A stretch of DNA of 64,000 nt from Siphonodentalium dalli. Lineage: Eukaryota; Mollusca; Scaphopoda; Gadilida; Siphonodentaliidae. How positions within the stretch are numbered: the stretch's first letter is position 1; each line of letters begins with the position of its first letter. Made by a program: the position numbers and the translations under genes. The notes below the pieces were generated by a model, which saw only the letters and a program-made list of their open reading frames with translations, searched no databases and had not been told where the DNA came from. Below are positions 1 through 64,000 of this stretch, in pieces. Location: NCBI GenBank assembly GCA_032622095.1, contig CP136065.1:36738732-36802731 (forward strand). Direction: 5' to 3'.

Positions 1-96
1 CCGCATTGCAATTTTGTGAACAAACCATCCACGATCTTGTCGGGCCTGATTCCTCTACTTACAAATTAATCGTGGTCGTCTGAACGTACACTACAT

Positions 97-356
97 GTAC
101 ATGAGGCCACCACCCCCCATGGAATACGAAATACCACTTAACACAGAGGGTGGAACACAGAATACCAGTTAACAGCCATATGGAATACATAAAAATATAT
201 GAAAACTTCATTTTTTGGAAGGTCGGCGTACGAATACGGAATACCGGTATATTTGGAATACCGAATACCTCCTAACAGAGGGGCCGGAATACGGCGTACC
301 TCATAACAGGGCATGGAATACGGCGTACGAAAAGGGGGGTGGGGGGCCTCTTACAG
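97..356. repeat. Foldback (MITE-like) element
   Basis: The left end reads GAGGCCACCACCCCCC and the right end, reverse complemented, reads GAGGCCCCCCACCCCCC, so the block is bounded by C/G-rich inverted ends. The interior holds several GGAATAC/GTATTCC words in both orientations. It looks like a small non-autonomous foldback element. No target-site duplication was recognised and no gene is present. Confidence 0.5.
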
Positions 357-1344
357 GTAATGATGAATTGGCCACACAATAACTAGAATGAATCATTGAA
401 TGAGCATTTTATTTTTAATATTATCAGGTTCACATTTGTTCAAAATTATTCTATGAAGAAGTACCTTTCTATACAATCGCCTTTTAAGTTATATTTTCAA
501 TAATTGTGACCTTTTTGTTTTCCAACTATTGTCATACAAATCTCGACCGATAATACACATCAATTATGCATAGCTTTATGCCAGAATTGATTTTTGCAGA
601 GTAAAATTTACCACTCAATCCAGTTACGGAATACTTTTTCTTTTATTTACTATAGAAATTAAGCACAAAATATAATTTAATAAAAACCGATTTTGCCAAG
701 TTTCCCAGTTTTGCGAATATTGTGGATGGGTACATTAATATACGAATGATCAATTCCATATAATCATAGTCCATCAGATGTTACTATTTTAACATGACAA
801 ATCATAACAAATAACAAGCAGATTGAACGTATCCTAAAATTTCGACCATATTTCACCGACAGTAAAATTCACCATCATTTCATTTGAAAAATATGAATAA
901 ATTACGCACGTGTAATCGTAGATCAATTAAGTATATCACTCGTAACAACATTTTCGTGAAGAGAAAACACTTTACAACAGTTTACTTACCTGAAAAATCA
1001 GATCAAATGGAGTTTATCTCTTCATTTCCGACCTCAAAACTTTTTTGTTGCCAAAATGGCTGACGAAAGAACAGCGTTCGCGAACAGCGGACACACCAAA
1101 CGTTGTAATCCGAGTCCGACTTCAGTAAAAGGTGTATAGTTGTGATTATCAATTTCGTACATCATAGAAATCTGGTATATTTTATAATAGAGACATGTTC
1201 TGCACACAGATCTATACAATTGGCATGTTCATAAAAGGTATCTCGGGATTACTCAGATGGTGGGCCAATATAGACTTGAGTGATGTGTTTTGACCTGTGC
1301 CATTTAAATTTAATTGGGGGGGTGGGGGTGGTCAATGCGTATTA
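357..1344. other. AT-rich sequence, no gene seen
   Basis: I see no coding frame, RNA gene or repeat that I can support here. Confidence 0.4.
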
Positions 1345-1545
1345 TTTTTCATTTGCGTTTAAGCGCAAATGATTTACGCTTAGGCATAAACATTTGCGGT
1401 TAAGCCTAAATGATAGAGGTTATTTGAACTTAAGCGCAAATATGTGTGCTTAAGCGCAAATATGTGTGCTTAAGCGCAAATATGTGTGCTTAAGCGCAAA
1501 TATGTGTGCTTAAATGCAAATATTTTCGCTCAAACTTAAATAAAT
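1345..1545. repeat. 20 bp minisatellite
   Basis: The unit GCTTAAGCGCAAATATGTGT is repeated about 4.5 times almost exactly between 1427 and 1520. Degenerate copies of its core (TTAAGCGCAAAT and GCTTAGGCATAAA) lie on both sides. GCGCTTAAGCGC-type palindromes recur. G-rich and C-rich stretches at about 1317 and 1565 may be the ends of a carrier element. Confidence 0.8.
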
Positions 1546-1699
1546 AATAAATGTTAAAAGGGCCTCCCCCATATATATATGACCATGGCGGGAATTCGCT
1601 GGTGCAGCATTAAAGTCTTAACATACCATGTGCTAGAGCATTCTCTTATATATGTGAGTCATCCATATGGAGCCTCGCATCATATATAAAAGAATGCAC

Positions 1700-4600
1700 T
1701 GGCTTACAAGGCTTGCCAATGAACTGAACATGCATTAGGTTATTGCATGCACTTTTAATACACAGGGCAAGGTAGATTACATCATTTTATAGATATTCTA
1801 AAATTTCTAGTTTGTGAAAACTATAATTAAAGCCATATTGTATGAACCCTGTCTAACCAACTGAACTATGAACTATAGACATGTTATCATTTTTATTATC
1901 AGAGACATGCCTTCTGCCAAGATATAGCCTTATACATTATAAACATGCAAATAGTTGCTTCATTTGGGCTAACTTCCATCATTTAGTGAGTCAAACATGA
2001 GGAAATTCTCTTAGTTTGAAAGTTGTAGCAAGCCTGGCCCGGTGAGTTGATGTCACAAACATCAAATATTGTTACTTCTTGTCAGATGGACATTCCTGCC
2101 AATAAATTAAACATTTCTCATTGCAACTGTATGCATTTTAATACACAGAGCCTGATATAAATTACACCATTTGATGGATATTTTATTAAATAGTCTGTGG
2201 AAACAACATAAAAGCCATATTCTATGCATCCCTGTATAGCCAAAAGAAATTAAACTATGGATATTTTATTGTTTATTTGATCAGAGACATGTATTCTGTT
2301 GAGATATATGTTAAAAACATGCAAATAGTGGTTTCATTTGGGCTTGCTCCCATAAATTAGAGAGTCAGACATGAAGAGATTCCCTTATTTCAAATTTATA
2401 AGATGCCAAGCCAGCTGAAATGGTGTATCAAACCTCAAATGGCAGTATTTCTTATCAGATGGACATCTCTACCAATAAATTAAACATTTCTCATAGTCAT
2501 TGCATGCATTTTAATATACAGGACAAGTTAGAAAACATCATTTGATGGATATTTTACTTAAAATAGTCTGTGGAAACAACCTAAAAGCCATATTGTATGC
2601 ATCCCTGTGTAGCCAAAAGAAATTAAACTATGGATATTTTATTGTTTATTTCACCAGAGACATGTATTCGGTTGAGATATTGCCTTATATATGTTATAAA
2701 CATGCAAATAGTGGCTTCATTTTGGGCTTGCTTCCATAATTTAGAGAGTCAAACCTGAAGAGATTCCCTTATTTCAAATTTGTAAGATGCGAAGCCAACT
2801 GAAATGGTGTATCAAACCTCAAATGGCAATATTTCTTATCAGATGGACATCTCTACTAATAAATTAAACATTTCTCATGGTCATTGCATACATTTTAATA
2901 TACAGGACAAGGTAGAAACATCATTTGATGGAAATATTAATTAAAATAGTCTGTAAAATCTACATAAAAGCCATATTGTATGCATCCCTGTATAGCCAAA
3001 TGAAATTAAACTATGGATATTTTATTGTTTATTTCATTAGAGACATGCATTCTGTTGAGATATAGCCTTATATATGTTATAAACATGCAAATAGTACCTT
3101 TATTTGGGTTTGCTTCCATAATTTAGAGAGTCAAACCTGAAGAGATTCCCTTATTTCAAATTTACAAGATGCCAAGCCAGCTGAAATGGTGTATCAAACC
3201 CCAAATGACAGTATTTCTTATCAGATGGACATCTGTACCAATAAATTAAACATTTCTCATAGTCACTGCATGCATTATAATATATAGGCCAAGATAGAAA
3301 ACATCATTTGATGGATATTTTACTTAAAATATTCAGTGGAAACTACATAAAAGCAATATTGTATGCATCCCTGTATAGCCAAATCAAATTAAACTATGGA
3401 TATTGTATTGTTTATTTCATCTGAGACATGTATTCTGTTCAGATATAGCCTTATATATGTTATAAACATGCCAATAATGGCATAATTTAGGCTTTTTTTC
3501 CATAATTTAGAAAGTCAAAGCTGAATAAATTCCCTTATTTCAAATTTGTAAGATGCCAAGCCAGCTGAAATGGTCTATCAAACCTCAAATGACAGTATTT
3601 CTTATCAGATGGACATCTGTACCAATAAATTAAACATTTCTCATAGTCACTGCATGCATTATAATATATAGGACAAGGCAGAAAACAACATTTGATGGAT
3701 ATTTTACTTAAAATAGTCTGTGGAAACAACCTAAAAGCCATGTTGTATGCATCCCTGTATAGCCAAAATAAATTAAACTATGGATATTTTATTGTTGATT
3801 TCATCAGAGACATGTATTCTGTTGAGATATAGCCTTATATATGTTATAAACATGCAAATAGTGGCTTCATTTGGGCTTGCTTCCATAATTTAGAGAGTCA
3901 AACCTGAAGAGATTCCCTTATTTTAAATTTGTAAGATGCCAAGACAGCTGAAATGGTGTATCAAACCTTAAATGGCAGTATTTCTTATCAGATGGACATC
4001 TCTCCCAATAAATTAAACATTTCTCATGGTCACTGTGTGCATTATGATATATAGGGCAAGGTAGAAAACATTATTTGATGGATATCGTACTTAAAATAGT
4101 CTGTGGAAACTACTTAAAAGCAATATTGTATGCAGCCCTCTATAGCCAAATGCAATTAAACTATGGATATTTTATTGTGTATTTTATCAGCGACATGTAT
4201 TATGTTGAGATATAGCCTTATACATGTCATTAACATGCAAATAGTGGCTTCATATGGGCTTTCTTCCATTATTTAGAGAGTCAAATCTGAAGAAATTCCC
4301 TTAGTTTGATATTTATGATCCCATAATCCCATGAAATGGTATTTTAAACCTCAAATGTCAGTATTTCTTATCAGATGGACATATCAACTAATGAATTAAA
4401 CATTTCCCATGGTCATTACATGCATTTTAATATACAAGGCTATGTAGAAAACATCATTTGATGGATATTTTACTTAAAATAGTCTGTGGAAACTACATAA
4501 AAGCAATATTGTATGCATCCCTCTATAGCCAAATGCAATTGAACTATGGATATTTTATTGTGCATTTTATCAGAGACATGTATTCTATTGAGATATAGCC

Positions 4601-5095
4601 TTATACATGTTACTAACATGCAAATAGTGGCTTCATTTGGGCTTTCTTCCATAATTTAGAGAGTCAAAGCTGAATAAATTCCCTTAGGTTTCAAATTTAA
4701 AAGATACCAAGCCAGCTGAAATGGTGTATCAAACCTAAAATGTCAGTATTTCTTATCAGATGGACATCTCTACCAATAAATTAAGCATTTCTCATGTCCA
4801 TTGCATGCATTTTAATATATAGGACAAGGCAGAATACATCACTTGATGGATATTTTACTTTAAATACTTTGTGGAAACTAAATAAAGTCACATTGTATGC
4901 TTTCCTATATTGCCAAATGAAATTCAACTATGGATACATTGGATATTGTATTGTTTGTATCATCAGAGACATACATTCTGCTAAGATATAGTCTTTTGTG
5001 TGTTATAAACATACAATATAGGTGCATGGCCTCATTGGGCTTGCTTTCATAATACAAGAGAGTCAACTCTGAAGAAATACCATCGGTTTGAAATT
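1700..5095. repeat. 383 bp satellite array, about nine copies
   Basis: The phrase CTTATCAGATGGACATCTCT or a close variant starts near 2078, 2451, 2835, 3217, 3601, 3984, 4367 and 4752. The spacing is 373, 384, 382, 384, 383, 383 and 385 bp. A further diverged partial unit precedes the first. Each monomer also contains TAAATTAAACATTTCTCAT, a stretch around TGCATTTTAATA, and AATTTAGAGAGTCAAAC. The outer units are the most diverged, as expected for a tandem array kept uniform in its centre. Short open frames in some units are not conserved between units, so I read the array as non-coding. Confidence 0.93.
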
Positions 5096-5385
5096 GGTAG
5101 CTCTTCCATCCTTATATAAGAGGGGTATATACCAGCTTGAAGTACCGGTTTAATTAATAGGTTCAATGCAAGGGGCCACCAAAGAGGTTTGTCTAGTTCG
5201 GGATGGTGTGGCAAACCGCCAACTGGATATTTCAAGGGAGGCCTCCTCAATGGCGACCCACTATATTGTGCAAATTTTTTTTTATTAAAATTGTATAAAG
5301 GTCAGCATGCCCTACGAGCATTGAGAAATAGATAAAAACACTTACTGACAGATTGCCAATAACAAAATTACATCTGTTGAAACTA

Positions 5386-5670
5386 TTGTTATGTTAACAA
5401 AACTGTTACAGTGATTTGTCAACAAATATATAATTCTAGCTGTATTATTAGTTCAAATATTTAACTATGAATAACATTTTCAGAATATTTAATCAACAGG
5501 TTGGACCTTTTCCAATGTTATGTAAACAAAACTGTTACAGTGAGTGACTTGTCAACAATTATATAATCTTATAGCTGTAGTATTACATGTAGTTCAAATA
5601 TTTAAGTATGAATATGAATTTTCAGAATATTTAATCAACAGGTTGGTCTGGTTGGACCTTTTTCAATGTT
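5386..5670. repeat. Tandem duplication, about 135 bp unit
   Basis: Two copies begin at the AACAAAACTGTTACAGTGA words near 5397 and 5527. Both run through TTCAAATATTTAA and TTTTCAGAATATTTAATCAA to GGTTGGACCTTT. The second copy has small insertions. Confidence 0.8.
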
Positions 5671-5754
5671 TACCATAAACTTTTGATCACAATTTTGCTC
5701 TCGTTGGACTTTTACAGTTATTCCAATACAGCAGTAATTTCTACATAACAATTA

Positions 5755-6062
5755 ATTCTTGGTTTAGAAATATTTTCTTTAAGTATTTCTTAACTTAGAA
5801 AAAAAATCTTGAAACAAGAAATATATATTTAATTTTTGAAGCCATTTTCTTAGTAAGGAAATTGTTTCTTGTTTCAAGACTAAAATCTATCTTATTTGAG
5901 AAAACTATCTTTTGTCTGGTGGGAGTTTCTTAAATTTTCTTGATGTAGCAGACTTGGGGGGTATATTTCCCAAAATAAGATTTATTTTCCTGTTTCAGGA
6001 AATAGTTTTTCTTGTTTCAAGATATTTTATCTTATTAAGAAATTATTTTTGGCAGTGTGTGT
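5755..6062. repeat. AT-rich element with CTTGTTTCAAGA repeats
   Basis: Several TTCTTGTTTCAAGA, CTTGAAACAAGAAA and AAGAAATTATTT words occur in both orientations, and the right edge reads TTTTTGGCAGTGTG. The arrangement resembles widespread animal MITEs whose ends read CACTGCnAAAAA. The left end is not clear. No gene. Confidence 0.45.
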
Positions 6063-6771
6063 TTCACGATATGCATATTCATTAAGTATATGTTGACATT
6101 TTTATCAAGACTTGGGAGGGTGTGACACAGCAAGCCCCCCCCCCCACCCCCTCGTCACGTCGCCTTCCTGTTGGACAGGAAACGATATTGTGATATTATA
6201 CATGCTCAAACGCCATTCACATGAATTCGGCTGCGAAGAATTTGTACAATTAATAGTTGGTGACAATATCGTGAACATCGTGACAATTTCCCCAACGATT
6301 CCGGAGTGACCATTCCTGTACATGTGTAAAAAAAGCGAGTGAACGCGTCGGTTGGCTGCCACCAGTCGCCTTCAAATGATCAAGCGCGTGATAAGCGTAT
6401 TTGCTCTGCATGTGGTAATGGGGTGGGTGATGAATATCACCACGTCATTGAATGAAAAAAAAATCAGGAGTTACGAGAGAAATATATTCCCGCTTATTAC
6501 TGGGAATTTCCAAATCTGAGCAAATTTTATGGACTCATCGCATTGGAAAATTTGATCGTCTTAAAAGCGTGTGTGTGTACCTGAAGCTATCTTTAAGGGA
6601 ATAGTGGAGATAGATGCACTCATGGTTCACAAATATACAAGTGTACACTTATACATATACAACAAGCAACATACCTGACATTATATTATTCGTAGATATA
6701 CATGACATATGACCTGACATAATACAAAATTTACTTGCCTGTCGTGATAACACGGACATGTGGATTTACAG
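6063..6771. other. No gene recognised; poly-C tract
   Basis: A run of C near 6131-6144 is the only low-complexity feature. The short open frames across 6105-6362 overlap on both strands and show no recognisable protein. Confidence 0.4.
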
Positions 6772-6945
6772 GTAGAGACATGTCTGAAGACGAAGACAAA
6801 ACTTGCGTGTGAGAGAACAAGACATTATATTGTAGTAGCCAAGTGCTCTGCCCAATCAAACAAAGTCAATCAAAGGCAACCAACCGCGATCATCGTGAAT
6901 CTGATTGATGAACTGGCAGATAGATTGGCTGAAGTCGTTCAATGG
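6772..6945 (+). CDS. Exon-like open segment, unidentified
   Basis: The segment is bounded by a possible acceptor (GGATTTACAG) and donor (CAATG|GTAAAG) and is open for 58 codons. The predicted peptide begins VETCLKTKTKLACERTR and ends in a helix-like stretch, IIVNLIDELADRLAEVVQW. Base composition is less AT-rich than the surroundings. I do not recognise the protein, the polypyrimidine tract before the acceptor is poor, and no neighbouring exon was found. It could be chance. Confidence 0.22.
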
Positions 6946-7165
6946 TAAAGTTGTCTGCGCTATTTAGACACGAGAAATTATATATGCTAATTTAAAAGTA
7001 CTAAAATGTTATCAGATTTAGGCGCTGCAATAATTTGCGAACCAGATGTACACGAGTAATCACATGTGTGAATTAGAAGACAGATTATATACCGGGGGTC
7101 CAACAATGTAAATAAGTGTATATACCACCATAACCACAAATATATCATCTTCATCACCATTATCA

Positions 7166-7212
7166 TAATCTTCATCATCATCATCATCATCATCATCATT
7201 ATCATCATCACG

Positions 7213-7248
<36 letters not shown>
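7166..7248. repeat. (ATC)n microsatellite
   Basis: About 25 TCA/ATC triplets, interrupted twice near 7198 and 7210. The poly-Met and poly-Asp frames read from it are artefacts of the repeat. Confidence 0.95.
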
Positions 7249-8480
7249 GTAACTAATACTATTGTGTTAACTTACTAGTGCGCTTATGTTACATATTGAT
7301 TTATGGCTAAGGCATAATAAAACATTGAAACCAAACCACCATGCCGCTTCTAACCACCAGTCGGCTTCTAAACACCATGCGACTTTAAAACTCAATTATG
7401 TGGTTATCATTTGTCAGTCATTGGAGTTATTCAGCACGTGGCTATATAAGTCACATTCAAGGGTGTCACTTAGAAATGATGGCTTTTTGTGGTCGTTATT
7501 GTGTTTTTGTGACATACTTTGGACAGTTCGTAATAAATGTGTGGTAAGTCCAGTCACATAGCTATCAGCTAGTGCCACCCACCCAGAACAGAAATATGTC
7601 AGTGACCCTGGTCATTATACTTCCGGCATGTTTGACATGTTATACCTAATCATACAATACAGGGGCAATATTTGTGGTATCATAAATACGGGTCGTTTGG
7701 CTTTATGTGGATCGCAGTGGTCCAGGTATTAGATTTTTCGGTTTGTAGCGCTTTCGACGCAGCAATAACAGTTTGCCGTGAACTGGTGGTCTATTGAATT
7801 TCTCCGCAACAGTTTCTTGGTTGAATTACGCGACGTGTGACTGCCGAGACGTATTTTGGCGTTTCTATATTGGACATTACACCACGTTTTAAAACCATAA
7901 TGTAAACTTTCGATTATGACTGAGGCATTATTAATTGTGTACACCATTTATCACACTTCTTTCCTACATACTTCATTATCGTTCCTATCTATTTCATTAT
8001 CTTCTCCCTTATATCACACCTCCATCTTTCTCATCACTGCACTCGCTTAACTAACTTCCCAACATTTATTTGAAAACACAGAACAATTTTCAAATTCCCG
8101 TCCTCTTTACCTTGTAGCTGTCTGTATTGATACTCGGGGTAACATTTCTAGAGGAAAGGATTTTTTATAAAAGCCATAGGCTCGTGGCTTGTTATCCAAT
8201 CCTCATTTAATTTTGAACCATTTGTTTTTTTATATGTATAATTGTCAATGTGATGTTCTGTTCTTTTGTTCAAATAAATATTGTTTACACCTAAGTCATT
8301 CGGTAAACGTATGTCTACAATTATGTTCACGGCAAAGTCCGCATGCAACCTCCACAAACATGAACTGTGTTAAGGGCGTGGTTTTGTTCTCGGTCGAGGA
8401 CTATTATTTTATACATAAAAACGTTATTATATGTCTTCATCGGTATTAAAGTTGTCCATACTTGTATCTTGTGTTTTAAG
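7249..8480. other. No gene recognised
   Basis: The segment is mixed-composition DNA. A minus-strand open frame at 7729-7947 has no recognisable family and no splice context. I see no RNA gene. Confidence 0.35.
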
Positions 8481-8732
8481 TCAATTAATGAACTCGCGAC
8501 GGGACATTCGGAAACTAGAAGGTTTCACACTTTGGGGTCGACCTTCTGTGTTCCGAATGTCCAGTCTCTTGTCCATTAAACCTGATAGAATTATCAGCAC
8601 ACAATGTTGAAATCGCCTATCGGTCTCGTTTTCCAACGAAAAAGTAGCCCAGTCGTAGATGATAGGCATGGTGTGCGTATCGCTTTCCATATTGTTGACG
8701 GCTCTATAGGCGCAACCATAGGCCATATCCAA
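8481..8732 (-). CDS. Exon-like open frame, unidentified
   Basis: A minus-strand frame of about 80 codons has balanced codon use and contains AVNNMESDTHTMPIIYDWAT and FRMSRREFIN before a stop. If spliced, an acceptor at CCTATAG would place the exon start at 8703. A hairpin (8512-8562) lies inside it. I do not recognise the family, no partner exon was found, and it may be a fragment of a mobile element rather than a host exon. Confidence 0.25.
   Translation of the reverse strand: MDMAYGCAYRAVNNMESDTHTMPIIYDWATFSLENETDRRFQHCVLIILSGLMDKRLDIRNTEGRPQSVKPSSFRMSRREFIN
8512..8562. repeat. Short hairpin
   Basis: A GGACATTCGGAA arm pairs with TTCCGAATGTCC, and AGAAGGT pairs with ACCTTCT inside it. The stem is about 22 bp with two or three mismatches and a small loop. 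Confidence 0.6.
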
Positions 8733-9896
8733 TGATCAGCAGTGAATTTTATTTAGACATTGAAACGGCACACCAAATCCATCAGCCGAACACTGGTGTT
8801 TTAGTTGCATTATATGCACGGACAGGTCTTCTAGAAAGATGTTAGTGAACTGTCAACCACAAACGATCACTCAATCATTTTTTTAGGCACCTTGATTCAG
8901 AAATAGTGTTACTGATTCAATGTTTGTTCCGTCAGCAATATAATTTGACATATAGAGCTAGAGTAGTATCTTTCACTAACACTCTATGATAATGCTAACA
9001 CCTCTAATTCTCTGCGTGTGCCAATTTGAGTTATTTTGTGATTAATGACGATCAAAGAACAGAGATCAACGATAACTGTGACCTGTGCATACAAGGTGCT
9101 CCGACAGTTAACGGAGGAATATTTTACCACCAACAATAGTGCGAGGTTCCATGACCAATCAAAGACGCTGTTTCTTACTGGGGGTGGAACATATGTTACG
9201 TCGTTACGTTCAAACAACCCAGCTTACGTCATATGGTTACGACGAAATAACGAAGTAACGGAAAACTGAATTTCTGGAATGGACAATTACGTTGACCGAT
9301 GTTAAGAAGCACATCCATCCATACATTGGTTGGGTTCATATATAAGCTCGATAATGCAGTATATTTTTTTCAAATATGTCCTATCAAACTCTCTATTGAC
9401 CTACCTAAAAAGTTTATTTTATTTCTTTTTTAAGCCATTTTTTAAACATAATTAGAACGTATTTCGCATGTTGTTAATGTGAACAGGTGTTGTTACAAGT
9501 TGTTATATATTGGTTTTAAAGGATAATGATTTTCCCCTTCAAATTGATAGTTTGACATTGAGTTTTTGTTTAAATACACGAATGGGGCGCCTTCTTATGT
9601 ATCCACGTTCCGATCTGAACATTTAAATCCCGCCATTATTTTTTTAACGAATGGGCATATAACACAAGTCGATCTTCGGAAGCTAGAATGTTCAATTATT
9701 AGCCCCTACTGAGACTTCGGACAGCAACTAGTACACATTCGGATGACCTACAGGTTACACTTGTATATATTCGAAGGACCTACCGGTTACAAACTAATTA
9801 TTTTCCATTGGGATTGGGACACAAGTTATACAACTTAGATAGTTCCTCTCCCCATACAGTTACAACACGTTATTTTTATAACAAGATGGTATATAA
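8733..9896. other. No gene recognised
   Basis: Open frames near 9000-9270 overlap on both strands without protein-like features. Nothing else can be supported. Confidence 0.35.
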
Positions 9897-11622
9897 TGGC
9901 CCGATTCGTCATCTCAGGTTTAAACCTGGTCTACGTAAACCTCTAGGTTTAAACCACCGTGAGTCAGCAAAATCCGTGGTTTAAACCCGCGACCGCAGGT
10001 CTAAGTGACGCATTCGTCATCTCTGGTTTAAACCTGGTTCAGCCAGACCAGTGGTTTAACAGTAGTGTCTCTGTATCGTCGAGATAAATAATCGTACTTT
10101 CCTAATGCGGACCGCCTCGTTTTATTGATTGCGAAAATCAATAATTACGACAGCGACCATATTTTGATTGGAAATTTATAAGCGAGAAGCACTCACATCT
10201 ATAAAGCATGTGGGGTTAAGTTTTTGTCAATTTCGATATTTTGTTTGCGTTTTATAAGCTTAAACCGGCAACTAAACCATCTAATTCGGCGGTCCAGCTA
10301 AACCAGCTTTACCGAGGCTAAACTTGAGATGACGAATCCGTCTTTTCTTCATCGCGGTTTAGAATTATCAAACAATCAATCAAATGGTGGAGCTGTAAAT
10401 TATCTCGAGTGAGGGCGTGTCTGGGTGGCGGCTACCGGCTGGTGTTATCATGTCACAGTTGATTCATTCGCACGCGAGCTTTGCTCAGATAAGGACATGT
10501 TCCTTCAATATGATTTTTACAACTATCTTGTGTGTGTTTTTTGCTTGTGGCAATCACAAATACTGGTGTTTTCTATACGAATTCATTTGAATGGTTCAAC
10601 GTTTTAATTTTGACACCAAAACCATGCTACTGCATGAACAGATATGCTATACACATAGTTCGCAATCATAAACTTATATTGCTATATGAGTCAAATATAT
10701 GATAACATATTTTGATGTAGATCGGGCCACAAAGCTCTACTCTGGCTCCGTCCATAAATTCCCATAATATTCCACCAGTTCAAAACCTGGGAACTTTTTG
10801 ATTTTCTGCACGACGGAAAATGTATTAGATTGAAAAAAAAGCAACGCATGTAATATGGTTGCCCACTTCAATCAGTTCAGATGCCGCTTCTGGTGTGCAC
10901 TCATAAGCAAATTGCTTTTGCTTGACTGACCTCTTGGTACAGTATTGACTCGATTATGCAGCTTTTATCCAGCGTCAGAGGGGCCTGTGGCCCCTTCGTG
11001 CGAAAGGAGCCTGCTTCAAATTTGCGCACATTTTGAACATTTTAATTAAAAAAATATTTAAATATTGTTTCTTGTTAGATACAATTTCTTACTCAAATTA
11101 ACAACACAATTTTTCATTTTTTGTAAATTAAATTTTCTTATTTTCAAATCAGTTTTAGAACAGTTGCGAACAGACAAACGGACATACATATATACAGCTC
11201 CTATACCCTTTAATATATACATATATAAATGTAAATACACCAATATTTTTCTTTGCGAGTAAAGCATCGTGTAGAAAATCTATCACAAACAAAGTGATAA
11301 ACAACGCGTGAAACTCGTGCTGATAGACATGCCCTTTGTCAGATGATTTAAACCAACAAAGAGATCGGATTAATGGTCAATGAGCGTGCACGTGTTCGCG
11401 ATAATTTATGACATGTCAATAACCATTATATCGGCGTGTCTTTTGGTCCAATTGGCAAGAGAGTAGTTTGACTGCTTGCTCATATCACCGAATCGAGTTG
11501 TCAATTAGCTGGAAACTGAACGACAAAAACGCCCACTTAGACCCGGTTTGGCTGGACCGCCAATGTAGGTTTAAACCAGATTTAAACTAGGAGGTTTAAA
11601 CCTGAGATGACGAATCCGGCCA
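9897..11622. mobile_element. Non-autonomous DNA transposon with GGATTCGTCATCTC ends
   Basis: The left end, TGGCCCGATTCGTCATCTC, is mirrored at the right end by GAGATGACGAATCCGGCCA. The inverted ends continue inward through AGGTTTAAACC, giving at least 30 bp of terminal inverted repeat. The word GGTTTAAACC or a close variant recurs about seven times near the two ends. No transposase frame is present inside, so this is a non-autonomous element. A smaller element with the same ends is nested in its left part. I could not define a target-site duplication. Confidence 0.75.
10010..10340. mobile_element. Nested copy with the same terminal repeats
   Basis: It starts GCATTCGTCATCTCTGGTTT and ends AACTTGAGATGACGAATCCG, the same inverted ends as the enclosing element. 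At about 330 bp it looks like a short internally deleted relative inserted into, or copied within, the larger element. Confidence 0.65.
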
Positions 11623-11663
11623 ATATGTTTAAATTGTTACCAGATCCAGGTTCGATATGTGAG

Positions 11664-12268
11664 TTATTTTGGTTTGATTACCGATTGTTGACATTGGAGA
11701 GATGCGTTACTTAGTTCAGTAGCTTTGGGGTACAAAATGATGGCGATTGTGCGTGGCGTTGACACAGAGGTGTTAAATTTGTTAATTGGTGAGCGGTTTG
11801 TAGCGACTATATATTTTTGAACTTCTGCAAATATTAATTTGTTTTTGTTATTACTAATGTTTGGTGTACCTTTTAGGAGGTCAGTGATATTGTATACAGT
11901 TATGCCTTTTGTTCTATAAACCTGTTGAAAAGCCGTACGCGTTGTGTCTGGTATAGGGGGCATAAGAAAAAGTAATTGAGGGCGTCTTCGATTTTGTTTC
12001 CACAATCACAGAATGGGCTAACAGCTATGTGGTTTTCGAATTTGTCGTGATTTAAGTCGCTGCATTTGTTTCTCAATTTGGTATGTATTATATTGTTTAT
12101 TCTGGAACCGGTATAATAGTAGTTAGGGCGTTTGGGTAAGTAGCATATAATGTTAAGGAATATCTTGAATGCGTGTAAGCTTTCAGCTTCGGTTACAATG
12201 TCGGGGAGTTTGTTCCAATGTATGTTTCCGGTCGGGTAGAATCTCAGATTATGTTTGTCGTTGGCCTA
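11664..12268 (-). pseudogene. Decayed 3' end of a non-LTR retrotransposon (LINE)
   Basis: Read on the minus strand from about 12268, one frame without an ATG gives a peptide with TKLRNKCSDLNHDKFENH and the zinc-binding-like stretch FCDCGNKIEDALNYFFLC. That is the C-terminal CxC...H/F...C region that follows the reverse transcriptase in many animal LINEs. The frame then breaks near 11910, and another frame continues with KLIFAEVQKYIVATNR, the usual last residues before the stop. The reverse transcriptase itself is absent, so this is a 5'-truncated, frameshifted copy. The tail resembles the fragment at 26061-26268. Confidence 0.75.
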
Positions 12269-13192
12269 GTCACAACGATCCATTGTGATGTGTGATTCTA
12301 GTCGACCTGAACGCACCTGAATGTCCTATATGAACGCTTATCCATCTCATAATATGACATGTCCAGACAGTGTCATATAAGCGATTAATATAATGATAAA
12401 TATAACACAGACGTGCGTCTGCATCGTTGCCATGGATTCGGTTAACGAGTGAGCAGTACTTATTATACGTTTTATAACGTTATGATCAGGCAGAATAATG
12501 GACGTACCGACTAGATCCCAACTGTGGCAAAATGTTCAATGATCGGACAAGTCTTGCATCAATTGTGAATTTCGGACCGAAAGGAGGTTGATTATGTTCT
12601 GATAGTTGAATTTTCCAACCAATATATAATGTGAAAAATGTCAGTGTTATGAAGCAAGAGTCGGCTATTTGCCATGTGTAGCCACCCGTTTAGCATGCGT
12701 GTAACCTGTAACGTGTGTCATGCCTTTGCCAACAAATGTCACATGACTCACATAGCCATTGTGTTAGAATTCCGTTGATAACTTCCATGTCCAACACGAC
12801 TTGTGGTAAACTATGATCGGCATGCGTTCTGCATTCTCAATCTAAACTGCTATTTGAATTGCCGGTTCAATTGACAATGCTATCGCTTTTCCCGTGTAAA
12901 TTTCGGTTTTCGGCATCCTTTCGTCGGTGTGTGCGAATGTAAGAGTTTTGAATGGGCGACCAATGCTATACAGACAGTGGGGCGATGGGATTTCCATGCG
13001 CTACAAAATCTTATGTTGATTGAAATTAAATAAGCGTATCAGTTGTCGCGGTGCGATAATCTGGTCATCACCGACGGGTACTGGACTATTTTGTTACGCT
13101 AACTTGCATGCGGAGTGAGCACACACGGTTGCCTATACTGTATCATATGAGGGTATATGCTCAACATTATATGTGGGTCTATGCAATAACAG
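12269..13192. other. No gene recognised
   Basis: I see no supported frame, repeat or RNA gene. Confidence 0.35.
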
Positions 13193-13290
13193 ACGACCGT
13201 CTAAACGAAAAGTGCACGAAGACCGGCCGTACATCAACCCTGAGTATACACTGCATCCGACGTTGGTTATTTTCAGTCCAATTGAACTTC
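13193..13290 (+). CDS. Exon-like open segment, unidentified
   Basis: A candidate acceptor (TGCAATAACAG) and a consensus donor (GAACTTC|GTAAGTAC) bound 98 nt. In one phase it is fully open and encodes RPSKRKVHEDRPYINPEY followed by TLHPTLVIFSPIEL. Other frames and the minus strand are also largely open, so the coding evidence is weak. The KVHEDRP stretch has a DNA-level relative near 43445. The family is not recognised. Confidence 0.27.
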
Positions 13291-15706
13291 GTAAGTACAA
13301 CATGAAATGCGGTGAAATATGCACTGTGACAAGCGACGAAACTGCACACACTATATGTCACATTTCGTCTAGAGATATAATGAACAACCAGAAAGTTGAC
13401 CGCACTTCAGTCCAAATGCAGAACATATATCCGATGCCTAATCACTTGATGCATGCATGTCAGCGTTTTATTTTTGACGGCATCTTCGCGGACATCGTCA
13501 AATGTATACGTCAAACGTGTGGATTACTGTACAATATTATGTTTTATTGTTCATTGTGACAAGTTGCATTACATTTCCATTACAGCGACCGGATGTTTTA
13601 CCTTGATATATGTGCCAAAATATGCCACCTATTTAGTGCATGCACACGTGCAACTGCGGGGCAAAGTCAAAACCTCAACACCAAAGATACTCGTCTGCGC
13701 ACACACGGAGCAAGATCTGAACATCACTTTCCACACTACCTTACTGTTAGCGACGTCACTGTATAGAAGTTCTTTCTTGGAGCTGGACATATTTAAATTT
13801 CCAATTAAACCCCATTGAAGACGAAAATTTAAACTGACAATCTTCATATTCGTGGAATTTTTCAACTGGTTCCTCATATTTCCATCTGGTCAGAAGGGTC
13901 CAACTTAAAACGCCAGAGTTTGCAACCTATCGCCATTTGAAAACCAAAACTCCAACTCTGAGAAACTCAAAGTTCCATCTGGTCGAAAAATTCCAACTTA
14001 AAACCCTCTTTGTTTGGAAAATGTCCGACTGGTGGCCTTTAAAGTCTAAACTGTTAACTGAAAATCGAATCTTTGTCTAAAATGACATATTTACAGTAGA
14101 TATTGGTTGGCAACTTACATTGTTTGAATAATATAAACCTATTTCACTGAAACCATGGACCGCCAATTGATTCGTGTATGAAATTTACAGCCGGTGGACA
14201 TTTTGTCCCAAAGTGTAATTTGTGGTTGGGGTGGGGGTTCAGCACCTTCTAAAATTCCACACCAATCGCTACATCCCTATAATCATGGTCAGTTGTCATA
14301 CATCTATAAGCCGTTACGCTTCGCTGGATCTCGGCACACATATAACCCATATCCATGCATACACACTTTTAAACGTTTGAACGTTAAAGTGGTAAAAGAT
14401 ACTCATGGACGCAGGGGGTGTCGGAAAGACACGCCCTCGACCCTAAATTTTGTTCGACTCCCACCCCTATAGAAACACGAAATCAAAATGTTCGGAAGAA
14501 TATTAGAATTGTCACCACTTACTGCCTGTTTCCTATCAACTATAACTAATACATGTTGGTGTCTATGATTAGCTTAGTTTGAGTGACATAGTGGTTGATT
14601 ATGCAATGTGTCCATGCATTTTATGTTCGAAGTGACCTAGACTGACATATATACATGTACCGGGTATTTAGTAAGTGTACAACAAAAAACAATCTATACT
14701 GACTGTCTAAAGGCAGTTTTATATGTTACGTTATCTCTATAAGTTTTAAGGCCAAAAATAGTTGAAAATATGATGGAAATTTCTTTGCGATGAGGACTAC
14801 CAACCCACCCCCACCCCCATATAAGCACGTAAAAATGATTGACATCCCCCAATCTACGGTCATATGTATATGCATCGTCGATTTTTAGGTTAAAGCATTG
14901 TAAGTTATTGCTTAAGAAAGAAAACCATTCTATATTTTCGGCGAGTTTTTTCCCCGTATATTTAGTCCTTATTTGTGTGCCATTTGTGAGTATGTTTTAC
15001 CCTCGGAATGTGCCAAACGAGAAATTACTATAACTTAAACGTGGGTGACCTGCCATCTGAAGTTAGTCGTTAATTGTTCATCATTATGGCATATAAAATG
15101 GTGTGTAACGTCGCCTGTGTGGAACATATACATCGCGAAGTGGAACCAGCTATTGGGAGTGAGCAGAGGTGGCGGAGCCAGGAACGAGACAAGGGCGTCA
15201 TATACGACCCCCAAGCTCGCCCAATGTTGCTAGCATATCATATGTACTGTATATGTGATGTATATATATACAAACATGATTTGCATAACATAAAGTACAT
15301 ATAGCATTATATTAAGATAGATTGTTATCATAAAAAAGATTACGGTGTGGCTTGGGGACATCCACCGTGATACGATAAACATATACACATCCATAGGACC
15401 AACCCATTGATAACCTCAATGATATTTGTTCTTAACACCAGAATACCACTCGGTGATAGATCTGTTTGTCCACTGTTTGGGTACGCGCCTGTGTCGATTG
15501 TCGCTACTCTCATTTGTGATCCATTAGTCGATTAGACCGATGCCATCGAGACTTGACCTTAACAAAATATATATTCGCGGTCCCGGGCTGCATACATCTC
15601 CTTTGTAAAGAAGCATGGTCCCGTATGACACCAAATTAATGAACATTTCCAAAGCCACTTTTCAGCTTACCAGGCAAAGAAGAATAATTTCAAGACTGAG
15701 TTTAGT
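13291..15706. other. No gene recognised
   Basis: Near 13880 and 13976 a short phrase, CCATCTGGTC followed by TCCAACTTAAAAC, is repeated with roughly 96 bp spacing. The remaining open frames are short, overlap on both strands and match nothing I know. Confidence 0.35.
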
Positions 15707-15718
15707 GTGCCTGTCACT

Positions 15719-15814
15719 TGCAGAATGAGGTCCCCAGAGGGGGGATTTAGTGATGCTATCCCGCATAGCGGGCTAGCTTCACAAAATTCACCCTCTGGGG
15801 ACCTAATTCTGCAA
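15719..15814. repeat. Terminal hairpin, left
   Basis: The arm TTGCAGAATGAGGTCCCCAG pairs with its complement at the other end, and pairing continues almost to a tiny loop at CCCGCATAGCGGG. The stem is about 45 bp with few mismatches. Confidence 0.85.
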
Positions 15815-16007
15815 GGCCTTATCTGCTATTGGAGACAAAGACTCAGACTGAAGTTCCAAAATGGTGAATATTGTGATGCACACCCATTTGGAACCTAGAT
15901 TATGAAATGAATCGTCTGCCAATTTGGGGATATATAAAAACTAAAATAAAAAAGAAATAGAATAGAAATTTGATAATATTGGAACAATCCAGAGAATATA
16001 AGGACTA

Positions 16008-16103
16008 AGCAGAATGAGGTTCCCAGAGGGTGAATTTGGTTATGCTAGCCCGCTATGCGGGATAGCGTCACTAAATTCACCCTATGGGACCTCATTCTGC
16101 AAA
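16008..16103. repeat. Terminal hairpin, right
   Basis: An inverted copy of the hairpin at 15719, with the central palindrome CCCGCTATGCGGG and the same GCAGAATGAGG ends. Confidence 0.85.
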
Positions 16104-16300
16104 TGACAGGCACCTTATTCTCATGCTTGCATAATTTATATATACGGCACGGGCATCGCGAAAACATGCATTAGTTTTATGCCGAAACCAGAAAAACGTC
16201 ATAATTTAAAGCGCTCTTTATTATCTACCGTATTTGGAAATGAAAGCATGGACGCTTGTTATAAGAGACGATCCTTGGAACTTTTACTGTCCTGATAAAA

Positions 16301-16380
16301 TCCCCGCTGATCGATAAATAATAATGATCATAAGAACCGATCCCCGCTGATCGATAAATAATAATCATCATAAGAATCGA
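16301..16380. repeat. 40 bp tandem duplication
   Basis: Two copies of a 40 bp unit starting TCCCCGCTGATCGATAAATA differ at only two or three positions. Confidence 0.85.
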
Positions 16381-17099
16381 TATACTCTTATTAACTTGGC
16401 AAAGTCAATGAAACTTATCAGCTGTTTTCAACTTTCCATGAAAAATGGATAAAAACGCTCTTTATGTTTACAATTTTAGGAAATGATTTATAGAGAACAC
16501 TCTTCTGTGTTCCAAGCCAGGGGATACAAGGCATATCCAGTATTGTACGATTTCAATGGCACATGCGATTTGACATGTCCAGTTTTAAAACATGTTTCAA
16601 GATGCAAATCGGATTAACCCTGTCATATCGGGAGCTGCGCTGGTGCAGCATTAATGATCCTGGAGAATTCGCACAAGATTTTCGCAAAATTTCAGAATGC
16701 TCCAGTCATGGAAGGATTAAAGTTTAAACCGTTGTTTGACAACACAATCCAAGGTTCAAGTGATGGGTTCGTCTTCTTTGCGGTTTCAATAGTTAGACCT
16801 AGTTTAGCGGCATGTAAAATCTATATATATCGTCGAGTAAAAGTTGTACATGCCCAGTGCGAACCACAGCGATCTATATATTCTGAAATTGCATACATAG
16901 CATGCAATTAGACATCTTTAATGCTCCGACCATGCATGCAATTTTGAATAAAACAATTTGATTTGATCATCCTATAATCCAACAGCATATAATGCAGTAT
17001 ATATTAAAGCTCAACTTGACTAAGTCAAATGTGAGCTATTACCATGGGTTATTGTCCATCATCCGAGTATGATCCGACCGTCTGTGTGTGTGTGTGTGC
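16381..17099. other. No gene recognised; one copy of the CGCTCTTTAT motif
   Basis: AAACGCTCTTTATG occurs at about 16453 and AGCGCTCTTTATTA at about 16209. These are the two motif variants seen paired in the MITEs at 18.5 and 20 kb, so a decayed MITE may span 16.15-16.6 kb. No coding evidence. Confidence 0.35.
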
Positions 17100-17285
17100 G
17101 TCCGACAACTTTTTCCTTTAGCACAACCTACAGGTCACATCCCTCTTCCGATCGTCACCAAAACTTCACATGGATCTTCGGGGTCACCTCTAGATGGGAG
17201 CTATCGATTTTGTCAGAAATTCGTTAAAACATGGTCACGAGCTAGCAGCCATCTTGGATTTCATATTTAAATTCATCGGCACACC
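17100..17285. repeat. Single unit of the 160 bp CATGGCCGCC repeat family
   Basis: The phrases CCTACAGGTCACATCCCTC, CACCTCTAGATGGGAG and GCAGCCATCTTGGATTTCAT, in the same order and spacing, match the tandem array at 57.4-59.2 kb. A short TG run precedes it. Confidence 0.75.
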
Positions 17286-18182
17286 ATGCAGCCCACATTT
17301 TACTATATAACAAAATGAAAATACAAAGCTATAGCCTATTTAACATATATGAGATGTTGCAGATATCAACAAGTGGAAGTTGTGTAAAGTTCTGAATTTT
17401 TGTCAGGCGAATAGTATATAATTATGAACATACATGTAATTTATTATGTAGAGTGTCTATAGATTCCACACCCATGAACGGCAAATAACAAGGCGGTCAT
17501 GTAATACAATGTTATGAGTCTTCTCACGGTATTATTTTGGATGTGCCCGTGGGTGGTGATATTCGCGATACCAGTGTGCATATTACGGGGTGACTAATTA
17601 TATCCCCGACAATGACCTATGGTGATGGAAATAGAAATGGGTTTCGCCAGTTTTTCCGTCCGTAACAACTTTGGAACTATATATTCAGTCGTAAGTTGGA
17701 TTCTGATCATCTTTGGAGTGCTTGTGAGCCGTCATTTGGGAACGGATTATATAATATCCAAATGGAACGGTATTCTTCAATAGCATTGACAGTAGAAATA
17801 CACCTGTGCCACCTTGAATCTCTGTATTTCAGTCATCGTACTTCATATGGTAATGGTATGCAGCGTTTCTAAGCGTTATACAAACCTGTGTTTATAGATC
17901 ATTATAGAATAGTATTTGCGAATAAAATATGTTTAAACCAATGATCTGGATTATGCGCATGAGGCAACATGAATGGAACAATATAAATATGCAACAGATT
18001 GTGTCCATTCGTTTCTTCCTGAGTTATTTCCATGACACTCAGAGATTACAATACAGCCACCGGTGAATGATCTTGGGTATATTTATGACCCATGCACATT
18101 GTGTTGGATGAAATCCACATGCAACATGGGGTGTTCAGTCATCGCAGGCCGGACTACGACATCTTTAGAATTAAGCTACAAG
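17286..18182. other. No gene recognised
   Basis: I see no supported feature. Confidence 0.35.
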
Positions 18183-18389
18183 CTAAATTAAGCTAAAATT
18201 CATTATTCTCAGCGAAAAGCCACCTTGGTGGGGCGGGTACTCTGCATGTGCGGTGCACTTGTTTGGTGCTCCATTGGCTGCATCGTCTTGTATGGCGACG
18301 CCATACAATGTAGGTATCCGCGTGGAGAACATAAAGAGGAAAATCACCGTAACCATAGTAACTATGGTCGTATGTTTTGTCTTCGGAGG
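18183..18389 (-). CDS. Exon-like open segment, unidentified
   Basis: On the minus strand a pyrimidine-rich stretch ending TATTTTGAG could be an acceptor, opening at 18389. Two frames are open. One gives a hydrophobic segment, MVTVIFLFMFSTRIPTLYG, that resembles a signal peptide. The other gives a tyrosine-rich peptide with SYYGYGDFPLYVLHADTYIV. The segment is clearly less AT-rich than its surroundings. It could belong to the same minus-strand gene as the exon at 19558-19735, but nothing proves the frame or the link. Confidence 0.25.
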   Translation of the reverse strand, partial: PPKTKHTTIVTMVTVIFLFMFSTRIPTLYGVAIQDDAANGAPNKCTAHAEYPPHQGGFSLRIMNFSLI

Positions 18390-18513
18390 CTCAAAATATA
18401 GATAGAAAAATACATGAAATAATATGTACATCTACCATCTTGTTATAATGTATAGGCAGTATTGTTCGTCACGAGAAAGCCTTGCAAAGGTGGTTTGACT
18501 GGATGCATATACA

Positions 18514-19032
18514 TTAAAGGCACGGGCGGTGTTCGTTGCAGAAATATTCATATTTGTTCAAATCGCCATCAACGGAAGGAATATTAAAATATATATAGTT
18601 TTGTTCATATGCCAAACATAATCAGCGCGTTAATAGTATGTTGTCGTCAAGACGTACGATGGTGTACGTAAACAAGAACCTTCTCGTATTTACAGAAGTT
18701 TTGCTTCTGTTTACATAACACAGCGCAATTGTTTTGGTTAATCACACACAAATGATATAAACGCTCCTTATTATTTCCATATCAGGAAAACAGTAACAAA
18801 TAACGCTCTTTATGTTTACCATATCCGGATCTAAACAAAAGCCAGGTTTTGTAACGTTTTTTGCCTCTGTTTACACAACAAAGGAAAAACGTTTGACAAT
18901 AACATACTGTTTATGCCATATTATAAGAACAAGGTCTGTCTATATTTTACTATTCTTTCTGTTTATGGCGGTTTTTGACGGAGCTGAATATTTTAACAGC
19001 ATACCCACAGCCAACGCCGCCCGTATCTTTAA
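18514..19032 (+). mobile_element. TTAA-flanked MITE, copy 1
   Basis: The element starts TTAAAGGCACGGGCGGTGTT and ends GCCGCCCGTATCTTTAA, so TTAA is present at both edges and the termini are inverted. The interior has no frame and contains two copies of the ACGCTCTTTAT-type motif (18761 and 18801). Copies 2, 3 and 4 in this window share its full length. TTAA target sites are typical of the piggyBac and Kolobok superfamilies, but I cannot assign it without a transposase. Confidence 0.85.
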
Positions 19033-19557
19033 AGCATCATTCATCGCATTTTCCCGGCTATTAGTTTATAGATATGTATTTCCCGTCCAAAACCATGGTG
19101 TTCAAAATAGCACAGTACGTGTATAATAACATTAATCAATAAAACTTAGGATATGATTTTGGCTGCAAACTTGGAGCTTTTGGGTGCAAGTTCCGCAAAT
19201 ACAATTTTCTTCATCGTCGAGTTGTATTATTTTCTTTTTTTCGATTTAATTCAGAAACAATGATGGTTAGTCTTTTGTTGAAAATGTTCATAATGTAAAA
19301 ATATTAAGTAGTTAACATCACCATGTCATAATTCGTATTCATATTCATATCATTCGGCGGCTCAGTCGGCGAATGTGTCTACGCCTCCCGTGTGCATAAA
19401 CTACGAACTGATGTATTTAATTTCATATGTCCAGTTTTGAAAATACATTATAAATAACGCAACGCCCTACCAAGTCCATAACTGCAGAAACCTACATTTT
19501 TTATACATATCTAAGTTTGACTTGACATGACTAGAGATTCCGTCTATTGAAACTTAC

Positions 19558-19735
19558 CAAAACTTCGCAGATCCTTAACCAACAGTGGTTCCTCTGCGTC
19601 CTGTTCCCGTATTATTGCTGCGCTATTATCCAAAGAGATCGATCGAAATTCGTCGCTATTTTGTGCTACTTTAAATAAATAAAATATCGTGGCCACGAAC
19701 AAAGAATTGAACACAAATCGTAACTCCATATGCAT
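19558..19735 (-). CDS. First coding exon of a probable membrane-anchored protein
   Basis: The minus-strand ATG at 19735 opens a frame beginning MHMELRFVFNSLFVATIFYL, followed by a polar stretch ending EPLLVKDLRSF. It then meets a consensus donor, TTTTG|GTAAGTTTC (intron from 19557). A short basic N-terminus, one hydrophobic segment (about residues 7-23) and a hydrophilic stem form the layout of type II Golgi membrane enzymes, though a signal anchor of another kind is equally possible. A TATA box lies about 40 bp upstream of the ATG. Later exons would lie to the left and were not identified. Copies 1 and 2 of the TTAA MITE lie in the presumed first intron and in the upstream region. Frame, start, donor and promoter agree, but the product name is unknown. 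Confidence 0.55.
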
Positions 19736-19771
19736 TTTTGAACAGTACACCCATTATCTATTGGTCACATG

Positions 19772-19781
19772 CCTTTATATA
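19772..19781 (-). promoter_or_regulatory. TATA box of the minus-strand exon
   Basis: On the minus strand the sequence reads GTATATAAAGGC. The ATG at 19735 follows 37 bp after its last base, so transcription would start roughly 10-15 bp before the ATG. Confidence 0.5.
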
Positions 19782-20013
19782 CACCGGTGTGGGAACCGAG
19801 CGGCATGGCGCGTCCGGACGGTAAACACAACACGCGTGGCCCGCGATACCGACGTTGTCTTATATATATACACCGGATAAGTGTGGCCATGAAGGATGGT
19901 CGTATTATTGTTATATATTGTAGCTTCTAAACCACAGAAGAAGTTTAAGTTTCCAGTTGTCAGTCAACGGTCGCATCACCGTATTAAATATATATCCTCA
20001 TTCGATACACGTA

Positions 20014-20510
20014 TTAAAGGCACGGGCGGCGTTCGTTGCATAAATATTAACTTTTGTTCAAATCGCCATCAACAGAAGGAATATTAAAATATATATAGTT
20101 TTGTTCATATGCCAAACATAATCAGCGCGTAAATAGTATATTGTCGCCAATACGTACAATGGCGCACGTAAACAAGAGCCTACTCGTGTTGTAGAAGTTT
20201 ATTGGTTAATCACACACAAATGGTATAAACGCTCTTTACTATTTCCATATCAGGAAAACACTAACAAGTAACGCTCTTTATGTTTACCATATCCGCATCT
20301 AAACAAAAGCCATGTTATGTAAGGTTTTTTGCCTCTGTTTACATAACAAATGAAAAACGTTTGACAACAACATACTGTTTATGCCATATTTCTGATTGTT
20401 ATAAGAAGAAAGTCTGTCTATATTTTACTATTATTTCTGTTTATGGCGGTTTTTGACGGAGCTGAATATTTTAACAGCATACCAACCGCCAACACCGCCC
20501 GTGTCTTTAA
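20014..20510 (+). mobile_element. TTAA-flanked MITE, copy 2
   Basis: Same orientation and same full length as copy 1, with TTAAAGGCACGGGCGGCGTT at the left and CGCCCGTGTCTTTAA at the right. By eye it is about nine-tenths identical to copy 1 and closer to it than to copies 3 and 4. Motif copies lie at 20229 and 20271. It sits upstream of the minus-strand exon at 19558-19735. Confidence 0.85.
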
Positions 20511-21636
20511 CCTTTCGCGTGCATGCATGATTTCGCCATATTTCACCTTCGCAGTGGCGATCGCGTACGTTTACTCATAACAGAGTGGTAGTTTGGTCAT
20601 TATTCCAGACGTGTTTGGTATTAAAGTACACACGTTCGGATAACTGGTATTTAAATATACGATGAAACCGCCTTCAAACCGGTATACTTAACTCGATAAA
20701 GTGAATACCCTGTTCAAATTTATTGTAAAATTAGTTGGTAATACGTGGTAAATACGTGGTAAATCCTGATTCTCTTTCAGTATACGTAATGCAAATATAT
20801 TTGTGCAGCCATGTAATTAATACGGTTAGATTGGTATTCCTGTCGACATAGAACACGATCTGGTAGATCTTCGTGAATGATTACGTATATATGATCACGT
20901 ACTTATAAGTGAAACCATTAAAATAACTGAGTGTGAATGTTCCGCGGATACATGCACATTGTAATACCTATACGCTTATATTTACTACACAAAGCGTTAA
21001 CGTGCATTCCGGATTTGTTGCACAATGATCGTGTGCCAAACGTTTCAATTCGCAACTATTTTTGTATTTATTTTGGGACTTTACAGGCTTTACTAACCGG
21101 CATGCAGTTACACTATTCCCAACTGATCCATTGACATGATGTTCGGATAAAAATCCAACAACAGTCCGTTTGTTTAAACCTACATATATATGAATATCAA
21201 TTGCATATACATGTAGTTTAATTAGCGAGAATGCATGCATGGTGTATTTCACAGCTAAGATATAACCAAAACATCCCTACGAGTGTTTAGTCTTTAGTTG
21301 TTTGAAAATAATCCAAATGTATAAGTTTCATACTGAATTAGCGAGAATCTATTCACGATTAACAGCGTTCAATAAATTATCATAAGCATTCTTACTAATG
21401 TTTCCAATCGAAAAGTCATTAGATTAGCCAGGTAATCCACACTTCTATTGGATCCTTGGTAACGATACTGGAGTGTTTCGGTACTTATGAAATATCAACG
21501 TTAACGTGATCGGAATATACTAATTAAAATATCCGTGTCATTAGCCTTTATTAAATGAAATGGCCTCGTTCATTTCTGTATATTTTCCAAAATGCACCAT
21601 TTATTTTCATTTTGAATCCACGTGATCCCTGACAAC
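20511..21636. other. No gene recognised
   Basis: Open frames on both strands around 20940-21250 overlap without protein-like features. Confidence 0.35.
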
Positions 21637-21849
21637 GTAGTCCACAGTGATGGGGTAATGGTAATGTGTAATAGTAAGAATTGCAATTCGTTATCCACTA
21701 AAACGAGAAGAGTCTCCCGGGACAGTCTTTTTATCTTATGAAATTTAATCGTTTCAATTTTTACTTTATTAGACTAATTGATTTATAAATCAATATAAAA
21801 CAACAAGCACCAAACAATTACTGTGGAAATATTGAAATATTTTAGTTTA

Positions 21850-21851
<2 letters not shown>

Positions 21852-21885
<34 letters not shown>
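21852..21885. repeat. (GA)n microsatellite
   Basis: About 16 uninterrupted GA dinucleotides. Confidence 0.95.
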
Positions 21886-22015
21886 GATACCGCCCATCAT
21901 CTCTTAGTACTATGCATGTATGTGTTTTTTTCTGTGTATTAAAATACTTTATGTAAATCATATGTATAAAATTGAATAATACAAATTATAAAATAAAAAC
22001 AAAATTAATTCACTT

Positions 22016-22660
22016 GATCCCTGACAATGGTAGTCCACATGGGTGGATGAATGGTAGTGTGTAATAGTAAGCATGGGGGTAGTCCACATGGGTGGATGAA
22101 TGGTAGTGTGTAATTAGTAAGCATGATGGTAGTCCACATGGGTGGATGAATGGTAGTGTGTAATAGTAAGCATGATGGTAGTCCACATGGGTGGATGAAT
22201 GGTAGTGTGTAATAATAAGCATGATGGTAGTCCACATGGGTGGATGGGTGGTAGTCCACATGGGTGGATGAATGGTAGTGTGTAATAGTAAGCATGATGG
22301 TAGTCCACATGGTGGATGAATGGTAGTGTGTAATAGTAAGCATGCTGGTAGTCCACATGGGTGGATGGATGGTAGTCCACATGGGTGGATGAATGGTAGT
22401 GTGTAATAGTAAGCATGATGGTAGTCCACATGGGTGGATGAATGGTAGTGTGTAATAGTAAGCATGATGGTAGTCCACATGGGTGGATGAATGGTAGTGT
22501 GTAATAGTAAGCATGATGGTAGTCAACATGGGTGGATGAATGGTAGTGTGTAATAGTAAGCATGATGGTAGTCCACATGGGTGGACGAATGGTAGTGTGT
22601 AACAGCAAGCATGATGGTAGTCCACATAGGTGGATGAATGGTAGTGTGTAATAGTAAACA
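22016..22660. repeat. 49 bp minisatellite
   Basis: The unit carries GGTAGTCCACATGGGTGGAT followed by GAATGGTAGTGTGTAATAGT. It repeats with 49-50 bp spacing (for example 22033, 22082, 22132, 22181), with two places where only the first half is repeated. A lone diverged unit lies at about 21637-21690. Three long minus-strand frames across the block (up to 218 codons) arise because stop codons are absent from the unit. They are low-complexity and I do not call them genes. Confidence 0.93.
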
Positions 22661-23319
22661 TTGCAATACATTACGTTTTCTCAATTAATGAAAAGAAATA
22701 TGTAATGTGCATTATATGTAATTCAAAGTACCATAATGCATTACTTCATAAACATTCATTCATGCAATTCAATTGCATTTGTATTACTCTTTGAAATACT
22801 TAATATGTCCTCGGTGTCTTTCAGGAATAAGTATGGTCATCTTAAAAGTGAAAATTTAATACAATGATCCTATATGTTTTTTGAAATAAGGTTTTGACCA
22901 ACATTAACAACAATAATTATGAATACATAGTGAGTGCTGTCATAGCTATACTTCTGTTGTTTCAAGAAAATAGAATTTCCCACTTTTGAGTGTGTAATAA
23001 GTAATAGCACAACGGTTCCAGTTTAACTGGTATATGTAATGTGTATGCTTTGTATTAAACTGCAGAAGTAGATGTCTGTACAGTTATGACTTCACACACA
23101 TCAGGATTGGCTGCTGTTTAGCTCATTCACGAATCAGATATATGTATGATCTCTACACAAACAATAGTATAGTCATAATCCCCTACTCCCTTAGCGAGTT
23201 TGAGATAATTTAGGTACACCGATAACAAAGAACTAGTTTCCTTTGACACAGGGTTAGGAGTACATGTAGGTTCTACTGTTTTCAATTATTTTAAGTGTGA
23301 GTGCTTTATTTAAAAAATA
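22661..23319. other. No gene recognised
   Basis: The segment is AT-rich with nothing supportable. Confidence 0.35.
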
Positions 23320-23801
23320 AATAGACTCGAAAACTGCTCGACCGATCCGACTCGAGTTTGGTATGTAGGCATACTTGATCACGGGAACAATATGGGCGGG
23401 TCCAATTTCACGTGCGACCGTGTCCTTGACTTTGACCTCGCTCATATACGCTCATATAGGCATGTTTCTGGACCTCGACCGATCCGACTCAAATTTGGTG
23501 TGTAGGCCTACTTTGATCCCGGAAACAATATGGGCGGGTCCAATTTCACGTTCGACCGTGTCCTTGACCTCGCTCATATACGCTCATATAGGCATGTTTC
23601 TGGACCTTGACCGATCCGACTCAAATTTGGTATGTAGGCCTACTTTGACCCCGGGAACAACATGTGCGGGTCCAATTTCACGTGCGACCGTGTCCTTGAC
23701 CTTGTCCTCGCTCATATACGCTTACATAGAAATGTTTCTGGACCGATCGAACAATAGTTGTTCCCTAAATAGCCCCGACGAAGTCGGGCACATCTGCTGG
23801 T
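23320..23801 (+). mobile_element. Helitron-like non-autonomous element with tandem core repeats
   Basis: The left edge reads ATAGACTCGAAAACTGCTCG. Three units follow, each starting GACCGATCCGACTC (about 23341, 23478 and 23610; period 132-137 bp). Near the right edge is a perfect small hairpin, CCCGACGAAGTCGGG (23774-23788), followed by CACATCTGCTGG. Tandem cores followed by a 3' hairpin a few bases from the end fit the helentron/HINE ('pearl'-type) elements known from molluscs. A relative lies at 50318-50912. The 142-codon frame through the units is a by-product of a period near 44 codons. Confidence 0.55.
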
Positions 23802-24220
23802 AATTTATAAAAGAACATCATTTGATAAAATATTGGTCGACGTTACTTTTGGTTAGGCGGAAGAGAGACCACAAGCACAGACTTTATTATTTTTATTTTT
23901 AACCCAATACACTGAAAATAATTGTAATGACAATGTATTACTTTTGAAAGTTATGGTAGTGGCATGGTAATATTTTCTTACTGAAGATGATGCTATAATT
24001 TCTGGTAGAACACGCCATGCAATACAATCCAATTTCTATGTAGAGATGGACCAATTTCATCTCAATATCTTCATGAGCATACGCGACGAACTGAAATTGG
24101 GTCATTCAGTCTGTTATATATGACCCGCTGACACATATATCTGACTTCATCTGGCGTTCCTTGTGATATATGCTATACCTCTTTACGGGGCGGAAGAAAA
24201 ATTCACCATGCACTGTTGCC

Positions 24221-24370
24221 AATGTGCCCATTAATTAGATAGTACATGTCAACATGATGCTACATGATGCTACAATGTGCCCATTAATTAGATAGTACAT
24301 GTCAACATGATGCTACATGATGCTACAATGTGCCCATTAATTAGATAGTACATGTCAACATGATGCTACT
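24221..24370. repeat. 53 bp tandem repeat
   Basis: The phrase AATGTGCCCATTAATTAGAT begins at 24221, 24274 and 24327. The third unit is partial after TGATGCTAC. Confidence 0.9.
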
Positions 24371-24432
24371 TGTTTTGTAACATATTGCAAGGAACATGAA
24401 TGAAAAATGTCGAGTTGACACTTAACATGTGG

Positions 24433-24654
24433 TTATATACGCCATGTTACGTTCTGGCTAAGTGTGATATCACTGTGTATATCCGACACGGGAAATTGTG
24501 CAGGAATTTTGCCAATTTTGTCTTCTTGGTAGTATACCACTTTTGGAATTTTATCAATTTCATTTATAATGCGTAATAATTTTGACAAAGTCTCTCGCTT
24601 AGTACTTTCGCTATACAATGGCCTTGGTGGATTATCGACGATGAGTTGAAAGGT
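24433..24654 (-). CDS. Open frame, unidentified
   Basis: A minus-strand frame of about 73 codons contains STKRETLSKLLRIINEIDK and IGKIPAQFPVSDIHSD before the stop. The peptide looks protein-like (amphipathic helix, few low-complexity runs). There is no convincing ATG, acceptor or neighbour, and I recognise no family. It could be a last exon or a fragment of a mobile element. Confidence 0.22.
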   Translation of the reverse strand, partial: TFQLIVDNPPRPLYSESTKRETLSKLLRIINEIDKIPKVVYYQEDKIGKIPAQFPVSDIHSDITLSQNVTWRI

Positions 24655-26060
24655 TCAATGCACTCGAAGTTCTGTTCAATGATAGCGAGTTCCTGCACGG
24701 GAAAATAGCAATAATGAGAGCTAAAACGCCTCTTATTTAATACACCCTCTTCAATTTTCTTGAGTCATCAATGTGTTACTGAAGAGATTGTACCAACGAA
24801 GAAAGGGGTGGAAATCTGTATGGCAATTATCAGCGCATGCGCACACAATCATATATTTAAACGATAGATGCTAGTGTACGGACAATTACAAATCACAATA
24901 TATTTACTGTCGTGCGAATTGGCGCTGTCGCCTTCCAAAAAGAAACAACTTTCTAGCCCAGAAATCGACACATACTGTGTGTGTTTTTTTCGATAACGGT
25001 CAACAAACGAGATAAATACGATCGCCTGACTACATTTAAGATGAACTAACTCGTAATCCGATCCCCTGGTAGTTATTTGCTACAATGAATGTGCTGAAAC
25101 AAAGTCAGGCCAGGTTTTGAAGGAGATCAATTGCTCCAGCTTGACTTGAAATTTATTTACTGTCTATAATGTACAGAAGGGGTTAGGCAGATTTTTTTTG
25201 GCGACTTATTAAGTCCTTCCTCAATGCTCCAGCTCCCCGGAAGGCTATACAATTCAAATAAGGAGGGTGGTAATTGCTCTACTGCACGGGTTACATATTT
25301 GGCTCTTCTCAATTAACATTTGGTGTAAACAGTATTTATTCCATATTAGTCATTATATATTACAAAAACAAGACAAATATTAACAGTGATGATATTAAAG
25401 GGATTCGACAACAAGCTTTAAGCTTTTGGGAGTCGTTTCCGATTGGCTTTTGACAGGGTCCATCCTGTGAGTGATTTTAAAACACTTCAAGTTGTTTCAA
25501 GTAAATGGGGTCTTCATGTTTAAAATTGTTAACGTTTTATCGCGTGTACTAGTCTATTAGCAGGATGGGCCGGTTCGATAAGTGTTTCAAGATAAGGTAG
25601 TTTCATATGGAATTATTTGGGTTATGTGGGAGTATGTTGGAAGGGTATTGTGGTTGTCAGATGAATATAAAGTAGTTTTATATGGAAATATTTTGGTTAT
25701 CTGATAATAGTTTAGGGGATTAAGGTGGATGTCGGATATGATAAGGGAAGTGGTGGGTGAAATGATTATATATCTTGTTGGTAGTATAGGGGATTTTGAC
25801 GAGTGTGGATAATCTGTTGTGTCATATTATGCACTGGTTGGGAATCTGAACTTGCTTCTGATCCAACGTCACATCATTAGGGGACGCACTTGTATTGTTT
25901 ATTCTTCTAAACTGTATAACATACCGTGATAATATAATAAGTTGATGTGGTTTTGCAACAGTGTCCAATTTGTAATCCATTATCGTATCTTGTAGCTGAC
26001 TACCATTAATGAGTTTAATGTCAATGAGTGTGTGGCTCAGCGGAGAATTATTTGGTGCCA
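24655..26060. other. No gene recognised; right part may be LINE 3' UTR
   Basis: The stretch just left of 26061 would be the 3' untranslated part of the minus-strand LINE fragment that ends there. I see no frame or repeat in the rest. Confidence 0.35.
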
Positions 26061-26268
26061 TCATTTAAAACGTTTGGTGCGAATGATAAATTTTTGGACT
26101 TCTGTGAAAATTGTTAAATTCTCTTCCAATGAGATTTTAGTGGATCCACACAAGAGTGTCTCGGGTGTAACAGTACACAGATTAGAAATTGATGATAAGA
26201 GTGAGCGTCGTTGGGAGCGGTATCTAACACATTCAAGTAAATAGTGTTCTGTGTCCTCAATTTCACAA
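26061..26268 (-). pseudogene. 3' end of a second LINE, truncated
   Basis: The minus-strand frame gives EDTEHYLLECVRYRSQRR and then LTIFTEVQKFIIRTKRFK before a stop at 26061-26063. This is the same C-terminal signature as the fragment at 11664-12268: the H...C part of a zinc-binding-like motif, then an (I/V)(F/H)xxVQK(F/Y)I...KRF ending. The first cysteines are already damaged near 26265 and nothing of the reverse transcriptase remains. It is a 5'-truncated dead copy. Confidence 0.7.
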
Positions 26269-26506
26269 TTAACATTTCAATGTAAGTATAATTATTGCCT
26301 TCATATTATAGATGCTGGTCAAAGAATATATGCACCAATACAATAACTGTTTCTATTTGCTCAACTAATGAAACATATTGTTGTCTTCCTATTCCAATAA
26401 TTTAGTTGTGGTCATAAATGTGTGAGCATGAAAGATATTCATATATACATAAATATTCATCTATATAAATATTTTATTCCATCAATTGTTCTTATCATTC
26501 CTGCAG

Positions 26507-26620
26507 ATATGGGATTATGGACACCCTTGGTTGATTCAAAGGGGTGTTCAGCTATGCGACACTTTTGCAGTTGGCAAACGGCCAGGCCCGTTGCATCCTG
26601 AACAAATGTCAGTTGTTTAA
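26507..26620 (+). CDS. Exon-like open segment, unidentified
   Basis: A strong acceptor (TTCTTATCATTCCTGCAG) is followed by 37 open codons and a TAA. The peptide begins IWDYGHPWLIQRGVQLC and continues DTFAVGKRPGPLHPEQM. It could be a terminal exon. The opposite strand is also open here (26457-26740), which weakens the case. The family is not recognised. Confidence 0.3.
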   Translation: MWDYGHPWLIQRGVQLCDTFAVGKRPGPLHPEQMSVV

Positions 26621-27080
26621 ATTGGACATACATGTAAATTAATGGGTTGGATCTTGAATTTGCATGGGGTTGTCCTGCAAGGACAAGTGACACAATTTTG
26701 CCATTGCGACTCTTTTCATCACATGGATGGCAGCGACCTTAAACGTTAATAGTATAGTCCAAAATGCTCTCGCTATGGATCGCTCTGATGTTGGGAGGGG
26801 TGGAGTCATCAACATTGTTTTTAAATATACGTGCGTAGCTGCCAATACTTTCACCAGCAATGGCCATACCACATCATTCATGCACTGAGGTTATAATGGC
26901 CTTTTTATTTGTAATTCATGTCAGTAATCAGATAACACCATGTCCACGTCGAGATATCCGTTCAAAACGCCGTTTACATGTACTGTGTGCATGTATATAT
27001 GGCACAAAATGCGAATGGGGTATTTCACTATGTCCAAAATATCATCATTTGGTATCGCACCCGTAGTAGAGTCTGTTTAG

Positions 27081-27236
27081 GTGGACAACGAAACAACATG
27101 TGAGATATGCGGATTTAAAAATATATACAAGTATTACCTGAAGTTACATAAATCAAGACATCATGGAACCTTGTCGCCAAGAGTGCTACTACAACCACGT
27201 GTAACTTACGCTCAGAAAAACACAATTTGTATATAA
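27081..27236 (+). CDS. Isolated C2H2 zinc-finger exon
   Basis: Directly after a possible acceptor (GTCTGTTTAG, which also contains an in-frame stop), 51 codons run to TAA. Residues 7-28 read C-E-I-C-G-F followed by a helix ending L-K-L-H-K-S-R-H-H. That is a complete CX2C-X12-HX3H classical zinc finger, usually a DNA-binding module. Only one finger is visible. The remaining residues are basic and unstructured. No neighbouring exon was found, so it may be the last exon of a gene to the left, a retained fragment, or part of a mobile-element protein. Confidence 0.45.
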   Translation: MDNETTCEICGFKNIYKYYLKLHKSRHHGTLSPRVLLQPRVTYAQKNTICI

Positions 27237-27289
27237 TTTGTACATGATGGAATAAGGAAAATCAGTTTATATGTTTAGTCGAAAAAGTG

Positions 27290-27835
27290 AGATAGCTGCG
27301 TCAAAAATCAGCAGATCTGAACCTCTTTCAAAGTTGACTTGAACAATGTGATTGATATTCCTGATATCAACTTTAGTGGGGATTAGTTGATATTAACGGA
27401 AGTTATCCGGACAAAACGAAAATGGCAATTAATAGGTCGGAAAAGGTCTATAGCTCTAATAAATATCACCTGACCTGAACTAATTTGGAACCCGACCTCA
27501 ATATAATATTTATTACTCGTACCAAGTTTCGTTCCGATCGAATATTATTCACCGGAGTTATTTTCCGGACAATGTGAAAATACCAATTTCTATTTAAAAA
27601 AATAGTCACAAATCAGTGAAAAAGATCGTCGGACTAGAACCATAATTGAAATTGACCTCAATAATGTAATTGTCGTTACTCACACGAAGTGTCGTTTCGA
27701 TCGGATAATTTGAACTGGAGTTAACCGCCTGACAAGAAATCGGACAGACACACGAACGGACGCGCGAACGAACTGACGCCGCTAATTACAATATTTCTCC
27801 GAAATGATCGGGGGGTGACAATAAATAAACTTGAA
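27290..27835. repeat. Dispersed repeat with about 170 bp internal units
   Basis: Units alternate AATCAG(C/T)...GATC...GACCTCAAT and GTTTCGTTCCGATCG...GGAGTTAT, ending in a run of GACAGACACACGAACGGACG type. Near 27800-27812 a small hairpin, CCGAAATGATCGG, precedes the right edge. The layout (tandem core, GGAC-rich tract, 3' hairpin) again resembles helitron-type elements of marine invertebrates. Confidence 0.5.
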
Positions 27836-28129
27836 GTGAAGTTTTATCACAAATAACTCTGTTTTGCATTTTCACTTTCTCTCCATATGCAGGCAATTTA
27901 TATTTTTAAAATGAACATCTGCTTGCTATTTTTATCGAGCGACAGGTATTATGCAGATGTTATAATGATGACATTTATAATGATACCAATATATAATTTA
28001 CATAGTTCGGAGCACATTTGTTTTTACATTTATATAAGACCATTGTTGTCGTGCAGTTACTAATCAGCGCTGGTGTGTGAAGTCAGACTTGGTGTGAACT
28101 AAGATAGACTTCGAACATTAGTAAATGAG

Positions 28130-28235
28130 AGGTCTCTAATCAGTAATGCTCTCATTAATGGCGTTTCGGGGAAGTATTTCGGGGGCATTTCGGGTCTATA
28201 ATCATTATGCTCTCATTAATGGCGTTTAGGGGAAG
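28130..28235. repeat. Tandem duplication, about 68 bp
   Basis: AATGCTCTCATTAATGGCGTTT occurs twice in almost the same form (near 28145 and 28208; only part is quoted) and is followed both times by GGGGAAGT. Confidence 0.7.
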
Positions 28236-29584
28236 TCTGTATCATAAAATTAGTCTCCATTGAATTGGCATACACGTGGTGTTTCAATGAGCTGGAAAGC
28301 AACACAATGACCCAATCGTCACCATAATGATGTGTAATGATATGATACCCATTTTTACCCAATTATTTGCCTACAATTGGCAGATATTGCTTCGGGCTTG
28401 CAATATGCCGTACAGTAAAAAAAACAAGCGAATTACAATTTGCACGACAATACTCTTGCAATTCACGTACACCAAATAATTATGTCTTTCGCCAATAATT
28501 TTAACAAACAGTCAAAAAAAACAACTAATTTTTGGTGCTCTTTAAGTCATTGTTGACCTTTCTTACGTCATGTGGAGAGCAATATGTAAACATGCAGGCG
28601 TCTTAGATATAAGATAATCGGTGTTTATCGGACCAAGTTGCTGACGAACCCTATAAATTAACCTAATAATCGTGATTTCCGAGGACGTACCTTATTTCCA
28701 GAATGTATAGATAGTATATTTTAGAAGTACATATACTCTACTATTATTCAGAGGGATTTTATCTTCCTGGTGTGTGCTGGTTTTTAACAATCACGAATAT
28801 TCCGTAAAAAATATAGGCATATTGTGTAAACAAATGAAATTTTCCTGCATAATTTCCGGTTTCGGATATACACAGTGGATATGAGCTTCGCATTTTCCAA
28901 TGAGGCTAATCATAGTGGCTTGTGTCCACGATCAGAAGCTTGTACATGCCAGGTAACATCTTCAGAGACACCTCACATTAATTTCTGGTCATAAGCACAC
29001 AACCATCATGCTCTACATATACGCACATACACAATGCAATACGAACGGGTGTCTCTTGGTACCATGCAGATATTGGTATTTCATCCAGTAGGGGGTAGTA
29101 ACAATTGCAGGAAGGTATGCCAAGGTTGGTGGTTGTTTCGAGAGGCAAAAAATAACACAATTGTACACAACTTCATGCAAATGTTTTACAAAATAGCTTT
29201 TGTGTCAATAGTTGACATTTGTAACAGTTTGAAACATATTAGCTGCGAAACACCATATTTATGTTACTGGAACCACATATGGCCGAGGTGAAAAACATCC
29301 TTCATGACACCCATGGGAAAGAACTCGGCACGGATATTTAGAACAATCTGACACAATGTAAACTTGAATCATATTTTCATCAAAACAATAAGTAACAATA
29401 GGATGGAGACCTTCGACAATCCTGCAAATATAACAGTTCAGAAATGAATGACTAAAATCAACTAGAGTTTTCCTTGATGAACTTATGAACAACATTGAGA
29501 CTAGAAACATCAGCAGTCGTGTAAAAATAAAAAGCTTTTAAAACATAAAACTATATCAAATAAACTTAGATTATATTCTTGATA
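28236..29584. other. No gene recognised; LINE 5' part not seen
   Basis: If the LINE at 29585 were complete, an endonuclease domain would lie here. I find no endonuclease motif or long frame, so the copy is 5'-truncated or badly decayed. Other frames are short and overlap. Confidence 0.4.
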
Positions 29585-31273
29585 ACTCTTATCATGGTAT
29601 TCCAAAGAGGCATAAACGCAACAATGACATCATATGTAATGATAGAATGTATCTCATATGTAGCCGAAAGTAAACAAAACTGTATAGTCTGTTTCTAGAT
29701 GTTTGGAAGGCATTTGATACCGTCTGGATCAACGGATTATTATACAAGCTGCACGCATGTGGGTTCAGAGGAAATTTACTTCGATTGATGCGCGAACTTC
29801 TGACCAACGTCACATGCTCTATTCGTCACAATAACGTTTTATCCAGGTGGTTTGATGTGAGACAGGGAGCCAGACAAGGGGGTGTCCTCTCCCCTTTGTA
29901 CTATATGATCTACGTCGACGAATTAATACATATTCTTGCAAACTCACCATTCGGCCTGAACATGCTCGGTGTTAATTGTACGTGTCCAACCCACGCAGAT
30001 GACATGGTTCTATTATCACTAAATAAATATGGCTTATCAGCGCTTTATGATATTTGCAACGAGTACAGCAAAAAATGGCGGTATAAATATAATCCATCCA
30101 AATGCACTATAGTAGTATTCAATGAAACTAAAGCAGAATTTTCGCATCAAAGTCGTCTTTGGAACCTAGGAACCTCAGATATCAAAGAAAGTACGAACAC
30201 CACTCATTTGGGTATCTCACTTGACAAGTACAACTTCAACGGGATTTTCACTGATCACATATGCGATAAGACCCGTAGCACGTTTATGATGTTGAACAAT
30301 GCTGGACTCTATCCCGGTGGTATGACCCCCAAAAGTTGCTCGTTAATTTATTCATCAGTGGTTATACCAAAATGTCTGTACGGCTCTGAATTCCTCTGGA
30401 ATTTAAATCAAACTCACATTGATCGACTTGAGAGAACACACAGATTTTGTTTAAAATATTACCAGGGCCTTCATCGTCGCACAAAAACGGTTATAGCTCA
30501 AGGATTGGTTGGAACTTCATCTATGGTGTCACTTATCGAAAAACGTAAATTGTCATTCTTCGGCTCGTTGTGCAACTTAAAAGTTTCCAAAACAGCAAAG
30601 CAAGTATTTCTTACTCGCTTATATCAGTACACCATAGGTGCTTCAACCTCTCTATCTAGTTACTCGTCTGACATATTCTTCGTCCTTAGTAGATATAAAA
30701 TGACAGAGACCATTGTGAACTACATCGAAGATTCAATATTCCCGAAGAAATCTACTTGGAAATGTGCGATAAATGAATCATGGTCAAGAGTTAATAGAGA
30801 ATATTGGGAAATGAGCTTAAATGAGGATACTCGACTTGTCAGGTTCTCTGCCGTCCATCCAACGTTATGTATGTCCCGGCTATGGGAAAATTGCCGAATA
30901 TACCCAGCCCATAAAAGATCATATCTACTTATTGCACGCCTTATTTGTATCCTGCAAAACAAATGAAGAAACCTGCGTATTTTGTAACAACAAACATAAA
31001 GATCTTGTAAAACATGCCTTAATCGAATGTTCTTCCATTTGCGACGATCGAAATGCCTTTGAATTCGAGCTACTAAACTTGTTTCATGTAGACATTTATA
31101 TGCAATATGACAAACTGGATGTAGAATCCAAAACGCGCGTTCTACTAACAGGTCTACATGAAAACATATACTGTGCCACCGAAGAAGAAAATGAACTAAT
31201 AGACTTTTTCGTGAACAAAGCCGCATTCCTCTGGAGAGTATATGTTGATCGACTGACGCCAAGTCCTGACTAG
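29585..31273 (+). pseudogene. LINE (non-LTR retrotransposon) reverse transcriptase, frameshifted
   Basis: The product would be a reverse transcriptase that copies element RNA at a nicked target. Visible blocks in order: a decayed N-terminal stretch; motif A FLDVWKAFDTVW near 29690; motif B QGARQGGVLSP near 29865; motif C HADDMVLL (usual YADD) near 29995; a thumb-like region with HLGISLDKYN; and a C-terminal CVFCNNKHKDLVKHALIEC (CX2C...HX4C) near 30980. The main frame runs 29785-30966 but already continues upstream to about 29675. At least two frameshifts are evident: one just before motif A (TTC TAG against TTT CTA GAT) and one near 30960, after which the plus-strand frame ending at 31273 continues the C-terminus. 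The CR1/Jockey/I superfamily is likely; the clade cannot be settled by eye. The HADD variant of the catalytic motif may itself be inactivating. Confidence 0.88.
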
Positions 31274-31484
31274 ATCTCACAAACCTTCATGTAAACTCGA
31301 TCATAACATGCAGTTATAAGCGTGTTCGTAATTGTTCATATCACATGTATCGGTGTATTGTTTTACCAGTAACCAGTAAGTACATTTGTCTGTATGTATG
31401 TCTGCCGTTTGTTAGTTTGTCTCGTATGCCTGCTTGTCTGACTGTCGTCTGTATGTCTGTTAGACTGTAAGTATGACATGGCTG

Positions 31485-31592
31485 TGTATATATATATATA
31501 TGAGTGGTGCTGGGGAAATGGTCGGCTCTGAGTCGGTAAGACTGACAAAGGCATTGGCGTTTGTGGGTCTTCCAGAGAGAGAGAGAGAGAGA
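31485..31592. repeat. (TA)n and (GA)n microsatellites
   Basis: TATATATATATATATA lies near 31487-31502 and nine GA units near 31574-31592. Confidence 0.9.
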
Positions 31593-31883
31593 TCCCTGAT
31601 TTGGGTCCAACTCCGGCTTGGTCGTCTCGGAGTATGCTATTTCTCTGTATGTAAGTACGATATGGCTGTAGAATGGAATGTCTACTTTATGTAGTGCACG
31701 AGTGTGTGTATATGTGCATGTGTAGTTGGTTCATCATACATATTGAGACATGTGTTGTAGATATGTTTGTAATCATAAATTTGTTATACACTGTGTTATG
31801 TACCAAATTGTGTTTGTTTTCATAATATAAACATTTATATATGAATCTCCATATACGGAGGATAATAAAGATATATATATATA

Positions 31884-32395
31884 TTAAAGGTACGGTTGGC
31901 CTTGGCGGTGGGTATCCTGTAAAAATATTTCCACCCGTCAAAAACCGCCACAAACAGAAAGAACATCAAAATGTAGACAGACTTTGTCCGTATACAAATA
32001 AGAAATATCGCATAAACAGTATGTTATTGTCATTTGTTTGACCATTGTTATGTAAACAAAAGCATAAAAAGTTACTTTTCTGGTGTTTGTTTATATTATG
32101 ATGGTAAACATAAAGAGCGTTCTTTGTTGGTTAATTCCTGATATGGAACAAATAAAGAGCGTTTATGCCATTTATGTGTGATTAGCCAGTAGCATTGTGC
32201 TGTTTTCTGTAACACAATCAGGCTCTTGGTTAGGTAAAATATAGTAGGTCTTTATGATAACATGCTGTTTACGCGATAGTCATGGTATATATGAACGAAA
32301 CTGTATGTATTTTAATGTTTTTCTGTTTACGGTGATTGGAACAAATATGAATATTTTCGACAACTAAGGCCTCACGTGCCTTTAATGTGACGATC
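31884..32395 (-). mobile_element. TTAA-flanked MITE, copy 3 (inverted)
   Basis: It starts TTAAAGGTACGGTTGGCC and ends CACGTGCCTTTAA, in opposite orientation to the other three copies. The motif ATAAAGAGCGTT occurs at about 32109 and 32152. It is most similar to copy 4. Confidence 0.88.
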
Positions 32396-33148
32396 AATAT
32401 CTCGAAAATAACTGTCATCAGCGCATCATGCAAATCAGTAAAGTATTTGCATATCTATCAACTCAGATGAAATGTTACTCTCGTAACGCCCAAAGTATCC
32501 CAAGTATGGTACAGTGACTGCTTTTATTTAGTACAATATAAGTTGCTCCTGAGGACAAGCAAAAGTGGTATTGAATAATGTTAGATAATGGGCTGGTTGT
32601 CAGACTAATCCGGAAATAGTTAGAAATTATGGAATTGTGTGTATCCTGCACAATGACATAGGCTGATCAAAGTTGATAATTTATCAACTTTTTCAATTAA
32701 AACAGCTTATGAAATTGAACCAAAGGGGGAAATTTCCCAGTGATATCATAGGATTTTGTGCGGTTTTATACCGAAATTAGTGAAATTGGGAGGGGTGTCA
32801 ACAAATTGGGAGTAAAACAATAGCTTTTTCCAGGTTTGTGGGTGGTGGGACCCCGAAAATGTCAGATGCAATAAAACGGCATAACTTCCCACAACATCCC
32901 CTGTGTCATCAGTGATCTCCACATATGTCATTGCTCGTTTATTTCTTTCGAGATGCTTCTAGACATGATCTGTAGCAACACTGTGCAGCTGAGGTACGTT
33001 ACATCACAAATACTCAAAAAGTGTATATTCTGGCATTGCATGGTGGTGATATATTTTGACTTCCATATAGTTAGTTCACATAGCAGCGGGTGATTGTATA
33101 CAATACATGCATTACACCATTATTCATTTAGTTCTCACATGGCACTTT
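32396..33148. other. No gene recognised between outer and inner repeats
   Basis: A minus-strand 61-codon frame (32746-32931) has no recognisable family. Nothing else is supportable. Confidence 0.35.
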
Positions 33149-33520
33149 TAGTATGGTCGTTGAAGCTGACTTTGGGGGTCAACCCGGAAGAAATTGGATA
33201 CAAGCTGATTTTGGTGTCATTCGACGCGGAAAAGCTTCAGGAACAACATATCCAAAAGCCGCAAAAATCCGATCATGGGAAAATTCAGGATCCAAGATGG
33301 CGTAAAAGATGGCCGCCAAATGAATAATTTTCCAGTCAACGCACATTGACACGCAAACCCTCAGTGAATATGGAAAAATCTCACCAAAAACGGATTCCAC
33401 ATTGATAGTAACATATGTTAGAACATATATATAAAGAATGTTGTTGTCAATTGGGACGTATTTCTGTTAATATAACAGCCAAATTCGAGAAAATTATAAT
33501 TTTCAAGTATATATTTGTCT
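33149..33520 (+). repeat. Inner inverted repeat, left arm
   Basis: It matches the reverse complement of 37709-38082 with gaps. Shared blocks include CCCGGAAGAAATTGGATACA, TTTTGGTGTCATTCGACGCG, CAACATATCCAAAA, AAAATTCAGGATCCAAGATG and GAAAATTATAATTTT. Outermost, TAGTATGGTCGT compares with TAGTGTGGTCGT on the other side. A degenerate second unit of the same motif order (GTATCAATCTAACC...GTATCCAAAATTTGCC) follows at about 33565-33660, so each arm seems to carry tandem sub-repeats. Confidence 0.82.
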
Positions 33521-33857
33521 AAGACAACAGTCAATTATATTGGCATGTCATATTTTCTGGAATAAATTTGGTATCAATCTAACCGATAAAGCCACAGAAG
33601 CAACGTATCCAAAATTTGCCAAAATCCGCACATGGACAAGGATTTCAGAGCACTTTGAAATACAACACATGTTTGACTCTCAAATGCCGTTTTTATCAAT
33701 TTATTCAACCAGTTATGCACATTGACGAATTTATGTGCTTAATGTGTCTATATAATTTACTATAACTGCGATTTGTAAGTCCATACAGCGAACAAACCAA
33801 GTTTATGTGTATCACTGATATCTATATTAGCTGGTTGGCAATGTCGGTTCGTTCAAC
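33521..33857. other. Second, degenerate sub-repeat of the left arm
   Basis: The stretch 33565-33660 repeats the order of words found in the left arm. The rest shows no feature. Confidence 0.5.
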
Positions 33858-33975
33858 AATAAAGAGCGTTTTCTACAGAACACGTGTTTTGCTATACCTT
33901 TCCAGGAAATGTCATAAAGAGCGTGTATATAACAGAACAGAACATAACATAAAGAGCGTTTATAACAGAACACGT
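33858..33975 (+). promoter_or_regulatory. Cluster of three ATAAAGAGCG motifs upstream of the CxxC/HxxC gene
   Basis: AATAAAGAGCGTTTT, CATAAAGAGCGTGTA and CATAAAGAGCGTTTA occur at about 33859, 33914 and 33950. Two are followed by ACAGAACACGTG and one by AACAGAACAG. They lie 300-400 bp before the presumed ATG at 34259. The same motif is embedded in the TTAA MITEs. A regulatory or protein-binding role is inference. Confidence 0.45.
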
Positions 33976-34258
33976 GCTATATGGTTGTTCTCACAGATGC
34001 ACATAAAAGGTCTCGCCTATCGGCTGCTTTTTCGCATATAGCTTCGTTGCTTGTATTGTCTCATTCCGGCTGTGTATGTTCAAGTAGTAATACTTTGATT
34101 TGCAAACCACTGGATTGAAGGCTTATAACTTTTCTCCTGTTGAAACCTAACGGTGCCAACGTACGCAGGAGAACTGTTACTATACATATTCTATATTTCT
34201 ATCATTTAAATGTAGTGTCAGTCCATATATCAGTTGGTCTTGTATTGAATATATAGTT

Positions 34259-37200
34259 ATGGCAGAATTTTGCGAGCCGCAAGAAATTACGCAATTTCGG
34301 GATGACATGTGTGTTTTATGCCCATCGGGTTTTGATGATAAACCTCCCGTCATCGTGTCTAAGAAAGGCATTTTGACATTGATCAATTTCTGTGATAAAC
34401 GTGGGAGGCACGACCTGAAAGATTATCTGAATGAGCGCTATCAGATGACACCAGTCGGTAAAGTTCTTGTCCATTCGAATTGTCGTAGAGATTTCACAGA
34501 TCCAAAAAGGCGACACCGTTCTGTCGAAATAACTACCGAAGTACCTCCAAATAAACAACAGAGATCTGGTGTGTGACCGTTTGATTTCAAGACAGACTGT
34601 ATGTTTTGTGGTACGCCTGCCACTATAGATCATCGACATCCCGACAAATCAGGGGTGAGGCAAGTAACAACCCTCCCAATGCGGGACAATATCCTAAAAT
34701 TATGTGATAAAAGTGGGACCAAATGGGCATCCGATGTGCAGGATCGGTTGTATGGTTGTATAGACTTGGTAGCAGCAGAATCTGTCTACCACTCACGCTG
34801 TTATACTGATTTCCAGAAGGATAAAGAAAATCCAACATTGGTCGATAAGGCGAAAAGTGGTAGGAGATCGGACCAGGGAATGCAGCAATGGTTTGAGATG
34901 GTTTGTAGTTGGCTCGAAGCTGGTGCAGAATTATATACTCTGGGGGAGTTGCATGACAAAATGATTGAGTATGCGGGTGATTGTCATGTGTATAGTATGA
35001 AATGGCTCAAAGAGAAACTGCAGGACCACTAGGGAGTTTATATTGTTCGCCGAAGTTGAGGGACGGAACAATATAGTGTGTTTTCAGAACATGGCAAAGT
35101 TTATCATAAACGAAAAATGGTACTGTGATAAGATAGATAGTATTGAAGAGGAAACTGAAAGGATAATGTTGACAGCAGCAAGGACATTACGAGCAGAAAT
35201 AAGAGAGACTGAGTATGACACTAATTCATACCCAACCAGTGAAGATATATCTTCCATTGATCGGGGTCGACAGTGGGTTTCGCATCATTTGCACACGATG
35301 TTAAGTGTTTTGATTCTATCCGATTTGAAGATAAATAGCATTGGGCACTCCATAATTCAATCTGCTCGACCTCGATCTGTTATAACACCAACGCTCTTTG
35401 GTGTGGGTGTGGAGATGGATCACGTGTTCGGTTCAAAATGGTTGGTGAATGAGTTATCTAGGTTGGGGTTCTCCATTACACATGACGAAGTAGAAAGATA
35501 CAAACAGTCTGTCATCCAAACCGAACGTCCTGACGATATTCTAACCGACTATTTCCCCGGAACATGTACACAGTGGGTTGCCGACAATGTAGACCATAAC
35601 ATAGCAACTTTAGATGGTCAGGGAACATTCCATGGCATGGGCATGATAGCAATCTCTACTCCAAAAGATCAAACACAGCTTAGCCTCAGGCCACACACCA
35701 TTAACAGGTGCCAGCGTTCGAAGGTTGATGAGCTAGTTCGAGGTAAAGGAGTCCAGATATGCCATTATGTTGATTCTGCCGGTAAAGGCCTTTCATCGTT
35801 GTCTTACAAACCTTTGCTTCAACTGATTACTCCACACACATTGCCCCCAGAGCTCAACACTGATCTACTGTGACATTCAGGGTGGTTTGTGAACCAATCT
35901 ACAAAGCCTCGGACAAATTGGTCGGGCTTCATGTAATATATTACGACTGATGACCAGAAGTGCCCAACGAAGTCTGGTGTTCTGTTTTTGCCGATTATAG
36001 ATTTGAATCCGTCCGATGAGGATTGTATATATTCAACTCTCCTTTATGTTCAGCGTCAAGCGACCAAACTAAAAATCCTGACACCATGTATCACATTTGA
36101 TCAGCCATTGTGGATAAAGGCCACGAATATTATAATGACCAAGTCCATGAATATAGTCTGCAGACTGGGTGGCTTTCATGCCATTATTAGTTTCATGGGT
36201 AGTATTGGTTCACTAATGAAGGGTTCGGGTTTGGAAGAGGCTCTGGGGAATGTCTATGGCCCTAACACAGTTACACATATGATTTCTGGGAAGGCAATAT
36301 CAAGGGCAATGCGTGGACATTTCTTAAGTGATGCTGCTCTTACAAATAAGCTGATATCAGACATTGTGCCATCTACAGAAACAAGTACAAGTCCGACAAG
36401 CCCATGGGGTGGCCGAACAGTGCAGATTGAATTGGTGCTCGATGCTTCGCCTGATGCCACAGTAGCTATAAATCAGTCTGAAGAAAAAACAATACCTAGA
36501 ATCGAGAAGGTTGAGATGAACGCAATAAGTGATTTGTACAAATATATTGAAAGTAGAGTAATTCCTGCAAGTGCTGTTTCTGGGTCTCAACCATTGATGA
36601 AACTCGAGGAATGTTTGAACAAGTATTAATCGTTGCTTATTGAGAAATCTCCGACAGCAAAGTTGTGGGTTCAGTATTTGGAATATGTGCAAACGTTGAA
36701 GAATTTCATTAGAGCAGAGAGGACAGGAAATTGGAGTCTGCATCTCGCTACTGTGGGGCAAATGCTCAATCTATTTGCCGCAACCGGTCACGCCAACTAT
36801 GCCAAGAGCTGTCGACTCTATCTACAGCAAATGTTGGAACTACCTAATAAACACCCTTGGCTGTACAAATGTTTCGCCGAAAATGGGTTTCATGCTGTAC
36901 GTAGAAGCAATAGATTATGGGCAGGATTATCAACAGATCTCATAATAGAACAAGTCCTTACGCGTTCTATCAAAAGCAGAGGAGGTCTGACAAGAGGTAT
37001 GGGAATGACCGCATCTGTCCGAATGCAATGGATATATAGCATGCATAGGTGTGCCGAGATTCATGATGCCATGACCGAACTAACCAAACTTAGACATACC
37101 ACCAGTGAACAGCACGCGGAGTTCGGGGCAAGTAGGAGCAAACGTGACTCTGCTGATTTGATAATCATACAACGTTGGTTTAACGAACATGAACCTTTTG

Positions 37201-37496
37201 ATTTGAGTGAAGGTAAACTACGCTCCCTGTCGTCTGGGTTAACATCTAGTGGTGGGGACGGTGTTAACTGTATTGAATCTGAACGTGTCGGTTTTGAGAT
37301 CCACCAAAAGCTCAACAGCATGAGTATCACAGATGCCGCGATCAAGCGGAAGGATCAAATAAAATCTCTTGACCATTTATATCCTGGGATCAGAGTCGAG
37401 AATGATCGAATGCAATTCAACCCGACTGTGCTATTCTGACGATTGATAGCAATTGCACAACGCGAGAAGGACATTTATGTATCATCTGTATCATGA
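34259..37496 (+). pseudogene. Broken gene of an unnamed invertebrate repeat-amplified family with CxxC...HxxC modules
   Basis: A near-continuous coding region of about 1,075 codons. The ATG at 34259 starts a module with C18, C21, H72 and C75 (CVLC ... HSNC, then RDF). A second module follows: CMFC near 34598 and HSRCYTDF near 34790. Both have the layout CxxC, 50-70 residues, HxxCxxDF, suggesting two zinc-binding repeats. Downstream blocks include ITFDQPLWIKA, GSGLEEALGNVYGPNTV, FIRAERTGNWSLHL and STDLIIEQVLTRSIKSRGG. From memory these are typical of an uncharacterised protein family very abundant in mollusc, cnidarian and lancelet genomes. Defects: TGA at 34574, a frameshift between 35030 and 35043, TGA at 35871, TAA at 35934, TAA at 36627 and TGA at 37437. 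The stops look like single-base changes, so the copy is fairly young. Family members I recall continue further, so the C-terminal part may be missing. No DDE or other catalytic motif was recognised, and the function is unknown. Confidence 0.82.
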
Positions 37497-37708
37497 CTAA
37501 GTCAATGTAGCTTCCGTTTTGATTAAATAGTTTCCATATAACCCGGAGTGTGCGTGCTAATGGGCACTGACTCGAAATATCATCATTTGACCGCTTGTGC
37601 TATTTAAAAAAAAATTATATGTTGGTCTCGGTTCCTTTCTGCGTCAAAATGTACCAAAACTGCTTGTATTGAAATGTAGGATATGCTAATAATAGACATT
37701 TTTATTAG
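37497..37708. other. Spacer with second sub-repeat of the right arm
   Basis: Read on the minus strand, 37621-37680 gives AATACAAGCAGTTTTGGTAC and TTTTGACGCAGAAAGGAAC, a degenerate version of the word order in the right inverted arm. Confidence 0.5.
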
Positions 37709-38082
37709 AAGAATATTTGTATACACTTAAAAATTATAATTTTCCCGAATTCAGCGGCCATATTGATAGCCATCTGCCCCCAAAGACAACAAGCTTAACA
37801 GTATGCGTGTTCTGACATGTGCTACTTTCAATGTGGAATATGTTTTGGTGCGTAATTTTCCATAATTACCGAGGTTTCATGTGTTATTGGGCCCTAATGG
37901 GAAATTTACGTATTGTGTCAGCCATATTGGACGCCATCTTGGATCCTGAATTTTCCCATGAGCGGATTTTTGCGTATTTTGGATATGTTGTTCCTGGTGT
38001 TTTTCCGCGTCGAATGACACCAAAATCAGCTTGTATCCAATTTCTTCCGGGTTCAACTCTCCCACGACCACACTATTTCATC
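37709..38082 (-). repeat. Inner inverted repeat, right arm
   Basis: Inverted partner of 33149-33520. It begins 213 bp after the end of the broken gene and ends ACGACCACACTA. No clear target-site duplication could be defined outside the two arms. Confidence 0.82.
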
Positions 38083-38509
38083 TAATGTATCGGATTAAAA
38101 GTACTAAATCTGATTCGATGGGGCCCATATCATCATATTCCAACATTTTTAAAATGCCCCTTCAGTTATCAGAATCGATTATATTGCCCAAAAATAAAGC
38201 TAACCACAGTCAACTATAGTATAAAATAGTCCAAAACGTGTTATTTATCAACATTTTGTTCTACGAAATATGGCTGGATAGCTAACGCCAAGGCCACATC
38301 TTAGAGTTATCTATCGTCATCCGCAATTTGGTCAGAGACCGTCGATTGTGACGACTTTTTACCAGGCCACAATAACTACACATCTCGGGAAATAACAAAT
38401 TTTAAAATCGCTATCTGCATGATCACTTTGAGCTTTGATGGGTGGGTTCCTCGACTCAAATCAAATATTTTGTTACCCTCGAAGCCAAATATATCGTAAT
38501 TTGGGAGCG
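38083..38509. other. No feature recognised
   Basis: Spacer between the inner and outer right repeats. No gene seen. Confidence 0.35.
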
Positions 38510-39011
38510 TTAAAGGCGCGTGGGGCCTTCATTGTCGAAAATATTCATAATTGTTCCAAACACTGTAAACAGAAAAACATTAAAACGCATACAGTTTCGT
38601 TCATATATACCATGACCATCGCGTAAACAGCATGTTATCATAAAGACCTACTATATTTTACCTAAGCAAGAGCCTGATTGTGTTACAGAAGACAGCACAA
38701 TGCTACTGGCTAATCACACACAAATGGCATAAACGCTCTTTATTAGTTCCGTATCAGGAATTCACCCACAAAGAACGCTCTTTATGTTTACCATCATAAT
38801 ATAAACAAACGCCAGAAAAGTAACTTTTTATGCTTTTGTTTACATAACAATGGTCAAAAATATGACAATAACATACTGTTTATGCGATAATTCTTATTTG
38901 TATACGGACAAAGTCTATATACATTTTGATGTTCTTTCTGTTTGTAGCGGTTTTTGACGGGTGGAGATATTTTCACAGGATACCCACCGCCAAGGCCAAC
39001 CGTACCTTTAA
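38510..39011 (+). mobile_element. TTAA-flanked MITE, copy 4
   Basis: It starts TTAAAGGCGCGTGGGGCC and ends GGCCAACCGTACCTTTAA. Motif copies lie at 38731 and 38773. Reverse complemented, it matches copy 3 over its full length at about 94% by eye, clearly closer than either is to copies 1 and 2. Confidence 0.88.
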
Positions 39012-39821
39012 TTCGGATTATGTATCTTTAACTAATTCCCAAAATAGGCGTGATTAATAGTTTTCCACGTTTCGGAGTAATAGTGCAAAACATTTGTCTT
39101 GCCGGTCACGGGGTTAATAATAACGATACATAGCGCGGGAAATTAGCGTATCTAAACTTGGGCGCAAGTGAGTTGTTTACGAACACGTGACAGGTGGTTA
39201 GCCAATCAGGTATCGTAATTGGTTTGGAAGGTCACGTGTTCGTAGCAAAAATTTACTTCTAGCGTGACACTCGGTCTGTCAACTTTCTTAATAATTTTAT
39301 TATTAAAAATTATGTATTCATACGATGGTATATAGTTGGAGAAAATTTTATAAATCAAGTCGGTTCTTCGAATTAATGGATTTAACCCCATCACGTCACA
39401 TGTTTCGATTTAGGAACATTGGGTTGTTTATATTCATGTCAATTTTGAATGAAATATGTGTTTATGGTGAAATACATGTATAATTATATATATACATTTG
39501 AAATCGTCGGGTGTCTCTGTCATGAGTTATTGGAAGAATGTTTGGTTTTCGAATATATATATAAAACATATATTCAATTTGAAAGTAAAATACGGGCGTA
39601 ACAAACATAACTCGGCTTAGAGATTTTTCATTGCGTATGTTTTTGTTTTCTCAAACTGTCTGATAAAAATTAAGAACAAATATAAACGTGTCATGACAGG
39701 GTCACATCACAATTTTAAATTATTGTATTAGGTTTTATTTTTTTCAAAACGAAATGAGGACCAGCATTTCACCCCGTAGATGGAGTTCGCACAGGTCCTG
39801 GTCACAGATTTCCGCCATGAA
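39012..39821. other. No gene recognised
   Basis: The segment is AT-rich with short TA runs near 39490 and 39556. No supported frame. Confidence 0.35.
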
Positions 39822-40075
39822 TTAAAAAAGATATACATAAAATGGCGGTTTTTTCTGGCCCGCGAATATGCCATTGTTACTGGGGAGGCAATTTAAGGTG
39901 GTCAGGTCATACTTTGTAAATAAGTCGTCATCAATAAATGGGGCTGAGTCGCTCGCGGCTGGTTTCCAAAAGTAGTTTTGGTGTTTGTTATTATTATTGC
40001 GTGGAGGGAAGACAGCATAATGGGTACTACTTGGCGCTAAATATAGTGAAATGTTGTTGTTAGTTCTAAAGTCAG
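39822..40075 (-). CDS. Exon-like open segment, unidentified
   Basis: On the minus strand a good acceptor (ACATACCTTCACAG) opens a frame of about 84 codons ending at 39822. It contains NNNISLYLAPSSTHYAVFPP, then KHQNYFWKPAASDSAPFIDD and TKYDLTTLNCLPSNNGIF. Composition is less AT-rich than the flanks and the peptide is protein-like. I recognise no domain. It could be a terminal host exon or part of a retroelement protein. Confidence 0.33.
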
Positions 40076-40769
40076 CTGTGAAGGTATGTGCATGTGTGTG
40101 TATCCCCGTGTGGTGTTGGGCTAGCAAATGGTTGGTTCCTTTTACCGCATCGAAAACCAAAGTAATTATATTCCAGGGTCAGCAACATGCCAGTGCACTG
40201 CATGTCTCATATGTTGTTCTAAACAACTTGATATAGTTGAAGACCACCGCATCTTAATTGGATCAATAATTATGAAATCTTATCTTCTATGGGACATCGC
40301 TATTGACCACAAGAATGCTTTACGCCCAATGATCTCACAAATAAGCAAATTGAAATATTCGTCGATTAATCCATTCCTTATATATTAGTCTTCTTAGCCG
40401 GACAGCGTCCCAACTTTATATTGCATACCACTCTATACTGATCATGTCTCAATCCAAATATTTCCTGTACATGTATACATAACATCACATACCCGTTATA
40501 CCAAAGCCTGTTAATATGTCTAATTTTATTGTTGTGCTATTTTAAAATATATATCTGTTGAGGGAGGTTCAGCTAAGTTGGTTTTTTTTCAGAACGTTTC
40601 CTTCAATCCATTATATGTACCATTTATTTACCATACATTATTTTTGACAATAAATAAGCTTAAATGGAATCGAGAAATGGAATCGAGCCTTTATGGCCAC
40701 CTTAACCGATGAAACAATGAACCGACTCAAGAATAGGATGCTGAAAGAAAATTTGTTATATATAATTAT

Positions 40770-40930
40770 GGGATAATGGTGTGGTGTTTTGTGATTTCGG
40801 AAAGGAACTGGGCGAATATACTGTGGCAAATTTAGTTAATGGGCGACGCCGGAGCCCATTAACGGGGATTTACCACACTATATTCGCCAAATACCTTTCC
40901 GAACCACAATATACCACAATGTTATCCACA
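40770..40930. repeat. Foldback element, about 70 bp arms
   Basis: Left blocks TTTCGGAAAGGAACTGGGCG, AATATACTGTGGCAAATTTA and TTAATGGGC pair with right blocks GCCCATTAA, TTTACCACACTATATTCGCC and ACCTTTCCGAA. The arms are separated only by the short GC-rich stretch GACGCCGGA. Arms match at roughly 80%. Confidence 0.82.
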
Positions 40931-42395
40931 TTCTAATTCTCATCGAATTTATAAAGTTATTTCAACACACAGATACCTTGTAATTATCAACGAAATTTGC
41001 AGCCATACAAAACACCAATTCACGACTTTTGGTATTAAATTTAATGCCCTTGATAAAATATAGTCCCTCAATTAACATAGATCTTATCGTTAAAATGCTG
41101 ATGAAGATCGTTGAAAAATCGTCACCTCGAATGGAAATAAATATGCACAACAATTAGTTTATACTTGTAGTTGATGTCATCTTCATGGTTTATCAGCCGA
41201 CAATGACCTGACCCAGATATATCAAGTTACAACATTTAAAACGGGTTTTTCTATCGATTCTCCTCCGTTGTCAAGTCAATCAAGTTTATTGGCCAATTTT
41301 GGTTTTTAAATTCAGCTGGCAATAAAATGAGATCACCCACTAACTTGCTGAGAACTCCGAATTTAATGGACAATATTTATCTTTAAAATCAGTTTCAGTT
41401 CATTAAACTCATTTCAATCTCAATAAACAAAATAAACAACAAGTATAAACCTGCATCCGTTAAACCATCCAAAAAGTAATCGTTCCGCAAAATCGACGCT
41501 ATTCTTGTTGTTCATGTTGCAACCATGTTTTTGTTTATGATGCAACCACGTAAAGGAAATCAGCTTCTAAAATTGACGCGTGGGAACATCGAACGTTGTA
41601 GCGCGTGCCGGCGTATTTGAACCGGACTACACTTTGCGACAGTTTATCGATAATTGACCCCCCCCCCCCGCACATATTTTTCAGGAATATATTGGCAGCT
41701 TGTGCATTATAGAATTGCGGATAACAGATTCCGATAAACAATGGATGGTATATATATAATTGTTACTAGCTTCGCCGCCCATTGCTTGCAATCCGTGTGT
41801 TTGGCCATGACTGTTATGCCAGAGTATACATCGTAATCCTATCAGGGCAGTGGATCATGGGCGATTAACGGGTTGCTACGAAACGGCTAACACGTATCAC
41901 TTATTGTTAGTGATGAACTGCAGTTGCATTAGTGGCGCCCTCAATCTGATTTGGGAGAACATTGAAGAATACTTGAATAACTTGTGGTAGTGATTGGTTG
42001 ATTTAGTAAGACATAATAGAAACATGAAACACAAATTATTATTATCCCACAAACTAAATTTGTCAAGATTTCAGGTGATTTCCAAATATGGTAAACTCAC
42101 GTGCACCATTCCAATAAAACACAATGGACAAATATTAAAATGGTAGGCCCTTTTGGACAGTTTTCCCTTATGTGATCTGTATGACGGTATACCTAATTGA
42201 ACAGACCTCTAATAATACAATAATACGAACTTTGGCACATTACGAAAACTATCGTGGATGCATCACTCATATATTTCATTACCAGCCTGAGAAAATTGTC
42301 CAATACAGTGTCAATAATGGGGACAGTCTGATAAATATCCAGACTCCGTCTCATTACTTTCATCTAAGTTGATTGAAATGAAACACGGTCCAATT
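40931..42395. other. No gene recognised
   Basis: A poly-C run lies at about 41660-41670. Frames at 40962-41153 and 41535-41741 are short and unrecognised. Confidence 0.35.
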
Positions 42396-42502
42396 TTATT
42401 GAGACTGTGATGGGAGGAAATTGGATATTACAAAATATTCGAATCGGCTGTCCGGCGATATCAACGTCGAATCAAATCTCGAACGAATATTCGCAGTTCC
42501 CA
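42396..42502. mobile_element. Solo right end of the TAGGGATCTGCGAAT hAT-like family
   Basis: It ends GAATATTCGCAGTTCCCAA. Reverse complemented this is close to the terminal sequence of the element at 59386-60472, and the inner words (CGAATCAAATCTCGAA, GATATC) also match. No left partner was found. Confidence 0.5.
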
Positions 42503-43341
42503 ACTCACGTATTCGTGAGACAGTGAGAGTATTTTGTTTGAACTTACCCTTTGATGTGTTCCAAAAGCGTTATGTCACGCAGCATTGAAGCCTTGAACAT
42601 TAATATTCAAACCATTATAAACCTAGTTTGAGTGTATACGTTGTGACCAGGCAGTGCATGCAACCAGTGATGTGGCGTCAAGGGGTTATGCTGGGTTATG
42701 GGGTATTTATTCAACAGTTGGAAATGTCATGCATGGCACGTCATTAGTTTGTAATTCCATACCAGAGATATGCTGGAATTCTTCTGACAGTTTGATTTGC
42801 CAATCTGTATTAATTGTGATTTTGTTAGGTGGGCAGTTTGGAAAATTTCAATAATTGGTAAGCAGGAGGTGCAAGATAATTCCAAGCCAATTGGGTGTAA
42901 ATGAAATGTTATTCCGGAATTTTTCTCAGGTTAACGGGTGTAGTTGGAAACATCCAAGTTGGACACACGGTCACACACCCCGACAGAGACAGTCTAGCCA
43001 CGACGTGTCCCAATTTCAACCAAATACCTGCCCAGGTACATGTGAAGACGACATAGTTATAATTTAATCAGATAATGTAGGTGAAATTTTATGAGTTCTG
43101 AAAGGATATATAATCTCCGTAAGTAGTTAACGCCTGTTAATTTGTGTCACTTTCTGTTTTGCAGATGGTCACAACCCAACTATCTTAATTATTTATAACA
43201 CATCTTATTAGATGCAATGTCATCAGTGGAGTGATATATCCCGACACGCACAATCAAAAAGTCAAATTAAATGTTTATTATGTTAGATTATGTCGGTCTG
43301 ATCTGTGATCTCAGTCATATTTTAACATGTCCATATTTCAG
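42503..43341. other. No gene recognised
   Basis: No supported frame or repeat. Confidence 0.35.
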
Positions 43342-43407
43342 TCTAGCTGTCTGGAAAATAGCCGCTTCCGCCAAGTTGAAGTTCCGCGCACAACAATGTG
43401 GTCGATG
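43342..43407 (+). CDS. Exon-like open segment, unidentified
   Basis: A strong acceptor (CCATATTTCAG) and a donor (GATG|GTATGT) enclose exactly 66 nt, open in two frames (SSCLENSRFRQVEVPRTTM or LAVWKIAASAKLKFRAQQ). GC content is high for the region. The segment is too short to identify, and it overlaps a 133-codon minus-strand frame that is equally unrecognised. Confidence 0.2.
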
Positions 43408-43931
43408 GTATGTCTGCGTATGCAGAGCATGTGCTGCGGCACACCGTAAAGTGCACGAAGGGAGGCCGGTAATACAGTTTAATATGCTGACATAAGGATA
43501 AACTGTAAACCCATTGCCACACTGAATGTGTAGAAATATGTGAGTGTAAACCTACTTCAAGCGGACAACCACTTTTATTATATGGGAGATATATGAAATC
43601 GCAAAGCATTATTTTGCTCACCATGACAATACATTTTGGCGTTACACATACAGTGGTCAGATTGCGTCTGTCGAATATGGCGCCTCTCAGGGGTATATAG
43701 CAACATTGCGTGGTCGGTATGCTCCATGAATTTGTTTTTGTCAAATCTCAACATTTTGGGAAGGGTTCAGCTTTTAAATGGCGTTAAAAGAATCGACGAA
43801 TATGACGTCACGCATATATCGAACCCCATGACAAATGGACATTATTATTATACACTAACTATCGGTAAATCTGAAATAAATATTAGGCTCGTATAGTTTT
43901 ACGTGATTGACACCCGGATTCTCATATGGGA

Positions 43932-44246
43932 GGGGGGGCTCGGTGGCTCAATCAGTTAGGGGTACAACTTCTAGCCTTTTCGCCCTCCATCGCTGGCGAT
44001 AAGGGTTCAACTCCACATGATTTAATCGTGGACTTTGTAACTCGAAATCGTTATCTGGTAGAGTTGCCAGTTACTCGCCAATGGCCGGTGGTCTGCCGCA
44101 CATGGTCGACGAGTTTATCAGCCATTGAAATCACTGTTAGATTAGCCGTAAGTGTGCGGATTTCCTCCACCACTAAAACTGGCAATGTCGTGATATGGCT
44201 TTAGTTGCTGAAAGCGACATTAAACCCCAATCAACCAATCAATCAA
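43932..44246 (+). mobile_element. tRNA-derived SINE with perfect 12 bp target-site duplications
   Basis: The 5' part is tRNA-like. An RNA polymerase III A box lies in GGTGGCTCAATCAGTTAGG (43942-43960) and a B box, GGTTCAACTCC, at 44004-44014, with normal tRNA spacing. The body contains TTTCCTCCACCACTAAAACT and ends AGCGACATTAAACCCCAATC followed by (AATC)n. The sequence TCTCATATGGGA flanks it on both sides (43920-43931 and 44247-44258). The body and tail resemble a SINE type I associate with molluscs. Identical duplications point to a fairly recent insertion. It is mobilised in trans by a LINE with a matching tail. Confidence 0.9.
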
Positions 44247-44258
44247 TCTCATATGGGA

Positions 44259-44804
44259 ATAGTTCAGCCTCAAGACAACTATATATGGTCTCATAAACAC
44301 GGTGATCGGTTGACACCGCGCCCCATGCACCTATACTATGATGGCCATGGCGCAAAGTTGATCCAACCTCTGATTTGAGTGTGCCTGGACATGATATGTC
44401 TGCGATGCTCACTGGTTCGCGATATCGCTATATATAGTCATACTATACATGCATGTAGTTTGTTTTGTTTATTTGGGGTTTATTGTCATTTTAGCAGCTT
44501 CAGCTACATGCTTAGAATGTATTATGACGTTGTCAGTTTTTGAAGGAAAGATAACGCAGACGGTTAATTGATTTGAACCGAAACTCACTTTACTGCACGC
44601 AGAAACAACAGGCCACCGGAAAGCAATTGAGATACATGACCAGATACACGAATACTGTCACAAAGCATGCAATTAATTTGTCTTTCATTTGCATATTGGG
44701 GTCCCTAGAGGGTAAATTTACACTGGAAATCGCGTTGAGTAAACTCTCTACTGGAGAGTAACGAGTACTCAACAACGACAAACCATGATATCTGATTCGC
44801 TGAT
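44259..44804. other. No gene recognised
   Basis: No supported frame or repeat. Confidence 0.35.
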
Positions 44805-45254
44805 TTAATAAACACGTCGATTAAAAGTTCTAGTAACAATAACACTATTTAAACACTGTGGCAGTGCATATATAATTGTAGTGATTTCGAGATGTTTAGT
44901 ATACGTTTCAACATTATTTTTGGATCTATAAATGCAACACTGAGATGGGAGGAGATGGCCGATACTGAGGTATGTCGGAACTTCGTATACGTTCATCGTC
45001 TCATTAAAGAGTAAACATTTTGAGGCCGGGGTTCTAATTCCATGGACACCACAAACAATCCAGATATATGAACTATATGAATCGATTATATCGCAGAATA
45101 ATTTAATATCTTCCAGCAGACTAATTTCGGATACTATATCAGGGAAATTCATAAATTTCCCAATATTTCCAAATCTGATTCGGTCGCTGATCTTGGATAT
45201 ATGATCCAATTCGGTTTCGAGAACTCTAACAACAGCAAACTCAAGTTTACCCAA
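44805..45254 (-). CDS. 149-codon open frame, unidentified
   Basis: An unusually long minus-strand frame for this AT-rich DNA. It contains LEFAVVRVLETELDHISK, FGNIGKFMNFPDIVSEISLL, SSYIWIVCGVHGIRTP and VYEVPTYLSIGHLLPSQCC. Cysteines and hydrophobic residues are spaced as in a globular protein. The first few codons lie in the terminal repeat of the MITE at 45246-45421, and there is no ATG near the start, so an upstream exon or the original start has been displaced by that insertion. I recognise no family. It could be a single exon or a pseudogene. Confidence 0.38.
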   Translation of the reverse strand: MGKLEFAVVRVLETELDHISKISDRIRFGNIGKFMNFPDIVSEISLLEDIKLFCDIIDSYSSYIWIVCGVHGIRTPASKCLLFNETMNVYEVPTYLSIGHLLPSQCCIYRSKNNVETYTKHLEITTIIYALPQCLNSVIVTRTFNRRVY

Positions 45255-45421
45255 TGTTGGGCAATATTTTTACTCAACGCAGGGTAGCAATTTACCCAAT
45301 ATTAATTTCCCTTCTGCGTTGGGCGATTTTTCATACCCAACATTGGGTGAATACGTAATTAATTATTGGGTCAAATTAACTAATGATGGGGGATTCATTA
45401 CCACTAACGTTGGGTAAAAAT
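45246..45421. mobile_element. ACCCAACATTGGGT foldback MITE
   Basis: The left edge reads TTTACCCAATGTTGGGC and the right edge AACGTTGGGTAAAAA. Internal ACCCAACATTGGGT and GTTGGG/CCCAA words recur in both orientations. About 175 bp, no frame. Confidence 0.6.
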
Positions 45422-45599
45422 GACTACTTTCGCCACATGCAATATATTCATATATATCTGGAGAAAACATATCTCATTTATCTCGATGGATAATAATAAT
45501 TATTCCAAGTTGGGAATTGCCTAAATTATAGCTGGGATCCGGTGTTGCGCGGGTAAAGTATGAGTAAATTATTAATGGGCTTCCAGCGATTTAAATTAA
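45422..45599. other. No feature recognised
   Basis: Short spacer with nothing supportable. Confidence 0.35.
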
Positions 45600-45975
45600 T
45601 TATTCGTCACTTGAGATAAACATCACCTACTGCATGACACTCTCCTGATAAAGTTACCATTGTCTTTTAAGTTGAGAATAAACGCTCTTTAATGCTAATT
45701 ATTAGTGCCCGTTTAAGTCATCTGGGGTAACTACATCTACCCCACGACATTCCACGTGTCAAATACGTATTTGTGCAAATTAACCCACGTATCTTTTCAG
45801 CTGATAGTAAACGCTCTTCATTGACCATCTATGATAAACTAATGTATTAATCTACCTTTAAGTCATCTTAGATCAAAGTCAAAGATCCATTACATTCCCC
45901 TGATCAGGTGTCCCATGTGTACCAATGTTCCTACAATCGTGTAAGCTATTAAGGAACGCTCTCTATTACTAATTT
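45600..45975. repeat. Diverged repeats, about 130-140 bp, carrying the CGCTCTT motif
   Basis: Three units contain AATAAACGCTCTTTAATG (45677), AGTAAACGCTCTTCATTG (45808) and AAGGAACGCTCTCTATTA (45951). Each lies a similar distance from TTTAAGTCATC-type and CATGACA-type words. Related phrases without the motif continue to about 46910 (GTGCCCTTTAAGACATTTGA). Strongly diverged, so an old array. Confidence 0.5.
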
Positions 45976-45990
45976 ATGACAATATACTTA

Positions 45991-46136
45991 GGAGATAAAC
46001 ATACCCTGTTGAGTTGTACAATCTGGGATTCGAGCATGAAAACAGTTTGTGAACGAGCCGGCTTGTCGGCGAGTTCACAAACTGTTTTCATGCTCGAATC
46101 CCAGAATGTACAACGAAACAGGGTAAGTTTATCTCC
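45991..46136. repeat. Long near-perfect hairpin, 64 bp arms
   Basis: The left arm 45991-46054 begins GGAGATAAACATACCCTG and ends AACAGTTTGTGAAC. The right arm 46073-46136 is its reverse complement with only about four or five mismatches, all in the outer third. The 18 bp loop (GAGCCGGCTTGTCGGCGA) can itself pair through GCCG and CGGC. No frame is conserved. This could be a young foldback element or a hairpin RNA source. Confidence 0.9.
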
Positions 46137-46315
46137 ATTGTAATTCGATCTAGCAAGGAATTTGCAAAAAAACTGTATAAAAAGTATCATTTAGTCATTT
46201 TCATGACACGAATCGAGACTTTCATTTCGCCGTTGTCACCGTGCACAAATCATTGGGTTTGTTCATTGCGTTACTCGGAACACTGCTCCGTAACCATTTC
46301 CTGTGGGGCTGGTTG

Positions 46316-46510
46316 GCTCGTTTCGCTACTCCGTTCTGCACCGATGAAATTGTAACGTGTCACATTCAGATTTGATGCACTCTGAAGCTGCCGATGAACG
46401 GTATCTATAGACAACAACGCGCGGGTGTGCTCGTTTCGCTACTCGTTCTGCGCCGATGAAATTTGACCGTGCTACATTCAGATTTGATGCACGCTGAAGC
46501 GGCCGATGTC
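46316..46510. repeat. Tandem duplication, 120 bp period
   Basis: GCTCGTTTCGCTACTC, CCGATGAAATT, ACATTCAGATTTGATGCAC and CTGAAGC occur in the same order from 46316 and again from 46436. Confidence 0.85.
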
Positions 46511-47294
46511 GGTGAATCGAAAACGAAAGTTAGCCGCTCTCGGCCAATCAGAATGCTTGTTTTTAGTGACAAATACTCAATTGAATTACAATCTTTAATA
46601 TTCCCTTTATGGCCAACGACACGTACCCAATGGTACTCCCAGGGTGTGGTCACAACTACATATCAATTTCCAGCGAACAAGGGGCCAACCGTATTTGATG
46701 TTAAATTGTTTGTGGCCCTTTAAGTACTCTGGTGTCAACGGCACCTATCCCGTGACACTCATCTGGTCAATTTACCTCTGTGAATAAAGTTTCAACGACC
46801 ATGCAGACTTGAACCATTTTGGGTATATAATTTTAATTATATAAATTCATTATTAGTGCCCTTTAAGACATTTGACGTCAACTATCCCATGACAATTCCA
46901 GTTTCGTCACCCATAGGCGGACATACAACGAACGAACGAACGAACGAACACACAAATTTAACAGAGTTGAGTTTTATTGATATATTTTATCCTGGTATGG
47001 TGCCAGAATACGAACGGAAACGTGCATATAAAATGCATCTTCACTAAAACTAACGACATGAAAAGTACAAATTATGTGGTTCCACTTGTAACGGTGCTAC
47101 TGACATTAATTTGGCCTTCAAATACCTGTATGATTTATTCTTGTGATAAAATTGCATGCCAAATAGAGAACAATTTCGGTAGCATCGCTATAGGTGGACG
47201 CACATATGTTTTACTTCTCATATAGTTAGCAGTGGTACAGAATGGTGCATTTTTATGTTTCCGTTCATAATATCCCTTATTTAAAAAAAAACAC
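46511..47294. other. No gene recognised; (GAAC)n microsatellite at 46928-46949
   Basis: A short (CGAA)n tract is present. Frames in the segment are short and unrecognised. Confidence 0.45.
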
Positions 47295-47745
47295 TCTGGT
47301 AATTTTTAGCAATGATATACGGTACCGTTACTCTGTTAAAAGCCACGCAAAGTCCATGTTAAAATGACACACCCTTGTAAATTCCAAGTAAAGTCATGGT
47401 GTATTCCCCACTTTACTCTCACAAATTGCCGGTGAAACAGGACATACATGTAAACCCGTGTAAATCAGAACGTGCTCTAGTAAATTATTGATGGAGTCAC
47501 GTTCATGGTGCAACAAAGTATATATACTCTGGTAAAATCCTGGTAAATAATTATATACTCTGAAAAAAGCTACCTATGTAAAACACTGATGTACCCGTGA
47601 AATTCTATAGTAAAGGCATATGTTGTGCCCTGCTTTACTCTCGTAAATGATGGTGAAACAGGACACACATTAGTAAATCCATTTAAATAAGAACATATAC
47701 TCTTAGTAAATTATTGATGGAGTCATGCTGTAACATGGTACACCA
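47295..47745. repeat. Tandem duplication, about 222 bp
   Basis: TTTACTCTC(A/G)(C/T)AAAT followed by GGTGAAACAGGACA(T/C)AC occurs near 47413 and 47635. Both copies continue to AGTAAATTATTGATGGAGTC. The words GTAAA and TACTCT are strongly over-represented. Confidence 0.75.
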
Positions 47746-47901
47746 AATGATGAGCAGGATCTGGATGGTACACAGTTACACACTGGATATCCACTAATTA
47801 GAGATTACCAGCGTAGCCTAAGGCAAAACTGTAAACGGTGTTAATATATTCTCATTATAATTAATTAATCACTGTTTTGGACACTTTTGTAAAATGCTTT
47901 C

Positions 47902-48012
47902 TGACGTGGCATTTCCAACAAATACGCCCAATCGAACACCCAAGGCAATTCGTTTAAAAACGAAGCAGAGTGACCTCCCATGACTACTTCCGGAATCGTG
48001 TCAGTTGTCAAC
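47902..48012 (+). promoter_or_regulatory. Probable ufm1 promoter and 5' UTR
   Basis: About 110 bp before the start codon lies TGACGTGGC (47902-47910), which matches the unfolded-protein-response element bound by XBP1/ATF6-type factors. A CCAAT box lies at 47929-47933 and an ETS/GABP-type ACTTCCGG at 47986-47993. There is no TATA box. This is the layout of a housekeeping promoter. UFM1 conjugation is known to serve ER homeostasis, so an ER-stress element is plausible. Binding is not shown. Confidence 0.5.
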
Positions 48013-51000
48013 ATGTGAGTTGCTTTTTCTCGTTTCACATATTTTAGACAATTTCTCTGAATTTATCAACCCGTTATGGTATATAATAATACATATATTA
48101 TTTATTCAACAGGTCTAAAGTGACATTCAAGATTACGCTGACTTCAGATCCGAAGTTGCCGTACAAAATGTGAGTTTTCTCAGGATCTTTCTGATAAAAT
48201 TTCCAGATTCGGACTGTCACTGTCACACTGTCACCACAGTGAGTTACATAAACATCTGATACAGTCCCAAAAATGAGGTTTTAATCGAATTTATAAATCG
48301 GTATACTAATAATAATATAAGGAACTCAAGTTATGAAAGAATTACCAAATGGCCGGACAAACATATCCAAAATACAAGCAGACAATACCGGGCATATGTC
48401 ACCTTAGTTCAGTAAACTAAACGAAAACACCTTAACGAGCAAAGCTCTGGTTTCCGTTTAGTTTCTTAACACCAAAATGCATTCTCCATAATGTATTTGG
48501 ATATTGGAAAGATGAAATTTTATGCCTTTGACCTGACTTGGACGAAACAAATGGGGTAAACTTGTCAACTAATACGTATAGTCGTATATATACAAAGATC
48601 AAGCCGATTGGCCGACTTATATGATTTTGAGAGCGAAATAACAAACATCGAAAAGTGTAAACAAACCCGATTCCCCAGTCAAATTGACTGTGGCCTAGAT
48701 ATTTTACAACGCTGACACCCTGAAATAAACACCCAAATATATCGCAAAATTAAAACAATTCGTAATTGAGTCTTACCCTGATCGATAGAGAATACATGTA
48801 ATCGTGCAAATATATTGTTCTAAACAGCACACACACACTTTAATTCGCAATTAAGAAGGTATTTATCGAAGCATAATTTGTGTTTACATCAGACTAATTT
48901 AAGCACGTGAAATTTTGGTTGTTACAATTTCAGGAATACGGGTCAAATGCGGCTCAGTCGGATACGAAACGAACACCGGTAAACACGAGTGTCATAACTT
49001 GATTCAGTCTTTGTGTGATACGTCATATTTAGTTTAATTTTCTTTGACGTCAACGCGGGAATGCGTATTGTAGCATATTAACCCATGGTTAGGGCATATT
49101 GATATGCTTATTAAAGCAAACTGTTTTATACATACACGGCATGCATAAATTTGTGAAACAGATATATTCTTTGCAAAAGTTCTTGGTCACTGCAACAGAC
49201 CATTTTAACTCATTCAGTGCCGGTGATTTATAATGTCGTTTATATACATATATATATCGCCCGAAAAGCGCCAACCATTTGCCGGCGACGTACGTCGCCC
49301 AGAACATCTCGTTTAAAGCATGATCTATACTGTGTGAAAAACTCTTAATTTAATTATTGGTGTACATGTTTAAAACACTGCGGATTACAAGTTCCATCTT
49401 GGCAGAAATTTCATCGGGGGAGGGGGTGAGTGATGTGTTTATACGGCACGCGCATGCGCAGATCCGACTTGTAAACCATGTGGTTTTGTGTGTATTTTTT
49501 CCTTAAAAAAATAGTTCTGCAAATTATGGAAATGAAAAAATGTGTGAGGTAGTCCGCAGTCTATGTAAACATACACTCAGATTCATACTGATACCACTAT
49601 TTTTTATATGTGGGTATGTAGTTTACTCCAGACTGGGTAGTCCGTACCGGCAGTATATACACGTTATTGAAACATAAAAGTATAAAACATCTGTACTCAG
49701 TCTTCGTTGTTCTCGCACACGGCCATATTCACACACTTACCACTTGACAACGGGGCATTTAATAGTCTTGATTGACAGCCGTCTTGTTCCAGGGAGTCAG
49801 GTCCGTCCTGGTTAGGCATTTAATAGCCACCGTTTCGGCAAACTCCAGCCCAAACTCCGGGCAGAGTTATCTCCCATCGCTCCGCTGAGATACTACTGTC
49901 ATATTTAAATGACATTAATTGGTTAGAAATTCTTACGTGTTTTAGTTCTTGTTTTAGGATTAAAATTGTCTATGTCTGGCTCATTCATATTGTTCTTATA
50001 TATCAATACCGAAAGATAGTGCTGTACCGATTATTGGCATCGGCTATCCGATCGGGACGACATATGTGATGTCGGCAAGATATCGGTATCGGCAAAATTT
50101 AGTCTCCTGACCGATATTGTCAACCGATACATGTCGCGTCCTTTGTGAACATTGTTACACCAATTCCGGCTTTAATATTAAACAAGAAAACTAAGATGCA
50201 TGCATCAGGTCGGCCGTGAACTATCTACCATAGAATTGTTGTAGCTATCGATTATACATTTTGGAACACCTGTCTGTATGTATGTGTGTATGCATGAATG
50301 CATGTGTGTATGTGTTATAGACTCTAACACTGCTCGACTGATCCGACTCGGATTTGGTATTTAACGTGTCAACTTGACCTCGCTCATAGGCATGTTTCTG
50401 GACCTTGACCGATCCGACTAAAAATTTGTGTGTAGGACTACTTCGATCCCGGGAGCAATATTGACGGGTCCAATTTCACGTGGGACCATGTTCTCGAACG
50501 TGCTGATGTAGGCATGTTTCTGGACTATTTGGACGGGTCAAATCTTGATCCCGACCTGACTTTGACATTCAAAAAGATCAATTCAAGGTCAAATCTGGTA
50601 AAACGAAGTATTTCAACGAAATATAATACCTACTGTTACTTTTGTCCCAGGAGTGTTTCGGGTGGGTCAAATTATGACCCTGACCTGATCTTGACATTCA
50701 AAATTGTCAATTCAAGGTCAAATCGGGTAAAGCCGGGCGGATTTCGACGGGTACTTTTGTCGTGACTTTTGTCCGGGGAGTGTTTTGGGCGGGTCAAATC
50801 GTGACCCGACATGATGTTCACCTTTAAAATGGTCAATTCAAGGTTAAATCGCGCAATTCTCCGAAAATCAGAGGGGAACATCCCGGACGAAGTAGGGTCC
50901 ACCAGCTACTATTATATATTTATAGATTTAGTTACAAACTAAATACCTGTATATTGTACAAAGAAATGTTTGACAAATATATCTGTATCAATATTACCAT

Positions 51001-54000
51001 ACGGGTCATTAAAATAGATACGACGAAACAAATTTTGAAGGGTGCATGGTATCAGGTAAATTTTTATATTTCAAATGATGACAGGAATGCGGAAAGTTGA
51101 AGTACCTACGTAATACTGGCTATCCGAATGAAGAGATATACATGTATATAAAAACCAAAATAGAAGATGACTGCTGGCGACAATGTTTTCCAAAAAAATT
51201 CAAAGCATTCGATAGCTCCCATCTAGTTGTCAGCCCGAAGATCAATATAAAGTGTGGTGACTATCAGATGAGGGATATGACTGTACAGTTGCTAAACAAT
51301 TCAGTCACGCAAAAGAGGATCAAACAGTAAGATACCAAATTGCTGCCTGTGGTAATGTTTTTTAACGAAATTCGGGAAAATTAGATTACTCTCCCCCTGG
51401 TTATCCAGAAGATCATTGTGGAATCTGGTGACGATCGGACAAGGGGTGTCGTCTGTAGGATCAACCAAATTATTTAGCCATAAAAATAGTAAAATTCAAG
51501 ATCACCGCTGGCAGTGATGTCTTCACAAGGACAGCTTGAGAACAAAACATGGCTCACATCTAGCGGTGACCCAAACTATCCACATGAGAAAAAGTTCTCC
51601 AATAAAAGCTGGCTGCAGGGTGCGTCAATTGATTCAAATTCGAAATTTAACAGGGTGTACTGCTTGTGGCCATGTTTTCCCCGCAAATTTGATAGACTGA
51701 TGGACAAAACCACTGAATCCGTTGAATCAATATACATGTATACATGGATTAATGTATATGCATTGTTATACACAGTACTGGTATATAAAGGTACTGAAAA
51801 TAACAATATTACTAGTATACACAAAATAAACCATATATCATGGCTATGGGTTCTAATATCCGAATATGACAGCTGATAACTTGGTGTGAATTGAAGAGTG
51901 GTGGTGTCTCACGCATATCTAACCCTCCATGTTAGAAACATGCCATTAAATGTCATAAGTATAATCTAGCTTGAGGACAGAAGTTATCCATAAAAACCCC
52001 CCTTAATTCAACCAGGTCCTCGCGCGATGTATGGTCGATCACATGATGATCTAGGGGGGATTAGAATTGTTGTATGAAAACAGCACTGCATGTAAATATA
52101 AAATAAAATAGTGCTACATCTTATTACAGATTATTGCCATATATAATCAGTGACTATACAGACAGTCTGACAAAATAAAGTTTCAGTGACACTCTATCCG
52201 AAGAGGGGAATAATTCCATCTGTTACAGTCAATGGAGCAATTATGAATCTGGAAAGGTGAAATTTCTAAGTAATACTAGATATCGACATGACGCGATAAC
52301 ATACTAGTATAACGTAAATGCAATATGGCCGCTGGCGACCATTTTTTCCTATAAAATAAAAAAAATATTTTATAGCTCTCATCTGATAGATCAATATCAA
52401 GATAAATATTAAGTTTAGTGATGATCGGATGAGTGAAGTGGACTGTGCTAAACGGTTTAGTAATGCTTAAAAAGATTTTTACCTTAATATTTTTATGTTC
52501 ACTTTATAAACTTCACTGAGTCATCTTTGTCATGTATTGAGTTTGATATCTGTTGTTAACAGTTTATAAATCATGTATGTCTCATGTTTGTTATTTTAAT
52601 TTATGTGTTTATTATCATTAAATAAAGTTGAATTCCTTAAAAAGATTCTTACCTCAATGTTTTTATGTTCACTTTATAAACTCCACTGAGTCATCTTTGT
52701 CATGTATTGAATTTGATATCTTTTGTTAACAGTTCATAAATTATGTATGTCTCGTGTTCGTTATTATATTATATACACTTTATAGTGTGTTTCAGAACGA
52801 AAACAAAATGAATAAAATCAACAAATTTGTAAATTTAAAAACAATTCAAACGTTGTTGTATTCCATGTCCCAGCCCGGACATATACACCAAATTTCAATA
52901 ATATTCATTGAGAAACAACGGACCAAACGCCATATAACACCCTGTATGCATCTTTTATTCCGAGTTGGCCTTTTATTCCGAGTTGGCACGCGCCGATTGG
53001 GCGAGTTAGCCCATGGGGCGAGTACGCCGATTCCGACACCTTTTCTATTTGCAGCAGGTTAAGTTTACGCGTAATTTAATTTACAAAGTTCCCCAATTGG
53101 TATCGTAAATAGAGTGACCTTATTTGACAGAGAATGCCTCTGTTATTGATTATAAAGTTGCTATACATTAAAAACGACAATTCACATGCTCGTTCAAGCG
53201 CAGTAGTCTATTTTCCCCATGTTAAAGTACATCCACAAATACTAAATAACGCTAACTTACTGCCGAATGTTTTACACGACAACTGTTAACATATTTGGGC
53301 TGAATTCATATGACGCGGTATTATTCCTCAAAATAAACAACAAAACCATCGTTACTTGGAAATGTAGTTTGGGCTAACATTTACATAAATCCTCCATATC
53401 ATTATTCCGACACACACGTCAGATGAAAAACTCACATGAAGTAACTGGCCAAATTGGCCGAAATAAATGACGGGTATTTCTTTTTAAAATAGCAACTGTC
53501 TTATGTACGGGTCAGCCCCCCCCCCCCCCCCCATCACATACGTGATATACAATGATGACAACATCGACAGGAGACTGCTGGTACTCTCATGACCAAAATA
53601 AACATTTCAAAAGGTACCGTAGTTCCGTATGCTTATAATAATTAAAGTTAAAACATAAACTATACAATTAAAATTACTTGCGAGTGCCGAGTAGCATATG
53701 TTGAAAGCAAATAACTGACACCCCTGGTGTTAGCTTGAGAATGGAATCTTCCTATGACGAATCAGACTGATGTATCATAAGTGACGTGCATGTATTCACG
53801 TGGGTGTGAAATTAATTCCGCGCCACGTGCGACATTACAGTAACTTGTCACATGGTTATTATCTTCCCAAGGCGGGTGCCGGGCATGCAGTAATATCAAA
53901 CGATTATTTGCATGCATTTGATGTCATCGAGTAGGAATCTCTAATAAGCCACGTGTTGACAGATGACACAGTAAACTAAAAATCACAGTGTTTATATAAA

Positions 54001-57000
54001 TAGACGAGTCACACTTGACCAGTTTGCATTAAAGTCACCGTAGTCACGGTAGTCGTTACTCGCTATTCCTCGTTAGGCCTTTTTAGAAACATCACGTGTT
54101 GACAAAATTTAAGTGCGTGCATGTTTAAAGTGCCCTTGATTCAAATTGATTGATGTACTGGTATATACGATGACTGAAGATGGGGCGACTAACTTGTTTG
54201 ATGGAACCATCCGAACCAATCAGAGTGCTCTATGGGCGGGATTTATATGTGCTGTCATGGGCAGAGCAAATCACGTCAACAATTTATGCGGGACATTGCA
54301 GGTGTTATTAAACGCAAGTTCAACTTCTGAAATTGAGTTTGGAAAATTGAAATTGAGTTCCTTTGAGTCATCTTTGAGAATGCCAGCCCTGCCCTTAATG
54401 GAGCCCCACGCAAGCACACAGGTAGTGTGGGAACTTTGTCAATTTATCAATTATACCAAAAACTTAATTATGTCGACCTTTTCCACATAAATATACAATG
54501 CAGAAAACAGTAAATAAACTGTCAATTAAAACATAATAAAAGAAACACGTCGTCGGCATCAATTGGCGCTACTGTTCTATCGATATGATGGGTTGGTTAA
54601 AGAACTCAACATTCCACATTTTTATCCGATTTGATAGCCGGAAAATAACACCTGGTTCGTTCCGCATTCCGGCTATAGTTTTGAAATCGTACAAAAAATG
54701 AGAAAACGTGATGTGTTTTGGAAACAAGAAAACGCTGTAAATGTTCAATAAATGAAAGTATTGTCAACTACCCGCCAGCCAACAATAAATGGAAGATACA
54801 TATCAAACGGTAATATGACTCAATAATCTAGAAAGTTGTATTTAGAAAATTTCATTGATCAATTTGATGGATCACATGATTAGACGCTAAAAAATTAAAC
54901 TCAGTATGCATCCTGATGCTCAAAATACTGAGTTCATATTATGGAACTAATGTCACCTGTTTCCTATAAATAACATACTCAGCTACAACTCTGCAGCAAT
55001 AAAATCTTTCCGGATGCCAAATTAAAGAGTTTAAAACAGTTTTTTTACCATTAGCGACGAGTGACTCGTCGCCATCCATGTCGCCATTTTGTTTCTTAGC
55101 ACCGTGTGAAGGGAACCCATGTTCTGAAAACAAGTTCATGTGACATGTATTCCGAGATACTATTTGTTGCAGAAGGGAACGGGAAGATTCGGCTCGGTAT
55201 TTTTCGGTCGCAGGAAGATTCGGCCAGTCTATTGATCTAGTTAATTAGTGCAGGGATTGTGGCTTGTTGACAGCTTGGTCTTTGTCTTACAGTCTTACCG
55301 GTACTGAAAGAACATTTAGTTGTAACAATAACAGCTAATTGAAGCAATTGTGGGATCATTTACATGGGTCTTGATTAACTCAGTTGTTGTAATAACACAT
55401 AGTGATGTACTGATTATCGGATCGGGCCGATAAATGTGGTATCGGCAAGATATCGGTATCGACAAAATTTAGTCTCCCGACCGATATCGTCAACCGATAC
55501 ATGTCGCGTCCTTTGTGAACGTAGTTACACCAATTCCGACTTTAATATTGAATAAATGATGGGAATTTCCAGAAAAAATAGCGACTATTTTACCCACGGG
55601 TCAGCCCTCCATCACATACGGTGATATACCATGATGACAACATCGACAGGAGACTGCTGGTACACTCATGACCCAAATAAACAATTCAAAAGGTACATGT
55701 ACTGTAGTTCCGTATGCTTAATAATTAAAGTTAAAGCATAAACTGTATATAATTAAAATTACTTGCGAGTGCCGAGTAGCACATGTTGTAAGCGAATAAC
55801 TGACACCGCTGGCATTAGCGTGAGAATGGAATCTTCCTATGACTGAATCAGACTACCGGTATCATGTAGTGATGTATTCATGGGGGTGTGGAATTAATTC
55901 CATGTCACATGCGACAGTAAGTTGTCACATTGTTATTATCTTCCCAAGGCGGGTACCGGGCGGCAAGATCAAACGATTATTTGCATGCATTTGATGTCTT
56001 CAATTAGGAATCACTAATATGCCACGTGTTGACAGATGACACTAAACTAAAAATCAGTGTTTATAAATAGATGAGTCACACTTGACCAGTTTGCATTAAA
56101 GTCGCCGCAGTTGTGACTCGCTATTCCTCAATATATAGAAACATCACGTGTTAACAATATTTAAGTGTGTGTGTTTAAAGTGCTTTTGATTCAAATTGAT
56201 TGACGTTCTGGTATAGTTCTCGTCTCGTCCAATAAAGTATTTTATTTTATTTTATTTGGTATACAATGACTGAAGATGTAGGAGGTGACTAACTTGTTTG
56301 ATGGAACCATCCGAACCAATCAGAGTGCTCTATTGGCGGGATTTGTGTCTGCTGTCATAGGCAGGGAAAATGTCAACAATTGCAACATTGCAAGTGTTAT
56401 TAAACTCAAGTTCAACTTCTGAAAAAGATTGAGTTTGGCAAATTGAAATTGAAATTAAGTCATTGACTCAAATGGATTATGGACATCTTTTGAATGCAAC
56501 GAAATATTAAATCGTTTTGCCAGGGTTTTTGGGGAACGTAAACTAAACTTTTGCGACCAGGTTATCGGTTCTTGGCCGACAATATTTTGCAATTTAAAAG
56601 ACAAATTGATATGGAGTTTTGTTCACGTACAAGACTTATCGGTATCTGTATCGGATCGGCCGATAATCCTACTGAAAATATCGGCTATCGGCTTCCGATA
56701 ACCCCCGTATCGTTACATCACCAATAACACACTTCATTAGACGAATAATAAAAAATATGAAACATGTTTACACAAGCTGATAGAAGGTGTACCGTAGTGA
56801 AGTTCCCTTTTTATTAAATCTAAATAGTGACGATGTATAAAGAGCGTTTCTTATCATCTTATTTTTATTTATGTTATAAGGTATGAATAAAGAGCGTTTC
56901 CTATATAGTTTTTGTGATTCATTAAAAATGTATTTACCAGCTAAGTGGTTGTTCATTCGACATTGTTAAAATATACACCATTCAGAGAAACATACATACA

Positions 57001-60000
57001 TAAATAAACAGCGATTATTTATCATTGATATCATATCAGCATCCAAAGGATAATTCCGTCCTTTGCCAGTTAGTGCCATCGTGAACTGAGCGTGAAAAAA
57101 CTGAACGCCCGAGTAAAACAGTATTTTATAATTATAATTATTCGCCATGCATGCTTATTAATAGTAATTTCTTATATAGTGCTCGAACGTGATATTTGGA
57201 TTTACCACACAATGTGTAAATAATAACGATTTGTCCATGTAAAAACTATTCAAAATATATGATACAATTAGACTTTCTTTACCATAAACATAAAATAATA
57301 TCATGAAGAAAAAAAAACATGCACAAAACATCATAAAAGTAATAACTTGGAATGATTCATGTGAAATATTATACAAAGATACTAGTATGTCCACATAATT
57401 CACGAAAAACATACAAATAAACTTTCTTTATTATCAACATAAAATAATCGTAGCCTCCTATTTTGACTGAAATTTGTTGAAAACATGGCTGCCAGTGGCC
57501 ATCTTTGCATTTACTCTTTGCATGACTAAATCCTTTGGCACTCCCCTACAGACCACATCTCTCATTCGATTGTCACCAAACTTCATACGGATCTTCGGGA
57601 TGACCTCTAGATGATAGCCTCCCATTTGACTGAAATTTGTTTAAAAAACATAGCCGCCAGCAGCCATCTTGATTCTCTCTTTCCATGGCTAAATCCTTTG
57701 GCACGGGCTACAGGTCATACCTTTATTTGGTTCATTATGAAATTTGTCATGGCTGTTCACATTGACATGGAGATGGGAACGAGTCATTTTGGGGTCATTC
57801 GGCAAAAAATATGACTGTCAGCAGCCATCTTTTATTTCAAAATTCAATCCATTAGCTGGGCTAGAGGCCGGAGTGTTCATCTCATCATCATGAAATTTGT
57901 CATGGATTTTAATGTTGACATGTAGATGGGAACGAGTCATTTTGGGGTCATTCCGCCATAAAACATGGCCGCCGGCAGCCACCTTGTATTTTACTCTTCG
58001 CATGACTAAATCCTTTGGCACGTGCTGCAAGTCGTACCTCTGGTCGGATCATTATGAAATTTGTCATGGCTGTTGACATTGACATGTAGATGAGATGAGT
58101 CATTTTGGGAGTCATTTGACCATAAAACATGGCCACCGGCAGCCATCTTGGATTTTACTCTTCGCATGACTAAATCCTTTGGCATGGGCTACAATTCGTA
58201 CCTTTGGTCTCATAATCATGAAATTTGTCATGGATGTTAACATTCACATATAGATGGGAACGAGTCATTTTGGGGGCATTCGGTCATAAAACATGGCCGC
58301 TGGCAGCCATCCTCGATTGCTAGAGCTTGCATGACTAAATCCTTTGGCACGGGCTACAAATCATACCATTGGTCGGATCATTATGAAATTTGTCATGTCT
58401 GCCAATATTGACATGTAGATGGGAACGAGTCACTTTAGGGTCATTCAGCCTTAAAACATGGCCACCAGCAGCCATCTTGGATTTCAAAATTCAATCCATT
58501 AGCACGGGCTACAGGCTGTAGTGTTCGTCTGGTCATCATGAAATTTGTCGTGGTTGATGATATTGACCTGTAGATGGGAACTAGTCATTTTGGGATTATT
58601 CAGCCATAAAACATAGCTACCGGCAGCCATCTTAGATTTTACTCTTTGCATGACTAAATCATTTGGCACAGCTACAGGTGGTACCTTTGCTCGGATCATC
58701 ATGGCTGTTAGCATTCACGTGTAGATGGGAATGAGTCATTTTGGGGTCATTTGGCCTTAAAATATGGCTGCTGGCAGCCATCTTGCATTTTACTCTTTAT
58801 ATGTCTAAATCCTTGGGCACAACCTACAGACCACATCCCTCATCTGATCATCACCAAACTTCATACGGATCATCGGAGTGACCTCTAGATGGGGGCCATT
58901 AAAATTTTCTGAATTTTGTTGGAAAACATGGTGGCCAGCGTCCATCTTGGATTTTACTCTTTGTATTACTAAATCCTTTCCTACTGATGACACCCTACTT
59001 GTCCGATCATCACTAATCTTAACATGGATCTTCGGAATGACCACAAGATGGGAGAATTCTAGTTTTTCTGATTTTCATTTAAAAACATGGCTGCCATGGT
59101 TTTACTCTTTGTACCGGTATGACTTAATCCTTCAGCACACCCTACAATCAACATCTCTCATTCGATCATCATCCATCAGGTAACCCTGCAGCCTGCATTT
59201 TATTGCCATAGTTGACAGTGCTTAGCATTATGTTGTTGCAATTAATTGTTTCTGTTAACTAAAGAGTATTTTGAAGAACTGTTGTTGTTGTTGTAACTTG
59301 ATGATATGGGGACCGTCTGATCGGATTGAGTACCTTTAAGATCTACCTATATAAAAGCCAAGTGTTTGTGTCTGTGAGTGTCTGTTAGGGATCTGCGAAT
59401 CGGGGATTTTGCATCGAATGCAAAATTCACTAGATCTATACTATATAGCAATGCTAATCTCCTTAATCATCTGTTGGAACTTGTGTTTTTGTTTAGGAAA
59501 AATCATGACATACATGTAGGCAAGTCACTCTCAGTCTCATGGAGGGTTTTTGATATGTTGCATTGAATTTCTATCTAGCTGTGTCATGGCGAATATGACA
59601 CAAGAAGTGACAGCAAGACACTTGAAGACAGTTCAATCAACTTATCACAAACCCCATGGAATGGAAGTCACTTGTCTACATTATTTAATAAAGATAATAC
59701 AGATTTGACATGGGTACACCATTTGGCTATATGAGTGTTGTAGTCCGATACCAATGGTGGTTATCTGTTAAACTGTTCACCCCACAATAGATCAAACACC
59801 TACATCACATATTCACAGTAGTGTTAAATGTTATTAACAAGATTCAACGGATCGAAACTTAGTGCAATACACTCGACTTCTCGGGAAATAGAAACTGAAA
59901 GTAGGAAATTTATATGAATTTGTCGCAGATAACTGGTCGCACATGATGATGTTATTTAAAAACATAACAGACCGATTGTTCTAAGGTTGCTCACCGTTTC

Positions 60001-61939
60001 TGTTCATTCCAATCTATGTTTTGTCGCTCATAACGGCGGCTGATATTGAATTTTATTCATATAATCTGAATTGGATATCTGAAGTTCTAAACATAAGGTA
60101 ATCAATTGAGTTCCGCATCTAGTGATCGCGCACCGTGTAGACAATTTACATAGTGTCGATACAGATTACAAATATATGCGGTGATTGATCAGCATCACGG
60201 GTTGCGATCGAAGCACATAATTTGCATAAGCACATCTATTCTGAACGGCATACATTCAAAATTACCTACTTTGGCTAATTTGGCAACTTTGTGCTTCAAT
60301 TTTTGTGAGCTCAGGTCATTTGGCATGTGTTATTTAGACACAAAAAAATGAGACAACACCGAAGTAACACTGATTCGAAAATATCCGAATCAGCGGACCG
60401 ATTCAGTGTCGATCTCGAATCAGGTGCCCGATATCGACATCGAATCGAATCTTGAATATTCGCAGGTCCCCAGTGTCTGTCTCTGTAACTCTGTCATGAT
60501 TTTCGCACATCTAAAAATATATAACCCTCATGTCTGACTTTGACTATATTTTGACCATGTCCTGTTGAATACGACATGCAGAATTTCAGCCTAATTGGTT
60601 AAGGACAACCTGTGATATAACGTGTTTCCCAAAGGTTATCAAGGTGATATTTTCAGTAATATAATGTGTTTCTCTGAACACGAATGTGATTTAAAGGGGT
60701 ACTGTACGCCAAATGTTGTTTTTGGTTTCTATAGTCTCCGAGTCGGAGAATAAGGTAACAATTTTTCCATTATTTGAAAGTCTGTTGAGTACGAAGTCAT
60801 GTTACGGATGACAAATTTACCGGAATGCAAAAATACAAATTGTCGTTGTCGAGTAATTTTTGTAAAGTTTTCAACCAAATGAATCAAATAAAAGTTATAT
60901 TATATGCATACTAGTCCCATATAATCATTTAAGTTATTGTATCGTCGCTAGTCAGTGAGTGGCTTGAGTGTTCTCCCCGTATCATCATAATATTGTAATC
61001 GATCGTGTGTGCGATCGGTTTAAAAATCCAGTATCCCTCAATTACTGTTTTTGATTACGGTAATTCGTAATTTAATTGACGCCATTTTATGGCTCCAGTC
61101 ATAAATTCAATTTATGTCAAATTATTAAATTTTAAATTATAAAATTTTAAGATAGCCTATTAACCTGAGCGTTTACAGAATACATCTTCGACTCAAATTA
61201 CTTATGTTTCTATATATTATCGATATTAGATCGTTGTTGTCACCGGAAATTTAATGAAAATGGCGTACAGTACCCCTTTAAGTGGCATCCGTCATTACAA
61301 AACACCAAAGCCAAATTCCTGACAAACTCCATGCATCATTTGCCTGCTTTCTTTATATCACTATCAATGGTGATGATATTTTGAATTATTTTCCTGTTTG
61401 TCACCCATCATTTGTGATGGCCAATTCCCTAGTACATTAATACTAAACATCAAAAACAGTATTTGATATACATTAACCAAACTATTCAATCGTTCCTGAT
61501 TCCACTGTAAAGAAAAATTGCTTTTATACCTGAAGGCTGAAGCGGCCCATTTTTTCGTAGCTGAATCTTCACATTTTCCAGACCAGGTGAAAACAGTCCT
61601 TCCTAAGTTACTAATGTTTATAAAATTGTTAAAAAATAGAAAATGTATTGTCACATATACATGTATTTATTTATATATACATATACGCCAGTCATATAAT
61701 AACAACAGGGGATTATCTCCAAAAAATCCAGACAAAGTGGCTTAATATTTAACACAAATGAGACTTGGAGAAGTTAATTACACCGTCATGGAGCTCATTA
61801 ATTCCCTTTGTAAGTTTTTACATGTCAGTTCATCATGATGTTGTCAAGTTATTGAATATACATATAATCTTGCTTTTGCAGCCTGAGTGTTCCAGAATCA
61901 ACACCTTTCACAGCTGTACTGAAATTTGCTGCTGAGGAG
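48013..61939 (+). CDS. ufm1: Ubiquitin-fold modifier 1 (partial gene, residues 1-39)
   Basis: UFM1 is a small ubiquitin-like protein that is activated by UBA5, carried by UFC1 and ligated by UFL1 to targets such as the ribosomal protein RPL26 at the ER. The start codon is split: exon 1 ends ...CAACAT at 48014 before GTGAGT, and exon 2 supplies the G. The coding exons visible are 48113-48169 and 61882-61939. Joined, they read M, then SKVTFKITLTSDPKLPYK, I, then LSVPESTPFTAVLKFAAEE. This is the first 39 residues of an 85-residue family that is almost invariant in animals. Intron phases (2, 2 and 0) are consistent across the joins. The first intron is 98 bp (48015-48112). The second is 13,712 bp (48170-61881) and full of mobile elements. 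The remaining exons, including the C-terminal glycine needed for conjugation, must lie beyond 64000. Confidence 0.95.
48113..48169 (+). CDS. ufm1: ufm1 exon 2
   Basis: 57 nt between acceptor TTATTCAACAG and donor AAAAT|GTGAGT. It completes the ATG and encodes residues 2-19, SKVTFKITLTSDPKLPYK, forming the first beta hairpin of the ubiquitin-like fold. The last two bases start codon 20. Confidence 0.95.
48170..50016. other. Start of ufm1 intron 2, no element recognised
   Basis: Minus-strand frames at 48432-48644 and 49089-49307 are short and unrecognised. Confidence 0.4.
50017..50190 (+). mobile_element. Left end of the TAGTGATGTA hAT family, truncated
   Basis: TAGTGCTGTACCGATTATTG opens about 170 bp matching the left end of the element at 55400, including GGCAAGATATCGGTATCG and ATACATGTCGCGTCCTTTGT. 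The match then stops. No right end was found. Confidence 0.7.
50318..50912 (+). mobile_element. Helitron-like element with tandem cores, copy 2
   Basis: It starts ATAGACTCTAACACTGCTCG after a TATG/TGTG microsatellite and shares GATCCGACTC and GGTCCAATTTCACGTG with the element at 23320. Three further units contain CAATTCAAGGTCAAATC (near 50580, 50710 and 50833; spacing about 125-130 bp). It ends with a CCCGGACGAAGTAGGG hairpin-like stretch followed by TCCACCAGCTACT. Confidence 0.55.
51090..52480 (-). repeat. Diverged units of the 160 bp CATGGCCGCC repeat family, inverted
   Basis: Phrases such as CTGGCGACAATGTTTTCC, GATAGCTCCCATCTAGTTGT, AAGATCAATATAAAGTGTGG and GATCGGACAAGGGGTGT are the complement-strand counterparts of the array at 57.4-59.2 kb. 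At least five decayed units are visible (near 51170, 51340, 51500, 51670 and 52330). The plus-strand 77- and 120-codon frames here are by-products of the repeat. Confidence 0.6.
52466..52772. repeat. Tandem duplication, about 170 bp
   Basis: CTTAAAAAGATT, TTTTTATGTTCACTTTATAA and ACTGAGTCATCTTTGTCATG recur in the same order from 52466 and from 52637. Confidence 0.9.
52773..53460. other. No gene recognised
   Basis: TTTTATTCCGAGTTGGC occurs twice in tandem near 52951 and 52969. Nothing else. Confidence 0.4.
53461..54357 (+). repeat. Copy A of a 0.9 kb promoter-like segment
   Basis: This segment is homologous along its whole length to 55551-56456. It contains a 17-base poly-C run (53516-53532), several CACGTG-type words, a TATA-like GTTTATATAAATAG near 53990, and further right a CCAAT box (AACCAATCAGAG) with GGGCGGG. 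These are promoter-like features, but the 114-codon frame beginning at 54146 is not maintained in copy B, so I do not call a gene. Copy A lacks the hAT ends that surround copy B. Confidence 0.85.
54358..55399. other. No gene recognised; weak minus-strand start exon candidate
   Basis: On the minus strand an ATG at 55139 opens MNLFSEHGFPSHGAKKQNGD followed by an acidic stretch, with a possible donor (AATG|GTAAAA) near 55048. There is no further support. Confidence 0.25.
55551..56456 (+). repeat. Copy B of the 0.9 kb promoter-like segment, inside the hAT
   Basis: About nine-tenths identical by eye to 53461-54357. It lacks the long poly-C run, has a shifted frame, and carries a roughly 45 bp insertion near 56214-56257. 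Confidence 0.85.
56214..56263 (+). mobile_element. Tiny retroposon tail insertion
   Basis: Relative to copy A, copy B has an insert ending AATAAAGTATTTTATTTTAT, flanked by TGGTATA on both sides (56209-56215 and 56257-56263). A polyadenylation-like AATAAA, a (TTTTA)n tail and short direct repeats fit a severely 5'-truncated LINE or SINE. Confidence 0.5.
56732..57429. other. No gene recognised; two ATAAAGAGCGTTTC motifs
   Basis: TATAAAGAGCGTTTC lies at 56836 and AATAAAGAGCGTTTCC at 56886. Frames on the minus strand are short and very AT-rich. Confidence 0.4.
57430..59195 (+). repeat. 160 bp tandem array, about 11 units
   Basis: AAAACATGGC(C/T)GCC(G/A)GCAGCC and CATGACTAAATCCTTTGGCA recur every 150-170 bp (the latter near 57521, 57684, 58002, 58165, 58330, 58650, 58801, 58964 and 59120, with variants between). 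A GAAATTTGTCATGG phrase and GTAGATGGGAACGAGTCATT sit between them. Minus-strand frames across several units give related peptides (KDLVMQRVKSKMAAG), but units are interrupted by stops. I treat it as a dispersed repeat family rather than a gene. Confidence 0.9.
59386..60472 (+). mobile_element. hAT-type non-autonomous transposon with 8 bp duplication
   Basis: The terminal inverted repeats TAGGGATCTGCGAAT and ATTCGCAGGTCCCCA match at 13 of 15 positions. GTGTCTGT flanks both sides (59378-59385 and 60473-60480). The 1,087 bp interior has no transposase frame. Relatives lie at 62441-63402 and 42396-42502. Confidence 0.9.
60691..61281. mobile_element. TTAA-flanked MITE of a second family
   Basis: It starts TTAAAGGGGTACTGTACGCC and ends GGCGTACAGTACCCCTTTAA: a perfect inverted repeat with TTAA on both sides. 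591 bp, AT-rich, no frame. The shared TTAA plus AAAGG start suggests the same broad superfamily as the 0.5 kb MITEs, but the interiors are unrelated. Confidence 0.92.
61282..61881. other. End of ufm1 intron 2
   Basis: A short stretch at 61535-61608 is open on both strands with splice-like edges, but it is too ambiguous to call. The branch and pyrimidine region before exon 3 reads ATCTTGCTTTTGCAG. Confidence 0.4.
61882..61939 (+). CDS. ufm1: ufm1 exon 3
   Basis: 58 nt between acceptor TTGCTTTTGCAG and donor GAG|GTTAGT. It completes codon 20 and encodes LSVPESTPFTAVLKFAAEE, residues 21-39, the second strand and first helix of the ubiquitin-like fold. It ends in phase 0. The next exon is not in the window. 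Confidence 0.96.
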
Positions 61940-62440
61940 GTTAGTGAAGTTAAACCACTCATGTTCCACAGCGATCTGAACGAAATACTTTATTCACTAA
62001 ATTTAGAAAGTCACCTACCATTTTCATTGTAATTGATCTGGTAGTGAATTTTATTCATTAAATTTTGAACAGAATTGTATAAAGATTTCTAATGTTGTGG
62101 AAAACTATTTGATAATTAATTATGGGGGGGGGGAATAATTCTGGTACTCCTTTTGGGTGATGAAGGCAGAGCGTGGGAACAATTGATTTTCAAATTATTC
62201 TGCCTTTCTCTGGACTCACTAGGAACATGTACCATTATTTAATTTGCAATGGAGATAAAAGAACAAAATAAATTGCAGATAATTTTAGTTGCTGGAAGAT
62301 GGCATAATGTTCTGAGCTAGCACTGCAATAGCTGCACAATCTGTTGAATGATTTATCACCAAAGAAGGCTCTTCTGATAATAGAAGAATATGATATGATA
62401 CATTCTATAATAGATAGTTTCTTTCAACTACATGTACATG
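61940..62440. other. ufm1 intron 3, no element recognised
   Basis: A run of nine G at about 62125 is the only oddity. Confidence 0.4.
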
Positions 62441-63402
62441 TAAGCCCTGCGAATCGGGGATTTTCATTTCGATTAGAATCCGCAAAATATTCAAAATCAC
62501 ATTGAATCTCAAATTGAATAGTCTCGAGTGTATCAAGAGTGAAGATATAGAACCGTTCAGGAATGCTTAAATTGGTTGTCATAATGAACCGTAAAGTTGC
62601 GTACACGTCGTAATAATAGATCATAAATGAATATTGTATTATCTAGCCATAGTAATGTATTTTTGTGCTATAGAGTGTCTCCAATAAGGTGAAGACAGTA
62701 AACTTGAAAATGCATGCAGTTCATTTACAAATATGAACATATACTAGTATGAATGTGATGTTCAAAGGATGTATGGAAATAACAGTAGACCTAGTGTCAT
62801 ACCAAACACTGACATTCATTAAACTTTGTCAGTCTCCATGTGATATACTTAAATTTGTCATTTTGTGTCATTTTTAACTCCTTTATCTTTGGAAATTTAC
62901 AGAATTGAGACTGACGATGTTTGCCAAATGATGTTGTACAATGTACATGTATGTAATTTCCATGTCAGATACAATTGCTGCAACCTCGTGGTCAGTGTGG
63001 ACTTAGGGCTATGTCATTCCCAAGGGGATATGGCGATACATTTATACTAGCAGATCATTTGCAGGGCTCAAAATACTTTTAATTTTGCGAGAATCAAATG
63101 CTGAATGAAGTTAGGAATCAAGCACTGAAAATTGAAAAGTTTCGCGAGAATCATTACGAGAATCCATTCGGGATTCTCGTCGAATCTTAAGGCCTGATTT
63201 TTGACACTGATATATCTATATGTGTGATTGTTTAATAGCTAGTATTGTGAAGTCTCTAGGCACAAAAAGCATTATGGTCTGTTGAAACCAAGGAAAAGAG
63301 CACCTGATGAAAAGATTTGATAGAATTTGAATCAGGACAGTCAATTTTGAATCGAATCAGAGGAAATATTTCAAATCAAATTAATCGATTCACAGGGGCC
63401 TA
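62441..63402. mobile_element. hAT-like element, relative of the one at 59386
   Basis: The left end, TAAGCCCTGCGAATCGGGGA, is very close to the left end at 59386. The right end, reverse complemented, reads TAGGCCCCTGTGAATCG. No matching 8 bp duplication is visible, so it is old or one end is displaced. A palindrome, CGAGAATCCATTCGGGATTC, lies near 63158. No frame. Confidence 0.5.
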
Positions 63403-64000
63403 CTTCCAACCACTGCTGAAAAAAGATCACTAGAATGGACGAGAGCTAGTGTCAATTAAAGAATAACAAGTCTCAGGGGTATTGTCTCATATTCTTCAAC
63501 AATTTGTTCAGAAACTAGACCAGTGTATGTGTATTGACTTCCATCAACTAGCCTCATTCGCCTAACAGCATGTGCCAACAATCTGTTTCCAAGACCACAA
63601 AATATTGAAGGGACAAACAGTTTAATTGTTACTTGTTAAATTACCTCTATCTGTGTTAGGACATGTACATGTATAGTCCATTTAAAAAGAAATGGAAATT
63701 CCCAAAGTCATTCGATCGTCAAAAATATAGAGTTATCACACCTGGAACATAGCCAGGTGGTTTTGATTTCAATGATACGTCTTTCTCAGAATTCATGCTC
63801 AGAAATAAATTATGTTATGAACACTTTGAGTACTGATATTTAAGATCAATGTATCCCATGAATATACTCCTTATTTCTCCAAGTATTTTTTATTTGCTAC
63901 GGCAGAACTCCCGGTATCAGATGGTTTTTTTCATCGGTTCTATAGTAGATTGTTTCTATAGGTCTAATAATTGAATTGTTGACAATGTGGAGCAACTGCA
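63403..64000. other. ufm1 intron 3 continues, no feature recognised
   Basis: No exon matching the rest of UFM1 was found before the window ends. Confidence 0.4.

Follow-up and report, generated by a model that had tools for sequence, protein, structure and literature searches.

The 64,000-nucleotide stretch of Siphonodentalium dalli DNA analysed here (the window) carries two pairs of inverted repeats, one inside the other, around a single long gene-like region. This arrangement raises the question of whether gene and repeats form one mobile system or two. The original prediction leaned towards one system, in which the protein would mobilise or assist the whole, and named two MITEs beside an unrelated element as the alternative. 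Our analysis makes it very probable that positions 33149-38075 are an Academ-type (AcademX-like) transposon copy, recent, dead and non-autonomous, whose nuclease was lost ancestrally and which spread in trans, and that the outer repeats are separate Kolobok-like MITEs.

Ends and copies of the inner transposon

The inner inverted arms proved real. Their core (33181-33318 and 37916-38053) matched at 92% over 138 nt and the wider arms at 79% over about 335 nt, with the alignment extending to 33552 and 37677. The unit that they bound consists of the following features:

33149..38075, + strand: mobile unit, a putative Academ-type DNA transposon copy of 4,927 bp with ends TAGTATGG...CCACACTA
33149..33552, + strand: left terminal inverted repeat, from the arm alignments
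37677..38075, - strand: right terminal inverted repeat, from the arm alignments
33146..33148, no strand: left copy of the 3-bp target duplication TTT
38076..38078, no strand: right copy of the 3-bp target duplication TTT

The termini read TAGT...ACTA and lie in inverted repeats of about 0.4 kb. A genome search with window positions 34300-34570 returned at least 40 scored matches among 138 candidates, at 98-100% identity and on nine contigs. The 20 most window-like matches, each with 10 kb around it, formed our sample of other copies. In all 20, homology to the transposon was confined to window positions 33144-38082, at 93-99% per aligned piece, indicating that the inner arms are the ends of the recurring unit. 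L021 was without the left part, and L019 and L022 each lacked one end.

An exact 3-bp direct duplication was present outside the ends in 17/17 copies with both ends, out of 21 copies including that of the window; the four others (L018, L019, L021 and L022), with an end not detected, are omitted from this count. Since L011/L012 and L026/L027 have common flanks, the 17 two-ended copies represent 15 separate sites. For some copies, the joined flanks matched uninterrupted repeats elsewhere in the genome, and the flanks of some other copies matched window repeats near 38094-38513.

The gene remnant and its internal deletion

34259..37475, + strand: broken transposase gene with two N-terminal Cys-containing segments and a putative DDE-type core, without the nuclease part (tblastn of relatives; 365 homologues)
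37474..37475, no strand: internal deletion junction, about 1.4-1.5 kb lost (XPG/FEN1-like nuclease and Cys-rich tail), with the same junction in 18/20 other copies

The single 3.2 kb gene that had been predicted is a region of true homology, extending from about 34289 to 37475, or to just short of it, in all 8 listed of 27 relatives (tblastn), and it is a remnant rather than an intact gene. Its frame is interrupted by five in-frame stops (34574, 35871, 35934, 36627 and 37437) and by a frame change at 35030-35032. In the relatives, a putative DDE-type transposase is joined to an XPG/FEN1-like nuclease, and the C-terminal part of one relative matches Exo1/FEN1/XPG structures.

Two copies, L020 and L028, were longer than the window copy by about 1.43 and 1.52 kb at window position 37474, and in the extra stretch, homology as far as residue 1274 of P0003 identifies the nuclease part. 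The nuclease part is thus present by homology in 2/20 copies, and the remaining 18, like the window copy, have lost it. L025 is long too (6.65 kb), yet it carries the deletion together with another insert. A genome-wide search allowing at most one mismatch located the deletion junction pattern 45 times and the undeleted pattern 41 times, while the backward patterns gave 0 each.

Shared stop codons and the probable spread of a dead lineage

Several disabling changes were common to the copies in a nested order. TGA at 34574 was found in 10/20 other copies and TAA at 35934 in exactly those copies, six of which also carried TAA at 36627. TGA at 35871 occurred in four copies, and these four and the window have a common 31-bp loss near 37594. 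Another eight copies shared a frame change at P0003 codon 675/676, and the long copies L020 and L028 shared a 1-nt loss seen in none of the other 19. Two changes were found in the window copy alone: TGA at 37437 (0/20 other copies) and the frame change at 35030 (0/19 other copies readable there). A single open frame was found in none of the 20 other copies (tblastn with P0003). The tree of the 21 copies agreed with the nested order of shared stops and deletions, and the private branch of the window copy measured 0.39%. The window copy belongs to the most decayed branch seen, with private damage since.

As the same stops stand at different sites, each with its own 3-bp duplication, the stops predate the insertions, from which movement in trans would follow by one narrow step. 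In the mechanism that we propose, the full-length element would be of the cut-and-paste type and 6.4-6.5 kb long, and its protein would begin with Cys-containing segments at the N-terminus, continue with a DDE-type core that bears a helical insertion, and end in an XPG/FEN1-like nuclease followed by a Cys-rich tail. This enzyme is predicted to act on the inverted repeats of about 0.4 kb (TAGT...ACTA), with insertion producing the 3-bp duplication. One ancestor would have lost the nuclease part through internal deletion, and its descendants would have spread on, gathering shared stop codons while being moved in trans by enzyme made elsewhere. The outer 0.5-kb TTAA-bounded repeats would have arrived as separate Kolobok-like MITE insertions.

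Assignment of the transposon to a class

The nuclease of AcademX elements is of the XPG kind. A passage in PMC10045372 gives AcademX a nuclease within the element and target site duplications of 3-4 bp. The duplication here was exactly 3 bp in every two-ended copy, and the relatives and 2/20 genomic copies combine, in one element, a predicted DDE-type transposase with an XPG-like nuclease behind it. The length of the unit is also near the mean of 5,565 bp given for Academ elements in a passage of PMC10294476, which further describes Academ as amplified in bivalves. Unlike AcademX as described, the window copy is dead and without the nuclease part. Overall, the nuclease-bearing transposase and the 3-bp duplication fit AcademX as described in PMC10045372. 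The 9-10 bp target duplication of AcademH was not found, all 17 two-ended copies having 3 bp. No helicase, another AcademH feature, appeared in the Pfam matches of the 27 relatives (20 families, E up to 1; many relatives incomplete). The inner part is a member of an unnamed family of a known kind of transposon.

Ds and the P-element deletion copies are internal-deletion derivatives of DNA transposons. The window copy resembles them in keeping both ends, having lost coding sequence and probably having spread in trans. It differs in that it is still 4.9 kb long, with most of the dead transposase gene, and in that a step-wise record of shared stops is available here.

Other explanations for the inner part were weighed against the same evidence. 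The unit could be as described and its transposase could belong to another DDE superfamily, for example near KDZ or near a DUF6589 group. Three of the 27 relatives do match PF20231 (DUF6589), weakly (best E 1.2e-5, with 24.7 bits where the cut-off is 27), and a literature search on DUF6589 found nothing; against this, a nuclease behind the transposase together with 3-bp duplications is the feature pair of AcademX in the passage of PMC10045372. We consider another superfamily unlikely. It is very unlikely that the shared stops spread by gene conversion or locus duplication instead of transposition of a dead lineage. The common 25-bp flanks in L011/L012 and in L026/L027 indicate that some loci were duplicated as segments, whereas the other two-ended copies have differing flanks and their own 3-bp duplications, and the groups of the tree agree with the shared deletions and stops. 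A host gene or domesticated transposase lying by chance between repeats would suit a long conserved protein family of 365 homologues, but it is hardly conceivable beside the 40 or more matches, 98-100% identical and spread over nine contigs, the same ends and 3-bp duplication in all 17 two-ended copies, and a broken copy in the window.

The outer repeats are separate insertions

31884..32385, + strand: left member of the outer MITE pair, bounded by TTAA on both sides, with Kolobok-type ends AG...CT, a separate insertion outside the transposon
38510..39011, - strand: outer right MITE of the same subfamily, inverted, TTAA at both edges, outside the transposon
18514..19032, - strand: MITE of the same family, second subfamily (alignment, TTAA edges)
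20014..20510, - strand: MITE of the same family, second subfamily (alignment, TTAA edges)

The predicted outer pair was borne out in its form: two repeats of 503 nt (31883-32385 and 38510-39012), inverted, 95% complementary (94.8% by global alignment), with TTAA flush at all four edges. Their closer mutual likeness, as predicted, also stood, since the outer pair matched the copies at 18.5 and 20.0 kb at 78-82%. Those two were 92.6% alike, which points to two MITE subfamilies and thus to ordinary subfamily structure. Near locus L019, a MITE of this outer subfamily shared 96.4% identity with the left outer copy across 280 nt, slightly above the 94.8% that the right outer copy shares with it at full length. 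All four MITEs in the window had TTAA at their edges (8/8), with AG...CT ends inside the TTAA, and the two halves of the left outer MITE matched each other in inverted orientation with a score of 46.5, against 33 for the largest of 200 shuffles. A passage in PMC9587614 gives the rule that Kolobok ends are 5'-RR...YY-3'; the TTAA duplication and the AG...CT ends agree with this, and the repeats are therefore described here as Kolobok-type MITEs.

The MITEs are far more numerous than the transposon. A 17-mer taken from the MITE's central part was found at 19,543 exact places genome-wide (backward control 0), compared to 86 places for the two junction patterns of the transposon (45 + 41). With MITEs so common, a transposon with a MITE to either side is unremarkable. 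Around the 20 other copies, the outer MITE pair was found in 0/20 (10 kb each). The ages give no sign of joint insertion, the private branch of the window copy being 0.39% and the outer MITEs being 5.2% apart.

These results bear on a composite transposon spanning 31884-39011, with the outer TTAA repeats as ends carrying the gene, which we regard as exceedingly improbable. Such an element would explain why the outer pair is inverted, 94.8% alike and bordered outside by TTAA, and MITE stretches do occur somewhere within the 10 kb at 5/20 loci (L019, L023, L024, L026 and L027). It has a published composite-like precedent in KolobokP, described in a passage of PMC9587614 with ends of about 450 or 660 bp that also occur solo; as there, the gene here is flanked by short repeats with inverted ends of their own whose solo copies are common. 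However, an inverted pair around the gene was present in none of the other copies, which refutes the composite within this sample, and the one locus with MITE fragments on both sides, L023, has them in direct orientation and at distances unlike those of the window. TTAA also stands at both inner edges, and the MITE 17-mer is spread over its 19,543 places. In the same passage, KolobokP has direct terminal repeats and an interior coding for a Kolobok transposase and a His-Me nuclease, whereas the repeats here are inverted, each bounded by TTAA and unrelated to the enclosed gene. Pfam profiles gave no match to a His-Me finger nuclease in the five pieces of the interior.

One mobile system was therefore right for the gene and the inner arms, which form one DNA transposon, and wrong for the outer repeats. 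Their supposed tie to the gene failed on the finding that the original prediction had itself named as refuting it, that is, arms occurring mostly without the gene. Its alternative of two MITEs beside an unrelated element describes what is seen in the genome, and the inner arms, which it had asked to test alone, do mark the recurring unit. The doubly nested structure is a chance nest of two known element kinds.

A short motif common to both elements

33859..33958, + strand: three sites of ATAAAGAGCG, about 300-400 bp upstream of the ORF start, with at least one exact site in 19/20 other copies

The motif ATAAAGAGCG had been noted in the outer repeats and again before the gene, and sites were located at both. 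The window contains 13 exact sites, and 19 with at most one mismatch against 3.06 expected. Genome-wide (2.2 Gb), ATAAAGAGCG, the 10-mer core of ATAAAGAGCGTT, occurred at 155,539 exact places compared to 4,164 backward, and ATAAAGAGCGTT with at most one mismatch at 236,152 compared to 16,817 backward. Being genome-wide, the motif is no link between the transposon and the MITEs, contrary to the proposed connection. Long same-strand runs among the motif matches listed were left out of the evidence; known MITE 17-mer places were missing there. A literature search with the motif letters returned papers on other subjects, and we make no claim that it, or the transposon family, is absent from print.

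The 92 motif sites in the examined sequence fell into 14 groups with unrelated flanks, in a sample that was not random and included eight loci hand-picked for spacing unlike that of the MITE. Both the transposon and the MITE are among the groups, as are two tandem repeats, of about 625 bp (L029, L033) and about 1,575 bp (L030). Among the 14 representatives, the core and the following TT were conserved (T in 12 and 13 of 14); the single columns -14 and +26 also reached 0.7-0.8 bits, as may happen in a small sample. In a control on examined flanks without the transposon, the motif 10-mer lay in 3 flank groups from 13 sites, and 20/72 similarly frequent CpG 10-mers lay in at least 3 groups (motif and overlapping words counted). 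Across 68 chunks, four of 18,419 CpG 10-mers were found in more chunks than the motif 10-mer and several tied; AAAGAGCGTT, part of the box, ranked first among CpG 10-mers with 7 of 68 chunks. The spread of the motif across unrelated repeats is thus a lead, weakened by the 10-mer controls and the picked loci.

A shared transposase site is an unlikely role for the motif, whose position is central in the MITE and roughly 0.7 kb inward of the transposon end. Tentatively, and with doubts prevailing, ATAAAGAGCGTT may be a short functional element, such as a promoter or CENP-B-like box, to which one abundant protein (host or domesticated) binds and which unrelated transposons, MITEs and tandem repeats have each acquired separately.

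Implications

These results indicate that two common element types can mimic one doubly nested system, and they provide a clean stop-by-stop record of a transposon lineage that would have spread on after the death of its gene. The function of the motif is possibly a new question, separate from the transposon finding. If it is true that unrelated mobile and satellite repeats share the ATAAAGAGCGTT box, the protein that reads it would be findable by pull-down and would give insight into the way in which repeats are marked or put to use in this genome.

Distribution of the ATAAAGAGCG motif and other repeats in the window

Genome-wide counting placed ATAAAGAGCG(TT) at 155,539 sites, compared with 4,164 for the backward control, an approximately 37-fold excess. 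The motif was carried by several unrelated repeats, two tandem repeats among them, and its sites lay both in the window and at further genomic loci (L029-L036). The other repeats and the additional open frame of the window are listed with these sites.

Motif sites and other features (window coordinates unless stated)
16212, 16456, 32110-32161, 33859-33958, 56837-56896: ATAAAGAGCG(TT) sites
L029-L036: ATAAAGAGCG(TT) sites outside the window
1876-5016: tandem array, unit ~383 bp
15720-16105: further short inverted-repeat element, ends GCAGAATGAGG
21977-22710: tandem array, unit ~49 bp
29674-30966: RVT_1 open frame, 430 residues, reverse transcriptase domain (E 2e-21); probably a LINE remnant
57480-59083: tandem array, unit ~155-165 bp
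P0061 238-428 (protein coordinates): DUF6589 match region

Surroundings of other transposon copies

The L028 copy was inserted within a relative of the short inverted-repeat element at 15720-16105. At L019 (7490-8525, oriented as the gene), two MITEs of the 0.5-kb TTAA-bounded family were positioned tail to tail, and the end of the transposon copy lay within a few bases of a MITE start. The paired copies L011/L012 and L026/L027 shared 25-bp flanks within each pair on both sides, indicating segmental duplications separated by about 0.62 Mb and 75 kb.

Relatives of the transposase

P0120, a listed homologue labelled as a protein of a Sedimenticola MAG, matched the animal transposase family of the window gene (E 7e-163), and the MAG is probably contaminated by host sequence. 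The Pfam domain DUF6589, of unknown function, was weakly matched by 3 of the 27 relatives of the transposase gene, including P0061, a relative of the gene at 35001-37436. These weak matches hint that proteins with DUF6589 may belong to this kind of transposase.
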